DNA of 64,000 nt. Origin: Clostridia bacterium (GTDB lineage: Bacteria > Bacillota > Peptococcia > DRI-13 > UBA5745). The stretch covers positions 62,001 to 126,000 of the forward strand of contig JAHDMJ010000008.1 in assembly GCA_018436095.1 (NCBI GenBank). The letters are read 5' to 3'. Below the pieces are notes generated by a model. It saw only the letters and a list, made by a program, of their open reading frames with translations. It ran no database searches and was not told the DNA's origin. Positions within the stretch are counted from its first letter, which is position 1, and every line of letters starts with the position of its first letter. A program made the translations under genes and the position numbers. Below are positions 1-64,000 of the stretch, in pieces.

Positions 1-683
1 CCTCCCTCAATATCGACTTTGGCTCAGGCGGGCAGGAAGGGGCTCTAGGACCGCTGCAAATGCTGTTTTTTCTTACGTTGATCACTCTGGCGCCCTCCAT
101 CCTGATCATGCTGACTAGCTTTACCAGGATTATCATTGTTTTTTCCTTTTTGCGCAACGCCATCGGCTTGCAGCAGACGCCGCCCAACCAAGTGATTATA
201 GGATTGGCCTTGTTTCTTTCTTTGTTTATAATGTGGCCGGTGCTGGACGAGATTAATGAAACGGCCCTGCAGCCCTTTATGGCGGGAACCATCAGCCAGG
301 CGGAATGCCTGGACAATATGGAGGAGCCTCTTAAAATTTTCATGTTAAAACAAACAAAAGCTCCCGAGCTGAATCTGTTTTTATCTTTAGCAGGTGAAGA
401 AAGCCTGACTGAGGAGTTGAGGCCTGAGCTGTTGGAGAACCTGGGCATGCGGATTGTCATACCGGCTTTTATCACCAGCGAGCTAAAACGGGCCTTCATT
501 ATGGGTTTTTTGTTATTTATCCCTTTTCTGGTTATCGATATGATTGTTGCCAGTACGCTGATGTCCATGGGCATGGTGATGCTGCCGCCGTCAATGATAT
601 CCCTGCCTTTTAAGCTGATGCTTTTTGTGGTGGTGGATGGCTGGAGCTTGCTGATGGAAACCCTGGTTAAGAGTTTTCATTAG
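1..683 (+). CDS. fliP: Flagellar export gate protein FliP (5' end outside window)
   Basis: FliP is a membrane subunit of the flagellar type III export gate. The open frame runs into the left edge: codons from base 3 encode residues that lead directly into the conserved segment LLTL-like, APSILIML, TSFTRIIIVFSFLRNA and QTPPNQVIIGLALFLSLFIM, the FliP signature. The methionine at base 60 is therefore internal, and the signal-peptide end of the protein is missing. Hydrophobic helices follow near the C-terminus (FIMGFLLFIPFLVIDMIVAS and PFKLMLFVVVDGW). It is followed at 45 bp by fliQ and heads the fliPQR-flhB-flhA block. Identification is secure; only the start is unseen. Confidence 0.96.
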   Translation, partial: SLNIDFGSGGQEGALGPLQMLFFLTLITLAPSILIMLTSFTRIIIVFSFLRNAIGLQQTPPNQVIIGLALFLSLFIMWPVLDEINETALQPFMAGTISQAECLDNMEEPLKIFMLKQTKAPELNLFLSLAGEESLTEELRPELLENLGMRIVIPAFITSELKRAFIMGFLLFIPFLVIDMIVASTLMSMGMVMLPPSMISLPFKLMLFVVVDGWSLLMETLVKSFH

Positions 684-727
684 CTGCCGGCGGAATGTAG
701 AAAGAAATTTACAGAAAGGAGAGCAAA

Positions 728-991
728 ATGGCTCAAGGTGATGTGATAAGTATCCTGCGGGAAGCCTTATGGACGATTATGAAGCTGGCCGCCCCTTTAT
801 TGCTGACCAGCCTGACCCTGGGTTTGATTATCGCTGTTTTCCAGGCTGCCACCCAGATTCATGAGCAAACCTTGACCTTTGTGCCGAAAATCCTGGCCAT
901 CGCTCTTCTGATGATTCTGATCGGGCCCTGGATGATGACGAATTTAACGGACTTTTTTATGTATATCTGCATGCAGATGCTTGAGATTTAA
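728..991 (+). CDS. fliQ: Flagellar export gate protein FliQ
   Basis: An 87-residue protein with two hydrophobic segments (about residues 17-38 and 50-75) separated by the conserved stretch AATQIHEQTLTFVPK, which is the FliQ hallmark. It belongs to the export gate with FliP and FliR. The start is an ATG preceded by AAAGGAGAGC. Its stop codon abuts the fliR start, suggesting translational coupling. Length is normal for the family. Confidence 0.96.
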   Translation: MAQGDVISILREALWTIMKLAAPLLLTSLTLGLIIAVFQAATQIHEQTLTFVPKILAIALLMILIGPWMMTNLTDFFMYICMQMLEI

Positions 992-1768
992 ATGATGACC
1001 TGGGAATTTACGTACAATCAACTGATGGTGTATATTCTGGTTTTTTGCCGGATGGTGGGGGTGCTGGGTTTCAACCCAATATTGTCCCGCCGTAATGTGC
1101 CCACCCAGTTTACCATGGCCCTGTGCCTGGGATTATCCTTGCTGATCAGCCCCGGCTTAATGGCAACCATGAGGCCTGTCACCAACACCTTATCTCTAGT
1201 GATGGGTATTGGGGCGGAACTTCTGGTGGGCCTGGTCTGGGGGCTGATTTTCCAAACCTTTTACTTTATGCTTTTTATGGCCGGCGATGTTATCGATATG
1301 GGTTTAGGCTTATCCATGGCCAAGGTCTTTGACCGTAATGCCAATATTCAAATGTCCTTATCCGGTAATCTCTTTAACCTGATTTTTGTCTTATTTCTTT
1401 TTGTCACCAACAGCCACCTGGTATTGATTCGTTTAGCTGCAGCTTCCTATGAAATTGTGGGTTTAGGCGGAGCTGTCTTAAATACGAATTTAAGCCTTTT
1501 TATGATTGACATGTTTTTGCAGGCATTTTCTTTAGCTATTCGTCTCGTTTTGCCTTTTGTGGCAGCTTCCTTTACCGTAGAAATTACCATGGGTATATTG
1601 ATGAAGCTGGTGCCCCAGATCAATGTGTTTTCTATTCATTTTCAAATGAAGGTAATTATGGGATTAATCCTGCTTTTTGTTTTCTCTTTGCCGGTCAGCG
1701 GCTTTATTGATAATTATATTGACATTATTTTTCAGCAGATGGAACGAGCCCTTTCTGTCCTGGGCTAA
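992..1768 (+). CDS. fliR: Flagellar export gate protein FliR
   Basis: A 258-residue polytopic membrane protein with roughly six hydrophobic helices, beginning FCRMVGVLGFNPILSRRNVP, typical of FliR. FliR completes the FliP-FliQ-FliR gate through which flagellar rod, hook and filament subunits leave the cell. The ATG directly follows the fliQ stop with no spacing; a second in-frame ATG lies three bases on. flhB starts 31 bp downstream, so the gate genes form one operon. FliR and FlhB are separate here, whereas some clostridia fuse them. Confidence 0.95.
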   Translation: MMTWEFTYNQLMVYILVFCRMVGVLGFNPILSRRNVPTQFTMALCLGLSLLISPGLMATMRPVTNTLSLVMGIGAELLVGLVWGLIFQTFYFMLFMAGDVIDMGLGLSMAKVFDRNANIQMSLSGNLFNLIFVLFLFVTNSHLVLIRLAAASYEIVGLGGAVLNTNLSLFMIDMFLQAFSLAIRLVLPFVAASFTVEITMGILMKLVPQINVFSIHFQMKVIMGLILLFVFSLPVSGFIDNYIDIIFQQMERALSVLG

Positions 1769-1799
1769 AATTTGAGCCGGCAAAAGGGGGGAGAGCCTG

Positions 1800-2894
1800 A
1801 TGGCTGGCGAAAAAACCGAAAAAGCAACCCCAAAACGAAAGCAGGAGGAGCGAAAAAAAGGTAATGTTCTGATGAGCAGGGAAGTCAATGTGATTTTTTC
1901 CTTGCTGACCATCTTTTTCGCCCTCCGGATCATGGGCCCCGGAATTTATACAAGCTTGCAACAGTATATCAGGGAGTATTTCTCTATGGGCTCTTGGGTA
2001 GAGGCCATCGGCCAGGCGGAGCTCTCCAATTACTTTATTAACGGCTGTATCTTATTTGCTACTACAGCGTTGCCTCTTTTATTGGTTACCTCTGTCGGCA
2101 TTATAATTATTACCATGGCCCAAACCCGGATGCTCTTTGCCACAAAGGCTTTTGAGTTTAAAGGGGACAGGCTTAACCCCATTAGTGGATTCAAGAAAAT
2201 GTTCTCCATGCGGGGTGTAGTGGAATTACTGAAGTCCATACTGAAGATTTCCATTCTGGGCTATATCATTTACGGTGAGTTAAAAAAAGCCTTGCCCAGC
2301 ATCCCCCGCCTGATGGATATGACGGCCTCAAAAGCCGCAGCCTTTACCGGCAGTTTGATTTTATCCATCGTCTGGAAAGCCGGCGCTATCTTCGTGATTT
2401 TGGCAGCCGCAGACTATTTTTATCAGTGGTGGGAATTCGAAAAAAACCTGCGGATGAGCAAACAGGAAATCAAAGACGAATACAAAGAGACGGAAGGGGA
2501 CCCCCAGATCAAAAGCCGTCAGAGAGCCCGGCGGGAGCAGGCGGCCCGGCAGCGGATGATGGCCAATGTACCCAATGCCGACGTCGTCATCAGAAACCCA
2601 ACCCATTATGCGGTGGCTTTGCAGTATGATACGGAGAAGCATCAAGCCCCTATTGTTGTAGCCAAGGGTATGGATCACCTGGCTCTGCGTATTATCCAGG
2701 TAGCCCGGGAAAATGAAGTCTATATCATGGAAAACCGGCCTTTGGCCCGCAGCCTTTTTGAGGAAGTGGAGTTGGACCGGGAGGTGCCGGAATCTTTCTA
2801 TCAAACCATAGCGGAAGTTTTAGCTTTTGTGTATAATTTAAGGGAAAAAGAAGGAAAACCAAAAAGCAAGGCACTGAAAGAAACGAATCATTAA
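1800..2894 (+). CDS. flhB: Flagellar export switch protein FlhB
   Basis: FlhB is the substrate-specificity switch of the flagellar export apparatus. The 364 residues start MAGEKTEKATPKRKQEERKKG, the conserved charged N-terminus, followed by four membrane segments and a cytoplasmic C-terminal domain. The autocleavage site NPTH is intact at residues 266-269 (VVIRNPTHYAVAL), so the protein should self-cleave. The start has GGGGGGAGAGCCTG just upstream. A second gene encoding only the part after the NPTH site lies at 15476. Confidence 0.96.
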   Translation: MAGEKTEKATPKRKQEERKKGNVLMSREVNVIFSLLTIFFALRIMGPGIYTSLQQYIREYFSMGSWVEAIGQAELSNYFINGCILFATTALPLLLVTSVGIIIITMAQTRMLFATKAFEFKGDRLNPISGFKKMFSMRGVVELLKSILKISILGYIIYGELKKALPSIPRLMDMTASKAAAFTGSLILSIVWKAGAIFVILAAADYFYQWWEFEKNLRMSKQEIKDEYKETEGDPQIKSRQRARREQAARQRMMANVPNADVVIRNPTHYAVALQYDTEKHQAPIVVAKGMDHLALRIIQVARENEVYIMENRPLARSLFEEVELDREVPESFYQTIAEVLAFVYNLREKEGKPKSKALKETNH

Positions 2895-2921
2895 TTTAGG
2901 GAGGCAGGGGTACATTTATTC

Positions 2922-4979
2922 ATGAGAACGGTATTCAATAACATCGTCGCCATATTTGTCCTCACTATTGTCGCCCTGCTGATCATACCGCTGAGCACCC
3001 AGGTGCTGGACTTCATGTTTATCATGAATTTGTCGCTGTCGTTGGTTATTTTATTAATGACCATGTACATCAAGGAACCTTTAGAGTTTTCTATATTTCC
3101 TTCTTTGCTTCTGGTGACTACTTTGCTAAGACTGGGTCTCAATGTTTCTTCCACCAGATCTATTCTTTCCAATCAGGGTTATGCCGGCGAAGTCATTAAA
3201 ACCTTCGGACAATATGTTATCCGGGGCAATGTAGTCGTTGGCCTTGTCATTTTCCTGATTATCGTGCTGGTGCAGTTCATTGTTATTACCAAAGGCGCCG
3301 AGCGGGTGGCCGAGGTATCCGCCAGATTTACCTTGGACGCCATGCCCGGCAAGCAGATGGCCATCGATACGGACCTGAGCTCCGGGGCTATCGATGAAGA
3401 GGAAGGCCGCCGCCGCCGCTCCAAAATCCAGCGGGAAGCTGACTTTTTTGGCTCCATGGACGGCGCTTCCAAGTTTGTCAAAGGCGACGCCATTATTTCT
3501 ATTGTCGTTACGTTCATCAATCTCATCGGCGGTTTGCTGGTGGGCATGATCAACAGGGAAGGCAGCTTTGCCGCGGTGGTCAATATTTACTCTATTTCCA
3601 CCGTAGGCGACGGCCTGATGTCTCAGATTCCGGCTCTTTTGATTTCCGTGGCCACAGGTATGATCGTTACCCGGTCAGCCTCCGAGGCGGATCTGAATAC
3701 CGATGTCATCCAGCAGTTCCGGTCCCAGCCTGTGGTGCTGATCATTGCCGGAGCGGCCATGATCCTCCTTAGCTTTATTGGCTTTCCGCCGGCTCAGGTG
3801 GCTATGGTTTCCGCCTTGCTCATCGGCCTGGGCATCATCTTACTGCGGCAGCAAAGGGCTTCTGTACCCCAAGTAGCGGCAGAGGGGCCGCCGGTGATCG
3901 AGGAGGTTACCAGTGAGGTAGCCTTTTATAAGAATCTGGATAATGTCTATAATCTGCTGACGGTGGATCCCATCGGCATGGAGTTTGGTTATAGCTTGCT
4001 GCCTCTGGTGGATGAGCATAGCGGCGGCAATTTTATGGACCGGGTAGTCATGTTCCGCAAGCAATTTGCCGATGAAATGGGCATGGTCATTCCCTCGGTA
4101 CGGCTAAAGGATTCCAGCCAGATTAATCCCAACCAGTATGAGATAAAGCTGAAGGGGGAGACCGTGGCCATAGGCGAGGTCTTGATTGACCATTACCTGG
4201 CCCTGGAACCCGCCGAGATTCCCGAGGGAGAGGTTATCGAGGGTATCGATACCATTGAACCGGCCTTCGGTATGCCGGCTAAATGGATCAGTGAGGATAA
4301 GAAGATCAAAGCGGAAATGGCCGGATATACGCTGATCGATCCCACCTCCGTCATCATCACCCACCTGTCGGAGATTATCCGTACCCATGCCCATGAGCTT
4401 TTGACCAGGCAGGAAGTTAAGAAAATGGTGGAAAACCTGCGCAAGAAAAATGAAGTTATCGTAGATGATACCATTCCGGCAGTGCTGACCACCACCGAAC
4501 TGCAAAAGGTATTGCGGAACCTGCTGCGGGAGGGTGTTCCCGTCAACGACCTGGAGACTATCCTGGAAACTCTGGCTGATTACGGAGCTATGGTGAAGGA
4601 TAACGATATGTTGACGGAATACGTACGCCAAGCCTTGAAGCGCACCATCACCCACCGCTTCTCCGAAGCCGGCCAAATGAAAGTGATGAGCCTGGATGGA
4701 GAATTGGAAAACATCATCATCAACAGCGTAAAGAAAATGGACGGCGGCGCCTACCTGGCTCTGGAGTCCGATACCATACAAAAAATCATCACCGCCACTA
4801 CAGAAAAAATCAATCAGATGAAGCAGGTGGTGCAGACGCCGATTATCCTTACCTCTCCGGTAGTCCGGGTATATTTCAAAAAACTTTTGGATCAGTTCTA
4901 TCCGGAGGTTGTGGTATTGTCCTTTAATGATATTGATAGCGGCGTTCAAATTCAATCCTTAGGCAATATCGCCATATGA
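2922..4979 (+). CDS. flhA: Flagellar export protein FlhA
   Basis: FlhA is the large export gate component that docks chaperone-substrate complexes. The 685 residues comprise an N-terminal half with about eight membrane helices and a C-terminal cytosolic half. The FHIPEP family signature is clear near residues 130-190 (RFTLDAMPGKQMAIDTDLSS and the following EEEGRRRR and FFGSMDGASKFVKGDAI). It is 27 bp downstream of flhB. Many Bacillota place flhF and an MinD-like gene after flhA; here a sigma factor gene follows directly. Confidence 0.97.
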   Translation: MRTVFNNIVAIFVLTIVALLIIPLSTQVLDFMFIMNLSLSLVILLMTMYIKEPLEFSIFPSLLLVTTLLRLGLNVSSTRSILSNQGYAGEVIKTFGQYVIRGNVVVGLVIFLIIVLVQFIVITKGAERVAEVSARFTLDAMPGKQMAIDTDLSSGAIDEEEGRRRRSKIQREADFFGSMDGASKFVKGDAIISIVVTFINLIGGLLVGMINREGSFAAVVNIYSISTVGDGLMSQIPALLISVATGMIVTRSASEADLNTDVIQQFRSQPVVLIIAGAAMILLSFIGFPPAQVAMVSALLIGLGIILLRQQRASVPQVAAEGPPVIEEVTSEVAFYKNLDNVYNLLTVDPIGMEFGYSLLPLVDEHSGGNFMDRVVMFRKQFADEMGMVIPSVRLKDSSQINPNQYEIKLKGETVAIGEVLIDHYLALEPAEIPEGEVIEGIDTIEPAFGMPAKWISEDKKIKAEMAGYTLIDPTSVIITHLSEIIRTHAHELLTRQEVKKMVENLRKKNEVIVDDTIPAVLTTTELQKVLRNLLREGVPVNDLETILETLADYGAMVKDNDMLTEYVRQALKRTITHRFSEAGQMKVMSLDGELENIIINSVKKMDGGAYLALESDTIQKIITATTEKINQMKQVVQTPIILTSPVVRVYFKKLLDQFYPEVVVLSFNDIDSGVQIQSLGNIAI

Positions 4980-5033
4980 TACTAGTACCGGATTAAATCC
5001 GGCGTCAGTACAAAAAGGGGGGAAGAAGAACCC

Positions 5034-5825
5034 GTGATGGAGCATCAGCCGCCGCAAGAAAAAATTAATCCCGAGGAGCTGATGGCAGCTTATAAGCAGA
5101 CGGGAGATATTAATATCAGAAATCAACTGGTGATGCATTATGGGCCCACCGTAAAAAATACCATCATCAGCATGCGTTCTTTGTTACCCCAAAACATTCA
5201 GCAGGATGAGTTCTTTAATCAGGGTATCATCACCCTTATGGGGTGTATCGATAAATTTGATCCCGGCCGGGGGGCCAGTTTCAGTACTTTTATTTATAAG
5301 CATTTGCGGGGAACTATGCTTAGCTACATGCGCAAGCAAAGCTGGCTGCCTTACCGGGTGAGGACCGCCCGCCGCAGTATCGTCCAGGGACAAGCGGAGC
5401 TAAGCAATCAGTTGATGCGGGAGCCTACAGACAGAGAATTAGCCGAGTATCTGGGCATGCCGGAAAAAGAGCTGAACCGCAATCTGCAGGAGATTGCCAC
5501 AGCCGATATGGTTTCTTTTGAAGAGTTGATTGAAGGCACGGGGGGCGGCCAGGAAGGCTTGGCTAATATTCGGGAAGATACCGTAGACCGGGGCATGCTC
5601 CAAAGAGAATTAAAACAGGTGCTGGGGGAGGCTATTGACCAGCTTTCTCCCAAAGAAAAACAAGTAATCACTTTATGCTATTATGAGAATTTAAATTTGC
5701 GGGAGATTGGGGAGGTCCTCAATGTCAGCCAGCAGAGGATATCTTTTATCAGGTCGTCAGCTTTGACTAAGTTAAACAGGATAATGTCCCAATATCTACA
5801 TGGAAAGGATGAGGATGAATGCTGA
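5034..5825 (+). CDS. fliA: FliA/SigD-type flagellar RNA polymerase sigma factor
   Basis: A 263-residue group 3 sigma-70 protein. Region 2 is visible around residues 78-105 (KFDPGRGASFSTFIYKHLRG, then MLSYMRKQSWLP), region 3 around 130-160, and a region 4 helix-turn-helix at LREIGEVLNVSQQRISFIRS near residues 223-245. FliA/SigD proteins drive late flagellar, chemotaxis and motility genes; the position inside the flagellar operon supports this role. GTG at 5034 or the adjacent ATG at 5037 can start it, behind GGGGGGAAGAAG. Its last codons overlap the start of the next gene, indicating coupling. Confidence 0.88.
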   Translation: MMEHQPPQEKINPEELMAAYKQTGDINIRNQLVMHYGPTVKNTIISMRSLLPQNIQQDEFFNQGIITLMGCIDKFDPGRGASFSTFIYKHLRGTMLSYMRKQSWLPYRVRTARRSIVQGQAELSNQLMREPTDRELAEYLGMPEKELNRNLQEIATADMVSFEELIEGTGGGQEGLANIREDTVDRGMLQRELKQVLGEAIDQLSPKEKQVITLCYYENLNLREIGEVLNVSQQRISFIRSSALTKLNRIMSQYLHGKDEDEC

Positions 5826-6568
5826 GCGGTTTTTACACCATTGCTTCGGGAATGCTGGCCCAGCAGCGCAATATCGATCTTATCGGCAATAACCTGGTCA
5901 ACCTGGAAACCCCGGGCTACCGGGGACAACGAATGGTGTTTAACACCTTTGAGCATGAGCTGATGGTCCGGAAGGAGGCTTACCAAAGAACTCCCATCGG
6001 CAGTGCCAGCCCCATCACCCTAGTGGACGACGTGGTGACGCTGAATCATTCCGGCCTTTATCAGGATACGGGTCATCCTTTTGATATTGCCATCGACGGC
6101 CCCGGCTATTTCGTTATCCAAGGCAATGAGGAACAGCCCTATTTGACCAGGGGGGGCCAATTTAACATGGATGCGGAAGGCTACCTCATCCTGGAGGGCA
6201 TTGGCCGGGTTATGGGTCAGGACGGGCCGGTCCAGGTAAAAAACGCCCAGTTTAAAGTTTTGGCCGACGGTACCGTCAATAATGAAGCGGGACGCCGCAT
6301 CGGCAATCTGCAGATCACAGCGCCTCCCGAGGACGTCACCCTGGTTCGCCTGAATAACGGCATGTATCAGATGCCGGCAGGCCAGGAAAGCCAGGCAGCA
6401 GAAGGTTTTCGCCTTCATCAAAATGTCAAGGAAACCTCAAATGTGAATTATACTACAGAAATGACGGCCTTTATTGAAGCCCAGAGAGCTTTTCAATCCT
6501 GCAGCTCGGCCCTGCAGATTATGGATAATATGAACCGCAAGGCAGTTTCCCAAATTGCTGCCGTATAA
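5819..6568 (+). CDS. flgF: Flagellar basal-body rod protein, FlgF-like
   Basis: A 249-residue rod protein. The N-terminal rod signature (residues 8-35: ASGMLAQQRNIDLIGNNLVN then LETPGYR) and the C-terminal helix (SNVNYTTEMTAFIEAQRAFQ) are those of the FlgF/FlgG/FlgE family. It forms part of the flagellar rod that crosses the envelope. The ATG overlaps the sigma gene end by 7 bp. FlgF is chosen because it is the first of a pair and the shorter, more divergent one; FlhO-type naming would be equivalent. Confidence 0.8.
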   Translation: MLSGFYTIASGMLAQQRNIDLIGNNLVNLETPGYRGQRMVFNTFEHELMVRKEAYQRTPIGSASPITLVDDVVTLNHSGLYQDTGHPFDIAIDGPGYFVIQGNEEQPYLTRGGQFNMDAEGYLILEGIGRVMGQDGPVQVKNAQFKVLADGTVNNEAGRRIGNLQITAPPEDVTLVRLNNGMYQMPAGQESQAAEGFRLHQNVKETSNVNYTTEMTAFIEAQRAFQSCSSALQIMDNMNRKAVSQIAAV

Positions 6569-6649
6569 TGGGGCCTTTGATGCCCCACCTGAGGCGTTAT
6601 AGTTTGACTTTGCGCTAACCAAAGCCAAAGAGTAGAGGAGAGATTGCCA

Positions 6650-7381
6650 ATGAAAACATCCTTTCATGCAGGAGTTTCCGGGCTGATGGCTTACCAGCAG
6701 GCTATGGATACCATCGGAAATAATATAGCCAATGTCAATACCGTTGGTTATAAGCATCAAACCACCCAGTTTGAGGACTTGCTCTATGTCCGCATGGACA
6801 CTAAATCCGCCCCCGAACTACTGAAAGGGGTAGGTACAAAAGCGGCTGCCAGCCAGCTTCACGCCGGCCAGGGCGCTTTCATTCCCACCGGCGGCAATCT
6901 GGATTTTGCCATCCAGGGGGACGGATTTTTTATGGTGGATAATGAAGGCCAAAAAGAATACACGCGGAGCGGCGCCTTTGCCATAGGTACCCGGAGCAAG
7001 CGGGCCTATTTGACCACTACTGACGGCGCTTACGTTTTGGATATGCGGGGCCGCAGAATTGAGTTGAAAGAGAACAAAGAGACGGGCCAATATGATCTGG
7101 AGGGCCTGGAGGACCAAATCGGCGTCTATCGCTTTGTTAATCCTCACGCCTTGTCGCCGGCTTCCGCCAACCGTTATCTGGAGACGGAGGAATCGGGCAA
7201 GGCTGCCAGAGATAACAAGGGGGTCTGTGATTTGGCTCCCGGTTTTTTGGAGCAGTCCGGTACGGATTTAAGTGATGAAATGGCGGCGATGATCAGAACC
7301 CAGAGAGCTTTTCAAGTCAGCGCCAGGGTGGTAACCGTATCCGACCAGATTGAAGAGATAGTTAATGGCCTGAGAAGATAA
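6650..7381 (+). CDS. flgG: Flagellar basal-body rod protein, FlgG-like
   Basis: A rod protein of 243 residues from ATG 6650, which has AGAGGAGAG upstream; an in-frame TTG at 6644 is less likely. The N-terminus carries AGVSGLMAYQQAMDTIGNNI and ANVNTVGYK, and the C-terminus carries SGTDLSDEMAAMIRTQRAFQ and VTVSDQIEEIVNGL, typical of distal rod proteins. It probably pairs with the preceding FlgF-like protein. It is slightly shorter than the usual FlgG (about 260). cheC follows 15 bp downstream. Confidence 0.82.
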   Translation: MKTSFHAGVSGLMAYQQAMDTIGNNIANVNTVGYKHQTTQFEDLLYVRMDTKSAPELLKGVGTKAAASQLHAGQGAFIPTGGNLDFAIQGDGFFMVDNEGQKEYTRSGAFAIGTRSKRAYLTTTDGAYVLDMRGRRIELKENKETGQYDLEGLEDQIGVYRFVNPHALSPASANRYLETEESGKAARDNKGVCDLAPGFLEQSGTDLSDEMAAMIRTQRAFQVSARVVTVSDQIEEIVNGLRR

Positions 7382-7396
7382 AGAGGAGTGTAGGCG

Positions 7397-8017
7397 TTGA
7401 AAAACCTTGATGATTTAAATGATCTTCAGCTTGATGTATTAAGGGAAATTGGTAATATCGGTTCCGGCAATGCCGCTTCCGCTTTATCTACTATGCTGGA
7501 CAGGCCGGTGGATATCTCTGTGCCTAAGGTCATGATTTTGGATTATAATGAAGTGACGGATAGCCTGGGCGGCCCTGAGGAGCTTTTAGTAGGCCTTTTG
7601 CTTTCCCTCAGCGGTGATGTGACGGGAATGATCATGTTCCTGCTGCATAAGGATTTTGCCCATATGATGATCAATACCTTAACGGGTATGGAACTGGAGA
7701 ATTTCGGCAACCTGGATGAGTTCAGCAGCTCTGCCATCCGGGAAGTAGGCAATATTATGGCGGCATCTTACGTCAATGCCATTGCCTCGCTGACGGGCCT
7801 GGATATCAATATTTCCCCGCCCGATCTTTGTGTGGATATGGTAGGGGCTATACTTAGCGTGCCGGCTATTTATTTTGCCAATATCGGCGATAAAATTATT
7901 TTTATTCAGGATGAATTTGATAAAAAAGAAGACGATAAAACCTCCAGCCACATTCTAATGATACCGGAAATGGATTCCCTGGCAAAAATCATGACGAATT
8001 TGGGGTTGGAATTATGA
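7397..8017 (+). CDS. cheC: Chemotaxis phosphatase CheC
   Basis: CheC dephosphorylates CheY-P and binds CheD, and so takes part in adaptation. The 206-residue protein has both phosphatase signatures: D13/E17/N20 in LREIGNIGSGNAAS and S112/E116/N119 in IREVGNIMAASYVNA, so both active centres look intact. The start is TTG with GAGGAGTG upstream. Its end overlaps the cheD start by 4 bp, consistent with co-production of the CheC-CheD pair. Confidence 0.94.
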   Translation: MKNLDDLNDLQLDVLREIGNIGSGNAASALSTMLDRPVDISVPKVMILDYNEVTDSLGGPEELLVGLLLSLSGDVTGMIMFLLHKDFAHMMINTLTGMELENFGNLDEFSSSAIREVGNIMAASYVNAIASLTGLDINISPPDLCVDMVGAILSVPAIYFANIGDKIIFIQDEFDKKEDDKTSSHILMIPEMDSLAKIMTNLGLEL

Positions 8018-8502
8018 GTCGTACAATAACCGTGGGCATCTCGGATTTGAACATTGCCCAGGCGCCGGATGTGTTAGTAACTTACGCTTTAGGATCTTGT
8101 GTAGGAATTTGTTTATATGACGTCAATATCAAGCTGGCGGGTCTGGCCCATATTATGTTGCCTAGTGCCAGCCAGGCCCCCAGCTCCGCTAATCAGCCGT
8201 ACAAATTTGCAGATACGGCCATAGAGCTTCTAATTCGCAAAATGGAAGCCGCCGGCGGCCGGCGGGTGCTGTTTAAGGCCAAGATTGCCGGCGGCGCTCA
8301 GATGTTTTCCGGTTTGAGCAACTCATCCATCGCTAATATCGGCCAGCGCAATACCCAGGCCGTCAAAATGGAATTGATGCGTCAGCGGATTCCCATTATA
8401 GCAGAGGATACGGGCAAGGATTACGGCCGCACCCTTTATCTGACTGCTGAAGACGGCTTGATGCGGATTAAATCCGCCAGCAAAGGGGAATGGGTCTGGT
8501 AG
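8014..8502 (+). CDS. cheD: Chemoreceptor glutamine deamidase CheD
   Basis: CheD deamidates glutamines on chemoreceptors and is regulated by CheC. The 162 residues contain the catalytic cysteine C29 in ALGSCVGICLYD and the histidine H46 in LAHIMLP, both at the expected places. The GGAQMF and YGR segments are also conserved. It overlaps cheC by 4 bp and closes the long flagellar operon; a perfect-stem terminator lies about 110 bp further on. Confidence 0.95.
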   Translation: MSRTITVGISDLNIAQAPDVLVTYALGSCVGICLYDVNIKLAGLAHIMLPSASQAPSSANQPYKFADTAIELLIRKMEAAGGRRVLFKAKIAGGAQMFSGLSNSSIANIGQRNTQAVKMELMRQRIPIIAEDTGKDYGRTLYLTAEDGLMRIKSASKGEWVW

Positions 8503-8609
8503 AAGGATAGAATAATAAGGAATCAGCGGCAGAATGAAAATCAGCGAAAGAATAGATGAGATAGCCATGAAAAAGAGGGCTGCTATGGGGAGATCAGTAG
8601 TTGCCATGC

Positions 8610-8669
8610 AAAAACCCCTTTCCGTTATACTGCAGTTGTTAAACTGGAATATAACGGAAAGGGGTTTTT
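8610..8669. terminator. Bidirectional terminator with about 19-bp perfect stem
   Basis: Arms AACCCCTTTCCGTTATA and TATAACGGAAAGGGGTT pair perfectly around a loop of about 20 bases, flanked by A runs on the left and a T7 run on the right. It lies between convergent cheD (+) and cheB (-) and can serve both transcripts. Confidence 0.88.
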
Positions 8670-8750
8670 TTGGCGAAAAGGCATCTGACGCACATGGATA
8701 GTAATAATGCTGCATAGCTGGGCAGTAGATTGTGGTAGTTGGGCCAGTTG

Positions 8751-8994
8751 TGCTCAAAACTGCAGGTTTGTCATCATTTGCCTTAGCTAACTGTTCAAAA
8801 CTGCAAGTTTGTAGCCGCCATTGATAGCTTTTTTGAGCAAAATTGCAGGTTTAAAGGGTCTGAAGGCTGATTTTTTCTATATTTAGGGTTAAAGCTAGGA
8901 CGAACCCCCTATTTTAAAGGGGGAATAGGCTTACAAACTTGAAATTTTGCACAAAATGCCTGGGCCGCCGCTACAAACTTGAAATTTTGCTCAA
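8751..8994. repeat. Cluster of five short dispersed repeat boxes (family A)
   Basis: Three forward boxes (8751-8771, 8791-8812, 8835-8852) and two inverted boxes (8932-8954, 8972-8994) match GAGCAAAATTKCARGTTTGT with few changes. Between boxes three and four lies a palindrome, CCCCCTATTTTAAAGGGGG, at 8905-8923. Box two is preceded by ATTTGCCTTAGCTAACTG, which recurs inverted at 20304-20321. The cluster fills the otherwise gene-free space from 8503 to 9029. Related copies occur at 19868-20100, 20283-20321 and 54124-54159. Confidence 0.8.
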
Positions 8995-9029
8995 TCTTCA
9001 TCGTTGGCTCCAGCAAATACCAGTACCGG

Positions 9030-10076
9030 CTATTGCTGTTTGCCAAGCTGATAAATAATCTCTGCTCCGATCTGATTTAAAGGCAGCTGCTTGGAGATGC
9101 CGCCTCTTTTAAATGCTTCCATAGGCATGCCGTAAACAACGCAGCTTTCCTCATCCTGTCCAATGGTATAAGCTCCCGTGCTGCGAAGCTGTGTAATGCC
9201 CTCCGCACCGTCGGCCCCCATGCCGGTAAGGATGACGCCAATGCAGTATTTACCGGCTTCTGCCGCTGCCGATTGAAAGAGCACATCCACGGAAGGACAG
9301 TGGCCGCTGACTTTTTCGCCTTTTTGGCTGCGGATATAATAGCCTTTGGCATCCCGCTTTAATGTCATGTGATAATCGCCGGCAGCTACCAGGATTCTAC
9401 CGGTTTCCACCCGGTCAAAATCCTCCGCTTCTTTGGCGGACATCTGGCAGACCCGGTCCAAACGCTCGGCATAAAGCTTGGTGAACCCGGCAGGCATGTG
9501 CTGAACCACCAAGATTCCCGGTGTAGCGGGAGGCAGGTTTTTGACTACGGCGAGAATAGCTTCCGTGCCGCCGGTAGAGGCCCCGATGGCGATGACAGCC
9601 TGGCTATGGGCTCTAACAGGGGCGCTTAAAAATACAGATTGAGCCGTGGCTGCTGCCGCGGCTTTCGTTTGTGGCATTTTTGAACGGGAGGCTTCTTTGA
9701 TCATACTGCGAAGCCTGCTTAGAAACAGCACCAGATCTTCCGGTGTTTTGATGTAGGGCTTTTGCAAAAAATCCACAGCCCCGGCCCCTAAAGCTTCCCC
9801 GGCATTTTCCGGCCGGGAGCTAACCACCACCACAGGAATAGGATGCTGGGGCAGCAGCTTGCGAAGAAACTCCAGGCCATTCATCTGTGGCATTTCCACA
9901 TCCAAAGTGATGACGTCAGGTTTCAACTGTTCAATTTTGTCCATAGCCTCACTGGGGCTGGCGGCGCTGCCGATAACCGTGATCTGCTGGTCGCCCAGAC
10001 TGCTTTCCAATTTTTTGCGAAAAAGCAGCGAGTCATCGACGATTAAAACTCGTATGACCGGCAGCTTCATATTCAT
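9030..10076 (-). CDS. cheB: Chemotaxis methylesterase/deamidase CheB
   Basis: CheB removes methyl groups from chemoreceptors when phosphorylated by CheA. The 348 residues have a receiver domain (acidic DD14-15 in LIVDDSLLF, phospho-acceptor D59 in VITLDVEMP, lysine in FLQKPY) and a methylesterase domain with catalytic S167 (AIGASTGGT), H193 (VVQHMPAGF) and D289 (GMGADG). All key residues are present. It is last in the minus-strand cheA-cheW-cheR-cheB operon, pairing it with CheR. Confidence 0.96.
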   Translation of the reverse strand: MNMKLPVIRVLIVDDSLLFRKKLESSLGDQQITVIGSAASPSEAMDKIEQLKPDVITLDVEMPQMNGLEFLRKLLPQHPIPVVVVSSRPENAGEALGAGAVDFLQKPYIKTPEDLVLFLSRLRSMIKEASRSKMPQTKAAAAATAQSVFLSAPVRAHSQAVIAIGASTGGTEAILAVVKNLPPATPGILVVQHMPAGFTKLYAERLDRVCQMSAKEAEDFDRVETGRILVAAGDYHMTLKRDAKGYYIRSQKGEKVSGHCPSVDVLFQSAAAEAGKYCIGVILTGMGADGAEGITQLRSTGAYTIGQDEESCVVYGMPMEAFKRGGISKQLPLNQIGAEIIYQLGKQQ

Positions 10077-10133
10077 AGGAGAATCCTACCTTTCCGGGAG
10101 CAAGCCCTTTGTATAAATTTGAATGACAAAGGG

Positions 10134-10973
10134 CTAATTCTTTTGAACCCGCTGATATATGGCGGGCCGCAGGTACCGGTATTTCGTGGCCTCTTTATCC
10201 AGTACCTCGGAGTGGCCGATCAGCAAATAGCCGCCTTCTGCCGTAGCCTGATAAAACTTTTCCACCAGTTTGTTGCTGGTTTCCTGATCAAAATAAATCA
10301 TGACATTGCGGCAGAAAATAATGTCAAAGGGTTTCTTGTAAACGAAAGGGTCCATCAGATTAAAGAGTTTAAAGATTACTTCCTGGCGGATTTTGTCGTT
10401 AACCTGATAAGAGCCGTCAGGCAGACGCTTAAAGTATTGAGTCTTCCACTGAGGGGGCAGGTCCTTAATATTGTCCTCAGGGTAGATGGCTGCCTTACCC
10501 TTGTTTAAAACGTTCATGGAGATGTCGGTGGCCAAAATTCTGGTATCCCATTGATTTTTGCGGCTGCCGAAGTATTGATCCATGGTCATGGCAATATTGT
10601 AAGCTTCCTGGCCGGCGGAACAGCCGGCGCTCCAGATTCGCAGCTCCCGGCTGCGGGTTTTTTCCAGGTAGGGAAGAGCATGGTGGAGGAGAAAATCAAA
10701 ATGCTCCGTTTCCCGGGCAAAATAAGAGTGGTTGGTGGTGATTTTATTCAAAAAAGTATTGATTTCCTCACCGCTTTGGTCATTAACCAGCAAATCCATG
10801 TATTGCTTGAAGCTGGAAAGGCCCCGTTCCTTAATGGTATGGGACAGGCGGCCTTCCACTAGCTGCCGCTTTTTAATCAGGTTAATGCCATACTTTTGAT
10901 AAACAAAAGATACCAGTTTTTTAAATTCATCGTCGGTGATGCGAATCAGAGCATTTTGGGCAGTGATATCCAT
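10134..10973 (-). CDS. cheR: Chemotaxis methyltransferase CheR
   Basis: CheR methylates glutamates on chemoreceptors using S-adenosylmethionine. From the preferred ATG at 10973 (AGGAGAG upstream) the protein is 279 residues: an N-terminal helical domain and a SAM-binding domain with RIWSAGCSAGQEAYNIAM (motif I), DIIFCRNVMIYFDQ and LLIGHSEVL. A longer reading from 11042 would overlap cheW and is unlikely. The gap to cheW is 14 bp. Confidence 0.94.
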   Translation of the reverse strand: MDITAQNALIRITDDEFKKLVSFVYQKYGINLIKKRQLVEGRLSHTIKERGLSSFKQYMDLLVNDQSGEEINTFLNKITTNHSYFARETEHFDFLLHHALPYLEKTRSRELRIWSAGCSAGQEAYNIAMTMDQYFGSRKNQWDTRILATDISMNVLNKGKAAIYPEDNIKDLPPQWKTQYFKRLPDGSYQVNDKIRQEVIFKLFNLMDPFVYKKPFDIIFCRNVMIYFDQETSNKLVEKFYQATAEGGYLLIGHSEVLDKEATKYRYLRPAIYQRVQKN

Positions 10974-10987
10974 GATAAGCAGCTCTC

Positions 10988-11473
10988 CTAGTTTTCGTGA
11001 ACAAATAATTCCGCCATATCGGCTTGGAAAAACTTTGTACAATCAATATTTAAGATAACTTTGTCGTTTAACGTAGCAATGGAATCCAGATAGCTTTCAC
11101 CCATCCGCTTGCCGGCCTTGGGCGGCGCGGCCATCTGGTTTTTGTCCAAAGTCACCACTTCGGCTACGCTATCCACAATCAGGCCCACCTGCATGTCATT
11201 GATGGTGGTGACGATAATGCAGGTCTTGTCGTCATGGGGCCGCTCCGGCTGGCCGAATTTCAGCCGTACATCGGAAACGGGTACTACCTTGCCCCGCAGA
11301 TTGACGATGCCCTTGACGTAATGGGGCACGCCGGGGATGTGGGTGATGTGCTGCATATTGATGATTTCGATGATGTGGCCCAGAGGCAGGCTATAGATAA
11401 CTTCGTCAATATAGAAGGTCAGATAGCGGCCGCTGAGATCATCCAGGCCGTCTGAATATTTTCTATCTTCCAT
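10988..11473 (-). CDS. cheW: Chemotaxis coupling protein CheW
   Basis: CheW couples chemoreceptors to CheA. The 161 residues match the CheW fold: DEVIYSLPLGHIIEIINMQH, then HYVKGIVNLRGKVVPVSDVR, a conserved CheW signature, then VGLIVDSVAEVVTL. It lies between cheA and cheR on the minus strand with 26 and 14 bp gaps. The length is ordinary. Confidence 0.94.
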   Translation of the reverse strand: MEDRKYSDGLDDLSGRYLTFYIDEVIYSLPLGHIIEIINMQHITHIPGVPHYVKGIVNLRGKVVPVSDVRLKFGQPERPHDDKTCIIVTTINDMQVGLIVDSVAEVVTLDKNQMAAPPKAGKRMGESYLDSIATLNDKVILNIDCTKFFQADMAELFVHEN

Positions 11474-11499
11474 GGAGGCACAACCTTTCTGAATTATAT

Positions 11500-13551
11500 T
11501 TAGGATAAGTTCATCAAATTGCCGACGTCGAGAATCAGGCTGATGCTGCCGTCGCCCAGGATGCTGCAGCCGGAAAGACCGTGGCCTTTAAGATTGTATT
11601 TGTTAAAGAAGGTAGGGAAGGGCTTAACCACTACCTGGTATTCTCCTAAAAGCTCATCGGCAAACAGGCAGGCGATGGAATTGCCGCTTTCCACCTGGAT
11701 CATGATGCCTTCCATAACCTGGGTTCTCTCCGTGGAGATATTAAAATGGTCATGGAGACGGATGATGGGGTAGCATTCGCCCCGCAGCAAAATCATTTCT
11801 GTGCCGTCGGTGTTGTGAAGAACCTGACTGGGATCCGTAATGTTGAAGGACTGCTTAATGGAAGTGATGGGCAAGGTGAAGACGGTATCGCCTACAGAAA
11901 TATTCATGCCGTCCACAATGGCCAGAGTAAGGGGGATTTTGATAGTGAAGGTGGTGCCTTCTTTTTTTACGCTGTGAATAGAAATTGAGCCGCCTACTTT
12001 TTCAATATTCTTCCGAACCACATCCATGCCTACGCCCCGGCCGGAATACTCCGTGACTTCCGCATTGGTGGAAAAGCCCGGCAGCATAATCATCTGGAAA
12101 ATTTCCTTATCGGTATATTCGGATTCCGGCTTCGTCAGAAGGCCGTTGTTTCTGGCCTTGATCAAAATCTTTTCTGTATCCAGGCCCCGGCCGTCATCGG
12201 CTACGTCGATAAGAATTTCACCGCCGGCATTGCGGGCATTGAGGGTAATGGTGCCTGCTTCCGGCTTGCCCAGAGCCAGGCGTTCTTCGGGAGATTCAAT
12301 AGCATGGTCGATGGCGTTGCGGATCATGTGCATGAAAGGATCGGCAATGGTGTCGTTAATGGTTTTATCTACTTCCGTTTCACCGCCGAAGGTGACCAGC
12401 TCCACTTTCTTATCCAGCTTCTTCGTCATATCCCGGACAATACGGTTCATCTTTTGGAAAGTGCCCGTTAAAGGCACCATCCGAATGGACATGACCACAT
12501 CCTGAAGCTCGTCGGTGAGTTTTCTCAACTCCCGGACGGATTTCGTGAAGTTGTCCAGCTTAAGGCCTTTGAGATCGGGATTGCTGGCCACCATAGACTC
12601 GGCGGTAACAATCTCGCCTACCAGATCCATCAGCATATCCAGCTTAGCCTGGTTGACGCTGATCAGGCTTTGCTTGGAGCCGGCAGCGGCGGTTTTGCCG
12701 CTGGCGCCGGCGGCGGCGGCACTGGTTTTGGCCTCGCTGGTTTCGCCTTTTCCTTCGGAAGCGTCGGCGCTTTCCGCGGCCTGGAAGGAGGCTTCTTCAT
12801 CGTGGATTATTTCGTAGCTTTTAATATTTAAGGAGTTTTCAATGATCTTAATTACATCGCTCAAAGAATCAAGGGGCCGGCACATGATCAGAAAACCATT
12901 CTTAATGATGTCGGCGCATAATGAGGAATCGCTTTCCGGATGGGCCGGCACCGATTCTAAAATGTCGCAGCAATTGGCTAGCTGGGTCAGCAGCATAAAA
13001 GCCCGCATATTTTCCATTTGGGAGTCGTCTTCAAAAAAGACCCGGATTTTGTGGAGCTCATCAGCATTAGCCATGTCGCTGCCGGCTGCGGCAGATTTGG
13101 CGGCGGCAGAGGAGGCGGTTTCCTCCAGCGGAGACTGGCCTTTCATTACTGCTGCCAGATGGTGAAGCCGCTCCACCAAAGCAGAAGGATCCCCTTCCTC
13201 ATAATTGGGGCTGGTGACCCGTTCCACTTCCCGTTTGAGGAAATCGGAACTTTGGAAAACCAGATCAAAAAGATCGCTGAATACCTTAGTCAGCTTGTCG
13301 GGAGTCTCGCGAACAATGAAAAAGACATCCTCCACCGCATGACCTAAGCTGGAGATGGCAGAAAATCCCATCATCGCAGCGGAACCCTTGACGGTATGCA
13401 TAATACGGAAGATGCTGTCAATGTTTTCGTGGCTGATATTCTGGGCCCGTTCGGAATCCAACAGGATTTCATCCAGCTGCTCAAGCATGGTATTGGATTC
13501 ATAGACAAAAGTTTCTAATAGAGCCTCCATACCGGGATCAATCGCGCTCAT
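11500..13551 (-). CDS. cheA: Chemotaxis histidine kinase CheA
   Basis: CheA autophosphorylates and passes phosphate to CheY and CheB. From ATG 13551 (GAGGGTGACAG upstream) it has 683 residues: an Hpt domain with phosphorylatable H52 (MHTVKGSAAMMGF), a poorly conserved middle region near 140-280 with an Ala-rich linker, a dimerisation helix pair, an ATPase domain (DPFMHMIRNAIDHAIE, DDGRGLD, GRGVGMDVV) and a C-terminal CheW-like domain. An in-frame ATG at 13599 would add 16 residues. It heads the che operon and is divergent from the FliK-like gene. Confidence 0.95.
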   Translation of the reverse strand: MSAIDPGMEALLETFVYESNTMLEQLDEILLDSERAQNISHENIDSIFRIMHTVKGSAAMMGFSAISSLGHAVEDVFFIVRETPDKLTKVFSDLFDLVFQSSDFLKREVERVTSPNYEEGDPSALVERLHHLAAVMKGQSPLEETASSAAAKSAAAGSDMANADELHKIRVFFEDDSQMENMRAFMLLTQLANCCDILESVPAHPESDSSLCADIIKNGFLIMCRPLDSLSDVIKIIENSLNIKSYEIIHDEEASFQAAESADASEGKGETSEAKTSAAAAGASGKTAAAGSKQSLISVNQAKLDMLMDLVGEIVTAESMVASNPDLKGLKLDNFTKSVRELRKLTDELQDVVMSIRMVPLTGTFQKMNRIVRDMTKKLDKKVELVTFGGETEVDKTINDTIADPFMHMIRNAIDHAIESPEERLALGKPEAGTITLNARNAGGEILIDVADDGRGLDTEKILIKARNNGLLTKPESEYTDKEIFQMIMLPGFSTNAEVTEYSGRGVGMDVVRKNIEKVGGSISIHSVKKEGTTFTIKIPLTLAIVDGMNISVGDTVFTLPITSIKQSFNITDPSQVLHNTDGTEMILLRGECYPIIRLHDHFNISTERTQVMEGIMIQVESGNSIACLFADELLGEYQVVVKPFPTFFNKYNLKGHGLSGCSILGDGSISLILDVGNLMNLS

Positions 13552-13714
13552 TCTGTCACCCTCTATTCTTTTTATATTTTGATGGTCGTCGTAATCCATG
13601 GTTATGATAAATTATAGCCGTTTTTTGGGGAAATGTTAAGAGTGGATGTTGAGTTTTTGATGAATAATATGATAAATATGTTATAATGACTTTTAAAATG
13701 GCTGAGAAAGGGGG

Positions 13715-15298
13715 ATGGCCGTGGCAGATATATTGAGAATAACAACGCCCTTGATCAATAAAAACCAGCAGGTAACGCCCAAAGCGGCGGTGGAGCCCAC
13801 CACGCCTTTCCAGCTCCAGGATATCAGCAAAGTTATCAAACCTCACAATCAAAGGGATATTTTGCAGCAGAATAATACGCTGTTGAAGGAAGCCGATAGC
13901 CCCGAGATACTGCTTGACCTGCTGAAGGATCCCGGTGTGACGGTAACCTATCTGAAAAATATTTTCATGCTGGAGGAGATCATTAAGCTCTTGCCGGCTA
14001 ATAATATGGCCCTTACCAAAGAAATAGAGAACCTATTCAACGAGCTTTTAATGCCCCATGATGAAATCGCACAGGAAATGATGCGGCAGGAGCAGGAATC
14101 CACGGTATTTAAGGGGGAGTTTTTTGATTTCCTCCGTAAAATCAGCGGCGAGGCCCAACCCCGGTCCGACATTCAAGCTTCTGTGGTCAACTTGATGAAG
14201 TCCATCAATAATTTATTGATCAAGGATGATATTTTAGATGCTGTGGCCAATAGTTTGAGCTATCTGGCTAAAAACCTCCGGGCCAGCAAAGGTTTGTCTG
14301 AGAAGCTGGAGCTATTGGCTTTGCGTTTCCGCCAAGACGGCGGCGCCGGCCAGTTTGCCGCCCTGAAAGGCGAGACTCTGGCCGTGCTTAAGGAAGTGGG
14401 GGAAAGCATACTTTTTAATCCGCAACTGCAAAAGATGGTGTCCATCACCATCTATAATCTGTCCCGCCACAACGACAGCATGGAGTTTTTTCATGAGGCC
14501 GCCGCCGCTCTTTGGCAAAAGCTGGCCGGTGAAGACAGAATGGTATTTGCAAGCTATGTGGAATCCCTGATGAAATTTTTTCGGGATCACGAAAAAAGCC
14601 GGCAAGAGGCGGCTGCCGGCCAGGAGGCTGACGCTGCCAATCTGGCCGAAGACGGGACTGCGGGAGGCAGGCATTCCCTGGGGCGGGCCGAGGCTTTAAA
14701 TCAAATGCTGGGGCAGGCCGGCCAGGAAACTGATACTGCTGCCCTTCAGGAAAATAAGGCGGCGGATACTACCTCCAAAGTAATGAATGCCCTCATTGAG
14801 CTGGTCAAGAGGCAGTCCGCCGACGACGAGGCCGGCAAAGGGGAGGCAGGTCAAGTGGACAAGATTCTCCACAGCCTGCTGTCTTCCCCCTGCAATTTTA
14901 CGCCGCTGCTGCACTTTGTAGTACCCGCTTTTTTAGATGACATCAAGGCTTTTGCGGAGATTTGGGTAAATCCTTATGATGATGACAGCGGCGCCCAAGG
15001 TGTGGAGGCCGGCAGGAAGATCCATATCCTGCTGGTGATCGATGTGGAGATGATGGGCCGTTTTGAGGCAGAGGTAAGGGTTTACGATAAGGTGGTAGAT
15101 TTGTCGCTTCATTGCCCGGCTGGTCTGGAAAGCCGTTTTAAAGGCCTGAGCAAGGAGCTGCCGGCTAAAATACGGATGCTGCAGACCTCTTACCGGCTGG
15201 GCAAGATGGAGATAGAGACCCTGGATCATCCCCGTTCCTTAATGGAAGTATTTAAGACCTTGCCCTACAAGCGTATGGGTATGGACGTAAAGATATAA
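13715..15298 (+). CDS. FliK/YlqG-like protein with hook-length-control-type C-terminus
   Basis: A 527-residue soluble protein without clear membrane segments. The N-terminal two thirds are helical and end in a low-complexity Ala/Glu/Gly-rich linker (about 295-375). The last 150 residues (HILLVIDVEMMGRFEAEVRV, VYDKVVDLSLHCPAGL, then a final PRSLMEVFKTL) resemble the FliK C-terminal fold. In Bacillus subtilis ylqG sits directly before ylqH, the same order as here, where an FlhB C-terminal fragment follows. A GTG at 13721 may be the real start because GGGGG lies too close to ATG 13715. The role is inferred, not shown. Confidence 0.55.
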   Translation: MAVADILRITTPLINKNQQVTPKAAVEPTTPFQLQDISKVIKPHNQRDILQQNNTLLKEADSPEILLDLLKDPGVTVTYLKNIFMLEEIIKLLPANNMALTKEIENLFNELLMPHDEIAQEMMRQEQESTVFKGEFFDFLRKISGEAQPRSDIQASVVNLMKSINNLLIKDDILDAVANSLSYLAKNLRASKGLSEKLELLALRFRQDGGAGQFAALKGETLAVLKEVGESILFNPQLQKMVSITIYNLSRHNDSMEFFHEAAAALWQKLAGEDRMVFASYVESLMKFFRDHEKSRQEAAAGQEADAANLAEDGTAGGRHSLGRAEALNQMLGQAGQETDTAALQENKAADTTSKVMNALIELVKRQSADDEAGKGEAGQVDKILHSLLSSPCNFTPLLHFVVPAFLDDIKAFAEIWVNPYDDDSGAQGVEAGRKIHILLVIDVEMMGRFEAEVRVYDKVVDLSLHCPAGLESRFKGLSKELPAKIRMLQTSYRLGKMEIETLDHPRSLMEVFKTLPYKRMGMDVKI

Positions 15299-15332
15299 GC
15301 CGAAGGAGCAGACCAGCCTTGGCGGGATAGGA

Positions 15333-15445
15333 TGCAGGCCGTACCAGCCTTGGCGAACATTCGCAGCCCTTCAAATTTCCTGACGAAGCTTTCTTGTTTA
15401 AAAATTTGAAGGGCGGAGAGTGAGCAAAGGCTGGTACGGCCTGCA
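15333..15445. repeat. Nested perfect inverted repeat between ylqG-like and ylqH-like genes
   Basis: Outer arms of 19 bp (15333-15351 TGCAGGCCGTACCAGCCTT and 15427-15445, its exact complement) enclose inner arms of 13 bp (15366-15378 GCCCTTCAAATTT and 15402-15414). CCAGCCTTGGCG also occurs twice directly, at 15313 and 15344. The element fills most of the 177-bp spacer. It could be a small mobile repeat or a structured RNA in the operon transcript; there is no clear U run after it. Confidence 0.8.
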
Positions 15446-15475
15446 AAATAAAAGTCTTGGGAAAGGTGGCGGCTC

Positions 15476-15886
15476 ATGTCTAAAGAAAAAAAGGCTGTAG
15501 CGCTAAAATATAATCTGGAGCAAGATTTGGCGCCGGTAGTTATCGCTTCCGGCTACGGTGCGGTGGCGGAGCGGATCATCAATATCGCCGAAGAAAGAGG
15601 GATACCGGTTTACCGGGATGATAGCGCCGCTTCCATGATGTGCATGCTGGAAGTTGGAGCAAACATCCCCGAAGAACTCTATCAGGTAGTGGCCACGATT
15701 TACGTACAAATATTAGAAACCGCCAACAAAATCAAAACCGGCGGCAGCGGCGGCTCGGAAGGCGGGCCAAAAACCGGAGCCCAAGCCGGATCAAAAGCCG
15801 GACCCGCAAAGAGCCCTGCGGACGCCCTCCAGGAAGAAAAAGCAGCAATTAAGGAGTCAGCCCATGAAGAAATACCGTCTAGCTAA
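15476..15886 (+). CDS. Stand-alone FlhB C-terminal domain protein (YlqH-like)
   Basis: A 136-residue protein whose first 90 residues align with the part of FlhB just after its autocleavage site: KKAVALKYNLEQDLAPVVIA corresponds to HYAVALQYDTEKHQAPIVVA of the full-length FlhB at 1800. The NPTH motif itself and the membrane domain are absent. The tail is a Gly/Lys/Ala-rich stretch. Such FhlB/YlqH proteins are common in Bacillota and can substitute functionally for the FlhB C-domain in some systems. It follows the FliK/YlqG-like gene and overlaps the next gene by 23 bp. Confidence 0.85.
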   Translation: MSKEKKAVALKYNLEQDLAPVVIASGYGAVAERIINIAEERGIPVYRDDSAASMMCMLEVGANIPEELYQVVATIYVQILETANKIKTGGSGGSEGGPKTGAQAGSKAGPAKSPADALQEEKAAIKESAHEEIPSS

Positions 15887-18197
15887 ACCTAATCCTTGGG
15901 TCAAAAAGACCGGCAGCAAGGCGCAAAGTGAGCCGCTGCAAGGAGGGGTCGTGACAGCCGCGCCGGCAGGGGCTGACGAGAGAATATTTGCCCTGGATAT
16001 CGGTACCCGCAGTGTTATCGGTATCATCGCCAAAAAAGGTGAAGAAAAGCTGGTCATCGAGGCGGTGGCTATTGAAGAGTATCAAAACCGGGCGGTGGTG
16101 GACGGCCAAATCGAGGATATCCGGGAAACGGCCAAAATTGCTTTGAAAGTAAAGCAAAGGCTGGAGGAGAAGTTGGGATATCCCTTAACTCATGTCCACA
16201 TTGCGGCAGCCGGCCGGGTGCTGAAAACCGGCGAAGGGGAATATGAGACCGAGGTGCCGGCAGGTAAAGCCATTGACGCTCCTTTTGTGGCTAAAATGGA
16301 ATTTGCGGCCGTACAAAAAGTATATGAGCAATTGATGGAGCAGGAGGAAAATCAAGTCCATACATTTTTATGTGTGGGCCATTCGGCAGTTCATTACTGT
16401 TTGGATGATTATGAATTTTCCACCCTCATCGGCCATAAAGGCAAAAAAGCGGCGATAAAGGTCATTGCTACTTTTCTGCCCAAGGAAGTAGTGGATAGTT
16501 TAAACACTACCATGGCCAGGATCGGGCTGTCGGTGGCAGGCCTTACCTTGGAGCCTATTGCCGCCATGAATGTGGTCATTCCCTCAGATCTGCGGAAGCT
16601 TAATTTAGCTTTAGTGGATATAGGAGCAGGAACGGCGGATATCGCCCTTTGTGAAAAAGGCAGCGTCTCCGCTTATACCATGGCCACTGTGGCAGGCGAC
16701 GAGATTACCGAGGCCATTATGGAAAGCTGTTTAGTGGATTTCCAGACGGCGGAGGAATTAAAACGCCAGTTAGGCCATGAAGGACTCCTGTCCTATACCA
16801 ATATCCTGGGTTTTCCCATGGAGATCAGCAGCAGCGATCTCTATAGCCAAATTCAGACGGTGATCGAACATTTGGCTCAAGTGATAGCGGATAAAATACT
16901 GGCAATTAATAAAAAGCCGCCGGCGGCCGTGTTTTTGGTAGGAGGCGCCAGCCAGGTGCCTCATTTGCGGCAACTGGCGGCAAAAAAACTGGGCATGGAG
17001 GAAAATCGGGTAGCCGTAGGCGGCAGTATGAATATGAAAAAGATGGTGGAATCTGCGGAAGAAGTCTTCGGGCCGGAGTTTGCCACTCCTGTGGGTATTG
17101 CCCTGACGGCCAGCTTGCGGGAAAGAGAAAAAGCCTTCAGCCTGATGGTCAATGAGGAAAAAGTGCCTCTTCTGGGGGGCTGGGAAATGACGGTGCTGGA
17201 CGCTTTGCAATTGGCCGGCTATAAATACAGTCAGATCATGGGGCGGGCCGGCCATTCCCTGATCTATGAGGTCAACAGTCAGCGCCGCTCCAAGCGGGGT
17301 GGCCTACCCCAAGGGGCGGTGATCTTCTGCAACGGCCAGCCGGCAGCTTTAGGCGATTCGGTGGGACCCGGCGACCGGATTGAATTCCAGCCGGCGGTAA
17401 ATGGTGTTGACGCCAATCTGGCCATTGAAGATCTGGAGGGTACCCTCAATGCCGTTTCGGTGATAATCAACGGTATTAATTTTACCGCCGGTACCACAGC
17501 TTATGTCAACGGCCGCTTAGCTGCACCGGGCCAGTTGATCCGTTCTATGGACAGTATCAAGTGGAAGACGATTATTACTTTAGATGACTTATGTCAGGAT
17601 TTAAAAATAAATCTCCAATTATATGAGATTTTTGTAAATGACAAGAAGGAATCCGGCCTCTACATGTTGAACAAGGGAGATAATATAGAAACCAGGTTAA
17701 GAAAAGAGAACCGGAGTATACAATTGGCCGAAGAAGTTGCAGAAGCAGCCCCGGCGAATCTGGCGAATAAGGAAGAAGCTTCAGTCCGGGGGCAGGAGGC
17801 AGAAGAAATTTCAGGTGCAAGCAGCGAAGCTGAGCCATCCATAGCTGCCTGGATTCCGGTGGAGAGGGATGCGGGGGATAGGTTGGAAAGTGTGCCGGAA
17901 GTTGCAGTGGAAAGTATAGAGAGTGAAGGCAGGGGAGTTCCGGAGACAGAGACGGTTTCGCCTGTGGCCGGGACGCAAGGGGGTCTTCTTGTCTACCTTG
18001 ATGGCCGACCCATGTACCTGCCGCCCAAGGCTGACGGTATGCCTCACTTTTTTGTGGATATGTTTTCTTACGTGGATATCGATACCCAAAATCCCCAGGG
18101 GGCCTTAGTGCAGACGGTAAACGGCCAGGAGGCTCCTTATCTGCAAGAGTTGTTTGAAGGAGATGAGATCTGTATTCATTGGGCAGAACCCGAATAG
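15864..18197 (+). CDS. FtsA-like actin-fold ATPase with long C-terminal extension
   Basis: A 777-residue protein. Residues about 40-400 are an FtsA-type fold: phosphate-1 loop FALDIGTRSVIGIIA (D45), an SHS2/1C segment (LTHVHIAAAGRVLKTGEGEY), phosphate-2 LALVDIGAGTADIALCEKG and the adenosine loop VFLVGGASQVPHLRQLA. Residues 400-777 are not FtsA: several short beta-rich units with VNGR/CNGQPA-type turns, an acidic linker near 615-700 and a final unit near 705-777 (LVYLDGRPMYLPP). The membrane-targeting helix of true FtsA is not seen. It lies in a flagellar/chemotaxis block, so a role in placing or building motility structures is possible. ATG has AAGGAG upstream. Confidence 0.75.
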   Translation: MKKYRLAKPNPWVKKTGSKAQSEPLQGGVVTAAPAGADERIFALDIGTRSVIGIIAKKGEEKLVIEAVAIEEYQNRAVVDGQIEDIRETAKIALKVKQRLEEKLGYPLTHVHIAAAGRVLKTGEGEYETEVPAGKAIDAPFVAKMEFAAVQKVYEQLMEQEENQVHTFLCVGHSAVHYCLDDYEFSTLIGHKGKKAAIKVIATFLPKEVVDSLNTTMARIGLSVAGLTLEPIAAMNVVIPSDLRKLNLALVDIGAGTADIALCEKGSVSAYTMATVAGDEITEAIMESCLVDFQTAEELKRQLGHEGLLSYTNILGFPMEISSSDLYSQIQTVIEHLAQVIADKILAINKKPPAAVFLVGGASQVPHLRQLAAKKLGMEENRVAVGGSMNMKKMVESAEEVFGPEFATPVGIALTASLREREKAFSLMVNEEKVPLLGGWEMTVLDALQLAGYKYSQIMGRAGHSLIYEVNSQRRSKRGGLPQGAVIFCNGQPAALGDSVGPGDRIEFQPAVNGVDANLAIEDLEGTLNAVSVIINGINFTAGTTAYVNGRLAAPGQLIRSMDSIKWKTIITLDDLCQDLKINLQLYEIFVNDKKESGLYMLNKGDNIETRLRKENRSIQLAEEVAEAAPANLANKEEASVRGQEAEEISGASSEAEPSIAAWIPVERDAGDRLESVPEVAVESIESEGRGVPETETVSPVAGTQGGLLVYLDGRPMYLPPKADGMPHFFVDMFSYVDIDTQNPQGALVQTVNGQEAPYLQELFEGDEICIHWAEPE

Positions 18198-18250
18198 TCT
18201 TAAATGAGTCCCAAGCGATAATGAATGAAAAAATAAGGAGGAAAAGGTGC

Positions 18251-19576
18251 ATGGATGCATATATTGCCCGTCAACCCATTATGAATAAGGACGAAAAAGT
18301 GGTGGCCTACGAAATCTTGTATCATCAAGATAGCAGTACCCTGTATAATCAGAGGGATTATCGGGTGGCTAATGCGGTGGCTCAATTTTTTACGCAAATT
18401 GACAACTCTAATTTTTTGGAGGGCAAGGATGCTTTTTTGACTTTTACTCCTAATCTATTGATGCAGAACATCCCCAGAATTTTTGTGGAAAATAAGCTTG
18501 TCATTCAAATTGAAGACAATGTGCTGGTTCATCCGGTAGCTCAGATGATCATCCAGCGTTATAAGAAGCAGGGGTATCGGCTGGCCTTGGTGGACTTTGA
18601 ATTTAATAACCGGTATTTTAATATTTTGAGTTCTATTGATATCCTGAAAGTGGACTTCTCCGATCCGGAAAGCGACAATGTCAATACCAGTATTAGCATT
18701 GCCAAGCGCTTCAACAAAATGGTAGCCGCTTATAATGTCAACTCCCCCGAAGCCAAGCAAAAGGCTGTGGAGCTGGGCTGCGATTATTTCCAGGGTGAGA
18801 GCATTGCCAACATGATAGCCTCCAAGGTAAAACATATGGATCATTTAGAAAGCAACTTCTTCCGGCTGATGGTGGCCATCACCAAGGATGAGCCGGATAT
18901 GGAGGAAATTGCCGATATCATCGAGTTAGACGTTACTTTGACTTATTCTCTGCTGAAAATGGTCAATTCCGCCTACTTTGCCCTGGCCAATAAGGTGCGT
19001 GATATAAAGCAAGCCTTAACTATACTGGGCTTGGGCCAGCTAAAGCAATGGGTCTATCTGCTGAGCTTCAACTCCGAAAGCGGCGGCATGTCCGACGAGT
19101 TGATCAAGGTTTCCTTCCAACGGGCCAACTTCTGTCAGGAGTTGGGCAGCTTAGTGAAAAACTTCCCTCTCAGCCGTTCGGAATCTTACCTCATGGGCAT
19201 GTTCTCCACCCTGGACGCCTTGTTGGAGGTGCGTCTGGAGGACGCCTTAAATCAGTTGCCGATTTCCGACGAGCTGAAAACCGGTCTGATTTCCCGGGAG
19301 GGTTTGCCCGGCGATCTTTACAATCTGGTAATCCACTACGAAAAAGGGGAGTGGAGCAAGATGAACCGCTATGCCGAGCGGCTTGAGATCCCCGTAGGCA
19401 TCATTGCTCAGAAGTACTTCGAGGTCATTGAGTACGTCAATGAAATGTGGACCGAGCTGATGCGGCCCTTCAACAATGAAGCAGGAGAAGAAATTGGCAG
19501 CGGCAGGCATATTGCCAAGGCGGTAGCCAACAAGATGGATAATAAGGTGGAAGCGCCGGAAAGGCCGGGATTCTGA
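18251..19576 (+). CDS. EAL-HDOD signalling protein (YuxH/CdgJ type)
   Basis: A 441-residue protein from ATG 18251, which follows AAGGAGGAAAAGG. The N-terminal part resembles an EAL domain (YIARQPIMNKDEKVVAYEILYH) but the EAL triad is replaced by YEILY and later acidic metal ligands are mostly lost (VDFEFNN), so c-di-GMP hydrolysis is unlikely. The C-terminal half is an HDOD domain (FFRLMVAITKDEPDMEEIAD, then LLKMVNSAYF). Proteins of this class modulate motility and signalling. The gene lies 53 bp downstream of the FtsA-like gene, probably in the same operon. Confidence 0.85.
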   Translation: MDAYIARQPIMNKDEKVVAYEILYHQDSSTLYNQRDYRVANAVAQFFTQIDNSNFLEGKDAFLTFTPNLLMQNIPRIFVENKLVIQIEDNVLVHPVAQMIIQRYKKQGYRLALVDFEFNNRYFNILSSIDILKVDFSDPESDNVNTSISIAKRFNKMVAAYNVNSPEAKQKAVELGCDYFQGESIANMIASKVKHMDHLESNFFRLMVAITKDEPDMEEIADIIELDVTLTYSLLKMVNSAYFALANKVRDIKQALTILGLGQLKQWVYLLSFNSESGGMSDELIKVSFQRANFCQELGSLVKNFPLSRSESYLMGMFSTLDALLEVRLEDALNQLPISDELKTGLISREGLPGDLYNLVIHYEKGEWSKMNRYAERLEIPVGIIAQKYFEVIEYVNEMWTELMRPFNNEAGEEIGSGRHIAKAVANKMDNKVEAPERPGF

Positions 19577-19673
19577 TTGGCTGATTGAAAGAAAGCGGAG
19601 CGATGCTAAAATAAGCTAAAATGAGTTTTGCGAAAAATTGTTGATGATGTCCATCGAACCTTTATAGGACCCA

Positions 19674-19722
19674 GGGGCTGCCTCAAAATTGGTCTATCAA
19701 AAGCCAATTTTGAAGCAGCCCC
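19674..19722. terminator. Strong hairpin after the EAL-HDOD gene
   Basis: Arms 19674-19692 and 19704-19722 (GGGGCTGCCTCAAAATTGG with its complement) pair at 18 of 19 positions around an 11-base loop. The following T run is interrupted (TTATTGTTTT), so termination may be imperfect. Confidence 0.65.
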
Positions 19723-19867
19723 TTATTGTTTTGGTATACTATGCCGCTGCTGCTCCTTGGAATCTTTTGATTGGTATAATTGATTGGAGAGTTGGCGGAT
19801 TGAAAGAGTCGAGAGGCTTTAACCACCCCACCAGGGAGAGGTAATTGACCTGTTATGAGTCAGCTTT

Positions 19868-20100
19868 GTGCAATTTTGCAGGTTTGTCTTAGTTTAAGTC
19901 CGTAGGACCGAGACTGCATACCGCTTTTTGGCTGTATATAGTGTTGCAGTCGGAATAACGCCCTATTTTAGAGGAGGAACCATTATAAACTTGCGGTTTT
20001 TGCTTTTTTTTCGCCCGTTTTAACCCTGGGGGTCCCGACAAACCTGCAATTTTGCTCAGTTAGCGGGATCAAACAGTAACAAACCTGCAAAATTGCACAA
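19868..20100. repeat. Second cluster of family A repeat boxes
   Basis: One forward box (19868-19887 GTGCAATTTTGCAGGTTTGT) and three inverted boxes (19984-20003, 20037-20058, 20078-20100). The interval 19922-20003 aligns with 8866-8950 as a diverged copy: both contain CCCTATTTTA, a GGAGGAA/GGGGGAA segment and then an inverted AAACTTG box. This indicates that the unit copied is a composite of about 115-135 bp, not only the box. Confidence 0.75.
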
Positions 20101-20143
20101 AGTTGATTCAAACGCAATCAGCCGCTGCCCAAATTGGAGCTTT

Positions 20144-20392
20144 GCCGCGAGGGCACTGAAAAAGTCGCCCTCAGTCTCAGCCGGGTGTACAAAATTTGAA
20201 GTATTATGTGGTTCACTCTGTTGAAATAGGTATTTTAATCCTGCTTAGACACTAGATGTAGGCAAAGGACGGTGCTCAATGCGACAAAACTTGAAATTCC
20301 GAGCAGTTAGCTAAGGCAAATACACATAATATCTCGTTTTTTGTACACAGGGCTGGATGGGAAGCGACTTTTTTAGTGCCCTCCTTTGCCGC
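20144..20392. repeat. 249-bp snap-back element with arms of about 67-70 bp
   Basis: The left arm (20144-20210) and right arm (20323-20392) are imperfect inverted copies. Shared blocks include GAGGGCACT, AAAAAGTCGC, CAGCC, GTGTACAAAA and TATTATGTG in the same order. The 112-bp centre contains a family A box at 20283-20321. There is no coding capacity. It may be a MITE-type element or the remains of a transposon end pair. Confidence 0.78.
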
Positions 20393-20558
20393 TGCGTCCT
20401 CCAGCATCCACAATACGAAAAAGGTGCAGCAGCAAAATTAAAGGGACAGCCCTTTTCTATTTTATTCTTCAGGAAAACAGAAAAAATTTTAATTTATATC
20501 TTTTCTCAAAAAATAATAAGAAGCCGTTGTGGATTTGTCGCTTAGTGCAATAATCATG

Positions 20559-20666
20559 ATTGAAGGGGGAAGGAAGAGGGCCCCTTAGCCGGAACCCTTC
20601 AATAGGCTTGGCCCCTGCGGCCACAGAGGTCAAGCAAGCTAATAAACGGGGGAAAGGAATTCCCCG
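20559..20666 (+). promoter_or_regulatory. Structured flagellin mRNA leader with GGA-loop hairpin near the ribosome site
   Basis: ATTGAAGGG (20559-20567) pairs with CCCTTCAAT (20595-20603), and CGGGG (20647-20651) pairs with CCCCG (20662-20666) leaving the loop GAAAGGAATT. The loop shows an AGGA motif close to the Shine-Dalgarno AAGGAGG at 20675-20681. In Bacillus subtilis CsrA binds GGA loops in the flagellin leader; the similarity here is an inference. No clear sigma-28 promoter was found upstream. Confidence 0.45.
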
Positions 20667-20689
20667 AAGATAACAAGGAGGTATTTGTA

Positions 20690-22366
20690 ATGGGTATCGT
20701 AGTAAGAACTAATGTCATGGCGATGAACGCCAACCGTCAGCTAAATCAGAACAACACCAAAGTGGGCAAGAGCATTGAGAAACTGGCTTCCGGTTTCCGG
20801 ATCAACAGAGCTGGCGACGATGCTTCCGGCTTGGCTATCAGCGAAAAGATGAAAGCTCAGATCAAGGGCCTGGAGCAGGCTTCTGCCAACTCCATGGACG
20901 GCATCTCCCTCGTACAGACCGCTGAAGGCGCTTTGACTGAGGTTCATGAAATGCTGAACCGTATGGTTACTCTGGCTACCAAATCTGCCAACGGCACCAT
21001 CCAGAACGAAGTTGACCGTGAAGCTATTCAGGGCGAACTGGATGCTCTGATCAAGGAAATCGACCGTATCGGCGATTCCACCAACTTCAACGGCATCAAC
21101 CTGATCGACGGCAACCTGGCTGCCAAAGGTACTGTAGGCGCCAACGAGATCCTAGGCGGCAAGATTCTGGATGTTAAGAATCCTACGGTGAAAGCTGGTA
21201 CACCTAAGGATGTAACAAGTGAAGATCTCTCCGGCATTGATTTTGACAAGAAAGATGTTATCAATATTGACGGCCAGTCCATCACCATTGACTGGAGCAA
21301 AATGAGTGATGAGGCTAAGGCCATTATCAGCGGCAATTATGATACCGCTACTAATCCCGCCAACCCCACCATGACCAAAGAGATTCAGGATAAGGTTACC
21401 AAGGCTCTGGAGGAGGCGATCAACAGCTCCATTAGCGCCAGCGGTGCCGCCATAGCTCATGTGAAGGTTTCCATTGATGATGGTGGTAATTTAGCTATCC
21501 AAAGCGGCTCTACTAAAGGTAATGCTGGCTTTAGTGGATTTACGATTGACAGCGCTGGTGATTCCGTACTTGGCACATACGGCTTTGTCGATGCCGACAG
21601 CAAGGTGATGGGTGATCAGGCTGCCGGTCTGAATGTTGCAGACGAAACCCAAATGTACGTTAAAATTGGCAATACCGAAGTTTTAGTAACAGTACCCACA
21701 GGTACGGGTGTTTCTTCTACGGACAATCTGCAATCTGTAGCAGATATGGTGAAAGCCACCATTAACGCGGCTGTTGCTAAAGCTAACGGTGTTTTAGACG
21801 GCTCCACTTATGATGAGGATGATATTACTGTAGAAGTAGGTGACGACGGCAACCTGAAGATCACCAACAACACCGGTGTGGATATCAGCTTCTCCGATGT
21901 GACAGGCAGCAACCTGACCACTCAGTTAGGCTTAGATAGTCCTGCAGTCAATAAGGCTATGTCTGGCGGCGGACTGACTCTGCAGGTCGGCGACACCAAT
22001 GACGCCTTCAATAAGGTTACGGTTTCCGTAGAGAACATGAAGTCCGATGGCCTGGGCATCAAAGGTCTGGATGTATCTACTCAGGAATCTGCCGGCAATG
22101 CCATCAAGACCATCAGAGGCGCCATCAACAAGGTTTCCACCAACCGTGCTAACCTGGGTGCTCTGCAGAACCGTCTGGAATACACCATCAACAACTTAGA
22201 AACCACTGCCGAGAACATGACCGCTGCCAACAGCCGGATCCGTGATACCGACATGGCTAAGGAAATGATGGAATACACCAAGATGAACATCCTGACCCAG
22301 TCTGCTCAGGCTATGCTGGCTCAGGCCAATCAGCAGCCTCAGTCCATCCTGCAGCTGCTCCAGTAG
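20690..22366 (+). CDS. Flagellin
   Basis: The filament subunit, 558 residues. The N-terminal D0/D1 region (RTNVMAMNANRQLNQNNTKV, SIEKLASGFRINRAGDDASG, LAISEKMKAQIKGLEQA) and the C-terminal D1/D0 region (NLGALQNRLEYTINNLETTA, ENMTAANSRIRDTDMAKEM, then QPQSILQLLQ) are highly conserved. The central part (about 155-465) is a variable surface-exposed insertion with Asp/Gly/Thr-rich repeats, making the protein twice the size of minimal flagellins. It is monocistronic, with AAGGAGG before the ATG and a UUCG terminator after. Neighbouring glycosyltransferases may modify it. Confidence 0.97.
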   Translation: MGIVVRTNVMAMNANRQLNQNNTKVGKSIEKLASGFRINRAGDDASGLAISEKMKAQIKGLEQASANSMDGISLVQTAEGALTEVHEMLNRMVTLATKSANGTIQNEVDREAIQGELDALIKEIDRIGDSTNFNGINLIDGNLAAKGTVGANEILGGKILDVKNPTVKAGTPKDVTSEDLSGIDFDKKDVINIDGQSITIDWSKMSDEAKAIISGNYDTATNPANPTMTKEIQDKVTKALEEAINSSISASGAAIAHVKVSIDDGGNLAIQSGSTKGNAGFSGFTIDSAGDSVLGTYGFVDADSKVMGDQAAGLNVADETQMYVKIGNTEVLVTVPTGTGVSSTDNLQSVADMVKATINAAVAKANGVLDGSTYDEDDITVEVGDDGNLKITNNTGVDISFSDVTGSNLTTQLGLDSPAVNKAMSGGGLTLQVGDTNDAFNKVTVSVENMKSDGLGIKGLDVSTQESAGNAIKTIRGAINKVSTNRANLGALQNRLEYTINNLETTAENMTAANSRIRDTDMAKEMMEYTKMNILTQSAQAMLAQANQQPQSILQLLQ

Positions 22367-22416
22367 TCTCAAAAGATTATACGACGAGAATAAGATTACC
22401 TTATTTCAGCGTAGCG

Positions 22417-22446
22417 AAAGGCCGTCCTTCGGGGCGGCCTTTTTAC
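22417..22446 (+). terminator. Flagellin terminator with UUCG tetraloop
   Basis: AAAGGCCGTCC pairs with GGGCGGCCTTT (one G-U pair) around TTCG, followed by TTTTT-rich sequence. It lies 51 bp after the flagellin stop and is a textbook intrinsic terminator. Confidence 0.93.
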
Positions 22447-22488
22447 CGGGTTTGCTCTAGCAGCAGTAATGAAAAACATATTTTTCTC

Positions 22489-22517
22489 TTGAAGTATAAG
22501 ATGGTTGATGCTATGAT
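22489..22517 (+). promoter_or_regulatory. Promoter of antitoxin RNA
   Basis: TTGAAG at 22489-22494 and TATGAT at 22512-22517 with a 17-bp spacer: a near-consensus sigma-A promoter. Transcription would begin near 22524, just before TATAGGAACTG. Confidence 0.7.
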
Positions 22518-22523
22518 ATAACT

Positions 22524-22607
22524 AGTATAGGAACTGCCGCTTTTGGTAGGGCGGTCAGTCCCTCAAGTGAGTGATGATCGCCTGTTTATCAGGCGGTCAT
22601 TTTTTTC
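22524..22607 (+). ncRNA. Predicted type I antitoxin RNA
   Basis: A short RNA of about 80 bases runs from the promoter at 22489 to an intrinsic terminator (GATCGCCTG / CAGGCGGTC, 22576-22598, then seven T). It is antisense to the 3' untranslated part and stop codon of the toxin mRNA transcribed from the other strand. This convergent, 3'-overlapping arrangement is that of TxpA/RatA and BsrG/SR4. The antitoxin role is inferred from the layout. Confidence 0.65.
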
Positions 22608-22795
22608 TCTTGTTGTTCAACAACAAGGAAGCGAAGGCTAGCATAACCAAACAGAAGTTTAATAACTCCATGAAGGTTATCCCCATACCATTACCTACAT
22701 CTGCGCCCTATTATTTGTGGATAGCAGATTGAGGCCGCAGGCCCTCTCATTATTCGCTAATGAGAGGGAAAAACCGCCAAGCAACAGTTCCTATA
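22526..22795. repeat. Terminal inverted repeat bracketing the toxin-antitoxin locus
   Basis: TATAGGAACTGCCGCTT at 22526-22542 and TATAGGAACTGTTGCTT read on the minus strand at 22795-22779 match at 15 of 17 positions. Both lie at the predicted 5' ends of the two opposing RNAs. The toxin leader also has a hairpin, CCCTCTCATT with AATGAGAGGG, at 22742-22768. Confidence 0.7.
22597..22671 (-). CDS. Putative holin-like small membrane toxin (type I TA)
   Basis: A 24-codon frame, ATG at 22671 to TGA at 22597: it begins MELLNFCLVM, continues with a single hydrophobic helix and ends LLLNNKRKK. An in-frame upstream ATG at 22686 would add MGITF and gives a 29-residue version. A short hydrophobic helix with a Lys/Arg tail, a long structured leader and an antisense RNA over the 3' end all fit the Hol-Tox family of Bacillota type I toxins. 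The ribosome site is weak, as expected for a toxin under translational control. Confidence 0.75.
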   Translation of the reverse strand: MELLNFCLVMLAFASLLLNNKRKK

Positions 22796-22800
22796 TCCAA

Positions 22801-22829
22801 ATTATACCATAATATATCAAAAAGGTAAA
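22801..22829 (-). promoter_or_regulatory. Promoter of toxin mRNA
   Basis: Read on the minus strand: TTTACC (22829-22824), 17-bp spacer, TATAAT (22806-22801). The mRNA would start near 22794, giving a leader of about 110-120 bases before the toxin ATG. Confidence 0.7.
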
Positions 22830-22838
22830 CTAAGATTT

Positions 22839-22879
22839 AAAGAGCTTTCACCGGTCAAATAAATTGGTGAAAGCTCTTT
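22839..22879. terminator. Terminator after the glycosyltransferase operon
   Basis: AAAGAGCTTTCACC (22839-22852) and GGTGAAAGCTCTTT (22866-22879) form a perfect 14-bp stem with a 13-base loop. It lies 21 bp past the stop of the minus-strand operon. The T run is stronger in the plus direction, so it may work both ways. Confidence 0.85.
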
Positions 22880-22899
22880 TTTGTAATTGGGCTTTAATC

Positions 22900-25170
22900 C
22901 TAATTTTCTGCAATAGCCTTAGCCAGGGAACTATTGCCCAACTGCTCCAGAAGGGCGCACAAAGCAGCCCAATTTTCCTTATCTGCCCGGGCATGGGCAG
23001 CCAGCCGCAATCGGGCTTGGACAGCCTCTGCCAGAGAGCCGCCGGCAGCCAGGACAGAAGCGGCTTGGCTTAGCTGCTGCCGCAGTTTCGGCGTAAGCTT
23101 GACCTTGGCCTCCTCTTGAAGCAATTGCTCAAAGACAGCGGGCTTCAGCTTTTGATAAAAGCGTTCCGCTTTATTGCTTTTGGCTTTTGGCAGGTATTCC
23201 GTAGTGCAAATATCCTGTAAGTCAATAATTTCATTGGCTATGGGTAAGAACTGATCATAGAGCTGGCGGGCTGACCAGGCTATATCCGCAGGAGCCAGGC
23301 GGCTAATGACGAAGAGAAGTTGGAAAAGCTTACCCTCGTAAGCTTCCCAGGCAAGGAAGGGTTTTAAAAGCGCTAAAGCCTCATCAAAGTGAGAGAGGCG
23401 AATCAAGCTTTCGCATAAAAGAGAGGAGCTGATAAAATCCTGCTCGGGTAAACCGGCAGTGTCTTCTCTAAGCAGGTCCTCATAACGATAATTGCTCAGG
23501 TGGTTCCGGGCTTTTGTCACAAAGCAGATCAACGGATGAACAGAAAAGACCTGGGCCAGCTTATTGGCAATAGGTAAGCCGGCAGCAAAGGCTATATCGT
23601 GATAGCATTGCTGAAAGACGGCGGTATCTCTAACCGTCAAGCCCTCTAAGGTTGAGGCAGAGAAATAGGCTTCCAGTATATGAGCATATTCCTCCAGCTG
23701 CGGTTGGTGCTTTTCATAAAAAGGCCGGTCTTCGCTGCAAACAGCGGCTAAAAATAGCTGATAGCTAATTTCGGCCTGCAATTCCGGAGTTTCGATGGAT
23801 AAGGCCAGGGTGCTTAATTGCTCATATTTTTTATTTAACAGCAACAGATAGAGGAATTCGGTTTTTGACAGTTTTCCTTGATCCAGCTGTTTTTTTTGCA
23901 CATAGAGGAACAACTGCCGCCAATGGTCGGTTTTCAATGCCGGCAACAAATGCTCATAAAGCTCCGGCTGGCTCAAATCAAAAAGCTGCTGTAAGAAAAC
24001 GATCACTTGATCTAAAGGCTGACCTCGCAAACAGTCCATCAGTATAGTAAAACTATGCTGATTATAAAAGGTATTCTGTGTCAAAAATTTCAGCAGAAGC
24101 TCAAAGGCCAGCTCTTTTCTGCCTTCCAGCCAATAGAGGTCGGCGGCGTTCTGCAGGATGACGAATAAAGACCGGCGGTACTGAGCGTCCATATCTGCCG
24201 CCAAATCCGGTATTTGACCGGCCAGGCCTTCATGTTCCTGTAAAAACCGCTCCGGCTGAAGGTCAAATAGGGCTTGATAATATAAATTAATGGTTTTGCC
24301 CTCTTCTTCAGGATGCAGACGCTGGACAACGGGGATAAAGGTATCCCATAATTGTTTTCTACTGGTCTGACGGCGATGGAGAAGACCCAGATCCAAGGCA
24401 TAATAAACCCGCTGGAGAAAGCCGGTTTTATAAAACCGGCAGGCCGGCTCAAGATGCTCGGGATGTTCCAGCATATATTTTAAATGAGAGAAAGCTTTTT
24501 CATTATCGCCGGCCACTTTATATTCTCGCATTAAATAAGAATGATAAATGAAAGCATCAAAGGGGTCCTGAGCCGAAGCCAGGGCCTCTTTGAGAATCTC
24601 CAGATTGCGGCCGGCTTTTTCCTGCAGGAGATCAGGATGGTAACCTGTATGGTTGATGTTCAGCTTTTGGGTGATAGCGGTGGCAGGAGAATCCCATTTG
24701 CCTGAAGGCAGCTTTTTTTTCAGGGACTCATGGATAGGCGACTGATAAAATAATTGACTATGATTCCGGAAAATTCTCTGGTTGACTCCTGTAGTGATTA
24801 CCTTATCGTTATTGGGGTTAATGTCTGTACGTTTAATCATCAGAACGTCAATAGCGGGATTGGCAAAAATGGACTCCAGATTTTGGCGGTCTGCTTCCTG
24901 CAGCGGCGGGGAGAAGAACTCGTCGGCGTCGAGAAAGATGATCAGTTCAAAACTGGCAAAAGACAAGGCATAATTGCGGGCGGCGGCAAAGTCCCCGGTC
25001 CAGGCAAAGGGCTCAACCCTTGCCCCAAAGGACCGGGCTATGTCCATAGTCTTGTCTTGTGAACCCGTATCCACAACGATCAGTTCATCGGCGATGGCTT
25101 TTACGCTCTCCAAAGAGCGGGGCAAATTATTTTCTTCGTTTTTAACAATCCAGCAGGCGGATATTTTCAT
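22900..25170 (-). CDS. Family 2 glycosyltransferase with TPR-like C-terminal region (copy 2)
   Basis: A 756-residue protein. Residues 1-220 are a GT-A/GT2 domain: ISACWIVKNEENNLPRSLES, IVVDTGSQDKTMDIARSFGA and LIIFLDADEFF carry the nucleotide-sugar and metal-binding (DAD) motifs. The remaining 530 residues are helical and repeat-like, with leucine-rich pairs typical of TPR scaffolds. It is a paralogue of the upstream gene, which it overlaps by 29 bp, and ends facing the flagellin gene. Glycosylation of flagellin or surface polymer is inferred from this position. The ATG has AAAGGAGCTC upstream. Confidence 0.85.
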   Translation of the reverse strand: MKISACWIVKNEENNLPRSLESVKAIADELIVVDTGSQDKTMDIARSFGARVEPFAWTGDFAAARNYALSFASFELIIFLDADEFFSPPLQEADRQNLESIFANPAIDVLMIKRTDINPNNDKVITTGVNQRIFRNHSQLFYQSPIHESLKKKLPSGKWDSPATAITQKLNINHTGYHPDLLQEKAGRNLEILKEALASAQDPFDAFIYHSYLMREYKVAGDNEKAFSHLKYMLEHPEHLEPACRFYKTGFLQRVYYALDLGLLHRRQTSRKQLWDTFIPVVQRLHPEEEGKTINLYYQALFDLQPERFLQEHEGLAGQIPDLAADMDAQYRRSLFVILQNAADLYWLEGRKELAFELLLKFLTQNTFYNQHSFTILMDCLRGQPLDQVIVFLQQLFDLSQPELYEHLLPALKTDHWRQLFLYVQKKQLDQGKLSKTEFLYLLLLNKKYEQLSTLALSIETPELQAEISYQLFLAAVCSEDRPFYEKHQPQLEEYAHILEAYFSASTLEGLTVRDTAVFQQCYHDIAFAAGLPIANKLAQVFSVHPLICFVTKARNHLSNYRYEDLLREDTAGLPEQDFISSSLLCESLIRLSHFDEALALLKPFLAWEAYEGKLFQLLFVISRLAPADIAWSARQLYDQFLPIANEIIDLQDICTTEYLPKAKSNKAERFYQKLKPAVFEQLLQEEAKVKLTPKLRQQLSQAASVLAAGGSLAEAVQARLRLAAHARADKENWAALCALLEQLGNSSLAKAIAEN

Positions 25171-27508
25171 TACCGAGCTCCTTTTCTTCTTTACTTAAAG
25201 CCCTTAACCTTAACTTACCAGCCAGATCCTCGTTGCCTATGGCGGCGAATAAGAAAGCCAGTTTCTCCAAAGGGATTTCCTGCCGGCAGCTATGGGCCAG
25301 CAGCCGGATTGCGGCTTGAATAGCGGGGCAGAGCAATTGTTGCTCTTCGTATAAGGGGATGGCTTTTTCCCAAAGTTCCATCAATGCCGGCACAGAGGGA
25401 AGACCTTTTTCTTCCTTAATTAGCTGATCAAGCTGGGCCATTTTCATTTTTTTGAAATGGCGTATTTGTAAGGCGCTTTGGCCAGATAAGGGAATGCCGG
25501 TATTAATCATATCCTGAAGATCCGTGATTTCGTCGTAGATTTGCCGGTAGTGATTATATAGAACAAGGGCTTTCTGCTCCAGAGGCATCGGGCTTTGTTC
25601 AGCCAAAAGGAATAGAAGGTTGAATAGCTGATCATTAAACTGGTGAGCCAAAATCAGGGCCTCCAGGATCGCAAAAGCCCGTTCCTGATCCTGCAAAGCC
25701 AGGCAGCACTGAGCCCGGCACAATTGCACCGCCAAGTCCTGGCTGCAGCCTGCCGGTATAGGCTCGTTTAACAGTTCTTCATAAAGTTCATTGGTTAGGC
25801 AATGAGCGGCTTTTACCATGAAGCAGGCTCTTTGATCCTGCTGAAAAAGGCTGCGGAATTTGTCGGCAGCGGCAAGCCCTCCGGCAAAGGCGATTAAAGG
25901 ATAAAGCCTTTCCAAAACAGATAAATCCTCTTCGGTTACAAGGGGTAAGGGCCGGTGTTGGTAAAAAGCCTCGGTGTATTTGCCGTATTCCCCTAGCAAC
26001 TCCAACTGATCTTGACCAAAGCCGAAATCTTCCTGACCGCTGCAAAGACAGCAAAGCAGCAGCCCCATGCCGGCAACGGACTGATTCGATGCGCTCCGGC
26101 CGGTCTCGCCTGGGGGTTCTGCTATCAATTCTAAGGCGTATTGCCGGGCCTGACCGTATTTGCCGGCCACCACCAGCAGATAAATGTAATCTCCCTTGGT
26201 AGCCAGGCCGGCGTCCATGAGTTTTTTCTGATAATAGAGGAAGAGGGGTTTATAGCCTTCATGGATCAAGCCTTCTTTAATCAAGGTTCTAAGGGCCTGA
26301 TCCTGGGGATCAAAGATCTTGTTCAGAAAGGCCAGAATGTTTTCCAGGGGCAGGCCTTTCAGGCAATTTAGTAAAACGGCAAAAGTGCTTTGCTTAAAAT
26401 AGTCTTTATTGCTGAGACCTTTGACGGCATAGTCAAGGGCCTTGGTTTTTTGTCCCCGCAGCCACATTTCCAGAGCGGCTTGCTGATAGAGCAATAGATC
26501 ATAGGTATTCAATTGCTGGCCGGGAACATAGTTTTTATTGTTATTCTCCGCCATGATTTCATCAAAATTCATCAAAAACCGGTCTGCCCTGTAATCGAAT
26601 AACAGCTGATAATATAAATCAATGGCGGCGGTGCCGTTAAATTCTCGGTAATGCTTGGGGATTAAGGCAAAGAGAGTCTTTTGAAGATAAAGGCGGCTTA
26701 CTTTATGACGACAGGCGGCGGCCAGGTTAATCATGTGGTGAAGCTGCTCGATAAAAAGCTTGCCGTAATCGCCGCAGAGCCTTTCTAAAAATTCCCGGTG
26801 AGGCAGTATTTCCAAGAGATACTGAAAAGCTTTACCGTGCTCCCCAATGGTTTTATGCTCCCGCATCAGGTAGCAATGCAAACGAAAACGCTCATAGGAA
26901 TCAGAGGCTTTGGTTAAAGCCTCTGCCAGAAAGCCGATATTTCGTTTCATTTTGGCCACATAAATCTCCGGGGAATAACCGGTATGAATAATTCGGCAGT
27001 CTGCCAGTTCGGCAGTAATCAGGGGTCGTCCTTGGCCGTTAAGGATAATTTCGTGGATGCTGTTTTGAAAAAAACAGCCCCGGCGGTTTCGGAAAATCCG
27101 CAAATTGCTGCCCTGGGCTAAGACTTTGCCGGTGTTTTGGTCAATGTCAAGGCGGTCCGTTTTCAGCCCTTCAATTTCGGGGTCTTGAAAGGCGGCGGCA
27201 ATTTTTTGTTTATGAGAAGCTTCTAATTTTGGCTCAAAATATTCATCGGCATCCAAAAAGATCAAAACATCCCCTTTAGCCAGGGATAAAGCATAGTTGC
27301 GGGCTGCCGAGAAATCGCCGGTCCATTGAAAATGGTGAACTTGTGCCCCCAGAGCAGCGGCTATGTCCATAGTCTTGTCTTGTGAACCCGTATCCACAAC
27401 GATCAGCTCATCGGCGATAGCTTTTACACTTTCCAGAGAGGAGGCAATATTTTTTTCTTCATTCTTGACAATCCAGCAAGCGGTAATCTGCAACGCATAT
27501 TCTTTCAA
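25142..27508 (-). CDS. Family 2 glycosyltransferase with TPR-like C-terminal region (copy 1)
   Basis: A 788-residue paralogue of the gene at 22900. The GT2 domain shows ITACWIVKNEEKNIASSLES, IVVDTGSQDKTMDIAAALGA and VLIFLDADEYF; the long C-terminal part is helical and repeat-like. The start is a TTG at 27508 behind GAGGAGAAG. A block of 48 identical bases is shared with copy 2 (27359-27406 and 25036-25083), within otherwise diverged genes. It lies 16 bp downstream of the threonine synthase gene, so all three are probably co-transcribed. Likely targets are flagellin or another surface protein. Confidence 0.85.
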   Translation of the reverse strand: MKEYALQITACWIVKNEEKNIASSLESVKAIADELIVVDTGSQDKTMDIAAALGAQVHHFQWTGDFSAARNYALSLAKGDVLIFLDADEYFEPKLEASHKQKIAAAFQDPEIEGLKTDRLDIDQNTGKVLAQGSNLRIFRNRRGCFFQNSIHEIILNGQGRPLITAELADCRIIHTGYSPEIYVAKMKRNIGFLAEALTKASDSYERFRLHCYLMREHKTIGEHGKAFQYLLEILPHREFLERLCGDYGKLFIEQLHHMINLAAACRHKVSRLYLQKTLFALIPKHYREFNGTAAIDLYYQLLFDYRADRFLMNFDEIMAENNNKNYVPGQQLNTYDLLLYQQAALEMWLRGQKTKALDYAVKGLSNKDYFKQSTFAVLLNCLKGLPLENILAFLNKIFDPQDQALRTLIKEGLIHEGYKPLFLYYQKKLMDAGLATKGDYIYLLVVAGKYGQARQYALELIAEPPGETGRSASNQSVAGMGLLLCCLCSGQEDFGFGQDQLELLGEYGKYTEAFYQHRPLPLVTEEDLSVLERLYPLIAFAGGLAAADKFRSLFQQDQRACFMVKAAHCLTNELYEELLNEPIPAGCSQDLAVQLCRAQCCLALQDQERAFAILEALILAHQFNDQLFNLLFLLAEQSPMPLEQKALVLYNHYRQIYDEITDLQDMINTGIPLSGQSALQIRHFKKMKMAQLDQLIKEEKGLPSVPALMELWEKAIPLYEEQQLLCPAIQAAIRLLAHSCRQEIPLEKLAFLFAAIGNEDLAGKLRLRALSKEEKELGNENIRLLDC

Positions 27509-27524
27509 GGTATCTTCTCCTCAA

Positions 27525-28784
27525 TCAGGACAGCCAGCCCAAGTTCTTAAACTCACCAGCCAGCCGTTCCAGATCCGGCGGCAGCAGCAGCGGCTGGCCG
27601 GCGGCATTGATGGCGTTGGCAATATCCTTCAGACCGTTGCCGGTAACCACGCTGACTACGGTGGCGTCGGCGGGAATCCGTTTTTCGGCCAAGGCCTTGA
27701 TCAGGCCGGCGGTACCGGTGACGCCGGCGGGCTCGCCGAATACGCCTTGGGTTTTGCCCAGCAAGGCCATAGCTTCCAGAATCTCCTGGTCGCTGACGTT
27801 GACGGTGATGCCTTTCGATTCTTTAATTGCTCTGACAGCTTTCAGGAAATTGCGGGGGACCCCTACGGCAATACTGTCGGCTAACGTATTTTCTTCCATG
27901 GGGACTAATGTTTCCGAATCGGCATCCACGGCATTATTGATGGGGCAACAGCCGGCGGCCTGAACGCTGATTAGCCGGGGCAGCTTGTCAATAAACCCGG
28001 TCTCGTACAAATCTTTAAAGCCTTTCCAAACACCGGCGATGGTGCAGCCGTCCCCTACGGAAATGGCTACATAATCGGGAGCTTGCCAATTTAATTGTTC
28101 GGCAATTTCCAAAGCCACTGTCTTTTTACCCTCCAGCATATAGGGGTTGATGGCGGCATTGCGGTTGTACCAGCCCCAGCGGTCAATAGCTTCTGCAGAA
28201 AGCCGGAAGGTGTCTTCGTAGCTGCCTTCTACGCTGATGACTTTGGCGCCGAACATCATTAATTGGGCGACCTTGCCTTTGGGCGCCCGGGAGGGAACGA
28301 AGATAAAGGTCTTCAGACCCCTGGCGGCAGCGTTGCCGGCTAAGGAGGAAGCGGCATTGCCGGTGGAGGAGCAGGCGATGGTGTCTGCCCCGGCTTCAAT
28401 AGCTTTAATCACAGCCAGAGCGGAGGCCCGGTCTTTGAGGCTGGCTGTTGGGTTAAGGCCGTCGTCTTTAATAAAGAGGGAGGATAAGCCCAGCTGACCG
28501 CCCAGAGCCTTGGCGGGATAAAGAGGGGAGCCGCCGACCTTTAAGCCGCTGCTGAGCAGACCGGCAGCCACGCTTTCTTCTGCCACAGGCAGAAACTCCC
28601 GAAAGCGCCACATCGTGTTGTCCTGGCGGGCAGCCAAGTCTTGTTTGCTTAAATTAGCGGCTATGGCTGGATAATCATAAAGGATATCCAGGAGGCCGCC
28701 GCATTGACGGCAGGTAGTAAGGCCGGGCAGGGCGTGATGTTCCTCGCCGCATTGGATACAAATAGCTGATTTGACAAATTTCAT
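27525..28784 (-). CDS. thrC: Threonine synthase
   Basis: A PLP enzyme converting O-phosphohomoserine to threonine. The 419 residues begin with a small zinc-ribbon-like segment (CIQCGEEHHALPG, then CRQCGG) and continue with the type II PLP fold: the Schiff-base lysine in NPTASLKDRAS, the STGNAASS phosphate loop, and VGDGCTIAGVWKGF. It is the plant/archaeal-like class II form. The ATG follows AAAGGAGATG. It heads an operon with two glycosyltransferase genes, an unusual partner for an amino acid gene, so a related PLP activity is a minor alternative. Confidence 0.88.
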   Translation of the reverse strand: MKFVKSAICIQCGEEHHALPGLTTCRQCGGLLDILYDYPAIAANLSKQDLAARQDNTMWRFREFLPVAEESVAAGLLSSGLKVGGSPLYPAKALGGQLGLSSLFIKDDGLNPTASLKDRASALAVIKAIEAGADTIACSSTGNAASSLAGNAAARGLKTFIFVPSRAPKGKVAQLMMFGAKVISVEGSYEDTFRLSAEAIDRWGWYNRNAAINPYMLEGKKTVALEIAEQLNWQAPDYVAISVGDGCTIAGVWKGFKDLYETGFIDKLPRLISVQAAGCCPINNAVDADSETLVPMEENTLADSIAVGVPRNFLKAVRAIKESKGITVNVSDQEILEAMALLGKTQGVFGEPAGVTGTAGLIKALAEKRIPADATVVSVVTGNGLKDIANAINAAGQPLLLPPDLERLAGEFKNLGWLS

Positions 28785-28868
28785 GGAGACATCTCCTTTA
28801 CTAACATCATTTATGGACGCTTTTAAATAATCATCGGATTCTTGTCTTTAAGTTTAGCACATAATATT

Positions 28869-28938
28869 GAAAAAAAAACCCCTTCAGCGGATTTCTGGCA
28901 GCCTGCCGGCGTACCATTTTGTCCATGAAGAGGTTTTC
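28869..28938 (-). terminator. Terminator after the PilZ gene
   Basis: On the minus strand AACCTCTTCA pairs with TGAAGGGGTT across a long loop and is followed by a run of T. It lies 22 bp past the stop codon at 28960. Confidence 0.6.
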
Positions 28939-28959
28939 TATATTGCCAAGCTTATGATC

Positions 28960-29598
28960 TCATATATCATTTGGTTGAACAGCCTTGTTTTTGCCGGCCA
29001 ATTGCAGCCGAAACACATATTCCCGGATAATCGATTCTTTACTATGATTCATATTGACAAACTGACAGCCGTAACGCCGTTCGTCTTGATAGGGGGGCTG
29101 CTCCCGAAGCACTTGAGCAGTAAGCAGAATGGGGGCGGTACCTTTATCAAAGGGGATCAGCAGTTTCTGACCTATTTCCAAATGGTTTTCTGTACCCACC
29201 ATGATGCCGCCGGCGCTGATATCCCGTAAGCAGGCCCGCATCTGCACCGCTGTTTGGGTCTGGGGATCAATTCGCACTTTGCCGTCAAAATCTAAAAGAA
29301 CGATATTTACCGGAATGTTGGTCTTGACTTTTACGTCTTTACGGCGCTGGATGAACTTAAGGGTCTCTAAAACCTGCAAGGCAATGATGTATTGGAGACC
29401 ATTCCGGGTAGAGCTCTTATATGCGCAATGGAAATCAAAGACTCCCTGATTATCGTCGGTATAATGAACGAGAAACTCATCGTCCTTGTGCTGGATATCC
29501 ATATCGGTTCTGAGATAAACCGTGTTTTCTTCCCGTTTATAAACAGCTTTGGTTTCCAGGATGAAGCTGTTATTCATCGTATATATGCGAGCTCTCAA
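28960..29598 (-). CDS. PilZ-domain protein (YcgR-like)
   Basis: A 212-residue protein with an N-terminal beta-rich YcgR-type region (1-100) and a PilZ domain (about 80-200). The DxSxxG motif is present (LRDISAGGIMVG), but the usual RxxxR is RRKDVK, giving Arg-x-x-x-Lys, so c-di-GMP binding is plausible rather than certain. PilZ-YcgR proteins act as flagellar brakes. The start is TTG 29598 behind AAAGGATGAGG; an internal ATG at 29577 is an alternative. It is monocistronic and divergent from prpC. Confidence 0.78.
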   Translation of the reverse strand: MRARIYTMNNSFILETKAVYKREENTVYLRTDMDIQHKDDEFLVHYTDDNQGVFDFHCAYKSSTRNGLQYIIALQVLETLKFIQRRKDVKVKTNIPVNIVLLDFDGKVRIDPQTQTAVQMRACLRDISAGGIMVGTENHLEIGQKLLIPFDKGTAPILLTAQVLREQPPYQDERRYGCQFVNMNHSKESIIREYVFRLQLAGKNKAVQPNDI

Positions 29599-29892
29599 GA
29601 GAACCTCATCCTTTCCGGTGGATTATACCTTTAAAGTATTATGCTATTATTTTAGTAATAAATCAAGTAAAGAATTACAGTCTACACATAAATAGCTGCA
29701 AAGTTGCCAAATTAAGGAGTATACTGCCGAAAAGAAGGGAAAAAGCAAGGGCGGAGCGGACAAGGGGTAATTGGCACTTGCCATTTTCCGCCTAGGGAAT
29801 TAAAATACTTTTATAGCCTTTATGAAATTTGCGGCATTATTAATGAGGCGATAGATGCTTGGACTGAGATCAGGATCAGGGAGCGTGAAGAT

Positions 29893-30615
29893 ATGACCTT
29901 TAGGTCGGCAGGCAAGACCGATGTGGGATTGGTGCGCAAAGAGAATCAAGACAACTTTTTGGTTTTACCGGCGCAGATGGCTTACGCTGTGGCTGACGGC
30001 ATGGGAGGACATGCCGGCGGCCGGCAAGCCAGCACCATTACCATAGATGTTTTGCAGCAGGAACTGGCAAGTTTAGATAGCTTAGACCAGGTCAGGGTAG
30101 AAAAAGCCCTGGCCCTTGCCAATACGAGAATTTTAGAAGAAGCTAAAGAAAAGATGCTGGAAGGAATGGGCACTACTTTAGTTTTAGCTTTTTATCATGA
30201 TAGCCGCTGGCTGGTGATTCACGTAGGAGATAGCCGGGCTTACGTCGTCAATCAAAAAGGTATTTATCCCTTAACCAAAGATCATAGCCTGGTGGGAGAG
30301 TTGCTGGCTCAGGGCAGTATCACACCGGAGGAGGCTAAGGTGCACCCTCACCGCAATGTACTGACGAGGGCCCTGGGCGGCCATGAATATGTTCAGCCGG
30401 AATGGAGCCAGGTGGCGGCGGAGGAGGCAGAGTATCTGCTGTTATGCACCGACGGCTTATATAATATGGTAGAAGAAGAAAGAATGTACACTCTGATTAC
30501 AGCGGCGGATTTGACTTTAGAAGAAAAAGTTGCTCTTTTGATCGAAGCGGCCAAAGAAAGGGGCGGCTTGGATAACATTACTGCCCTTCTCATCGCAGAG
30601 GAGGCGGAGCAATGA
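29893..30615 (+). CDS. prpC: PP2C-type Ser/Thr protein phosphatase
   Basis: A 240-residue PPM-family metal-dependent phosphatase that reverses the neighbouring kinase. Motifs visible: GLVRKENQDNFLV, AYAVADGMGGHAGGRQAS, GTTLVLAF, VHVGDSRAYV-like IHVGDSRAYVV, and LLLCTDGLYNMV plus GGLDNITALLI. All metal-ligand aspartates are present. Its stop overlaps the kinase start (ATGA), and this phosphatase-kinase pair is standard in Bacillota. Confidence 0.95.
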   Translation: MTFRSAGKTDVGLVRKENQDNFLVLPAQMAYAVADGMGGHAGGRQASTITIDVLQQELASLDSLDQVRVEKALALANTRILEEAKEKMLEGMGTTLVLAFYHDSRWLVIHVGDSRAYVVNQKGIYPLTKDHSLVGELLAQGSITPEEAKVHPHRNVLTRALGGHEYVQPEWSQVAAEEAEYLLLCTDGLYNMVEEERMYTLITAADLTLEEKVALLIEAAKERGGLDNITALLIAEEAEQ

Positions 30616-32375
30616 TTCAGCTAGGCACTGTGCTGAATAATCGCTTCCAAATCGAAGAGTTAGTCGGCAGCGGCGGTATGTCTCTGATTTTTAGAGCTAC
30701 AGACCTGGTGAAACACCGGACGGTGGCCATAAAGATGCTGCGGGAGCAGTATGTAGGCGATCCCGTATTTGTGGCCCGCTTTCGCCGGGAAGGCCAGGCG
30801 GTGGCGGGACTGGATCATCCCAATATCGTTAAGATCTATTCCGTATGCCAGGATCAGGACGTTTACTATTTAGTGCTGGAATTGGTGGAAGGCCGGGATC
30901 TCAAACAACTGCTGCAGAGCCGGGATAAGCCTTTTGAACCCCGGGAGATTTACCCTATTGCCGCACAAATTTGCGATGCTATTTATTATGCACACCATAA
31001 GAACATTATTCATCGGGATATTAAGCCCCACAATATTATTGCGGGCTCCGACGGTCAAATCAAAGTGACGGATTTCGGCATTGCCCGGGCGGCCAGCGAA
31101 GCTACCGTAACCCATACCGGCAATATTATGGGTTCTGTTCACTATTTATCTCCGGAACAGGCCAAAGGGGAATTGGCGGATCATCGCTCCGATATTTACT
31201 CATTAGGAGTCTTGCTTTACGAAATGGCCACGGGCAAGCTTCCCTTTGAAGGTGAGTCTCCCATTAGTGTGGCTTTGCAGAAAATCCAGCAGGATCCCGT
31301 GGCGCCGGGGGCGGCCAATCCTGATGTGGCGGTGCCGGAGGCTTTGGAGCAGGTGATTCTTAAAGCCATGGACCGCAATCCCCAGCGGCGCTATCAGTCG
31401 GCGCTGCAATTGAAGGATGATTTGCGGGAGGCCTGCTTTAATAACCGCTTGCTTTATGCCCGCGAGCCGGAGGTTGATCATTTTGAGGATACGTTATCCG
31501 GTGACGATTTGTCTAAAATTAAAGGCATGGGCCTCAGGGAGCAGGAGGAGCTTATGGCTGGCGGTGTAAAAAACGCTCCAAAGAGCACCGGGAAGACCGC
31601 CGTTAAAGGCGGCAGCGGTAAAGGCAAAAACGGCAAGAAGCCCTTGCCGGTTTTTCTGGTGATTTTAATTTTTGTAGGCCTGGCTGCCGGCGGTTTGGCT
31701 TTAGGCATGTATGTGTCCAATCTCCTTTATTCGCCGGCTGCTGATGTGGAAGTGCCCGCCGTAGTGGGCAAGACCCAGGAGCAGGCCTTACAGGAGCTGG
31801 AAGCCAGCGGGCTGAAGGGTATAATATCGGAAGATAAAGTAGTCAGAGAGAGTATTCCTCTTGATCATGTGGCTATTCAGGACCCCATAGCCGCCACACC
31901 GGTTAAGCCCGGCAGTACCATACGGCTTACGCTGAGCAAAGGGCCGGCTACCCGCCCCGTACCTTATCTTATCGGGCAGACCCAGCAGGCGGCAGTTATC
32001 GCCTTAGGCAACGCCAGCCTGGACCTGGGTAAAGTGGAGACCATCAATGACAGCAAAACACCGGAAGGCATTATTATGGGCCAAAACCCCGTGGCAGGCA
32101 CTCCGTTGAAGGCGGGGGAGACAGTGGATATTATTATCAGTCTGGGGCCGGTAATCGAAATGGTAAAGGTCCAATCTTTCTTAGGCATGCCGATTACCGA
32201 AGCCCAGGAGGCCGCCCGTTCACTGGGCATCGAGTTTGGCTATACCAGTTATGAGATGAGCTGGGATTATGCCAAGGATACGATTATCCGGCAGACGCCG
32301 GCGCCGGATACGGAGATGCAGGTGGGAACGCCTATTGACATTGTTGTGAGTTTGGGGCCGGGCCCCTCCCGCTGA
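30612..32375 (+). CDS. prkC: PASTA-domain Ser/Thr protein kinase
   Basis: A 587-residue PrkC/Stk1-type receptor kinase. The kinase domain (1-275) has a Gly-rich loop GSGGMS, VAIKML lysine, IIHRDIKPHNII and DFGIARA. A basic linker leads to one membrane helix (about 345-372) and three extracytoplasmic PASTA domains (about 376-587) that sense muropeptides. It overlaps prpC by 4 bp. It probably links cell-wall state to growth or germination. Three PASTA units are usual. Confidence 0.96.
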   Translation: MIQLGTVLNNRFQIEELVGSGGMSLIFRATDLVKHRTVAIKMLREQYVGDPVFVARFRREGQAVAGLDHPNIVKIYSVCQDQDVYYLVLELVEGRDLKQLLQSRDKPFEPREIYPIAAQICDAIYYAHHKNIIHRDIKPHNIIAGSDGQIKVTDFGIARAASEATVTHTGNIMGSVHYLSPEQAKGELADHRSDIYSLGVLLYEMATGKLPFEGESPISVALQKIQQDPVAPGAANPDVAVPEALEQVILKAMDRNPQRRYQSALQLKDDLREACFNNRLLYAREPEVDHFEDTLSGDDLSKIKGMGLREQEELMAGGVKNAPKSTGKTAVKGGSGKGKNGKKPLPVFLVILIFVGLAAGGLALGMYVSNLLYSPAADVEVPAVVGKTQEQALQELEASGLKGIISEDKVVRESIPLDHVAIQDPIAATPVKPGSTIRLTLSKGPATRPVPYLIGQTQQAAVIALGNASLDLGKVETINDSKTPEGIIMGQNPVAGTPLKAGETVDIIISLGPVIEMVKVQSFLGMPITEAQEAARSLGIEFGYTSYEMSWDYAKDTIIRQTPAPDTEMQVGTPIDIVVSLGPGPSR

Positions 32376-32404
32376 TCAAATATAAAGGGAATAAAACCAA
32401 GGAG

Positions 32405-33334
32405 ATGGCAATTATCGAGGAAGGTCAAAAAGCAGAGTTGCGTCAGGGCCGGATATTGAAGGGTTTTGGCGGCTTTTATTACATCCAGGAAGACCGCGAT
32501 ACGGGAAAAAGCCTTTGGGAATGCCGGCTCCGGGGGCGTTTTCGCCGTGAAAAACAAGAGGTGCTGGCCGGAGATTTAGTGGCTTTTGCCACCGTGGATG
32601 AGGCTAAACTAAAGGGTGTTGTAGAGAAAGTGCTGCCTCGCCGCAACCGGTTGTTGCGGCCGCCGGTGGCCAATGTGGATCAGGCATTGGTGGTTTTGGC
32701 CGTTGATTGGCCCCAGCCGGATCTCTGGCTCCTGGACCGCTTATTGATCATGATTTTAGCCGAAGGCATAGAACCTTTATTATGCTGGAATAAAGAAGAC
32801 TTGGCAAAGGACAGCAAGCTAAAAGAATTGACGGCTCCTTATGAGGCAGCCGGCATAACCCAGCTAGCTACCTGTGCCTTAAGCGGACAAGGCGTTGAAG
32901 CTTTGTCCTTGCATTTAGCCGGCAAAACCACGGTTTTAGCCGGCCCCTCCGGGGTGGGCAAATCCAGCCTGCTTAATCAGGTGGAGCCGGGAATCCTGCT
33001 GAAGACGGGAGACCTCAGTGATAAACTGGGCAGAGGCAAGCACACTACCCGCCATGTGGAGTGGCTGCCCCTTAGCGTAGGCGGCTGGGTGGCAGATACC
33101 CCGGGTTTTAGCCAGATACTTTTGCCGGAAAAAGTTAGCGGGGCAGAACTAGTGAATTATTACCAGGAATTTGCTCCCTACCGGGAACACTGCCGTTTTC
33201 GCTCTTGCCTTCATCACCAAGAGCAAGATTGTGCCGTGAGGCAAGCCGTTGCCGATAAAAGCATCGACCAAGGACGCTATCAGCGCTATATTACTTTTTT
33301 ACAAGAAATACAGGAGCGGGATAGGAAATATTGA
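32405..33334 (+). CDS. rsgA: Ribosome small subunit GTPase RsgA
   Basis: A 309-residue circularly permuted GTPase that helps mature the 30S subunit. An OB-fold (1-90) is followed by G4 (CWNKEDL), G1 (GPSGVGKSSLLN), G3 (ADTPGFS) and a C-terminal zinc motif with Cys-His ligands (CRFRSCLHHQEQDC). The position after prpC-prkC is conserved in Bacillota; the rpe gene often found next is absent here. The ATG follows CCAAGGAG. Confidence 0.96.
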   Translation: MAIIEEGQKAELRQGRILKGFGGFYYIQEDRDTGKSLWECRLRGRFRREKQEVLAGDLVAFATVDEAKLKGVVEKVLPRRNRLLRPPVANVDQALVVLAVDWPQPDLWLLDRLLIMILAEGIEPLLCWNKEDLAKDSKLKELTAPYEAAGITQLATCALSGQGVEALSLHLAGKTTVLAGPSGVGKSSLLNQVEPGILLKTGDLSDKLGRGKHTTRHVEWLPLSVGGWVADTPGFSQILLPEKVSGAELVNYYQEFAPYREHCRFRSCLHHQEQDCAVRQAVADKSIDQGRYQRYITFLQEIQERDRKY

Positions 33335-33371
33335 CGGCGATGCCAAGGAGATAAAGATACAGGAGAACAGG

Positions 33372-34073
33372 ATGAAAAAGACTTGTATGGTGGTGCTGGG
33401 CGGCGCCATAAAAGATATGGCCTTATTCCGGCAGCGTCTTAATGAAGCGGATCAGCTATTCATCGCCGACAGCGGCGCCAGGCACTTGTTGAACTTAGGC
33501 ATAATGCCTCAGCAGGTCTATGGCGATCTGGACTCCCTGACTGCCGCTGAGATAAAGCATTTAGAAGAAGGGGGTTGCCGGTTCCGCAGGGTAGCGGCGG
33601 AAAAAAACGATACGGACAGCAGCCTGGTTTTGAAGGAAGCCCTGGAGCAGGGCTATGAGGACATACGGATCTGGGGGGCTTTGGGAGGCCGGCCGGATCA
33701 TAGCTACGCCAATATTATGCTTTTGCAGCTGGTGTTTGAGCCGGAGTTTCGCCAGAGATACGGGGGATTGGAGACGGCCAGGCCGGCGGTAATACTTGAA
33801 GACGGTGACGTCCGTATATTTTTGCCCCGGCGGGGCCAGTGGATTGATGGTGAAAAAGGAGATTATCTCTCGTTTTTTGCTCTTACGCCGGAAGTGACAG
33901 GCTTTAAGAATATCGGGTTAAAATATCAGCCCCAAGGCGGCCGGTACGTCAGCACATTTCCTTTGGGCATCAGCAATGAGCTGATGGCAGACAAGGCCTG
34001 GATTAGCTGGGATGAGGGCAGACTTTTAGCCATGTGGATTAGAAGAGGTGAGAATAACGATGGGCTATATTGA
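33372..34073 (+). CDS. thiN: Thiamine pyrophosphokinase
   Basis: It converts thiamine to thiamine diphosphate. From ATG 33372 (AGGAGAACAG upstream) the protein has 233 residues with YGDLDSLT, EKNDTDSSLVLKEAL and ALGGRPDHSYANIMLL, the ATP and thiamine-binding motifs of the family. A longer frame from 33249 overlaps rsgA and is not preferred. The stop overlaps the next gene by 14 bp. Confidence 0.92.
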   Translation: MKKTCMVVLGGAIKDMALFRQRLNEADQLFIADSGARHLLNLGIMPQQVYGDLDSLTAAEIKHLEEGGCRFRRVAAEKNDTDSSLVLKEALEQGYEDIRIWGALGGRPDHSYANIMLLQLVFEPEFRQRYGGLETARPAVILEDGDVRIFLPRRGQWIDGEKGDYLSFFALTPEVTGFKNIGLKYQPQGGRYVSTFPLGISNELMADKAWISWDEGRLLAMWIRRGENNDGLY

Positions 34074-35826
34074 GAATTTACAAAGCTGGCTGGACAGCCC
34101 TTATGTACAAGAAGCTTTGAAGCAGGAAATCCGCCAAATAACGGACAAAAAGGAGCAAGCGGAAGCCTTTGGCCAGGAGTTGGCTTTTGGCACCGGTGGT
34201 ATGCGGGGGATTATGGGGCCGGGCAATAATAGAATCAACCAGTACACTCTTGGCCGGGTGATTCGGGGCTTGGTCCAGTGGCTTCATGAAAAGGAACATC
34301 AAGGAGCCGGCAACCCTCCTGAGGCAAAGGCCGCAGAGCCTGCAAAATCCGCAAAAACCATGGTTATTGCCGAGGCAACAATCACCAAAACCGTTGTTAT
34401 TGCCTATGATACCCGTCATAATTCCTGGGAATATGGGAAGCTGGCGGCCATGATTCTGGCGGCAGCGGGGATTAAAGCTTGCTTATTTGAAGAGCCCACC
34501 CCTACGCCGGTGCTTTCTTATGCCGTGAGGCAGTTGGGGGCTGACGCCGGCCTGGTCATTACGGCCAGCCATAATACGAAAGAATATAACGGCATTAAGG
34601 TATATAACAGCGCCGGCTGTCAGTTGGTGCCTGATGAGGCTGAGCCTTTAATGGCTATGATCTCGGAGCTGCCCTTGCTTGCTCCTTTGCCGGAAGGGGA
34701 TTGGGAGGAGCTTCTGGCTCAGGATAAAATCCGGCTTTTAAAAGATGAGACTCCTCAGCGATTCCTCCGGCAAGTCGCAGAGCAAGCTTTGCTGGAGGAT
34801 AGAGACATAAAAGAGGCGTTATCTATCGTCTATACTCCCCTGCATGGAGCAGGCAATCTTTATGTCAGGCAAGCCTTGGCGGCGGCAGGTTTTTCTCAGG
34901 TTAAAGCCGTTACTGAGCAGGAGTACCCTGACGGCGATTTTCCCACGGTTTTGCAGCCTAATCCCGAGGATACCAGAGCTTTGGTAATGGCTATGGAATT
35001 GGCGCTTAAATCCAAGGCCCACGTAGTGCTGGGCACGGATCCCGATTCCGACCGGCTGGGGGCTGCGGTTTTTCATGAAGGGAGCTTTAAAAACCTGACC
35101 GGCAACCAGATCGGTGTTTTGCTGGCGGACTACCTGTTGACCCGCAAAAAGTCCTTGGATAGCCTGCCTGCCCAAGGGGTGTTCATCAATACCATAGTGA
35201 CGTCAACCTTAGGAGAGCGGATCGCCGAGGCTTATGGTCTGAAGATTATTAAAACGCTAACGGGCTTCAAATATATCGGCGAGCAGATGAACGGTCTGGA
35301 GGAACAAGCTCCGGCGGCAGAAAAAGAGGCCTTCGTTTTTGGCTATGAGGAAAGCAATGGCTTTCTTGTGGGCGATTATGCCAGAGATAAGGATGCAATA
35401 GGGGCGGCCTTGATTTTCTGTGAGGCGGCAGCTTATTGGCTGGCCCGGGGCAAAACACTGGTGGACAGGCTGGAAGAGCTTTATCAAGCATACGGTTATT
35501 ATTTGGATGCCTTGGATACCTTTACCTTCCGGGGCCGGGAAGGCCAGATGAAAATGGACGGCTTTATGGATAGCCTGCGGCAATCCGGCGAAACAGCTCT
35601 GCCGGCAGTAAGGGCGGTGGAGGATTACAGTTTAGGTTTATATGGTTTGCCTCGGGAGAACGTACTGCGCTTTGTGCTGGAAGAAGAGGCCTGGGTGGCT
35701 GTACGGCCCTCGGGGACGGAACCTAAGTTGAAAATTTATTATTCCGTGGCCGGCGAAGACCGGGAGCAGGCTCAGGTAAAGCTGGAGCAATTAAAGAAAA
35801 TTATGCATGAGCTTATTGAAAAATAG
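34060..35826 (+). CDS. Phosphohexomutase (phosphoglucomutase/phosphomannomutase)
   Basis: An alpha-D-phosphohexomutase of about 588 residues interconverting hexose 1- and 6-phosphates. It shows the four family signatures: FGTGGMRGIMG, catalytic serine in ITASHNTKEYNGIKVY, metal loop TDPDSDRLG and phosphate loop VRPSGTEPKLKIYY. A Lys/Ala/Pro-rich insertion near residues 85-110 is atypical. ATG 34060 is preferred over GTG 34048 because GAGGTGAG lies properly upstream. With pgi next door it supplies sugar phosphates for envelope glycans. Confidence 0.92.
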   Translation: MGYIENLQSWLDSPYVQEALKQEIRQITDKKEQAEAFGQELAFGTGGMRGIMGPGNNRINQYTLGRVIRGLVQWLHEKEHQGAGNPPEAKAAEPAKSAKTMVIAEATITKTVVIAYDTRHNSWEYGKLAAMILAAAGIKACLFEEPTPTPVLSYAVRQLGADAGLVITASHNTKEYNGIKVYNSAGCQLVPDEAEPLMAMISELPLLAPLPEGDWEELLAQDKIRLLKDETPQRFLRQVAEQALLEDRDIKEALSIVYTPLHGAGNLYVRQALAAAGFSQVKAVTEQEYPDGDFPTVLQPNPEDTRALVMAMELALKSKAHVVLGTDPDSDRLGAAVFHEGSFKNLTGNQIGVLLADYLLTRKKSLDSLPAQGVFINTIVTSTLGERIAEAYGLKIIKTLTGFKYIGEQMNGLEEQAPAAEKEAFVFGYEESNGFLVGDYARDKDAIGAALIFCEAAAYWLARGKTLVDRLEELYQAYGYYLDALDTFTFRGREGQMKMDGFMDSLRQSGETALPAVRAVEDYSLGLYGLPRENVLRFVLEEEAWVAVRPSGTEPKLKIYYSVAGEDREQAQVKLEQLKKIMHELIEK

Positions 35827-35875
35827 ACAGCAGAATGAATCAGAATAAAATGAATGAAGATGCAGGTAGGAAAAG

Positions 35876-37468
35876 ATGAAGCAATGGGAAGTAACCCGGC
35901 TGGGCAGCAAAACGATCCGTTTCTCCCACCCTCAAAGTACATATATTTTTGATTTTTGTCATTCTTGTACTTTTGATTTGAATAGGCCGCCGGATCAGGA
36001 TTTTCTGCAAAAAGCGGAAAAAGTCATGAAGGATACGGAAAAGGGACTTCATGTCAACGGTCATGAGGATAGGATGGCCGGCCAGTTTTGGCTGCGCAAT
36101 CCGGATTTGGCTCCGGATAAGGAAATCGGCGGGGCTATCAAAGAGGCAATCCAAAGATGCAAGGGTATTGCCGCCGCTGTCCATGAAGGCCGCATTTGCA
36201 ATGAGGCAGGCAGGCCCTTTCGCTACTTGGTGGTAGTTGGTGTTGGAGGATCCCAATTGGGTTTTCAGTTTATTGCCAGAGCCTTAGCCAAAGATAGTTT
36301 CAGGCTGCAGCCCTTTTCATTGGACAATACGGATCCGGAGACGGTGGACATGCTGATCCGCAATATTGGACCGGCCCATTTGGCTGAGACATTATTTGTC
36401 ATGGCCTCGAAATCCGGCAAGACGACGGAAATCAAAAACAGCTATAAAATTCTTGAAGGCGTCTATGCTGGTTTAGGCTTGCAGTTTAGCAAGCATGCCA
36501 TTGCCATAACTATGGCCGATACGGAGCTTTATCATTATGCAAAAAACCAGGGTTGGCTGGATATTTTCCCTGTCTGGGAGTGGGTCGGGGGGCGTTTTTC
36601 CGTATTATCGCCGGTAGGCCTTTTGCCTTTGGCCTTATTGGGCATGCCGGTAGATAGCCTGCTGGCAGGCGCCAGGGCAATGGACGAATTAACCCGCAGC
36701 ACCGATTACCATGAAAATCCGGCCATGCTGCTGACTCATTACCTGTTGATGCAGTCTATTGACCAAAAAAAGCAAAACATGGTGGTCCTTCCGTATAAAG
36801 ATAGATTGGAGCTTTGGGGCCGGTTTTTGCAGCAGCTTTTTATGGAGTCTTTAGGAAAAACGCTGGAGAAGGAAGGAAGCAGCCAGTGTTTTGGGCTGAC
36901 GGTGTACGGCAATAAGGGTACCACCGATCAACATTCCTATATCCAGCAATTGCTGGCCGGCCATAACGATTTTTTTGTCCTGTTTTTCAGCGTTCTTCAG
37001 CAAGCTGGGGAAGTGCAGCAAAGGGTGGTGGAAGAAGGCGGCATTACCATGGGGGATTATTTGCTGGCCTTTTGCCATGGTACTATGAAAGCTATGGCCA
37101 ATCAGGGCAGGGAAAGCATGCTGATTACTTTAGATAAACTGGATCCTTTTTCTTTGGGCGGGCTTGTTGCTCTGTTTGAGCGGGTGGTAGGCTATTATGC
37201 CGCTTGCGTTGGCATCAACCCCTATGATCAGCCTCAGGTGGAGGAAGGCAAAAGGAGCGCCAATGATATTATCCGGCTGAAAAAGAAACTTAATAGCTTG
37301 CTGGAAAACGGTGACGGGCAGCAGAGCAAGGACGCCCTATGCCTGGAGTATTTGCAGCAGAGCTTTCTGCCAGGTGAATACAATGTATTGTATTATTTAC
37401 TGCATCAAATGAAAGAAGCAGGTCAAGTCAGCATAGAGCAGGCAGAATTGGATAAACTTTTAGGATAA
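35876..37468 (+). CDS. pgi: Glucose-6-phosphate isomerase
   Basis: A 530-residue PGI interconverting glucose 6-phosphate and fructose 6-phosphate. Two SIS domains are visible: VVVGVGGSQLGFQFIARAL and MASKSGKTTEIKNSYKIL, with the PVWEWVGGRFSVLSPVG signature and KGTTDQHSYIQQL near the C-terminal half. It is at 49 bp from the mutase gene, likely co-transcribed. Confidence 0.95.
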   Translation: MKQWEVTRLGSKTIRFSHPQSTYIFDFCHSCTFDLNRPPDQDFLQKAEKVMKDTEKGLHVNGHEDRMAGQFWLRNPDLAPDKEIGGAIKEAIQRCKGIAAAVHEGRICNEAGRPFRYLVVVGVGGSQLGFQFIARALAKDSFRLQPFSLDNTDPETVDMLIRNIGPAHLAETLFVMASKSGKTTEIKNSYKILEGVYAGLGLQFSKHAIAITMADTELYHYAKNQGWLDIFPVWEWVGGRFSVLSPVGLLPLALLGMPVDSLLAGARAMDELTRSTDYHENPAMLLTHYLLMQSIDQKKQNMVVLPYKDRLELWGRFLQQLFMESLGKTLEKEGSSQCFGLTVYGNKGTTDQHSYIQQLLAGHNDFFVLFFSVLQQAGEVQQRVVEEGGITMGDYLLAFCHGTMKAMANQGRESMLITLDKLDPFSLGGLVALFERVVGYYAACVGINPYDQPQVEEGKRSANDIIRLKKKLNSLLENGDGQQSKDALCLEYLQQSFLPGEYNVLYYLLHQMKEAGQVSIEQAELDKLLG

Positions 37469-37503
37469 GAGATTTGATAGTAAAAAGATAGAGGAGATAA
37501 GAT

Positions 37504-38493
37504 ATGCCTTCAGATAAACATAATGTCATCCAATTTCCCGCTAATGATGAGACTGCAGCCGGCGAAGCGGGGAAAGAGCGGGAAGATAAAGCGGGCGCAG
37601 GCAATCCTAATGTAGCCCGGGCTGTGGTGGCTCAGGGCAAGGTGCAGGCGGCGGCCATCATCGGCAAAGATATCATCAACGAAGCTATCCGGCTTCATGG
37701 CTTGCTGCCTTTGGCGGCGGCGGCTTTAGGGCGGGGCCTTATGGGTGCCGTTTTGCTGGGGCTGAATTTAAAAGATCAGGACAGCCTTACTTTGCGTATC
37801 AAAGGCGATGGTCCTTTGGAAGGGCTTTTGGCTCAGGCCCGCCCCGGCGGTCAAGTCCGGGGATACGTAGGCAATCCCGGGGTGGAATTGCCGAAAAACG
37901 CCCAGGACAAGCTGGACGTTGGCGGCGCCGTAGGACATAACGGCTTTCTTTATGTGACAAAGGATATGGGGTTGAAAGAGCCTTATACGGGAACCTCCGC
38001 ATTAGTAAGCGGTGAAATTGCCGAAGATCTGGCGGCCTATTTTCTTCATTCCGAGCAAACCCCTTCGGTAGTTTCTTTAGGAGTGCTGATTGATGTGGAT
38101 GGCAGTTGCCTGGCCGCCGGCGGTTTCCTGATTAAAGCGTTGCCCGGGGCCGATGATCAAACCTTAGCGGAGATGGAGCATTGGCTGGAGGTGCTGCCGC
38201 CGGTATCCGCCTTGGCTATGCAGTTGGGAGACGCGGTGGAGTTGCTGCAGGCCCTGTTCCCTAAGGAGGAACTGCAGGCTTTGACCTTGGAGACCTGGAA
38301 TTTTAGCTGTGATTGCAGCCGCCAACGGATGGAAAAGGCCTTGATAAGCTTGGGAGAACAGGAATTAAAGGATATTTTGGAGGAGGATGGCAAATCTCAG
38401 CTGCGCTGCAACTTTTGCAACAACACCTTTGACTTTTCGGCCAATGATCTGGCGGATTTGTTAGCTGAGGCGAAAAAAAGAAGCCGGACTTAA
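37504..38493 (+). CDS. hslO: Redox-regulated chaperone Hsp33
   Basis: A 329-residue Hsp33 holdase activated by disulfide formation under oxidative stress. The core domain (VVAQGKVQAAAIIGKDIINE, then GPLEGLLAQARPGGQVRGYV) is conserved. The C-terminal redox switch has four cysteines in two pairs, FSCDCSRQRM and LRCNFCNNTF, intact for zinc. The first 35 residues are a charged extension. It ends the 34-38.5 kb group. Confidence 0.93.
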   Translation: MPSDKHNVIQFPANDETAAGEAGKEREDKAGAGNPNVARAVVAQGKVQAAAIIGKDIINEAIRLHGLLPLAAAALGRGLMGAVLLGLNLKDQDSLTLRIKGDGPLEGLLAQARPGGQVRGYVGNPGVELPKNAQDKLDVGGAVGHNGFLYVTKDMGLKEPYTGTSALVSGEIAEDLAAYFLHSEQTPSVVSLGVLIDVDGSCLAAGGFLIKALPGADDQTLAEMEHWLEVLPPVSALAMQLGDAVELLQALFPKEELQALTLETWNFSCDCSRQRMEKALISLGEQELKDILEEDGKSQLRCNFCNNTFDFSANDLADLLAEAKKRSRT

Positions 38494-38520
38494 CCGGTTG
38501 CCGCCGCCATATATTATTCC

Positions 38521-38549
38521 TTGACAGATGAAGCCTGAATGATTAAGTT
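38521..38549 (+). promoter_or_regulatory. Candidate sigma-A promoter of the catabolic region
   Basis: TTGACA at 38521-38526, 17-bp spacer, TAAGTT at 38544-38549. It is placed 40 bp before the gene at 38589. The -10 match is moderate. Confidence 0.5.
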
Positions 38550-38588
38550 TTAAAATAGGCAAATATCAACTAGCAGGGGGCGGTAATT

Positions 38589-39128
38589 ATGTTAAAAGCT
38601 ACTATTGTTGGCGGGTACAATGCACCCAGCAAAATGCTGCAGCGGAGAATTGGCGGTATTTTAAAAGATATAGCAAGCGTAGATATCTGCCTTTTTGACG
38701 AATTGGATAAAAATGAATCCGATATTTATATTGCCTATTCCCATGGAATTAGATATGAAAAGCTCAGGTCAAAGTTTCGCAGCGAAAATAAAAAGCTTAT
38801 AGCCGCCGAATTGACCCTTTTGCCAATTGGCATTCGCATGCTGAAAGCCATAAAAAAAGGATCTCGGGTTGGGGTTGTGGCAGAGCATTTGCGGTGCGCC
38901 AACTACTTCTTGGGAGAGATCCTGAAAGCAGGCGTACTTGATTATCATTTTTTTGCAGGCAAAATTACCGATATGAAAAGGATGAATGTGGACGTCTTTG
39001 TCATACCGGAAGAATTGCTTGATCTTGCCGACGAAAGCGCTCTGCAGGGAAAAAATGTTTTGCCTATTCCCCGTACGATAACGGCTTCCTGTTATGCCGA
39101 TTTGATTAATGCGGCTATGGAAAATTAA
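38589..39128 (+). CDS. Small protein with possible PrpR-N-like sensor fold
   Basis: A 179-residue soluble protein, not firmly recognised. Alternating beta/alpha pattern: a DIYIAYSHGIRYEKLR segment, KKLIAAELTLLPIGIRMLKA, then RVGVVAEHL and VDVFVIPEEL. The order loosely resembles the N-terminal ligand-sensing domain of PrpR regulators, but no DNA-binding or sigma-54 domain follows, so it would be a stand-alone sensor or an unrelated enzyme. It lies upstream of a transporter and decarboxylase cluster with its own candidate promoter. The ATG follows AGGGGGCGG. Confidence 0.6.
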   Translation: MLKATIVGGYNAPSKMLQRRIGGILKDIASVDICLFDELDKNESDIYIAYSHGIRYEKLRSKFRSENKKLIAAELTLLPIGIRMLKAIKKGSRVGVVAEHLRCANYFLGEILKAGVLDYHFFAGKITDMKRMNVDVFVIPEELLDLADESALQGKNVLPIPRTITASCYADLINAAMEN

Positions 39129-39163
39129 TTGATAATATACTCTTAATATTTTAAATAAGCATA

Positions 39164-39192
39164 TTGCAACGTAATGAGTTTTGTTTTATAAT
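39164..39192 (+). promoter_or_regulatory. Promoter of the hydrolase-TctBAC-UbiD region
   Basis: TTGCAA at 39164-39169, 17-bp spacer, TATAAT at 39187-39192. It would give a leader of about 275 bases before the gene at 39475, containing two terminator-like hairpins. Confidence 0.65.
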
Positions 39193-39251
39193 CAAATTGT
39201 GGTAAAGTTTACAAGAGCCCCTTGGTAAAAAATAATATTTGTTAAAGGCTA

Positions 39252-39291
39252 GTGTGGAGCCTGCATAACGTATTGTTTATGTAGGCTTTTT
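39252..39291 (+). terminator. Leader hairpin 1 (attenuator-like)
   Basis: GTGTGGAGCCTGCATAA (39252-39268) runs into a stem GCCTGCATAA / TTATGTAGGC (one G-U pair) followed by TTTTT. The 17-base start is repeated at 39409 with two changes. Confidence 0.7.
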
Positions 39292-39408
39292 CTATTTTCA
39301 GGCTTCCGTTTTCTACAGTAGCGCTAGGAAATTGGGTTTGCCTGCAAATATGAAGGACAGCGGGGGGAAAAAGACAATTCTATAGCTTTATAGCAGATTT
39401 ATAGGTAA

Positions 39409-39451
39409 GTGTGGAACCTACATAAATAGCTCAATTTATGTAGGCTTTTTT
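39409..39451 (+). terminator. Leader hairpin 2 (attenuator-like)
   Basis: GTGTGGAACCTACATAA (39409-39425) runs into a perfect 11-bp stem CCTACATAAAT / ATTTATGTAGG, then CTTTTTT. It ends only 24 bp before the hydrolase start and 8 bp before its ribosome site, so read-through must be controlled for the genes to be expressed from the 39164 promoter. Confidence 0.75.
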
Positions 39452-39474
39452 ATTTTCCGAAAGGAGATGAAGGA

Positions 39475-40173
39475 ATGAGGCTATGGGAAACCGTTATCAG
39501 TGAAGAGGAGCGCTTGATCTACGAAAAAGCCGGCTATGGAACGCAAAGGGTTTACTTAGGCAAAAAACCGGCTCTTCTAATCATCGATGTGACTCAATCC
39601 TTTACGGGGGGCCCCTCGCCGGAACAAGCGGAATCCTACGCTACCAGTTGCCCGGGGGCTTGGGAGGCAGTAGATGCCATCAGACAACTTCTGTATATCT
39701 GCCGCAGTGCAGGAATAACCATTGTATATACTACCGGAAATAGGGCGCAGGAAAAGTTTTTCGGAGGGGCTACGATAAGGACACGTACACAGAAGGACCT
39801 TAAACCTGAAGGAGACCGGGTACCCATATGTATCATGGCACAGGAAAATGAGCTTGTACTTAAAAAGAATAAAGCCAGCGCCTTTTTTGATACTCCCTTG
39901 GCTACGTATTTTCACAAGGTGGGTATTGACAGCATTTTGGTAACGGGTACTTCTACATCAGGCTGTGTTAGGGCTACGGTAATTGACGCCTTTTCCCATG
40001 GTTTTCATCCGCTGGTGGTGGAAGAGGCTACCTTTGACCGGTCCTCGACCTTACATCTGGTAAATTTGTTTGACATGAACGCCAAATATGCCGACGTGAT
40101 CACTCTGGAACAAGCTGTTGCACTGATTTTTTCGTGGGAAAAGTCCGGGGAGGTGGAAAGAGTGGAGAGATGA
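39475..40173 (+). CDS. Isochorismatase-fold cysteine hydrolase (amidohydrolase)
   Basis: A 232-residue cysteine hydrolase. The catalytic triad is visible: D38 (LLIIDVTQSF), K133 (KNKASAFFDTPL) and C164 (TGTSTSGCVRATVIDA), with the family's TSTSGCVRAT nucleophile loop. The KASAFF segment resembles N-carbamoylsarcosine amidase and maleamate amidohydrolase, so an amide or carbamoyl substrate is likely. It is the first enzyme of the 39.4-46.9 kb cluster and follows the duplicated leader hairpins. Substrate unknown. Confidence 0.85.
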   Translation: MRLWETVISEEERLIYEKAGYGTQRVYLGKKPALLIIDVTQSFTGGPSPEQAESYATSCPGAWEAVDAIRQLLYICRSAGITIVYTTGNRAQEKFFGGATIRTRTQKDLKPEGDRVPICIMAQENELVLKKNKASAFFDTPLATYFHKVGIDSILVTGTSTSGCVRATVIDAFSHGFHPLVVEEATFDRSSTLHLVNLFDMNAKYADVITLEQAVALIFSWEKSGEVERVER

Positions 40174-40205
40174 AACAGTTCAACACTTGTGAAAAGGGAG
40201 GGATA

Positions 40206-40661
40206 ATGATGGAACCGGAACTGAGAAAAAAACTGGAATTAGGGTTTGCTATACTAATTTTTATATTCTTTGCAGCCTTTCTTATCATCGGCATAACTTA
40301 TCCGCCCAGGCCAAAGGAGCTGCCGCTGATGGTCGATATTATCGGGTTATTGCTAACGGGCAGCATAATCTTTTCCGTGATCAAAAAGCCGGCCGCTTCC
40401 TATAAAAAACCGGACCGGCCTATGAATTGGCGGGCTGTCAGCCTGGGCTTTGGCAGCATGCTCCTCTATCTGATTCTTACCTATTTTATCGGCATGACCC
40501 TCTCATCTTTTGTGATTGTGTATGGTTGCGGGCTGGCTTTTGGCGCCAAAAACAAAAAGACGCTGACCATTGTCTCTCTTGCTTCGGTAGTGGTTGTGTA
40601 TCTGCTCTTTGGAATGTTGCTGAAGGTCAGCTTGTACCATGGCATCTTTTTCGGAGGATAA
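40206..40661 (+). CDS. tctB: Tripartite tricarboxylate transporter small subunit TctB
   Basis: A 151-residue membrane protein with four hydrophobic helices (about 12-32, 44-60, 82-104, 110-146), the TctB topology. ATG 40206 or 40209 is favoured by the upstream GGGAGGG; the longer frame to 40134 overlaps the hydrolase gene. It precedes TctA, as in other TTT operons. Confidence 0.8.
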   Translation: MMEPELRKKLELGFAILIFIFFAAFLIIGITYPPRPKELPLMVDIIGLLLTGSIIFSVIKKPAASYKKPDRPMNWRAVSLGFGSMLLYLILTYFIGMTLSSFVIVYGCGLAFGAKNKKTLTIVSLASVVVVYLLFGMLLKVSLYHGIFFGG

Positions 40662-40713
40662 GAAAACATGGTTGATTTATATGAGATGAGAAGAAGAGGA
40701 GGTTATTGCTTAG

Positions 40714-42216
40714 ATGGAATCAGTTGTATTGCAAGGCTTACTTTCATCCCTGGCCCCCACTTCGATAATAGCAGTTTTAGTTGGCGTATTCGTCGGCATT
40801 GCTGTTGGCATTGTGCCGGGGATTGGTGCGGGAGTTGGGCTATCTTTGCTTTTGCCCATCATATTCAACGTCCCGCCGCTGATCGGTCTTATGCTGCTTT
40901 TAGCTCTGTGGGCCTCTGACGGTTATGGCGCTTCTATTTCTTCGATCCTTTTGAACGTGCCCGGGGGAGCCGGAGCTGTGGCTACCTGCTTCGACGGCCA
41001 TCCTATGGCTCAACAGGGTAAAGCCGGTGAAGCAATCGGGATTTCCATGGCCTCCTCCATGCTTGCCGGCATTCTGGGAACCTTCGTCCTAATGCTGGCC
41101 GCTCCTCCCCTGGCGAAGCTGGCCGTAAAGATAGGGCCTGCCGAGTATACTATCATGGCCATATTAGGCATGACTTTGATCGGGGGCATGGCGGGAAAAA
41201 ACAGGATCAAAGGTTTGGTTTCCGCTATTATCGGCCTGATGGTGAGTTTTATCGGTTATGACCTGACCACTGGGTTTGTACGCTATAATTTTGGTTCCGC
41301 CTACTTATTTGACGGCATTGAGTTTGAATTAGTTCTGATTGGTTTCTTTGCCATAGGCGAACTGATGCAAGCCGGTGAAGAGGGGGGAACCGTAGCCGAG
41401 TTTGGCAAGATGACGGGTACCGTTATGGGAGGGTTCAAAGAAGCCCTAAAGCGCCCGATGTCAATTTTACGATCTTCTCTGGTAGGCGTCGTTATGGGCG
41501 TACTGCCCGGAATTGGCATTACCATTTCCAGCATGGCTGCCTATGAAGTAGAGAAGAAATTTTCCAAGACGCCTGAGAAATTTGGCACAGGGATGGTAGA
41601 AGGAATTATCGGGCCGGAAGCGGCCAACAACTCTTGCCAGCCTGCTGCTTTAATTCCTACTCTTACTTTGGGTATTCCCGCAGGAAGCACTTCGGCGGTT
41701 TTTTTGGGAGCCCTGATCATGTATGGACTGACTCCGGGAATGGACCTTTTTACCAATAAAGCTCCTTTGGTTTGGGCAATGATGTGGGGTATTATCGTGG
41801 CCAGTATTGCCTATGTGTTGGTTGGCCTTATTTTTGCCAACTGGTTTGCCAAATTGACTATCCTGCCGATTGAGTATTTGGTTCCCTGTACATTGGTTAC
41901 CTGCTTTATTGGCGCCTTTGTCACGACCAATAGTTTCTACGATCTGGTGGTAGCTTTCCTGTTTGGCCTGATTGGTTATGTCATGGCTGTCCTTAAATAT
42001 CCTCCGGCGCCGGCTATCCTGGGTGTGGTTCTGGGACCTATCCTTGAGAAGAACTATTTCCGGGCTTTACTTTTATCCGACGGCTCCCACAGAATCTTTT
42101 TCAACGGCACTCTGGCAATATGTCTTTGGTGCATACTGGCCCTAATTCTCTTTGCGCCTCTTCTTTTCAAACTATTTAAGAATCGCAAAGAGGCGAAACT
42201 GCTTCGTAATCTCTAG
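40714..42216 (+). CDS. tctA: Tripartite tricarboxylate transporter large subunit TctA
   Basis: A 500-residue integral membrane protein with about 11-12 helices. Conserved TctA features: GIVPGIGAGVGLSLLLPII near residues 30-50, ISSILLNVPGGAGAVATCFD and GHPMAQQGKAGEAIGISM. It forms the channel of a secondary, binding-protein-dependent carboxylate importer. It lies between tctB and the binding protein gene. The ATG is preceded by GAGGAGG. Confidence 0.95.
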   Translation: MESVVLQGLLSSLAPTSIIAVLVGVFVGIAVGIVPGIGAGVGLSLLLPIIFNVPPLIGLMLLLALWASDGYGASISSILLNVPGGAGAVATCFDGHPMAQQGKAGEAIGISMASSMLAGILGTFVLMLAAPPLAKLAVKIGPAEYTIMAILGMTLIGGMAGKNRIKGLVSAIIGLMVSFIGYDLTTGFVRYNFGSAYLFDGIEFELVLIGFFAIGELMQAGEEGGTVAEFGKMTGTVMGGFKEALKRPMSILRSSLVGVVMGVLPGIGITISSMAAYEVEKKFSKTPEKFGTGMVEGIIGPEAANNSCQPAALIPTLTLGIPAGSTSAVFLGALIMYGLTPGMDLFTNKAPLVWAMMWGIIVASIAYVLVGLIFANWFAKLTILPIEYLVPCTLVTCFIGAFVTTNSFYDLVVAFLFGLIGYVMAVLKYPPAPAILGVVLGPILEKNYFRALLLSDGSHRIFFNGTLAICLWCILALILFAPLLFKLFKNRKEAKLLRNL

Positions 42217-42246
42217 TTTTCCCAAATAAGTTAGCTAGGAGGAGAA

Positions 42247-43275
42247 ATGATGAGGAAACACATTTGGCAGAAGGTTTTGGCTATCAGCTTAATTGTCATC
42301 CTGTCTCTAACCCTGGTTGGATGCGGTGATAACAGCGCTAAAAACATCGAAGATTATCCGACAAAGAGCATCACCGTCATGGTTGGATTTAATCCGGGCG
42401 GTGGTGTGGATACAGCCGTAAGGGGAATTCAACCCTATCTTCAAAAATATATCGGTAAGACGGTTCTTGTGGAGAACAAACCAGGCAATCAGGGCCTTAT
42501 CGCTATGAACTACGTAGGCGAGCAAAAGCCTGACGGTTACACCTTGATAGCAACAACCAATGCCATGAGTCTCAATGCTATGATTTTTCCCGAATCCTAT
42601 AAGTTGAAGGCCGCTCCGGAAGAAGCATTGATTCCTATTTATAGCTGGGTTAATGGCGATGGTAACGGTATCTTTGTTTCCCAAGAGTCTGCTATTAAGA
42701 CCTGGGACGACCTGGTTGCCAAGGCCCAAACAGAAGAAGGCATCAAGATTGCAGGATCCGGTATAGGTTCCACCGATCATATTACAGCTATTACTCTCAC
42801 CAAGATCTATGGCGGCAAATGGACCTTCGTACCCATGGATAGCGCCGGTGAAGTAGCTTCCGCTGTATTAGGCGGTCAGGTTGATGCAGGCAGCAGCTCC
42901 CCGGGCGCCGCCAGCCTGGACCCCAGCCGGGTGAACATGCTTGCCGTGACCCTGAAAGAAAGGGCTGAAAAATGGCCTGATGCGCCTACATTCATTGAAC
43001 TGGAAAAACCCGAGCTTTATATCCTGTTTGTGATTGGCCTGATGGCTCCTGCCGGGACGCCCCCCGAAATAATCGCTAAGTTGGAAGAAGCTATGGATCA
43101 AGCCCGCAATGACCAGGCTTTCATTGACTGGGCTGAGAATGCCAAGCAGCCTATCGGTAAGGAGGGCTGGAGAGCTGAGACTTACAAATCTTATTTAACC
43201 GATTACCAAAGCAATATGAAGGCCCTGATCCCCGACATACAAGAGGCCCTTAAAGCTGCCCAGGGCGGGCAATAA
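42247..43275 (+). CDS. tctC: Tripartite tricarboxylate transporter substrate-binding lipoprotein (TctC/Bug)
   Basis: A 342-residue solute-binding protein. A lipoprotein signal peptide ends in LVGC with the acylated cysteine at residue 26. The mature part has Bug-family motifs: PTKSITVMVGFNPGGGVDTA, GNQGLIAMNYV and KPDGYTLIATT. It captures a carboxylate for TctAB; the ligand is unknown but probably the aromatic or heterocyclic acid handled by the downstream UbiD. The ATG follows GGAGGAG. Confidence 0.93.
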   Translation: MMRKHIWQKVLAISLIVILSLTLVGCGDNSAKNIEDYPTKSITVMVGFNPGGGVDTAVRGIQPYLQKYIGKTVLVENKPGNQGLIAMNYVGEQKPDGYTLIATTNAMSLNAMIFPESYKLKAAPEEALIPIYSWVNGDGNGIFVSQESAIKTWDDLVAKAQTEEGIKIAGSGIGSTDHITAITLTKIYGGKWTFVPMDSAGEVASAVLGGQVDAGSSSPGAASLDPSRVNMLAVTLKERAEKWPDAPTFIELEKPELYILFVIGLMAPAGTPPEIIAKLEEAMDQARNDQAFIDWAENAKQPIGKEGWRAETYKSYLTDYQSNMKALIPDIQEALKAAQGGQ

Positions 43276-43327
43276 GCCGGGTGTGTGTGCAATCTCTCAA
43301 GCTAAATATTTGAATCATGGGTTAGTA

Positions 43328-43370
43328 GGGAACCTATAAGAAGCTAAATGCTTTTTTAGGTTCCCTTTTT
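43328..43370 (+). terminator. Hairpin between tctC and ubiD
   Basis: GGGAACCTA (43328-43336) pairs with TAGGTTCCC (43357-43365), followed by TTTTT. It may attenuate transcription into ubiD. Its start, AGTAGGGAACCTATAA, resembles the repeated leader motif at 39409. Confidence 0.75.
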
Positions 43371-43400
43371 AATTTAGCAAAAATGAAAGGAGCTATTAAA

Positions 43401-44813
43401 ATGCCAAGAGATTTAAGAACATTTCTGAAAGAACTGGAAGCAGCCAATGAAATCGTCACTATTAGCAAAGAGGTTGATCCCTTGAAAAATCTGGCCGGCT
43501 TGGCCTGGCAGGGCGAAAATAAGCTCGGCAAAGCTACGTTTTTTACGAACTTAAAGGGTTTCCCCGGATGGAGGGCGGTGAGCTATGCCGACGCCAGCCG
43601 TAAACGGCTTTCTATGGCTGTTGATACTACCCCCCGGGAGTTTATTCCGACAATGAATGAAATGTTGAAAAAAGGTCCTACTAAAAAGCAGTTGGTTGCT
43701 GAGGGCCCCGTACAGGAAGTAGTTAAAATCGGAGCTGAAGCCAGCCTCTATGATTTGCCCATCCACATCATGTCAAACCTTGACGCCGGTCAGTATATGG
43801 GTGGGGCTATGGCGGTAATCAAGGACCCGGAAACGGGGATCCAGAACGTATCTCTTCACCGCCACCAGGTCAAAGGCAAAGACCGTCTCGGTGTTTTGAT
43901 TCATCCCGGCCGCCATATGGATATGATCTATCAAAAATATGAGGCGAAAAATGAAAAAATGCCCATTGCTCTCGTTATCGGACATCATGCTACCTATTAT
44001 TTAACCTGCTGCTGGACCTTCCCCTTCGGAGTGGATGAATTCGAAATGGCCGGAACATTCCTGGGCGAGCCGGTGCGCACGGTGAAATGCAAGACGGTGG
44101 ATCTGGAAGTACCGGCTGATGCGGAAATCATTATTGAGGGATATATGCTGCCTCATGTCCGGGAAGAGGAAGGACCTTTTGCCGAGCATACCGGATACGC
44201 CAGGGCCGGGGCGGGGCTTAACCCGGTCATCGAGATAACGGCCATCACCCACAGGACAGATGCGATCTACTATGCCCTTCAAGGCGGCAAGCCGATCGCT
44301 TCGTCACAGATCCTGGATGGGCTGCCCATGGAAGTTGTTATCTACAATCGGGTTAAAGATGTGGGCGGTTTCGTGGATATCAAAGACGTTGTGGCTATCC
44401 CCTGCGCCGGCGGCAGCCATATTATCGTTGTGCAGATTACGCCGAAAATTCAAGGGGAAGCCAAAGACGTAGCCATGGCTGTTCTTTCCAGCACCTACCT
44501 CCATCCCAAGATTGCCATGGTTGTGGATGATGATATCGATCCCCATGATAACAAAGAACTGATCTGGTCTTTGTCAACCCGGGTCAATCCCGAGAGAGAC
44601 GTATTCATTGTCGGGGGAACCCATGGCCATCATCTTGACGCCTCACTACCCTTGCTTACTCCTCCGGGAACCCATCCCCAAATCCGCAGAGGCTCTAAAA
44701 TGGGTATCGATGCGACGAAGCCGCCCCTGACCGAGCCCGATGCCCGGGATCACTTTACCAGAAGCCATGCAATGGGGTCGGATGTATTTGATATCAATGA
44801 TTTTCTAAAGTAG
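43401..44813 (+). CDS. UbiD-family prenylated-FMN decarboxylase
   Basis: A 470-residue UbiD-family enzyme from ATG 43401, which has AAAGGAG at ideal distance; ATG 43383 is less likely. Motifs: ASLYDLPIHIMSNLDAGQYM, GIQNVSLHRHQV, LIHPGRHMDMIYQKYE and the EEEGPFAEHTGYA segment that carries catalytic acid residues. The family (de)carboxylates aromatic, heteroaromatic or alpha,beta-unsaturated acids using prenylated FMN made by UbiX, encoded next. With a TTT importer and an amidohydrolase, catabolism of an imported acid is more likely than ubiquinone synthesis. Confidence 0.9.
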   Translation: MPRDLRTFLKELEAANEIVTISKEVDPLKNLAGLAWQGENKLGKATFFTNLKGFPGWRAVSYADASRKRLSMAVDTTPREFIPTMNEMLKKGPTKKQLVAEGPVQEVVKIGAEASLYDLPIHIMSNLDAGQYMGGAMAVIKDPETGIQNVSLHRHQVKGKDRLGVLIHPGRHMDMIYQKYEAKNEKMPIALVIGHHATYYLTCCWTFPFGVDEFEMAGTFLGEPVRTVKCKTVDLEVPADAEIIIEGYMLPHVREEEGPFAEHTGYARAGAGLNPVIEITAITHRTDAIYYALQGGKPIASSQILDGLPMEVVIYNRVKDVGGFVDIKDVVAIPCAGGSHIIVVQITPKIQGEAKDVAMAVLSSTYLHPKIAMVVDDDIDPHDNKELIWSLSTRVNPERDVFIVGGTHGHHLDASLPLLTPPGTHPQIRRGSKMGIDATKPPLTEPDARDHFTRSHAMGSDVFDINDFLK

Positions 44814-44830
44814 CCCGCCCTATAGTTTGC

Positions 44831-44865
44831 GGCGTTTATTCCTTAGGGGGTGAACGCCTCTTTTT
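44831..44865 (+). terminator. Hairpin between ubiD and ubiX
   Basis: GGCGTT (44831-44836) and AACGCC (44853-44858) form a short stem followed by TCTTTTT. It could partly terminate the upstream transcript. Confidence 0.6.
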
Positions 44866-44944
44866 ACAATTCAAACAATGGAAGCAGGCCTTATTTGATT
44901 GCCGTAAAGCATATGTTTAGTTGATAGCAAAGAGAGGAAGGAAC

Positions 44945-45496
44945 ATGAGAATTATTGTAGGAATAAGCGGCGCCACCGGCGGGATTTATGGGATAAGGAT
45001 CTTGGAGGAACTGAAAAAACAAGGAGTGGAGACACACCTGGTTATCAGTAAATGGGGCAAGGAAACAATTTTACAGGAGACGAAATATTCTCTGGAGCAG
45101 GTTAAAAGTTTGGCTGAGTTTACTTATGATGAGGACAATCTGGGAGCCCCGATTTCCAGCGGCTCCTTTAAGAACGAAGGTATGATCGTAGCCCCTTGCA
45201 GTATGAAAACCCTGTCGGGTATAGCCAACGGTTATACCGGAGGGCTTTTGATCAGAGCGGCCGATGTGGCAATCAAAGAAAAACGCCGGGTGGTGCTATT
45301 GGCTAGAGAAACCCCCTTAAGCCCGATTCATCTGGAAAATATGCTGAAGCTGGCCCAGATCGGGGTAACAATTATGCCGCCGGTTCCCGCTTTTTACACA
45401 CATCCTCAAACCATTGATGAAATGATTGCCCAAACAACCGGGCGGGTTTTGGATCAATATGGGCTGGAGGCAAGCAATTTAAAAAGGTGGTCATAA
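44945..45496 (+). CDS. ubiX: UbiX-family flavin prenyltransferase
   Basis: It makes the prenylated FMN cofactor for UbiD from FMN and dimethylallyl phosphate. From ATG 44945 (GAGGAAGG upstream) it has 183 residues: GISGATGGIYGIRILEELKK, PISSGSFKNEGMIVAPCSMK, LLIRAADVAIKEKRRVVLLA and ARETPLSPIHLENML, all family signatures. It follows its partner ubiD in the same direction. Confidence 0.94.
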   Translation: MRIIVGISGATGGIYGIRILEELKKQGVETHLVISKWGKETILQETKYSLEQVKSLAEFTYDEDNLGAPISSGSFKNEGMIVAPCSMKTLSGIANGYTGGLLIRAADVAIKEKRRVVLLARETPLSPIHLENMLKLAQIGVTIMPPVPAFYTHPQTIDEMIAQTTGRVLDQYGLEASNLKRWS

Positions 45497-45515
45497 AAGA
45501 CGAGGTGTTGGCGGC

Positions 45516-46904
45516 ATGAAAGGCAACCTGAAAAAAGTGTTGGTTTTCTTTATGCTAATGGGGGTCGTTAATTATTTTCTCATTTTTAAGACCGAGCTGA
45601 GCAGGGAGGCTATTTTAAGCCTTGACGTTTTCTTTTTAGCCGTTTTTTTATGGTCTACGGAGATAATTCATCCGACGTTGACTGCGCTGCTTATTTTTTG
45701 TTTATTGCCTATTTTTAAGATTCTCCCTCTGGAAGATGCATTTATGGTGATGGGAAACTCTATTATCTGGCGGCTCTTAGGGATCTTTGTGATGACAAAA
45801 GGGATGGAGGCTACGGGTTTAGCTCAACGGATCGCTCTCAGGATTCTCAATATGGCTAAAGGGAATCTTTATTATCTTCTCTTAATGATGGAATTGATCA
45901 CCTTCATTTTCGTTTTTCTTGTTCCGGCTGCGGCAGCCCGCACTGCCATATTGGCTTCGGTTTGCCTTGGCTTGGTGCAAAAGCTGGATAACGGCCGGGA
46001 CCATAATTTTGCTAAAGCAGCCTCCATTATCATTGCCGTCACTTCAATGGTGACTTCCAATACAATTATTGTGGGAGCTTCAGCTACGATCTATGCCATA
46101 GGTTACCTGGAAAAGAATTTGCATTACAAAGTGACCTATCTTTCCTGGCTGCAATCGAATTTGCCTCCAAACCTTTTGATCCTTATTGTCATTTATGTTG
46201 TGATAGTGAAGCTTTTTCCTTTTAACGGTAAACTGGAGGGAAAAGAAGAGATACTTAAAGCGGAGTTGCAAGGGTTAGGGCCAATGAGCCCGGCTCAGTG
46301 GAAAATGGTTATTTATTTAGGACTTCTTTTATTTGCTTGGCTGATAGGCTTGGATTATTCCCTGCCGGTAGAATTTATGGCCGGGACGCTGCTTTTTTTA
46401 CCGGGGATTGGTGTGCTGGACCGCAAGGAGTCTTTCAAGGCTTTGGATTGGGAATCAATTATACTCTTTGGCTCAGGCCTGGCTATGGCCGAATCATTGA
46501 ATAAGACTGGCGGAATCAACTACCTGGTACAAAATCTCGGCGGCCTTTCGGGGTTAAATGAGATTACAGCAATTATCGGTATTGTTCTGATAACTGTAGC
46601 CGTAAGGCTGGGGATGGCCAACATGACCGGGGTTGTGGCTACTTTGCTGCCGGTATTTACTTCACTGTCCTTTGCCCTGGGATTTAATCCCGTTTGGGCT
46701 TGTACAGTCTGCATTATGGCCAGCAGCCTGGGCATTCTGGTTCCTTCTCAGTCCATGTCTATGCTTACTACCTATTCCTATGGCTATTATACTTCCAAAG
46801 ATATGTTCAAAACAGGAATTCTGGTAATTCTGGGCTATGGGCTGATCATAATGGCAACGTCCCATTTTTATTGGCCTTATCTGGGGTTGCATGCGTTGCC
46901 GTAA
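45516..46904 (+). CDS. DASS/SLC13-type carboxylate transporter
   Basis: A 462-residue membrane protein with about 11-12 helices (VLVFFMLMGVVNYFLIFKTE first). It shows the divalent anion:sodium symporter style, including SIILFGSGLAMAESLNKTGG and ASSLGILVPSQSMSMLTTYS. It is the second transporter of this cluster, after TctABC, and may export the decarboxylated product or import another carboxylate. It starts 19 bp after ubiX. Confidence 0.82.
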   Translation: MKGNLKKVLVFFMLMGVVNYFLIFKTELSREAILSLDVFFLAVFLWSTEIIHPTLTALLIFCLLPIFKILPLEDAFMVMGNSIIWRLLGIFVMTKGMEATGLAQRIALRILNMAKGNLYYLLLMMELITFIFVFLVPAAAARTAILASVCLGLVQKLDNGRDHNFAKAASIIIAVTSMVTSNTIIVGASATIYAIGYLEKNLHYKVTYLSWLQSNLPPNLLILIVIYVVIVKLFPFNGKLEGKEEILKAELQGLGPMSPAQWKMVIYLGLLLFAWLIGLDYSLPVEFMAGTLLFLPGIGVLDRKESFKALDWESIILFGSGLAMAESLNKTGGINYLVQNLGGLSGLNEITAIIGIVLITVAVRLGMANMTGVVATLLPVFTSLSFALGFNPVWACTVCIMASSLGILVPSQSMSMLTTYSYGYYTSKDMFKTGILVILGYGLIIMATSHFYWPYLGLHALP

Positions 46905-46941
46905 AAGAGCGCGTTTTTGCTATAGAGATAAACTCAAAAAG

Positions 46942-46985
46942 GGTCAGGAAGAGGCTGGCATAAGCCGTCTTTTCCTGACCTTTAA
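46942..46985. terminator. Terminator between convergent transporter and FkbM genes
   Basis: GGTCAGGAA (46942-46950) pairs with TTCCTGACC (46972-46980) with an inner GGCT/AGCC pair. Runs of T flank both sides (CTTTTTG on the minus strand), so it can serve both genes. Confidence 0.75.
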
Positions 46986-47016
46986 GTAAATATTGATGAT
47001 ACGCAGAACTTTAGAT

Positions 47017-48006
47017 TTAGGCTTTTTCTTCGGCGTTTTCCCAGACAGCCAATAGAGTCAGTTCGGTGGGACTGAGATTCTCCCCATGATACCTCAGATA
47101 GAAGGTATAGCCGGGACAGATTTCCTCCACCATACGGGGGATTTTCCAGACATCTTCATTATTATGATAAAGAGACAGAGCAAGCTTCGGTTTGCTTTCT
47201 TTAATTTTAGCGGCTGCCCCCCGCAAGGCTTGCTGTTCTGAACCTTCAATATCCATCTTAATCAGAGTGACCGGTTCCTGAATATCCTGATCGATGGTTA
47301 CGGCTTCCACGGCTATAGAGCCTTGATCGGTAAGAACGTTGGCGGAAATATCCGCAGCATGCTCCTGAATATACATGCGGCCGGGGTGGTCTGAGGCTCC
47401 CTTTTGGCAATAAACAATGTTCTCGTAGCCTTTGAGATTTTCCTGGAGCATTTGCATCGTACGGGGTGAGATTTCATAACAATAGAAACGTTTATAATTT
47501 GCACCATAGACTGAAATATAATCTTTAACCGTATCGCCGGTATAAGCGCCCAAATCAACCATCACTTCTGACTGGCCGCATTTCATGATATCCATGTCAA
47601 AATAGCTTTTATATAAAGTTTCCTTAACCACCCGGAGAGTTTCCGTATCAAAGCTGTACCAGTTGTTTACGAAAGCAAAAAGTACCAGCCGGGAGCGGTA
47701 GTCTGCCAATCGCTGATAGAGCCACATGAAATCCTCATAATGATCATGCAGGGCTTTGGCCCGGTTGGCCAAGACGCCATCATCGCCGGCAGATATGTTC
47801 AGCGTTCCCCAAAAGCCATATTTTTTGAAATAGTCCTCCAGAATTTTTTGAATGCGGTCCGGCAGGGCTTTATAAAGAAGATTCAGCCGCAGCCGGATTT
47901 GCTCTTCGGGTTGAGCGCCGATTTCCTGCATCATCCGCTGGAATTGCAGATCTAAAGGATAAAGATTTCCTTGCTTTTCTTGATTAGTATATTGTTGAAT
48001 ATTCAC
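47017..48006 (-). CDS. FkbM-family methyltransferase
   Basis: A 329-residue protein. An N-terminal helical region (1-140) precedes a SAM-dependent FkbM domain: motif I VMVDLGAYTGDTVKDYI near residue 150, then YCYEISPRTMQML, and LIKMDIEGSEQQALRGA near 250. FkbM enzymes O-methylate sugars or secondary metabolites; a role on surface or flagellar glycan is possible but only by analogy. The start is GTG 48006 behind GGAGGTGACG. Confidence 0.85.
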   Translation of the reverse strand: MNIQQYTNQEKQGNLYPLDLQFQRMMQEIGAQPEEQIRLRLNLLYKALPDRIQKILEDYFKKYGFWGTLNISAGDDGVLANRAKALHDHYEDFMWLYQRLADYRSRLVLFAFVNNWYSFDTETLRVVKETLYKSYFDMDIMKCGQSEVMVDLGAYTGDTVKDYISVYGANYKRFYCYEISPRTMQMLQENLKGYENIVYCQKGASDHPGRMYIQEHAADISANVLTDQGSIAVEAVTIDQDIQEPVTLIKMDIEGSEQQALRGAAAKIKESKPKLALSLYHNNEDVWKIPRMVEEICPGYTFYLRYHGENLSPTELTLLAVWENAEEKA

Positions 48007-48237
48007 GTAGCGTCACCTCCTCACTATGGTATTCCGGTGAAGGGGAAATAGTACATATGCCGGAAGTATTGCCAAACTTTGCAATGGCTTGTGATCGGTG
48101 ATTTTGCTTAATGAGTGTGGGGAAGGTATGGGAGAAAATCAGGAGTTAATTGATTTATAGTATGCCTGCCGCCATAGTTTAGAGAAATCTGCAGCTGGAT
48201 GGGACTGGGAGAGCGGCCGGCGGTGGTGTGTAAATGG

Positions 48238-48408
48238 TTGACAAATGGTGGAAGGGAGTATACTTTATACTCAAGAGGCTATAATGGGAGAGTTTTGCTG
48301 GCAATTGAAGCTTTACGCGGCTATTGGCGTGGGAATTATTTTCGAAGAAAAGATAGTTCTCGCCAGTGCGAACCCTAAGCGGCCATCGATTTCCTGGAAC
48401 CTTCGCAC
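48238..48408 (+). promoter_or_regulatory. CRISPR leader region
   Basis: TTGACA at 48238-48243 is followed by TATACT or TACTTT at 48259-48266, a candidate promoter. Further on, GTGCGAA (48366-48372) and TTCGCAC (48402-48408) form an inverted repeat of a kind often seen in type I-C leaders (GCGAACC...GGTTCGC-like). The region from 48007 to 48524 has no gene. Confidence 0.5.
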
Positions 48409-48524
48409 TAAAAATTACGTAAAAAGATATGTTTTATGTGGTTGAAATCCAGTGTTTTATGGATATAGATAATTGCAAAGCCTATATATAGGCGGAGAAG
48501 GAGTTGGTGTGCCTATATATAGCA

Positions 48525-48820
48525 GTGTCGCTCTCTGCGGAGAGCGTGGATTGAAATACTGGTACTTAGACAAATGCGGCATGACCTATGAGTGTCGCTC
48601 TCTGCGGAGAGCGTGGATTGAAATTGCAGGAAAACGGCGTCGGTATATCGGTAGCCAGGTGTCGCTCTCTGCGGAGAGCGTGGATTGAAATTCCAATCAA
48701 GGGCTTTGTTATCGATTTGTTGGCGTGTCGCTCTCTGCGGAGAGCGTGGATTGAAATATAGGGTCAAGCAAAAGCCGCCTGACGGTCTGCGTGTCGCTCT
48801 CGGAAAGCGAGAATTTAAAT
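48525..48820 (+). CRISPR. Short orphan type I-C-like CRISPR array, four spacers
   Basis: Four identical 33-bp repeats at 48525-48557, 48592-48624, 48659-48691 and 48725-48757 contain the stem GCTCTC/GAGAGC and end in GCGTGGATTGAAAT. A fifth, degenerate copy at 48791-48820 (CTCTCGGAAAGCGAG, ending ATTTAAAT) marks the leader-distal end. Spacers are 34, 34, 33 and 33 bp. The stem and ATTGAAAT end are typical of subtype I-C. No cas gene is present in the window. Confidence 0.95.
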
Positions 48821-48983
48821 GCTAAGCCTCGTATCAATTTTATTTATTGGTACGAGGCTTTGTTTATAATAATGGAACCAGAATACCCGTTTACAGTCCT
48901 TTTTTGAGAGAAGGATTAATATAATATGTTTGTGAAATTTTCTCTAGTAACAGAATGATAATATCAAAAGTGAGGATGAGACC

Positions 48984-50063
48984 TTGTTAGGATTTAAACT
49001 CGAATCAAAGCGCGGGGGAAAAGTAACTTTAAATGGTGAGATTATTACTGAATCATGTTTTGAAGAAGATAACGAGTGTGAAAGCTATCTTATTTTGAAT
49101 ATGAAGTATTCAGATGCCATAAGAGAATTAGGTGTATTGGAGATATTGGGCGAAAGAAATTGCATAAAATATATTCAAATTGAATCAATGAATGAAATAG
49201 CTAATTTAATGGTTTTAAAAGAGATAAAAACTGAACTATGCTACCATCCAAGTCCTGATAATAAACTCGTCATAAATTTCTGGGGCGATATTAATTTTGT
49301 GGAGTGGAATAAGGGGTACACAATTCGTGAATTTGTATATAAGTTGAGGGAAATTATAGAATCGGATAATCAAATTAAAATTACTATATTTTATGGAGAA
49401 TATTCAAAGAATGAAGCAGCCGGCGAAATAAGCGGTATAGAATTTGTAACGACCGATGTATGCCTGGACGCTAGCTTTGGAGAAAATGAAGAGAAATTAT
49501 TGCAATTGCTTCATGAGTATTATTTGAAGGCACATCAAGATCTAATGCATAAAAATGGCTCCATTGTTTTTGAATTTGAAATAGATAATGACTTCATGAT
49601 TCCTTGCCGACAATATTTAGACTATTTTATTCAGTTTTTAAGAGATATTGGAATTGAGGCCCAAAGTAATTCGTATGAATATATAAATCAATTACTCTTT
49701 GAAGTTATACCACAAGACAAAGAAACTGCGTTAAATAATATCAAAGAGAGTCTGATCATATACTTAAGTTTGATCAATAATCCTGACATTGAAACTTACG
49801 ATGCCTATGATAATGTAGCATATACTCAGCTTAAAGCAAATATCAGCCATCTGAAAAGCCAGCTCATGCTGGCTCAGGCTACTATAGAGCAAAAGCAGAT
49901 GGCAATCAATATGATGAAAAGTATAGTAATCAAAGATAAAAAAGAAGATACGAATAAAAAAGAAGTGGAATTGCTGCAAGGTGTTATTACTTTAGGGGAA
50001 GTTGACTGCAAAGTGTTTAAAATAAATTTGGGACAGCTACTGAAACTTTTGATGAGAAGGTAA
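48984..50063 (+). CDS. Hypothetical protein, AT-rich, unknown function
   Basis: A 359-residue protein I do not recognise. It is AT-rich compared with its neighbours, suggesting acquisition. The first 250 residues alternate beta and alpha elements (CLDASFGENEEKLLQLLHEY, then GSIVFEFEIDNDFMIPCRQ); about 255-320 is helical and coiled-coil-like (LKANISHLKSQLMLAQATIE). It starts at TTG 48984 behind GAGGATGAG, 163 bp after the CRISPR array. No signal peptide or membrane helix is obvious. A defence or mobile-element link is only a guess from position. Confidence 0.7.
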   Translation: MLGFKLESKRGGKVTLNGEIITESCFEEDNECESYLILNMKYSDAIRELGVLEILGERNCIKYIQIESMNEIANLMVLKEIKTELCYHPSPDNKLVINFWGDINFVEWNKGYTIREFVYKLREIIESDNQIKITIFYGEYSKNEAAGEISGIEFVTTDVCLDASFGENEEKLLQLLHEYYLKAHQDLMHKNGSIVFEFEIDNDFMIPCRQYLDYFIQFLRDIGIEAQSNSYEYINQLLFEVIPQDKETALNNIKESLIIYLSLINNPDIETYDAYDNVAYTQLKANISHLKSQLMLAQATIEQKQMAINMMKSIVIKDKKEDTNKKEVELLQGVITLGEVDCKVFKINLGQLLKLLMRR

Positions 50064-50112
50064 GGGGCCAGTACATAAAGTGTAGCCAAAATCGTTAGTT
50101 GCTAACTGATTC

Positions 50113-50378
50113 CCCGTAAAATTAAACAATACGGCTACCGTCACTTTGCCCTGGCATCAGTGCCAGGATTAATGTTTGCCAGCGGGACTGTATCAAAGAT
50201 ATTAGAGTCATGCGTAGTACTGGTTGTGATGGTACTGGTTGATCCAGGGTTTAGCTGAAAGCAGAGGCTAACACTCAAAAATCGAACTTGTGCGGGACTT
50301 TGACCCGAAAAAGGGGAAAACCTATTTCTATTCTTCTTAATTTGATTGGCTTTTTACTGTATGGTTTAATTTTACGGG
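50113..50378. mobile_element. MITE-like or decayed IS element, 266 bp
   Basis: CCCGTAAAATTAAACAATAC (50113-50132) is matched by its inverted copy at 50359-50378 with one difference. The interior has no intact frame; short peptide-like fragments with stops suggest a deleted transposase. A further copy of AAAATTAAACCATACA lies alone at 54014-54029. Confidence 0.6.
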
Positions 50379-50410
50379 AACTCAGACTCCACAGATTGCT
50401 ACAAAAGCAC

Positions 50411-50437
50411 AAAAAAAGACGCCCTTACTGAGCGTCT
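50411..50437 (-). terminator. rpmB terminator
   Basis: On the minus strand AGACGC pairs with GCGTCT and is followed by TTTTTTT. It lies 50 bp after the rpmB stop. Confidence 0.8.
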
Positions 50438-50487
50438 GTATTGATTATACAATCATGGAATTCTATGGGGATCAGAAAAAAACCAGA

Positions 50488-50679
50488 CTACTGAGCCCGT
50501 TGTACTTTGCCGGAACGGAGGCAGCGGGTGCAAACCCGAAGCTTTACGCTTTGGCCGTCAACATTGGCCCGGACAGGCTGAAGATTGGGTTTCCAAACCT
50601 TCTTAGTACGGATATGAGAATGGCTGACTTGCATGCCAACGGATTTTCCTTTGCCGCAAATATCGCATTGAAAAGACAT
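50488..50679 (-). CDS. rpmB: Ribosomal protein L28
   Basis: A 63-residue bL28 protein. The ATG at 50679 follows a perfect AAAGGAGGTGG; a longer reading is not supported. Two CxxC pairs (C5/C8 in CDICGKG and C50/C53 in CTRCLRSGK) indicate the zinc-binding form. SHSHIRTKKVWKPNLQPVR is the L28 signature. It is monocistronic. Confidence 0.95.
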   Translation of the reverse strand: MSFQCDICGKGKSVGMQVSHSHIRTKKVWKPNLQPVRANVDGQSVKLRVCTRCLRSGKVQRAQ

Positions 50680-50838
50680 TAACTCCACCTCCTTTAGGCT
50701 TATCACTAAAGCATTGTACCAAATATAAAAAGGAAATGCAAGGATAAAAATTATCATATTTGTGTTTTCTGAGCATAAGCTTGGTTATGGGACATCTTTT
50801 AGGGTGGCTGAGCGGACATTCTTGCGGGAGGAATCATT

Positions 50839-51153
50839 ATGCTGATCAAGGTTTCGGAAATGAGAGATATGGAGGTTATCAGTCTCCACGATGGGCGGCG
50901 TCTGGGACCTATCATGGATATAGAAATGGATTTGGATGAAGGCAGGATATTAGCCTTGATTCTGCCGGAGGAACCTGCGGGAGGTTTTAGCTCCCTGTTT
51001 CGGAGTGCCCGGGAGCTTTGGATTCCCTATGAGCAAATTTACCGTATAGGAGAAGACGTGATTCTGGTGGATATTACTGGCGAAATTTTAACGCCGGTTC
51101 CGGAACAAATGCGGGAAAGAGAAGAGGATAAAGCCGACGAAGAAGATGAGTAG
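50839..51153 (+). CDS. YlmC/YmxH-family PRC-barrel sporulation protein
   Basis: A 104-residue protein with a PRC-barrel-like fold: VSEMRDMEVISLHDGRRLGP, ELWIPYEQIYRIGEDVILVD. YlmC/YmxH proteins occur in spore formers and have no firm biochemical role. The C-terminal 20 residues are acidic. GGGAGG precedes the ATG. It is upstream of nrdR but separated by the nrdR promoter. Confidence 0.85.
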   Translation: MLIKVSEMRDMEVISLHDGRRLGPIMDIEMDLDEGRILALILPEEPAGGFSSLFRSARELWIPYEQIYRIGEDVILVDITGEILTPVPEQMREREEDKADEEDE

Positions 51154-51181
51154 TTTTTGCAAAAATCATCCATTTTTGCTC

Positions 51182-51236
51182 TTGACACAACTATATCTAG
51201 TTGTTATGATTGTATCGGACACTATACCAATAGTTG
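51182..51236 (+). promoter_or_regulatory. nrdR-nrdD promoter with two NrdR boxes
   Basis: TTGACA (51182-51187), 17-bp spacer, TATGAT (51205-51210). ACAACTATATCTAGTTGT (51187-51204) overlaps the spacer, and ACACTATACCAATAGTTG (51219-51236) follows, centres 32 bp apart, close to three helical turns. Paired boxes like ACACTATATNTAGTGT are bound by NrdR, so autorepression is likely. Confidence 0.8.
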
Positions 51237-51264
51237 AAAAGCCGATATATAAGGAGGAATAATC

Positions 51265-51738
51265 TTGCTTTGCCCATATTGCGGACACGATGATTCCAAG
51301 GTTTTAGAAACCAGAGACAGTGAAGATGGCAGCGTTATCCGGCGTCGGCGGGAATGCATTTCCTGTCAGCAGAGATTTACCACTTTTGAGCGGCTGGAAG
51401 AAGTCCACTTGTGGGTGATTAAGAAAGACGGCAGCCGCCAGCGTTTTGATGTGCAAAAAGTATTGAGCGGTATGCTGCGGGCTTGTGAAAAACGACCGGT
51501 TTCTACGGAGCTTCTGGAAGAGACGGCCCAAGCTATTGAGAGAGACCTGCGGCAGTCTTCGGGCTCCCGGGAGTTTCCCACTATCCTCATCGGCGAAAAG
51601 GTCATGGAGCGGTTGAAAGAAATTGATGAAGTCGCCTATGTTCGCTTTGCCAGTGTATATCGGGAGTTCAAAGATATCAATACCTTTTTGCAAGAAATTC
51701 AAGATCTGCTTACCCGGGAGCAAAACCATCGAATATGA
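51265..51738 (+). CDS. nrdR: Transcriptional repressor NrdR
   Basis: A 157-residue repressor of ribonucleotide reductase genes. A zinc ribbon with C3, C6, C31 and C34 is followed by an ATP-cone domain (WVIKKDGSRQRFDVQKVL). It senses nucleotide state through the cone. The start is TTG behind AAGGAGG. It overlaps the end region of the downstream reading by 4 bp and lies in front of nrdD, which it should regulate. Confidence 0.95.
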   Translation: MLCPYCGHDDSKVLETRDSEDGSVIRRRRECISCQQRFTTFERLEEVHLWVIKKDGSRQRFDVQKVLSGMLRACEKRPVSTELLEETAQAIERDLRQSSGSREFPTILIGEKVMERLKEIDEVAYVRFASVYREFKDINTFLQEIQDLLTREQNHRI

Positions 51739-51776
51739 ATGGACAAGCCGGCTACTATTTTTTTGGAGGCGAGGGC

Positions 51777-53909
51777 ATGCTTACCCAAATTCGTAAAAGG
51801 GACGACAGGATCGTGCCTTTTAATGAAACAAAAATTACTAATGCAATTTTCAGGGCCGCCCAATCTGTGGGAGGCGAAGACCGTCAGATGGCTATGGAAG
51901 TCACGCTGGATGTTATCAGAGAATTAAAAAAAATGCCGGCGGATCACATTTTTTCTGTGGAAGAGGTTCAGGATGCTGTAGAAAAGATTCTTATCGAACA
52001 GGGCCATGCCAAAACGGCTAAGGCCTATATTCTTTATCGGGAAAAACGCTCTATGGTGCGGGAAGGCCGGACAGAGCTGATGGATGCGGTGGCGGAGATC
52101 CTGAAAGAGACCAACCGGGACAATGCCAATGTGGGCAATTCTCCTTCCGCCAAAGTATTGCAGATTTCTGAAGCGGCCTCAAAGAATTACTATCTGAAAC
52201 GGGTAGTCCCGCCGGCAGAAGCTACAGCCCATCAAGAAGGTGACATCTATATCCACGACCTGTCCTGGTACGGCAAAACTTTTACCTGCTTGCAGATTCC
52301 TTTGGACAGGCTGTTGCGGGACGGCTTCAACAACGGCCACGGTTATATCCGGCCTCCTAAAGGGATTAAGACGGCGGCAGCTCTAGCGGCTATTATCCTC
52401 CAGAGCAACCAAAACGATATGCATGGCGGTCAGTCTTTTGCTTATTTCGACCGGGATATGGGACGTTATGTAGAACTTGAATTTCAGCGGCAGCAGCGGC
52501 TGCTCAAAGAAGAACTGGACAAGCTGGGTTTAACGGCAGAAGAAAAAAGAATCAATGAAGTGGCTCTGGAGCGGACGGAAGACGAAACCTATCAGGCCAT
52601 GGAAGGTTTTATCTACAACCTCAATACCATGCATAGCCGGGCCGGCGCCCAGGTGCCTTTTTCCAGCATCAATTTTGGCACTGATACTTCCTGGAGCGGC
52701 CGCATGGTTACGGAAAAATTTCTTTTGGCCTATGAAAAGGGCTTGGGCCGGGGGGAGACGCCCTTATTCCCCAATGCCTGCTTTAAGGTCATGGATGGAG
52801 TCAACTACGATCCGGAGGACCCCAATTACGATCTTTTCATTTTAAGCATGAAGGTAGCCTGTTCCCGTTTATTTCCCAATTTTTCTTTCCAGGACTCTTC
52901 CTTCAATGCTCCTTTCCATGAGCAAGAAGTGGCCTACATGGGCTGCCGTACCCGGGTGATGAGCGATGTTCATGGTATGGAAGTGACGAATGGCCGGGGC
53001 AACTTGTCCTTCACCACCATCAACCTGCCTCGTTTGGCCATTAAGGCCAAGAAAAACATGTCCGGCTTCTGGCAGAGTCTGGACGATACTGTGGATATGG
53101 TAATCCGGCAGCTTCTGGCCAGATATGAAGTCCAGAAAAACCTGAAAATGAAAGACTTTCCGTTCCTTATGGGGCAGCATCTTTACGTGGATAGCGAAGA
53201 TCTGGGCTTCAATGATCCTGTGGAAAAAGCCATTCGTCACGGCACCTTAAGCATCGGTTTCATTGGTTTGGCGGAATGCCTGACTGCCTTGCTGGGCAAG
53301 CATCACGGCGAATCCGACAGCGCCCAGGCTCTGGGGCTTTCCATCGTCAGCCATATGAGACAGAGATGCGATGAGGCTACAAAGCAGTATAAGCTTAACT
53401 TCAGCTTGCTGGCCACGCCGGCGGAGCAGCTCTCCGGCAAATTCACTAAACTGGATGTAGCACAGTTTGGCATCATCCCCGGCGTAACGGACAAAGAATG
53501 GTATACCAACTCTTTCCATGTGCCGGTGGAATTTGAAATTGATGCGCTGAAAAAGATCGCCTTGGAAGGGCCTTACCATAAATATTGCAATGCCGGCCAT
53601 ATTTCTTATGTGGAATTGCCTTCCGCTCCTAAAGGCAATCTGGAGGCTTTTGAAACCCTGGTACGGGCCATGTATGATAATGACATGGGCTATGCCGCCG
53701 TCAATTTCCCGGTGGATATTTGCAAGGACTGCGGTCTTAACGGCGTTATTGAGACCAGTGTCTGCCCCAAATGCGGCAGCAAAAATATCAGCCGGGTGCG
53801 GCGGATTACCGGCTACTTGTCCACCCTGGACAATTTCAACGACAGCAAGCTGGCAGAGGCCAAAGCCCGCCGGGTACATATGAAGCTGCCTCCTTTTATG
53901 CGCACTTAG
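51777..53909 (+). CDS. nrdD: Anaerobic ribonucleoside-triphosphate reductase
   Basis: A class III RNR of 710 residues making deoxynucleotides without oxygen. An ATP-cone (IRKRDDRIVPFNETKITNAI) opens the protein. The C-terminal part carries a four-cysteine zinc site (CKDCG, CPKCG) and the glycyl-radical motif RRITGYL, with the radical glycine about 31 residues from the end. ATG 51777 is preferred because GGAGGCGAG lies upstream; ATG 51735 overlaps nrdR. NrdG is encoded 437 bp downstream. Confidence 0.96.
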   Translation: MLTQIRKRDDRIVPFNETKITNAIFRAAQSVGGEDRQMAMEVTLDVIRELKKMPADHIFSVEEVQDAVEKILIEQGHAKTAKAYILYREKRSMVREGRTELMDAVAEILKETNRDNANVGNSPSAKVLQISEAASKNYYLKRVVPPAEATAHQEGDIYIHDLSWYGKTFTCLQIPLDRLLRDGFNNGHGYIRPPKGIKTAAALAAIILQSNQNDMHGGQSFAYFDRDMGRYVELEFQRQQRLLKEELDKLGLTAEEKRINEVALERTEDETYQAMEGFIYNLNTMHSRAGAQVPFSSINFGTDTSWSGRMVTEKFLLAYEKGLGRGETPLFPNACFKVMDGVNYDPEDPNYDLFILSMKVACSRLFPNFSFQDSSFNAPFHEQEVAYMGCRTRVMSDVHGMEVTNGRGNLSFTTINLPRLAIKAKKNMSGFWQSLDDTVDMVIRQLLARYEVQKNLKMKDFPFLMGQHLYVDSEDLGFNDPVEKAIRHGTLSIGFIGLAECLTALLGKHHGESDSAQALGLSIVSHMRQRCDEATKQYKLNFSLLATPAEQLSGKFTKLDVAQFGIIPGVTDKEWYTNSFHVPVEFEIDALKKIALEGPYHKYCNAGHISYVELPSAPKGNLEAFETLVRAMYDNDMGYAAVNFPVDICKDCGLNGVIETSVCPKCGSKNISRVRRITGYLSTLDNFNDSKLAEAKARRVHMKLPPFMRT

Positions 53910-53940
53910 AGAAATTTGCAATCATTTTGATCGCCAGACC

Positions 53941-53972
53941 AAAAGACGGGATCTTCGGAACCCGTCTTTTGT
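53941..53972 (+). terminator. nrdD terminator
   Basis: AAAAGACGGG (53941-53950) and CCCGTCTTTT (53961-53970) form a perfect stem with loop ATCTTCGGAA and a T-rich tail. Confidence 0.88.
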
Positions 53973-54123
53973 TATTACAGGCTTGAGCCCGTCTCTCAGC
54001 CTAAATTCCAACAAAATTAAACCATACAATCCTAGAAACATTGTACAGAATCGTCTAAGGGTCACTGCATCCAGCCAAAGACTGGCCGCCACAGACGGTC
54101 ACTACCCTGCCGCTTTCCGCTGA

Positions 54124-54159
54124 GGCTAACTGAGCAAAAACAAAAATGCAGATTTGTAG
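54124..54159 (+). repeat. Isolated family A repeat box
   Basis: GGCTAACTGAGCAAAAA followed after a short insertion by ATGCAGATTTGTAGAG matches the boxes at 8.8 and 20 kb, and is followed by CCCCCTAGGGG, a short palindrome in the position of the CCCCCTATTTTAAAGGGGG core. The rest of 53973-54346 has no gene, but a lone inverted-repeat end (54014-54029) and a hairpin AAAAATTTC/GAAATTTTT (54272-54296) are present. Confidence 0.6.
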
Positions 54160-54346
54160 AGACCCCCTAGGGGTAATGGAAGGCAGGAAAATAAGGGAAA
54201 AGACAAGGTGTGGCTGATTACCCATCGAAAAGAAATGGTCAGCGAGGCCAGTTGAAACGCATAAAGGAAAGAAAAATTTCTACAGTCGAAATTTTTCCAC
54301 TGAAGCGTTATAATTAGAATATAAGATTACTAAGGAGATTGTACGT

Positions 54347-54919
54347 ATGCGTATAGCTGGTATTTTGCATGAAAGCGTAGTGGACGGACCGGGAGTACGG
54401 TTTGTGGTATTCGGTCAAGGCTGCCCTCATCATTGCCCCGGTTGCCATAATCCCGAAACCTGGATCCTGGAAGGCGGCGAAGAGCGGACCGTCAGAGAGC
54501 TGTTGCGGGAGATTCACAAAGCCCCCGGCTGGGTAAAGGGGATCACCCTTTCCGGAGGCGAGCCTTTTTTGCAAGCCCGGGAAATGGCGGAATTGGCCGC
54601 CAGGGTTCATCAACAGGGGCTCAATGTGGTGACGTATACCGGCTATACTTATGAAAAATTGCAGGAGATGGCTGGGGAAGATGAAAGTATAGCCCGGCTG
54701 CTGGCGGAAACTGATATTTTAGTGGACGGGCCTTTTATTGAGGCCCAAAAGGATATCGGTCTGAGGTTTCGGGGTTCTGCCAATCAGAGAGTCATTGATA
54801 TGAAGGCCAGCCGCCAGGAGGGGAAAGTCGTGCTGCTGCCGGAAGAAGCGGCGGGCAACGGCTGCGGTAACAGCCACATAATCACCAGCGTCACCGCTGC
54901 CAACACCAACAGGACATAA
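54347..54919 (+). CDS. nrdG: Anaerobic RNR activating enzyme NrdG
   Basis: A 190-residue radical-SAM protein that generates the glycyl radical of NrdD. The cluster motif is C26-x3-C30-x2-C33 (GQGCPHHCPGCHNPETW), followed by TLSGGEPFLQ. A 20-30 residue Gly/Asn/Ser/Thr-rich tail beyond the core is unusual in length. AAGGAG precedes the ATG. It has its own promoter region rather than being joined to nrdD. Confidence 0.94.
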   Translation: MRIAGILHESVVDGPGVRFVVFGQGCPHHCPGCHNPETWILEGGEERTVRELLREIHKAPGWVKGITLSGGEPFLQAREMAELAARVHQQGLNVVTYTGYTYEKLQEMAGEDESIARLLAETDILVDGPFIEAQKDIGLRFRGSANQRVIDMKASRQEGKVVLLPEEAAGNGCGNSHIITSVTAANTNRT

Positions 54920-55063
54920 AAGATCAGCTTTTGCCGTATATTTATTTACATTTTGTTTACTTTCACCCAGGGACTCTTGCCCCCATTTTCGCTTGCTTAT
55001 ACTGGTAATCCACCTGAAGAAGTGGTATTATATGTAGATAAATAGTTTGCTTTAGGAGGAAAA

Positions 55064-55915
55064 ATGGCAGGAAGCTGGCGGCAGCATACATGGAGATGGC
55101 AAAGCAATCAAGGTATCGATTGGCTGGAGGATAGCTTTTTAATAGACTCCGGCGTGGTGCAGCAGGGCTTTTCCGGGCGGCTGGGCGGTGTTAGCCTGCC
55201 TCCTTATGATTCGTTGAATCTAAGCTACAGCTCCGGTGATGAGACTGGGGCTGTTCAGGAAAACCGCCGCCGTTTGGCTCTGGCCTGTGATTTTTCTTTA
55301 GAATCCTGGTCCGGTTTGCGGCAGGTTCACGGCACCCGGATAGAGCTGATCACAAAAGCTCAGGCTGGCCTGGGCGTATTGGACCCGGAACCGGCCTTGC
55401 TCAAGGCCGACGGCCAGATTACAGCGGAGCCGGGGATAACCTTGGTTACCCAGCATGCCGATTGTATCCCTCTTTATTTTGCAGACCCGGTTAATGGAGC
55501 TATTGGCCTGGCCCACGGCGGCTGGCAGGGGACTCTGCAAAATATAGCCGGCGCCATGGTTAAGGCAATGGTTGATCGCCTGGGCAGCAAGTCTGCCGAT
55601 TTGCTGGTATCTATAGGGCCGGGGGCTGGACCTTGCCATTATGAAGTGGATAAGCCGGTTTTAGACCAGGCAGAGCTCTGTTTTGCTAAGGTGCCCCGGG
55701 CATTGGATAAAATTTTAAAGCCTTCCCCTTTGGCAGGCCGGGCCTATTTGGATTTGTGGCAAGCTAATGCCATTTTGCTTGAAGAAAGCGTTATTCTGCC
55801 TCAGCATATATCTATTGCCGGTATTTGCACGATTTGTGAGAATCAACGTTTATTTTCGCATCGCCGGGGAGACAGGGGAAGACAAGTTGCATTTATTGGT
55901 TTAAGACAAAAATAA
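55064..55915 (+). CDS. pgeF: Laccase-domain purine nucleoside phosphorylase / peptidoglycan editing factor
   Basis: A 283-residue YfiH/YlmD-family protein with metal-site residues: the histidine in RQVHGT, histidine and cysteine in QHADCIPLYF, and the histidine in AHGGWQGTL. Family members have adenosine phosphorylase activity and affect cell-wall composition. It begins the division cluster, matching the ylmD position in Bacillota. The ATG follows AGGAGGAAAA. Confidence 0.9.
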   Translation: MAGSWRQHTWRWQSNQGIDWLEDSFLIDSGVVQQGFSGRLGGVSLPPYDSLNLSYSSGDETGAVQENRRRLALACDFSLESWSGLRQVHGTRIELITKAQAGLGVLDPEPALLKADGQITAEPGITLVTQHADCIPLYFADPVNGAIGLAHGGWQGTLQNIAGAMVKAMVDRLGSKSADLLVSIGPGAGPCHYEVDKPVLDQAELCFAKVPRALDKILKPSPLAGRAYLDLWQANAILLEESVILPQHISIAGICTICENQRLFSHRRGDRGRQVAFIGLRQK

Positions 55916-55951
55916 AAGTGCTTATAGAGTACTTATTATGGAGATAAGACA

Positions 55952-57220
55952 TTGGCTATGGCATTATCCGGCAGAAAACCGGCAAGAAGAGAAGGGGCTA
56001 AAAGACAACCCCTATCAAAAGGGCGGCCTGAATCCAAGGGATTTCAGGAGTCAGCAAGGCTCGCCAGCAAAACATCTGACCGCCGGCAGCAGGACAAGCC
56101 CTCAAAAGAGGATATCCGCCGGGAGAGAAAAAAACATCAGCGCCGGTTTAGGTTTGTTATTCTATTCGTAAGCTTGATTTTTTTAGCCGGCGGTTTATAT
56201 AGCGTGCTTAGCTTTCTGCTGACTTCTTTAGCGGATTTGGATATGGTAAAAACAATGGCCTGGGAATATAGTGCATCGGGCCAGGCTTGGTCTTTCCAAC
56301 GGGAGCTGATCACCTCCACGGATCAAAGAGGAACTTTAATACCTATTGTCAACGAAGGAGAGCGGGTATCAAAAGGCCTGGAAGTAGCCAGGCTAAACTA
56401 TCTAGGCGGTACCAGCCTCAATGAAGAAAGCAACAGACGTCTTTATAGTCCGGTAGCAGGGATAGTCTCTTATGAGCCTGACGGCCTGGAGATTATCAGT
56501 ATGAAAAAGGATTATGAGGAATTGACGGTAGCTCTGCTGGAAGAGAAAATTAATCAGCTAATGCCGGCAACCAAGGAAAACCAGGGGCTGGCAGGCTTGC
56601 TGCAGGATAAAATGGCCCAGGAAGGCGGCGAGGACGGGGAAGAGTCAACATCTCCCGAAGAACCTCTTAGTACGGATTCCCTGCCGGGACAAGAGGCCCC
56701 TGCTGCTGCAGTAAAGACGCCGCCAAAGGAAGTAGCTGCCGGTACCGTTATTATGAAAATAACGGACAACCTCTCGGATTGTTATGTTTATATTCGTTTG
56801 CCTGAGCAGGAGGAAGCCCCTTTAACCGAAGCTGATCCGGTAATCATGCGCCTTGAAGGAGCAGGTGAGGGCAAAGGTACGGTTTTTGAATGCCAGGAGA
56901 TTCCTGGAGGCTGGGGCATATTGGTGAAATTGGAATCCGGTCTGGAGGCTTTGCGCCACAGCCGGCAGCATCAGCTAACTTTGGTTTTAGGCAGCGAAGA
57001 TAAAGCTGTGGTCAACCAGGGTACAGTGATAACGAAAAATGGCCAGCAGGGTATTTATGTAGTGAAGAAAAACAAAGTACACTGGCAGCCGGTGCAGGTT
57101 TTGGAGGAAAGAGACGGCCTGCAGGTTATTGAAGGTATTGAAGACCAGGAAATTGCAGCCGGCGACATAGTGGTGACCAGACCCTGGGTTGTCTGGGAAG
57201 GCATGCGGCTGCGGGGCTAA
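55952..57220 (+). CDS. HlyD-like membrane-anchored protein
   Basis: A 422-residue protein with a long basic N-terminus (1-65), one membrane helix (about 67-93, FVILFVSLIFLAGGLYSVLS) and an extracytoplasmic part that has lipoyl/barrel-sandwich segments (GTLIPIVNEGERVSKGLEVA, YSPVAGIVSYEPDG) like HlyD adaptor proteins. A Glu/Pro-rich linker lies near 215-255. The TTG start has GGAG eight bases upstream. Its place between pgeF and yggS suggests a job in envelope or division, not a classic efflux adaptor since no ABC genes are near. Confidence 0.75.
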   Translation: MAMALSGRKPARREGAKRQPLSKGRPESKGFQESARLASKTSDRRQQDKPSKEDIRRERKKHQRRFRFVILFVSLIFLAGGLYSVLSFLLTSLADLDMVKTMAWEYSASGQAWSFQRELITSTDQRGTLIPIVNEGERVSKGLEVARLNYLGGTSLNEESNRRLYSPVAGIVSYEPDGLEIISMKKDYEELTVALLEEKINQLMPATKENQGLAGLLQDKMAQEGGEDGEESTSPEEPLSTDSLPGQEAPAAAVKTPPKEVAAGTVIMKITDNLSDCYVYIRLPEQEEAPLTEADPVIMRLEGAGEGKGTVFECQEIPGGWGILVKLESGLEALRHSRQHQLTLVLGSEDKAVVNQGTVITKNGQQGIYVVKKNKVHWQPVQVLEERDGLQVIEGIEDQEIAAGDIVVTRPWVVWEGMRLRG

Positions 57221-57269
57221 AACCTGCTCGTTGAAAAATCAAAAGGTTTTTGGGGAAAGGTATAAGGTA

Positions 57270-57977
57270 GTGACTAATATGACAGCTTCAATAGAAAAAA
57301 ATTATAGTCAGACGATGGAGGCTTTTGCAGAAGCTTGTAAAAAAGCGGGCAGATCACCTCAGGAAGTAAAGCTTATCGCCGTTTCCAAGTTTTTTTCGGC
57401 GGCGGATATACAGCAGGTTTATGATAGGGGCCAGCGCTTTTTTGGGGAAAACAGGGCACAGGAGCTTATGGAAAAGCAGCCGGTTTTACCAAAAGATATC
57501 CAATGGCATTTTATTGGACGATTGCAAAGAAACAAAGTAAAATATATAATTGATAAAGCGGCGATGATCCACTCTGTAGATAGCTTGGAGCTGGCCCGGG
57601 AAATCAGCCGTCAGGCCCTTCTCAAGAATGTGGAGATGCCGGTGCTGATCCAGGTAAATCTGGGCGGCGAAGAGACAAAAGCCGGATTTGCTGCCGAGGA
57701 GCTGCGGGAAGGCCTTGCCGCTATTGCTGCATTACCGGGTCTTGCTGTTCAGGGCTTGATGACCATAGGCCCTTATATGGCAGATCCCGAGGCAACCAGG
57801 CCCCTGTTTCGGCAGATGCGGGCCTTGAAGGAAGCAGCAGCCTCCTGGACCATACCGGGGGTGGACATGCGGTATTTATCCATGGGCATGAGCCACGACT
57901 ATGCGGTGGCTATTGCCGAGGGAGCAGATTTTGTTCGGGTAGGTTCCGCTATTTTTGGCAATCGAGTTTACGAATAA
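57270..57977 (+). CDS. PLP-binding protein YggS/YlmE (PLP homeostasis)
   Basis: A PLP homeostasis protein of about 235 residues. The PLP lysine sits in VKLIAVSKFFSAADI; RFFGENRAQEL, WHFIGRLQRNKVKYI and RYLSMGMSHDYAVAI are family motifs. GTG 57270 (GGGGAAAGG upstream) or ATG 57279 can start it. It corresponds to ylmE in the ylm cluster, between pgeF and sepF. Confidence 0.93.
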   Translation: MTNMTASIEKNYSQTMEAFAEACKKAGRSPQEVKLIAVSKFFSAADIQQVYDRGQRFFGENRAQELMEKQPVLPKDIQWHFIGRLQRNKVKYIIDKAAMIHSVDSLELAREISRQALLKNVEMPVLIQVNLGGEETKAGFAAEELREGLAAIAALPGLAVQGLMTIGPYMADPEATRPLFRQMRALKEAAASWTIPGVDMRYLSMGMSHDYAVAIAEGADFVRVGSAIFGNRVYE

Positions 57978-58021
57978 GAATAAATATGCAGACCTGAGAT
58001 TGGCTAAGGAGGAGCAGAATA

Positions 58022-58486
58022 ATGGGAGTTTTTGATAAGTTTATGGAGGTCATGGGCCTAAGCGACGAAGTAGAAGAAGAGGCCATTGAGGAAAGGGAAG
58101 AAACAGCCGACGATTGGGCAGAAAAGAGCCGTCGGAGCAATACTGCCAAAAACAAGGTTGTTCCCATCACTGCCGCAGCTAAAGACGCCTTGCGGGTAGT
58201 ACTGGTGGAGCCCATTTGCTTCGATGACTGCCAAGTCATATCTGATCACTTAAAAGCAAAACGCAGTGTTATCATTAATCTGGAGGCTTTGGATTTGCCT
58301 ACCGCCCGGCGGATCATTGATTTTGTAGGCGGTACGGCTTATGCGTTGGATGGCTCCATGCAAAAGGCCGGCGGCAGCATCTTTGTAGCAGTCCCTTCCC
58401 ATGTGGAGATTACCGGCGATTTATTGAATATTGCTCAGCCTAAAGAGGTTATTCCCTGGATTAACCAGATTCAATATGAAGACTGA
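58022..58486 (+). CDS. sepF: Cell division protein SepF
   Basis: A 154-residue FtsZ-binding protein. The N-terminal amphipathic segment (MGVFDKFMEVMGL) can bind membranes; an acidic linker follows; the C-terminal globular domain (about 65-150) carries VEPICFDDCQVISDHLKAKR and RIIDFVGGTAYALDG. It organises the division septum. AGGAGGAGC precedes the ATG. Confidence 0.95.
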   Translation: MGVFDKFMEVMGLSDEVEEEAIEEREETADDWAEKSRRSNTAKNKVVPITAAAKDALRVVLVEPICFDDCQVISDHLKAKRSVIINLEALDLPTARRIIDFVGGTAYALDGSMQKAGGSIFVAVPSHVEITGDLLNIAQPKEVIPWINQIQYED

Positions 58487-58524
58487 GTAGGGATATCTAA
58501 GGATAAGGAAGGGTAGGGCTAATT

Positions 58525-59382
58525 ATGGCAAACATCGGTTTTATCGGTTCCGGCATGATGGCGGAGGCTATTATTGGCGGTATGCTGAAGGGTGGTTTTT
58601 CCTCTTCAGAAATATGGGGCTCCGATCCCCAGATCTCCCGCCGGGAATATATGCAGGAGAAATACGGTATCACGGTTACCGGGGACAATAAAGAGCTGGT
58701 CAATGCCTGCAATGTCTTGGTTTTGGCAGTGAAACCCCAGTATTATGGCAGTGTGGTGCCGGAACTGCAAAAGGTTTTACGCTCGGAGCACCGCATCATT
58801 TCCATTATGGCCGGTATTACCACAGCCCGTATGGAGGAGGATCTGAGAAGCTGGAAAAAGGTGCCTAAAAAAGCGGTTATTGATACGGCTCAGCCCGTTA
58901 AACCCACCGGTGAAATTTTATCGATAATCCGGGTTATTCCCAATACCCCGGCTGTTGTAGGCGCCGGGATTACAGCTATCTGCGCCGGCAGCCAGGTGGA
59001 GCAGGCGGATATGGATTTGGCCAAACAGATATTTTCTGCCGTAGGCAGTGTGGTAGATGCGGAAGAGCACATGATCAACGCCATTAGCGGTGTGTCTAGC
59101 TGCGGTCCTGCTTACGTCTACATGATGATTCAGGCTTTGGCCGACGGCGGCGTTATGATGGGGCTGCCCCGGCACCTTGCCCATAAGCTGGCGGCAGAAA
59201 TGGTCCGGGGCGCTGCCCAAATGGTGCTGGAGGATACGGGCCATCCCGAAGAGCTGAAAGACAAGGTCTGCTCTCCCGGCGGCACCACTATAGAGGGTGT
59301 ATATGCTTTAGAGAAAGCCGGCTTCCGGGGCGCTATAATGGAAGCGGTAAAGGTCGGTACGGAAAAATTCAGCCGTATGTAA
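58525..59382 (+). CDS. proC: Pyrroline-5-carboxylate reductase
   Basis: A 285-residue NADPH-dependent enzyme making proline. A Rossmann start (IGFIGSGMMAEAIIGGML), VLAVKPQYYG, IIRVIPNTPAVVGAGITA and the C-terminal SPGGTTIEGVYALEKAGFRG are family motifs. A proC gene in the sepF-yggT interval occurs in many Clostridia and Negativicutes. The ATG has GGGTAGGG upstream. Confidence 0.95.
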   Translation: MANIGFIGSGMMAEAIIGGMLKGGFSSSEIWGSDPQISRREYMQEKYGITVTGDNKELVNACNVLVLAVKPQYYGSVVPELQKVLRSEHRIISIMAGITTARMEEDLRSWKKVPKKAVIDTAQPVKPTGEILSIIRVIPNTPAVVGAGITAICAGSQVEQADMDLAKQIFSAVGSVVDAEEHMINAISGVSSCGPAYVYMMIQALADGGVMMGLPRHLAHKLAAEMVRGAAQMVLEDTGHPEELKDKVCSPGGTTIEGVYALEKAGFRGAIMEAVKVGTEKFSRM

Positions 59383-59439
59383 GTCTGCAGAGTGCGGCAG
59401 CAGTTAGCGGTGAAGAAACGGATAAAGGATGGGCAATCT

Positions 59440-59706
59440 ATGGGTCAGCTTTACACATTGGTTAATGCTATTTTCGAAGTTTATATTTTCCTGATTTTCA
59501 TTCGCTGCATTTTATCCTGGATACCCATGGGAAGAAATGTCATCACTCAATTTATTGTTGAGATGACGGAACCTTATTTGGCTATCTTCCGAAATCTGCT
59601 GAGCAGATATTATGCATCACCTGTAGATTTTTCACCTATGCTGGCGCTGCTGTCTCTTTATCTGATCCGGCAGCTGGTTATGAGATTATTATTCGCCTTA
59701 ATTTAG
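59440..59706 (+). CDS. YggT/YlmG-family membrane protein
   Basis: An 88-residue protein with two membrane helices, NAIFEVYIFLIFIRCILSWI and a second near the C-terminus (MLALLSLYLIRQLVMRLLFA), typical of YggT/YlmG. ATG 59440 is preceded by AAAGGATGGG; a longer frame is not preferred. Function is not settled but it clusters with sepF and divIVA. Confidence 0.85.
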   Translation: MGQLYTLVNAIFEVYIFLIFIRCILSWIPMGRNVITQFIVEMTEPYLAIFRNLLSRYYASPVDFSPMLALLSLYLIRQLVMRLLFALI

Positions 59707-59769
59707 CGAGAAAGCTCTCAGGCCGGATGCCTGAGATAATAGACGTAGACAATAAGGAGGTTTATGTAG

Positions 59770-60732
59770 ATGCTGACGCCGTTAGATATCCATAATAAGG
59801 TTTTTGAGCGGGCCTTTCGGGGCTATAAGATGGAAGAGGTTGACGCCTTTTTGGATGAGGTCATTCGGGCCCACGAAAGCCTTTTCCGGGAAAATAAGGA
59901 GTTAAAAGAAACCGTATCCCGCATGGAGGAAGAAGCGGCAAAAAGCCGGGAGGTCGGCGCCGCTTTGGAAAAAACCATGGTATTGGCCCAGAAGGTTTTT
60001 GAAGAAGAGACCTTGCGGGCTAAAAAGGAAGCGGAACTGATTCTTTGGGAAGCGGAAAAGAAAGGCGAAAAACTGATCCAGGAAGCTCAGCGGGAAGTTC
60101 TGGATATCCGGCAAAAAATTGAGCATCTGCGCCTCTATGAAAAGCAGCTATACTTGAAGCATAAAGGCTTTTTAGAGTTTCAGATGGAGCTTTTGGACGG
60201 CTATAATGACCGGGAAGCAGTTTTAACAGACAGCGATATGGATAAACTGTCCTTGGGCGGACGGGAAAGCCATGGTCTGGGAGAAGAGGACAGGGGCAAG
60301 CACAGTTTGCCTGATGTGGTTTCCATTGATAAAGATGATACTGTTTCAGAAGCAGCCGGGGGCTTAGTTGACGAAAAAGAAGGCTCATTTGCCGGAATTG
60401 CCAATGGCGAAAATGCTGCAGCCTTTGAGTCAAAACCGGAAAACCAGGAGGCGGCAAGTTTAAACCAGGACCAGGCAGAACAGCAGAATCCCGCTGATCA
60501 AGGGACGGCAGCCCCGGAAATTTCCGGCACTACGGAAACGGCAGCAGAAATAGCTAAGGATTCGGCGGCAGCCGGCGACGGCGGCAATTCCCCTTTTGTG
60601 CTGGATAAAGAGGCCGGCGGTATGGAGCAAAGCATGGAGCAGGTTGTGCTTTTGGCTCAAAAGATGGAGGAGGCATTGAAAGCTTTAGATACAATGTATG
60701 GGACAGATGAGAATGGCGAAGAAAGCCTTTGA
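59770..60732 (+). CDS. divIVA: Cell-pole/division scaffold DivIVA with acidic extension
   Basis: A 320-residue DivIVA. The N-terminal lipid-binding segment (LTPLDIHNKVFERAFRGYKM, EVDAFLDEV) and a coiled coil to about residue 150 are canonical. The rest (about 150-320) is a long acidic, Ala/Glu/Gln-rich low-complexity tail ending in a short helix, beyond the usual 160-230 residues. It recruits division or pole proteins to curved membranes. AAGGAGG precedes the ATG. Confidence 0.93.
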   Translation: MLTPLDIHNKVFERAFRGYKMEEVDAFLDEVIRAHESLFRENKELKETVSRMEEEAAKSREVGAALEKTMVLAQKVFEEETLRAKKEAELILWEAEKKGEKLIQEAQREVLDIRQKIEHLRLYEKQLYLKHKGFLEFQMELLDGYNDREAVLTDSDMDKLSLGGRESHGLGEEDRGKHSLPDVVSIDKDDTVSEAAGGLVDEKEGSFAGIANGENAAAFESKPENQEAASLNQDQAEQQNPADQGTAAPEISGTTETAAEIAKDSAAAGDGGNSPFVLDKEAGGMEQSMEQVVLLAQKMEEALKALDTMYGTDENGEESL

Positions 60733-61381
60733 TTCCTCAAATCGGCAGCAGGCTGATTGGCGGCAATCGAAGTTAAAAGATCAAGGCAAAGAAAACACCC
60801 TGGGCATTTGGCTGGGTGTTTTTCTGGTTTTCATTGGAGCCTGCCTTTTTTATCTTATTCATGTTGAACCGGCGGAGCCGGAGTTCTATTATTGGCGCTC
60901 TGAGGTCTATAGGAGGCTGGGCCAGGAAGAAGAAGCTTTGGAAGAATACCGTAAAGCCACGGCTTTAGAATATGCCCTGCTGCCGCCGGCAGAAAAACAA
61001 GGCTCCCAGGAGGTTAACAAACCCTTTCAGCAAAAAAAGCAAGGGATTACCCTGATGCGCATGTGCAGGGAAGTGGACCGCGATACCTGGCTGCCCCTAG
61101 GTGAAGCCGAAAGCTTTAGCAGCAGCTTGGAAAAGATTTATTGTCTGATTCATTTAGCCCGTCCTATGGAGGAAGGGGAGAAGATTATTCTGGAATGGCA
61201 TTATGACGGCGTCGAAACCGTGGCTGCGGAAATTGATGATCAGCCCGGTTATAATGTATACGATTTTTATTTGACGCAAAAAGATTGGCAGGAGCGCCAG
61301 GGGGATTGGGAGGCCTTGCTCTATTTGAGCGACGCCTCCGGCTATATTACGGAGAAGGCGGCCTTTACGATTACGGACTGA
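60698..61381 (+). CDS. Membrane-anchored protein of unknown function (possible DUF2914-like domain)
   Basis: A 227-residue protein with a basic N-terminus, one membrane helix (about 36-54, LGIWLGVFLVFIGACLFYLI), a short TPR-like stretch (YRRLGQEEEALEEYRKATAL) and a C-terminal beta domain (about 120-227: LMRMCREVDRDTWLPLG, IYCLIHLARPM, WEALLYLSDASGYI). The last part faintly resembles DUF2914. The start is uncertain: ATG 60698, 60707 or 60713 all overlap the divIVA end. It is coupled between divIVA and ileS. Confidence 0.65.
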   Translation: MGQMRMAKKAFDSSNRQQADWRQSKLKDQGKENTLGIWLGVFLVFIGACLFYLIHVEPAEPEFYYWRSEVYRRLGQEEEALEEYRKATALEYALLPPAEKQGSQEVNKPFQQKKQGITLMRMCREVDRDTWLPLGEAESFSSSLEKIYCLIHLARPMEEGEKIILEWHYDGVETVAAEIDDQPGYNVYDFYLTQKDWQERQGDWEALLYLSDASGYITEKAAFTITD

Positions 61382-61425
61382 TTCTATTTTAATTATATTC
61401 TAAGGGAAGATAGGGAGAGGAACAG

Positions 61426-64000
61426 ATGACACAGGATCAAGAGAAACAATACAACGATACGCTGAATTTACCAAAGACGGATTTCCCCATGCGGGGCGGG
61501 TTGCCCCAAAAAGAACCGGAGATCTTGGCCCGCCAGGAGGCAGCCGATATCTATAAACTGGTTCAACAATCCCGGGCCGGCCGGCCGAAATACGTCCTGC
61601 ATGACGGGCCTCCTTATGCCAACGGCAACATTCATCTTGGCCATGCCTTAAATAAAGTTCTCAAGGACATGATCGTCAAATATAAGACTATGCGGGGCTA
61701 TGACGCCCCCTATGTGCCGGGCTGGGATACCCATGGCCTGCCCATTGAGCACCGGGCCATGAAGGATCTGGGCTTAAAGCGCCATGAGATTGACACCCTG
61801 GTTTTCCGGGAAAAATGCCGGGAGTTTGCCCTGCAATTTGTGGATATTCAACGGGAAGAATTCAAGCGCCTGGGGGTCCGTGCCGACTGGGATAATCCTT
61901 ATATCACTTTGCAGCCGGAGTTTGAGGAAGCTCAGATCCGGGTCTTTGGCGAGATGGCAGCTAAGGGCTACATTTATAAAGGCCATAAGCCGGTGTACTG
62001 GTGCCCTTCCTGCGAGACTTCCCTGGCGGAGGCGGAAATCGAATACGAGGAAAAGAAATCCTTCTCTATTTATGTAAAGTTCCCTTTAAAAGACGGCAAA
62101 GGCGTTATCAAAACCCAGGATGTGTTTGCCGTAATCTGGACTACTACCCCCTGGACTTTGCCGGCCAATCTGGCTGTCTGCGTCCATCCCGAACTGACTT
62201 ATGTGGTAGTGGAGGCCAGCCAGGAAGAAAAAACAGAAAAATACCTGGTGGCGGAGGCCCTGCTGGAGACCTTTGCCAAGGCCTGCGGCCTGGAAAACTG
62301 CCGGGTTTTGGAAAAGGTGGAAGGTAAAGAATTAGAGGGCTTGCTTTGCAGCCATCCTTTTATGGACAGGGATTCCCTTGTGGTGCTGGGAGAGCACGTG
62401 AACACCGACGCCGGCACGGGCTGCGTCCATACGGCGCCAGGCCACGGTGTGGATGACTTTGAAACCGGCAAGCGTTACGGACTGGAAGTACTTTGTCCCG
62501 TGGATTTCCGGGGCGTCTTTACAAAAGAGGGAGGGCCGGTGGCCGGCCTGTTTATCGACGACGCTAATCCGGTGATCTTAAAGCTTTTAGCAGAAAAGGG
62601 CCTGCTTTTAGGCAAAGGCTCTCTGCGCCATCAGTATCCTCATTGCTGGCGCTGCAAAAAGCCGGTGATGTACCGGGCGGCGGAGCAGTGGTTTGTATCT
62701 ATCGACGGCTTCCGCCAGAAGGCTTTGGATGCTATCGATCATGAAGTACAGTGGGTGCCCTCCTGGGGACGGGACCGTATCCACAATATGATTGCCGACC
62801 GGGGCGACTGGTGTATTTCCCGGCAAAGAACCTGGGGCGTACCCATTCCCATTTTCTATTGCAGCGATTGCGGCGAGGCCATTATCAACCGGGAGACCAT
62901 TGACCGGGTGGCTGAGATCTTTGGCCGGGAAGGTTCCAATGCCTGGTGGATTCGGGAAGCTGCAGAGCTTTTGCCCGAGGGCTTCGTTTGTCCTCAGTGC
63001 GGCGGCAGCCGCTTCAAGAAAGAACAGGACATTATGGATGTCTGGTTCGACTCCGGCTCCAGCCATATGGCAGTATTGGATAAACGGCCTGAGCTGGCCT
63101 GGCCGGCAGATATGTATTTGGAAGGCAGCGATCAGCACCGGGGCTGGTTCAACTCTTCCCTTTGCACCGGCGTTGCCGTCCGGGGCCAGGCTCCTTACCG
63201 GACAGTATTAACCCACGGCTTTTTGGTAGACGAGAAGGGCCGCAAGCAATCAAAATCCATGGGCAATACCGTGGATCCTCATAAAGTCATCCAGCAAATG
63301 GGGGCGGATATTCTGCGGCTATGGGTAGCTTCTGTAGATTACCGCAACGATATGGCCAACTCCGACGGCATCATGAAGCAAATTTCAGAGGCCTACCGCA
63401 AGATTCGCAATACCGTCCGCTATCTTTTGGGCAATGTTCATGATTATGATCATGAGAGAGACCGCCAGCCGTACAAAGATCTGTTGGAAATCGACCGCTG
63501 GGCTTTGGATCAGTTGGCCCGGCTGGTGGATCTGGTGACGAGGGCCTTTGATGAATTTGAGTTCCACACGGCTTATCATGCCCTGCACCGTTTTTGCACC
63601 GTGGAAATGAGCGCTTTTTATCTGGATATCATCAAAGACCGGCTTTATTGCCAGAAAGCCGATTCAGCTCAAAGACGCAGCGGTCAGCAGGTGCTTTGGG
63701 AGGTATTGCAAGCGTTGACGGCTATGATCGCTCCTATTCTCACCTTTACGGCAGAGGAAATCTGGCAGTATCTGCCCCAATCCCAAACTATTCCTTTTGC
63801 TCAAATGGCCTTTTGGCCCAGCCGGGAGGAGGAATGGCAGGATGAAGCTCTGAATAAGCGGTGGCAGAAGCTGATTGATGTGCGGGAGCTGGCTTTAAAA
63901 GCCTTGGAAGAAGCCAGGGCCGACAAAAAAATCGGTCATTCCCTGGATGCCAAGGTAGTGCTGAAAGCCGGCAAGGACGCCTATGTCTGGCTCACCGACT
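61426..64000 (+). CDS. ileS: Isoleucyl-tRNA synthetase (3' end outside window)
   Basis: A class I synthetase charging tRNA-Ile. From ATG 61426 (GGGAGAGG upstream) the frame is open to the window edge, about 858 residues so far. The HIGH motif is in PPYANGNIHLGHALNK, the KMSKS-type loop is KQSKSMGNTVDP, and the editing domain shows VIWTTTPWTLPANLAV and TDAGTGCVHTAPGHG. No T-box leader fits in the 44-bp gap, so any ileS control would act from upstream. Confidence 0.97.
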   Translation, partial: MTQDQEKQYNDTLNLPKTDFPMRGGLPQKEPEILARQEAADIYKLVQQSRAGRPKYVLHDGPPYANGNIHLGHALNKVLKDMIVKYKTMRGYDAPYVPGWDTHGLPIEHRAMKDLGLKRHEIDTLVFREKCREFALQFVDIQREEFKRLGVRADWDNPYITLQPEFEEAQIRVFGEMAAKGYIYKGHKPVYWCPSCETSLAEAEIEYEEKKSFSIYVKFPLKDGKGVIKTQDVFAVIWTTTPWTLPANLAVCVHPELTYVVVEASQEEKTEKYLVAEALLETFAKACGLENCRVLEKVEGKELEGLLCSHPFMDRDSLVVLGEHVNTDAGTGCVHTAPGHGVDDFETGKRYGLEVLCPVDFRGVFTKEGGPVAGLFIDDANPVILKLLAEKGLLLGKGSLRHQYPHCWRCKKPVMYRAAEQWFVSIDGFRQKALDAIDHEVQWVPSWGRDRIHNMIADRGDWCISRQRTWGVPIPIFYCSDCGEAIINRETIDRVAEIFGREGSNAWWIREAAELLPEGFVCPQCGGSRFKKEQDIMDVWFDSGSSHMAVLDKRPELAWPADMYLEGSDQHRGWFNSSLCTGVAVRGQAPYRTVLTHGFLVDEKGRKQSKSMGNTVDPHKVIQQMGADILRLWVASVDYRNDMANSDGIMKQISEAYRKIRNTVRYLLGNVHDYDHERDRQPYKDLLEIDRWALDQLARLVDLVTRAFDEFEFHTAYHALHRFCTVEMSAFYLDIIKDRLYCQKADSAQRRSGQQVLWEVLQALTAMIAPILTFTAEEIWQYLPQSQTIPFAQMAFWPSREEEWQDEALNKRWQKLIDVRELALKALEEARADKKIGHSLDAKVVLKAGKDAYVWLTD

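What the first reader, a model, noticed from the sequence alone, without database searches (positions are those of the whole stretch)
38589..46904. Possible undescribed acid uptake and prenyl-FMN decarboxylation pathway
A possible sensor protein, an amidase-like isochorismatase-fold hydrolase with intact D38/K133/C164, a TctBAC importer, UbiD, UbiX and a second carboxylate transporter lie in a row on one strand. UbiD enzymes act on aromatic or heteroaromatic acids; here the hydrolase suggests that the imported compound carries or yields an amide or carbamoyl group. TctC and DASS could exchange substrate and product. The combination does not match a pathway I can name.
Basis: partly seen in the sequence, partly recalled or inferred. 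Interest (0 to 1): 0.64.

Follow-up and report, generated by a model that had tools for sequence, protein, structure and literature searches.

The report
Decarboxylase operon with repeated RNA switches
An anaerobic bacterium carries an operon that probably imports an unidentified ring-shaped acid and removes its carboxyl group, and its genes sit behind three copies of an RNA stop signal not in the RNA library searched, which tracks across species with a stand-alone sensor protein of unknown function.

Summary
The eight-gene row is real: sensor-like protein, isochorismatase-fold amidohydrolase, TctB-TctA-TctC importer, UbiD, UbiX and a DASS/CitMHS-type carrier. It is an uncharacterised import-and-decarboxylation operon. 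The UbiD belongs to a distinct subfamily, nearest to HmfF among solved structures but lacking the HmfF specificity residue. The amide idea is weakened: G397 (another family) keeps sensor, TTT importer, UbiD, DASS and UbiX without the hydrolase, and G001 keeps hydrolase-TctBAC without UbiD. The hydrolase is therefore a separable add-on, although L025 and L027 also place it beside the same UbiD type.

The window has three copies (0.03 expected). Ten copies in four genomes all precede TTT/UbiD/hydrolase genes or a sensor-paralogue-molybdenum-hydroxylase-TAXI operon; nine have a terminator. All four genomes found to encode the sensor family have the element; the six same-family genomes tested without it have none. 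The sensor resembles a stand-alone PrpR N-domain without a DNA-binding part. I propose that it controls readthrough of these attenuators when it binds the pathway compound; this is untested. The substrate is unidentified.

The parts
38589..39128 (+). 'sens': 179-aa stand-alone sensor-like protein, PrpR_N/type-I-PBP-like two-lobe fold, no DNA-binding domain
   Evidence: ORF; no Pfam/NCBIfam; AF2 pLDDT 83.2, pTM 0.74 from a 4-row alignment; VIA Z 8.7 over 160-161 residues to 2q5c and 2pju (PrpR sensor domains), tied with ferrochelatase/CbiX-type folds at Z 9; found in 3 of 398 sampled phylum genomes
39246..39292 (+). RNA element copy 1: mini-hairpin AGGC-UAGUGUGGA-GCCU overlapping an intrinsic terminator
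39403..39450 (+). RNA element copy 2: mini-hairpin AGGU-AAGUGUGGA-ACCU overlapping an intrinsic terminator directly before the hydrolase ribosome-binding site
39475..40173 (+). isochorismatase-fold amidohydrolase (N-carbamoylsarcosine amidohydrolase / maleamate amidase-like), D38/K131/C164
   Evidence: PF00857 3e-29; 26st 6.6e-30, 3ot4 2e-24; alignment A1
40206..40661 (+). TctB (likely ATG start; a longer GTG ORF begins at 40134)
   Evidence: PF07331 1.9e-13
40714..42216 (+). TctA permease
   Evidence: PF01970 5e-131
42247..43275 (+). TctC solute-binding lipoprotein
   Evidence: PF03401 7e-33; nearest solved 25hk, Bug27 2qpq and others, no ligand assignment
43319..43371 (+). RNA element copy 3: mini-hairpin GGGU-UAGUAGGGA-ACCU overlapping a strong terminator (MFE about -26 kcal/mol) before UbiD
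43401..44813 (+). UbiD-family prFMN (de)carboxylase of a distinct subfamily (YYALQGG[KR]PI..SQ[IV]LDG motif)
   Evidence: PF01977 2e-62; 6h6v HmfF 3e-65; E-R-E residues intact
44831..44867 (+). terminator-like hairpin between UbiD and UbiX, without the shared motif
44945..45496 (+). UbiX flavin prenyltransferase
   Evidence: PF02441 2e-44, TIGR00421 257 bits against cut-off 108.9
45516..46904 (+). DASS/CitMHS-superfamily carboxylate carrier
   Evidence: PF00939 1e-47, PF03600 7e-31; TIGR00785 below cut-off

Best explanation
This is an inducible catabolic operon of an anaerobic Bacillota bacterium. TctBAC takes up an organic acid. The amidohydrolase can feed the pathway from an amide, ureido or carbamoyl precursor but is not obligatory. 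UbiD, with the prenyl-FMN made by UbiX, decarboxylates a (hetero)aromatic or alpha,beta-unsaturated acid, and the DASS-type carrier moves substrate or product. Expression is held back by repeated RNA attenuators. In the default state each leader folds into an intrinsic terminator. A conserved 17-nt mini-hairpin, whose 3' arm is the 5' arm of that terminator, is the antiterminator. The stand-alone PrpR_N-like sensor, after binding the pathway compound, stabilises the mini-hairpin directly or through a partner, so RNA polymerase reads through. Directly from sequence: gene identities, synteny, the element, its overlap with terminators, and its co-occurrence with the sensor family in the genomes examined. 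Inferred: catabolism rather than biosynthesis, the direction of UbiD, that the terminators are regulated, and that the sensor is the regulator of the RNA. Unknown: the substrate.
For: Gene families. UbiD has the E-R-E residues and groups with a subfamily sharing YYALQGG[KR]PI..SQ[IV]LDG. Synteny: G008 sens-hydrolase-TctBAC-UbiD; L025 AFOR fragment-UbiD-ThDP enzyme-hydrolase-NicX-like-OCD-TctBAC-UbiD-DASS; G397 sens-TctBAC-UbiD-DASS-UbiX; L027 UbiD-hydrolase. RNA element: 3 matches to GGYWAGNNNGGRRCCT in the window against 0.03 expected, 0 of 100 shuffles reaching 3; the whole 3.7-Mb own genome has exactly 3 matches to GGYWAGTNNGGRRCCT, all in this operon, and none to the reversed pattern. It precedes the hydrolase in G008 and G001, TctB and UbiD in G397, and a sens-paralogue/Mo-hydroxylase/TAXI operon in G000, G008 and G001. 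Nine of the ten copies run into a terminator that uses the mini-hairpin's 3' arm. Sensor-element association: G001, whose hydrolase-TctBAC cluster carries the element but has no sensor gene next to it, has a sensor homologue on another contig, and that homologue's own operon also carries the element. Six other same-family genomes (G002-G007) have neither sensor nor element. The sensor model resembles PrpR sensor domains.
Against: No expression, binding or enzyme data exist. The mini-hairpin has little covariation: one pair changed on both sides in one sequence, and 143 of 500 shuffles reach that score. It stands out only against slid partners (100% against at most 57% of cells paired). It is weak alone (about -1 to -3 kcal/mol against terminator folds of about -17 to -27), so it needs a stabiliser that has not been identified. 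The G397 copy before UbiD lacks a clear terminator. The fold comparison of the sensor is tied among several two-lobe Rossmann-like families, and no RNA-binding feature is visible beyond a pI of about 6.8-9. Co-occurrence rests on four genomes, three of one family.
Confidence: 0.5

Rival explanations
1. The RNA element is a ligand-binding riboswitch, or the site of an unlinked RNA-binding protein, and the sensor protein has another role (for example a partner of an unlinked transcription factor).
For: The element is invariant at nine of 17 positions including loop residues; no RNA-binding feature is known for PrpR_N-like folds; in G001 the hydrolase operon carries the element with no sensor gene adjacent.
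Against: The motif seems too small for an aptamer and I saw no conserved block upstream of it. All four genomes found to carry the sensor carry the element, including G001, where the sensor is on another contig.
Confidence: 0.35
2. Linear amide-first pathway: the imported compound is an N-heteroaromatic or cyclic amide/ureido acid; the hydrolase and UbiD act in sequence, as NicF and a decarboxylase would in pyridine-carboxylate degradation.
For: Hydrolase and UbiD are neighbours in G008, L025 and L027 and within about 10 kb in L030, L039, L046, L061, L063 and L088 (often a different UbiD type); L025 adds a remote relative of NicX 2,5-dihydroxypyridine dioxygenase (7cn3, 4.6e-6); the sensor paralogue's operon holds a Mo hydroxylase.
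Against: G397 has UbiD, sensor, DASS and UbiX with no hydrolase in the cluster; G001 has hydrolase-TctBAC with no UbiD nearby; no NicX-like gene is in the window cluster (own genome has only a weak 2e-4 match elsewhere), and the relatives' taxonomy suggests an anaerobe, in which an O2-dependent dioxygenase is unlikely.
Confidence: 0.3
3. Xanthinase-type purine fermentation: hydrolase = 4-ureido-5-imidazolecarboxylate amidohydrolase, UbiD = 4-amino-5-imidazolecarboxylate decarboxylase.
For: The chemistry matches the two enzyme classes; the sensor paralogue adjoins an XDH/4-hydroxybenzoyl-CoA-reductase-like enzyme.
Against: A 2012 genome study (PMC3519856) found no candidate genes, but PMC12507026 states that the gene cluster has since been identified (its ref. 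24, not held), so the slot is probably taken. No deaminase or imidazolonase gene lies in the cluster, and TTT uptake of an acid does not fit purines. PA0254/HudA, another UbiD enzyme, is inhibited by imidazole and does not use imidazole-2-carboxylate (PMC7976604).
Confidence: 0.04
4. Phenolic-acid decarboxylation of the BsdBCD/VdcBCD kind.
For: UbiX scores 272.5 against a VdcB cut-off of 290; UbiD matches the VdcC model over its length.
Against: VdcC score 301 against a cut-off of 650; UbiD is closer to HmfF; the 131-bp UbiD-UbiX gap holds no VdcD-type gene.
Confidence: 0.12

Closest known systems
HmfF (furan-2,5-dicarboxylate decarboxylase, PDB 6h6v) and the hexameric (hetero)aromatic UbiD branch
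   Same: Best sequence match among solved structures over the whole length; the E-R-E residues align
   Different: The HmfF specificity His (H297 in PMC7976604) aligns with Ser308/Gln309 and, by my count, HmfF Arg304 with Met316 (full-ORF numbering); two-residue insertion and the subfamily motif YYALQGGKPIASSQILDG
N-carbamoylsarcosine amidohydrolase (1nba, 26st) and maleamate amidase NicF (3ot4/3uao)
   Same: Fold and catalytic Asp-Lys-Cys
   Different: Well below the NCBIfam cut-offs of named relatives (RutB 43.5 of 378 bits, biuret hydrolase 40.9 of 370); specificity unknown
TTT transporters with Bug-type receptors
   Same: Complete TctB-TctA-TctC set
   Different: No TctC close enough to assign a ligand
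AmiC-AmiR / ANTAR-controlled attenuators (amiE, nasF, eut)
   Same: Small hairpin whose 3' arm overlaps an intrinsic terminator; ligand sensor encoded nearby; in AmiC a PBP-like sensor (AmiC from general knowledge)
   Different: Single mini-hairpin with a 9-nt loop; ANTAR sites have two tandem hairpins with hexaloops carrying A1 and G4 (PMC3369931); no ANTAR gene in the cluster
PrpR N-terminal sensor domain (2pju, 2q5c)
   Same: Similar length and predicted two-lobe fold
   Different: Stand-alone: no AAA+ or HTH part; no Pfam match

Membership tests
UbiD/UbiX prFMN decarboxylase system | UbiD three-domain protein with E-R-E active-site network | tested here: met
UbiD/UbiX prFMN decarboxylase system | Flavin prenyltransferase UbiX encoded nearby | tested here: met
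   TIGR00421 over cut-off
HmfF furan-dicarboxylate decarboxylase | Furan-specific His (H297) | tested here: not met
   Ser/Gln at the aligned positions
VdcBCD/BsdBCD phenolic acid decarboxylase | C subunit over the curated cut-off and a D subunit present | tested here: not met
   301 of 650 bits; no D gene in the operon
N-carbamoylsarcosine/maleamate-type amidohydrolase | Isochorismatase fold with Asp/Lys/Cys triad | tested here: met
   D38/K131/C164
N-carbamoylsarcosine/maleamate-type amidohydrolase | Amidase activity on a named substrate | not testable with these tools
   needs enzyme assay
TTT transporter | TctA, TctB and TctC in one operon | tested here: met
DASS transporter | TIGR00785 curated cut-off | tested here: not met
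   170.2 of 198.6 bits, but PF00939 and PF03600 over cut-off
ANTAR-type attenuator | Two tandem hairpins with A1/G4 hexaloops before the terminator | tested here: not met
   single 9-nt-loop hairpin, no conserved upstream hairpin seen
Known Rfam leader families | Match at gathering score | tested here: not met
   none; best sub-threshold match 23.7 of 59 bits
PrpR_N sensor domain | Fold similarity to 2pju/2q5c | tested here: inconclusive
   Z 8.7, tied with unrelated two-lobe folds

The most novel reading that the evidence does not exclude
A new kind of ligand-controlled transcription attenuation: a stand-alone PrpR_N-like small-molecule sensor protein acts, alone or with a partner, on a conserved 17-nt mini-hairpin that competes with intrinsic terminators, and controls at least two carboxylate/heterocycle catabolic operons in Bacillota.
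Probability: 0.33. Interest if true: 0.78.

Novelty: new variant of a known kind. Interest (0 to 1): 0.58.

Why it matters
The operon gives a defined, testable entry point to an unassigned prFMN decarboxylase subfamily with its importer. The RNA element and the sensor family co-occur in all four genomes found to carry the sensor and could be an undescribed regulatory pair; if confirmed, it would add an RNA-level regulator class for carboxylate catabolism and reveal the substrate through induction.

Tried and rejected
Furan dicarboxylate decarboxylase (HmfF residues absent). Vdc/Bsd phenolic acid type (scores below cut-off). Xanthinase purine pathway (the key paper is not held). T-box-like reading of the loop (UGGN not conserved across copies). 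The 16-mer pattern alone is not specific: in 398 phylum genomes it hit six unrelated places, none followed by a terminator, and the reversed control hit several tens of places; one further hit in G415 lies in coding sequence that looks like ispH (my reading). Search for more sensor homologues in the class of G397 found none. Literature search for UbiD plus isochorismatase plus TTT clusters found no described pathway among the papers listed. Foldseek alone gave no match at E<=0.001 for the sensor.
Full report
OBSERVATION. Domain searches confirm isochorismatase-fold hydrolase, TctB, TctA, TctC, three-domain UbiD, UbiX and a Na_sulph_symp/CitMHS carrier; the first protein matches nothing in Pfam or NCBIfam. 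Intergenic gaps are 19-52 bp within hydrolase-TctBAC and UbiX-carrier, but 346 bp before the hydrolase, 125 bp before UbiD and 131 bp before UbiX. The catalytic Lys of the hydrolase is more likely K131 than K133 by alignment with 26st and 3ot4.

GENOMIC CONTEXT. The own genome (3.7 Mb, 38 contigs) has five UbiD genes, the other four 31-44% identical to this one. Two loci fetched by name match the relatives' contigs in length and identity: a Clostridia MAG (SM1-B15.1) for G008 and a Peptococcaceae MAG (Gx485_bin115) for G001, so the window belongs to a Peptococcaceae-like Bacillota family. G008 keeps sens-hydrolase-TctBAC-UbiD (sens 91, hydrolase 79, TctB 84, TctA 96, TctC 91, UbiD 95% identity), after which the gene content changes and no UbiX or DASS follows. 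G001 keeps hydrolase-TctBAC (56-87%), followed by genes that read as phosphonate uptake and C-P lyase (my reading), with no UbiD nearby. L025 (Bacillota MAG DBS2-4.bin160) has AFOR fragment-UbiD(58%)-ThDP enzyme-hydrolase(56%)-NicX-like protein-OCD/mu-crystallin-TctBAC-UbiD(77%)-DASS, cut by the contig end. L027 (Chloroflexi) has UbiD(62%) directly before the hydrolase (51%). G397, from another family, has sens(58%)-TctB-TctA(38%)-TctC(36%)-UbiD(85%)-DASS(54%)-UbiX(71%) without a hydrolase. Two separable units therefore exist, hydrolase-TctBAC and sens-TTT-UbiD-DASS-UbiX, and the window has both joined over one TTT set.

ENZYME LEVEL. Among solved structures the UbiD is nearest to HmfF (3e-65), then a phenolic acid decarboxylase. 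The Arg in NVSLHR and the Glu residues in EGPFAE align with the E-R-E network. The HmfF specificity His (H297, PMC7976604) is Ser/Gln here, and by my residue count HmfF Arg304 is Met. Relatives in L025, L027, G397, G043 and G008 share YYALQGG[KR]PI..SQ[IV]LDG and EHTG[YL].RAG, absent from the own paralogues, so this is a distinct subfamily of unknown substrate. TctC resembles Bug27 and other receptors at a level that does not allow ligand assignment.

THE RNA ELEMENT. Both long leaders contain intrinsic terminators preceded by the same motif. The three window copies read AGGC-UAGUGUGGA-GCCU (39246), AGGU-AAGUGUGGA-ACCU (39403) and GGGU-UAGUAGGGA-ACCU (43319). The 3' arm of this 4-bp hairpin is the start of the terminator stem, so the two structures exclude each other. 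Pattern GGYWAGNNNGGRRCCT occurs 3 times in the window against 0.03 expected; GGYWAGTNNGGRRCCT occurs exactly 3 times in the own genome, all here, with none for the reversed pattern. One copy precedes the hydrolase in G008 and in G001; G397 has one between sens and TctB and one before UbiD, the latter without an obvious terminator. Further copies (GGUUAGAUAGGGACCU plus terminator) precede an operon of a sensor paralogue, a three-subunit Mo hydroxylase (nearest solved alpha subunit 4-hydroxybenzoyl-CoA reductase 1rm6, but below named-family cut-offs) and a TAXI receptor in G000, G008 and G001. Ten copies in four genomes are thus known, nine with terminators. Rfam has no match at gathering score, and the sub-threshold matches are chance level.

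THE SENSOR. The family is rare: 3 of 398 sampled phylum genomes. All four genomes found with it have the element. G001 carries the element at its hydrolase operon and, on another contig, a sensor homologue whose own operon also has the element. G002-G007 have neither. AlphaFold2 from a 4-row alignment (pLDDT 83) gives a two-lobe Rossmann-like model; PrpR sensor domains of the same length are among the best matches (Z 8.7) but tied with other two-lobe folds. No DNA-binding domain is present. Whether it binds RNA is untested; pI is 6.8-9.0.

MECHANISM. The model I favour is set out in Best explanation. Weak points: little sequence variation in the mini-hairpin, so covariation is not significant against shuffles (143/500; 100% pairing against at most 57% for slid partners), and an antiterminator too weak to win unaided. 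A direct riboswitch or an unlinked RNA-binding protein remains possible.

VERDICT. The operon is a new combination of known parts. The amide inference is weakened, because UbiD, sensor and carriers occur without the hydrolase. The RNA element with its sensor partner is the more surprising feature and is directly testable.

Noticed in passing
L104:6715-12281 (own genome C30, about 63714-69280), L136 (G008), L138 (G001): Operon of sensor paralogue, three-subunit Mo hydroxylase (XDH/4-hydroxybenzoyl-CoA reductase-like) and TAXI TRAP receptor, each preceded by the same RNA element and terminator.
   Followed up: partly
L025:1684-6274: Between the two UbiD genes of a Bacillota MAG lie a ThDP enzyme, a remote NicX (2,5-dihydroxypyridine dioxygenase)-like protein without Pfam match and an ornithine cyclodeaminase-family protein; G008 has three such NicX-like matches elsewhere, one with an internal stop.
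   Followed up: partly
L018:2651-12346: In G001 hydrolase-TctBAC is followed directly by genes that read as phosphonate uptake and C-P lyase genes.
   Followed up: no
own genome C11:17595-19631, C31:36920, C38:257263: Four further UbiD genes, two of them adjacent on C11, and two with a UbiX within about 5 kb; substrates unknown.
   Followed up: no
L113:15934-18513: G397 carries a second UbiX and a second TctB-TctA set upstream of the sensor.
   Followed up: no
window 44831-44867: A terminator-like hairpin without the shared motif lies between UbiD and UbiX.
   Followed up: no
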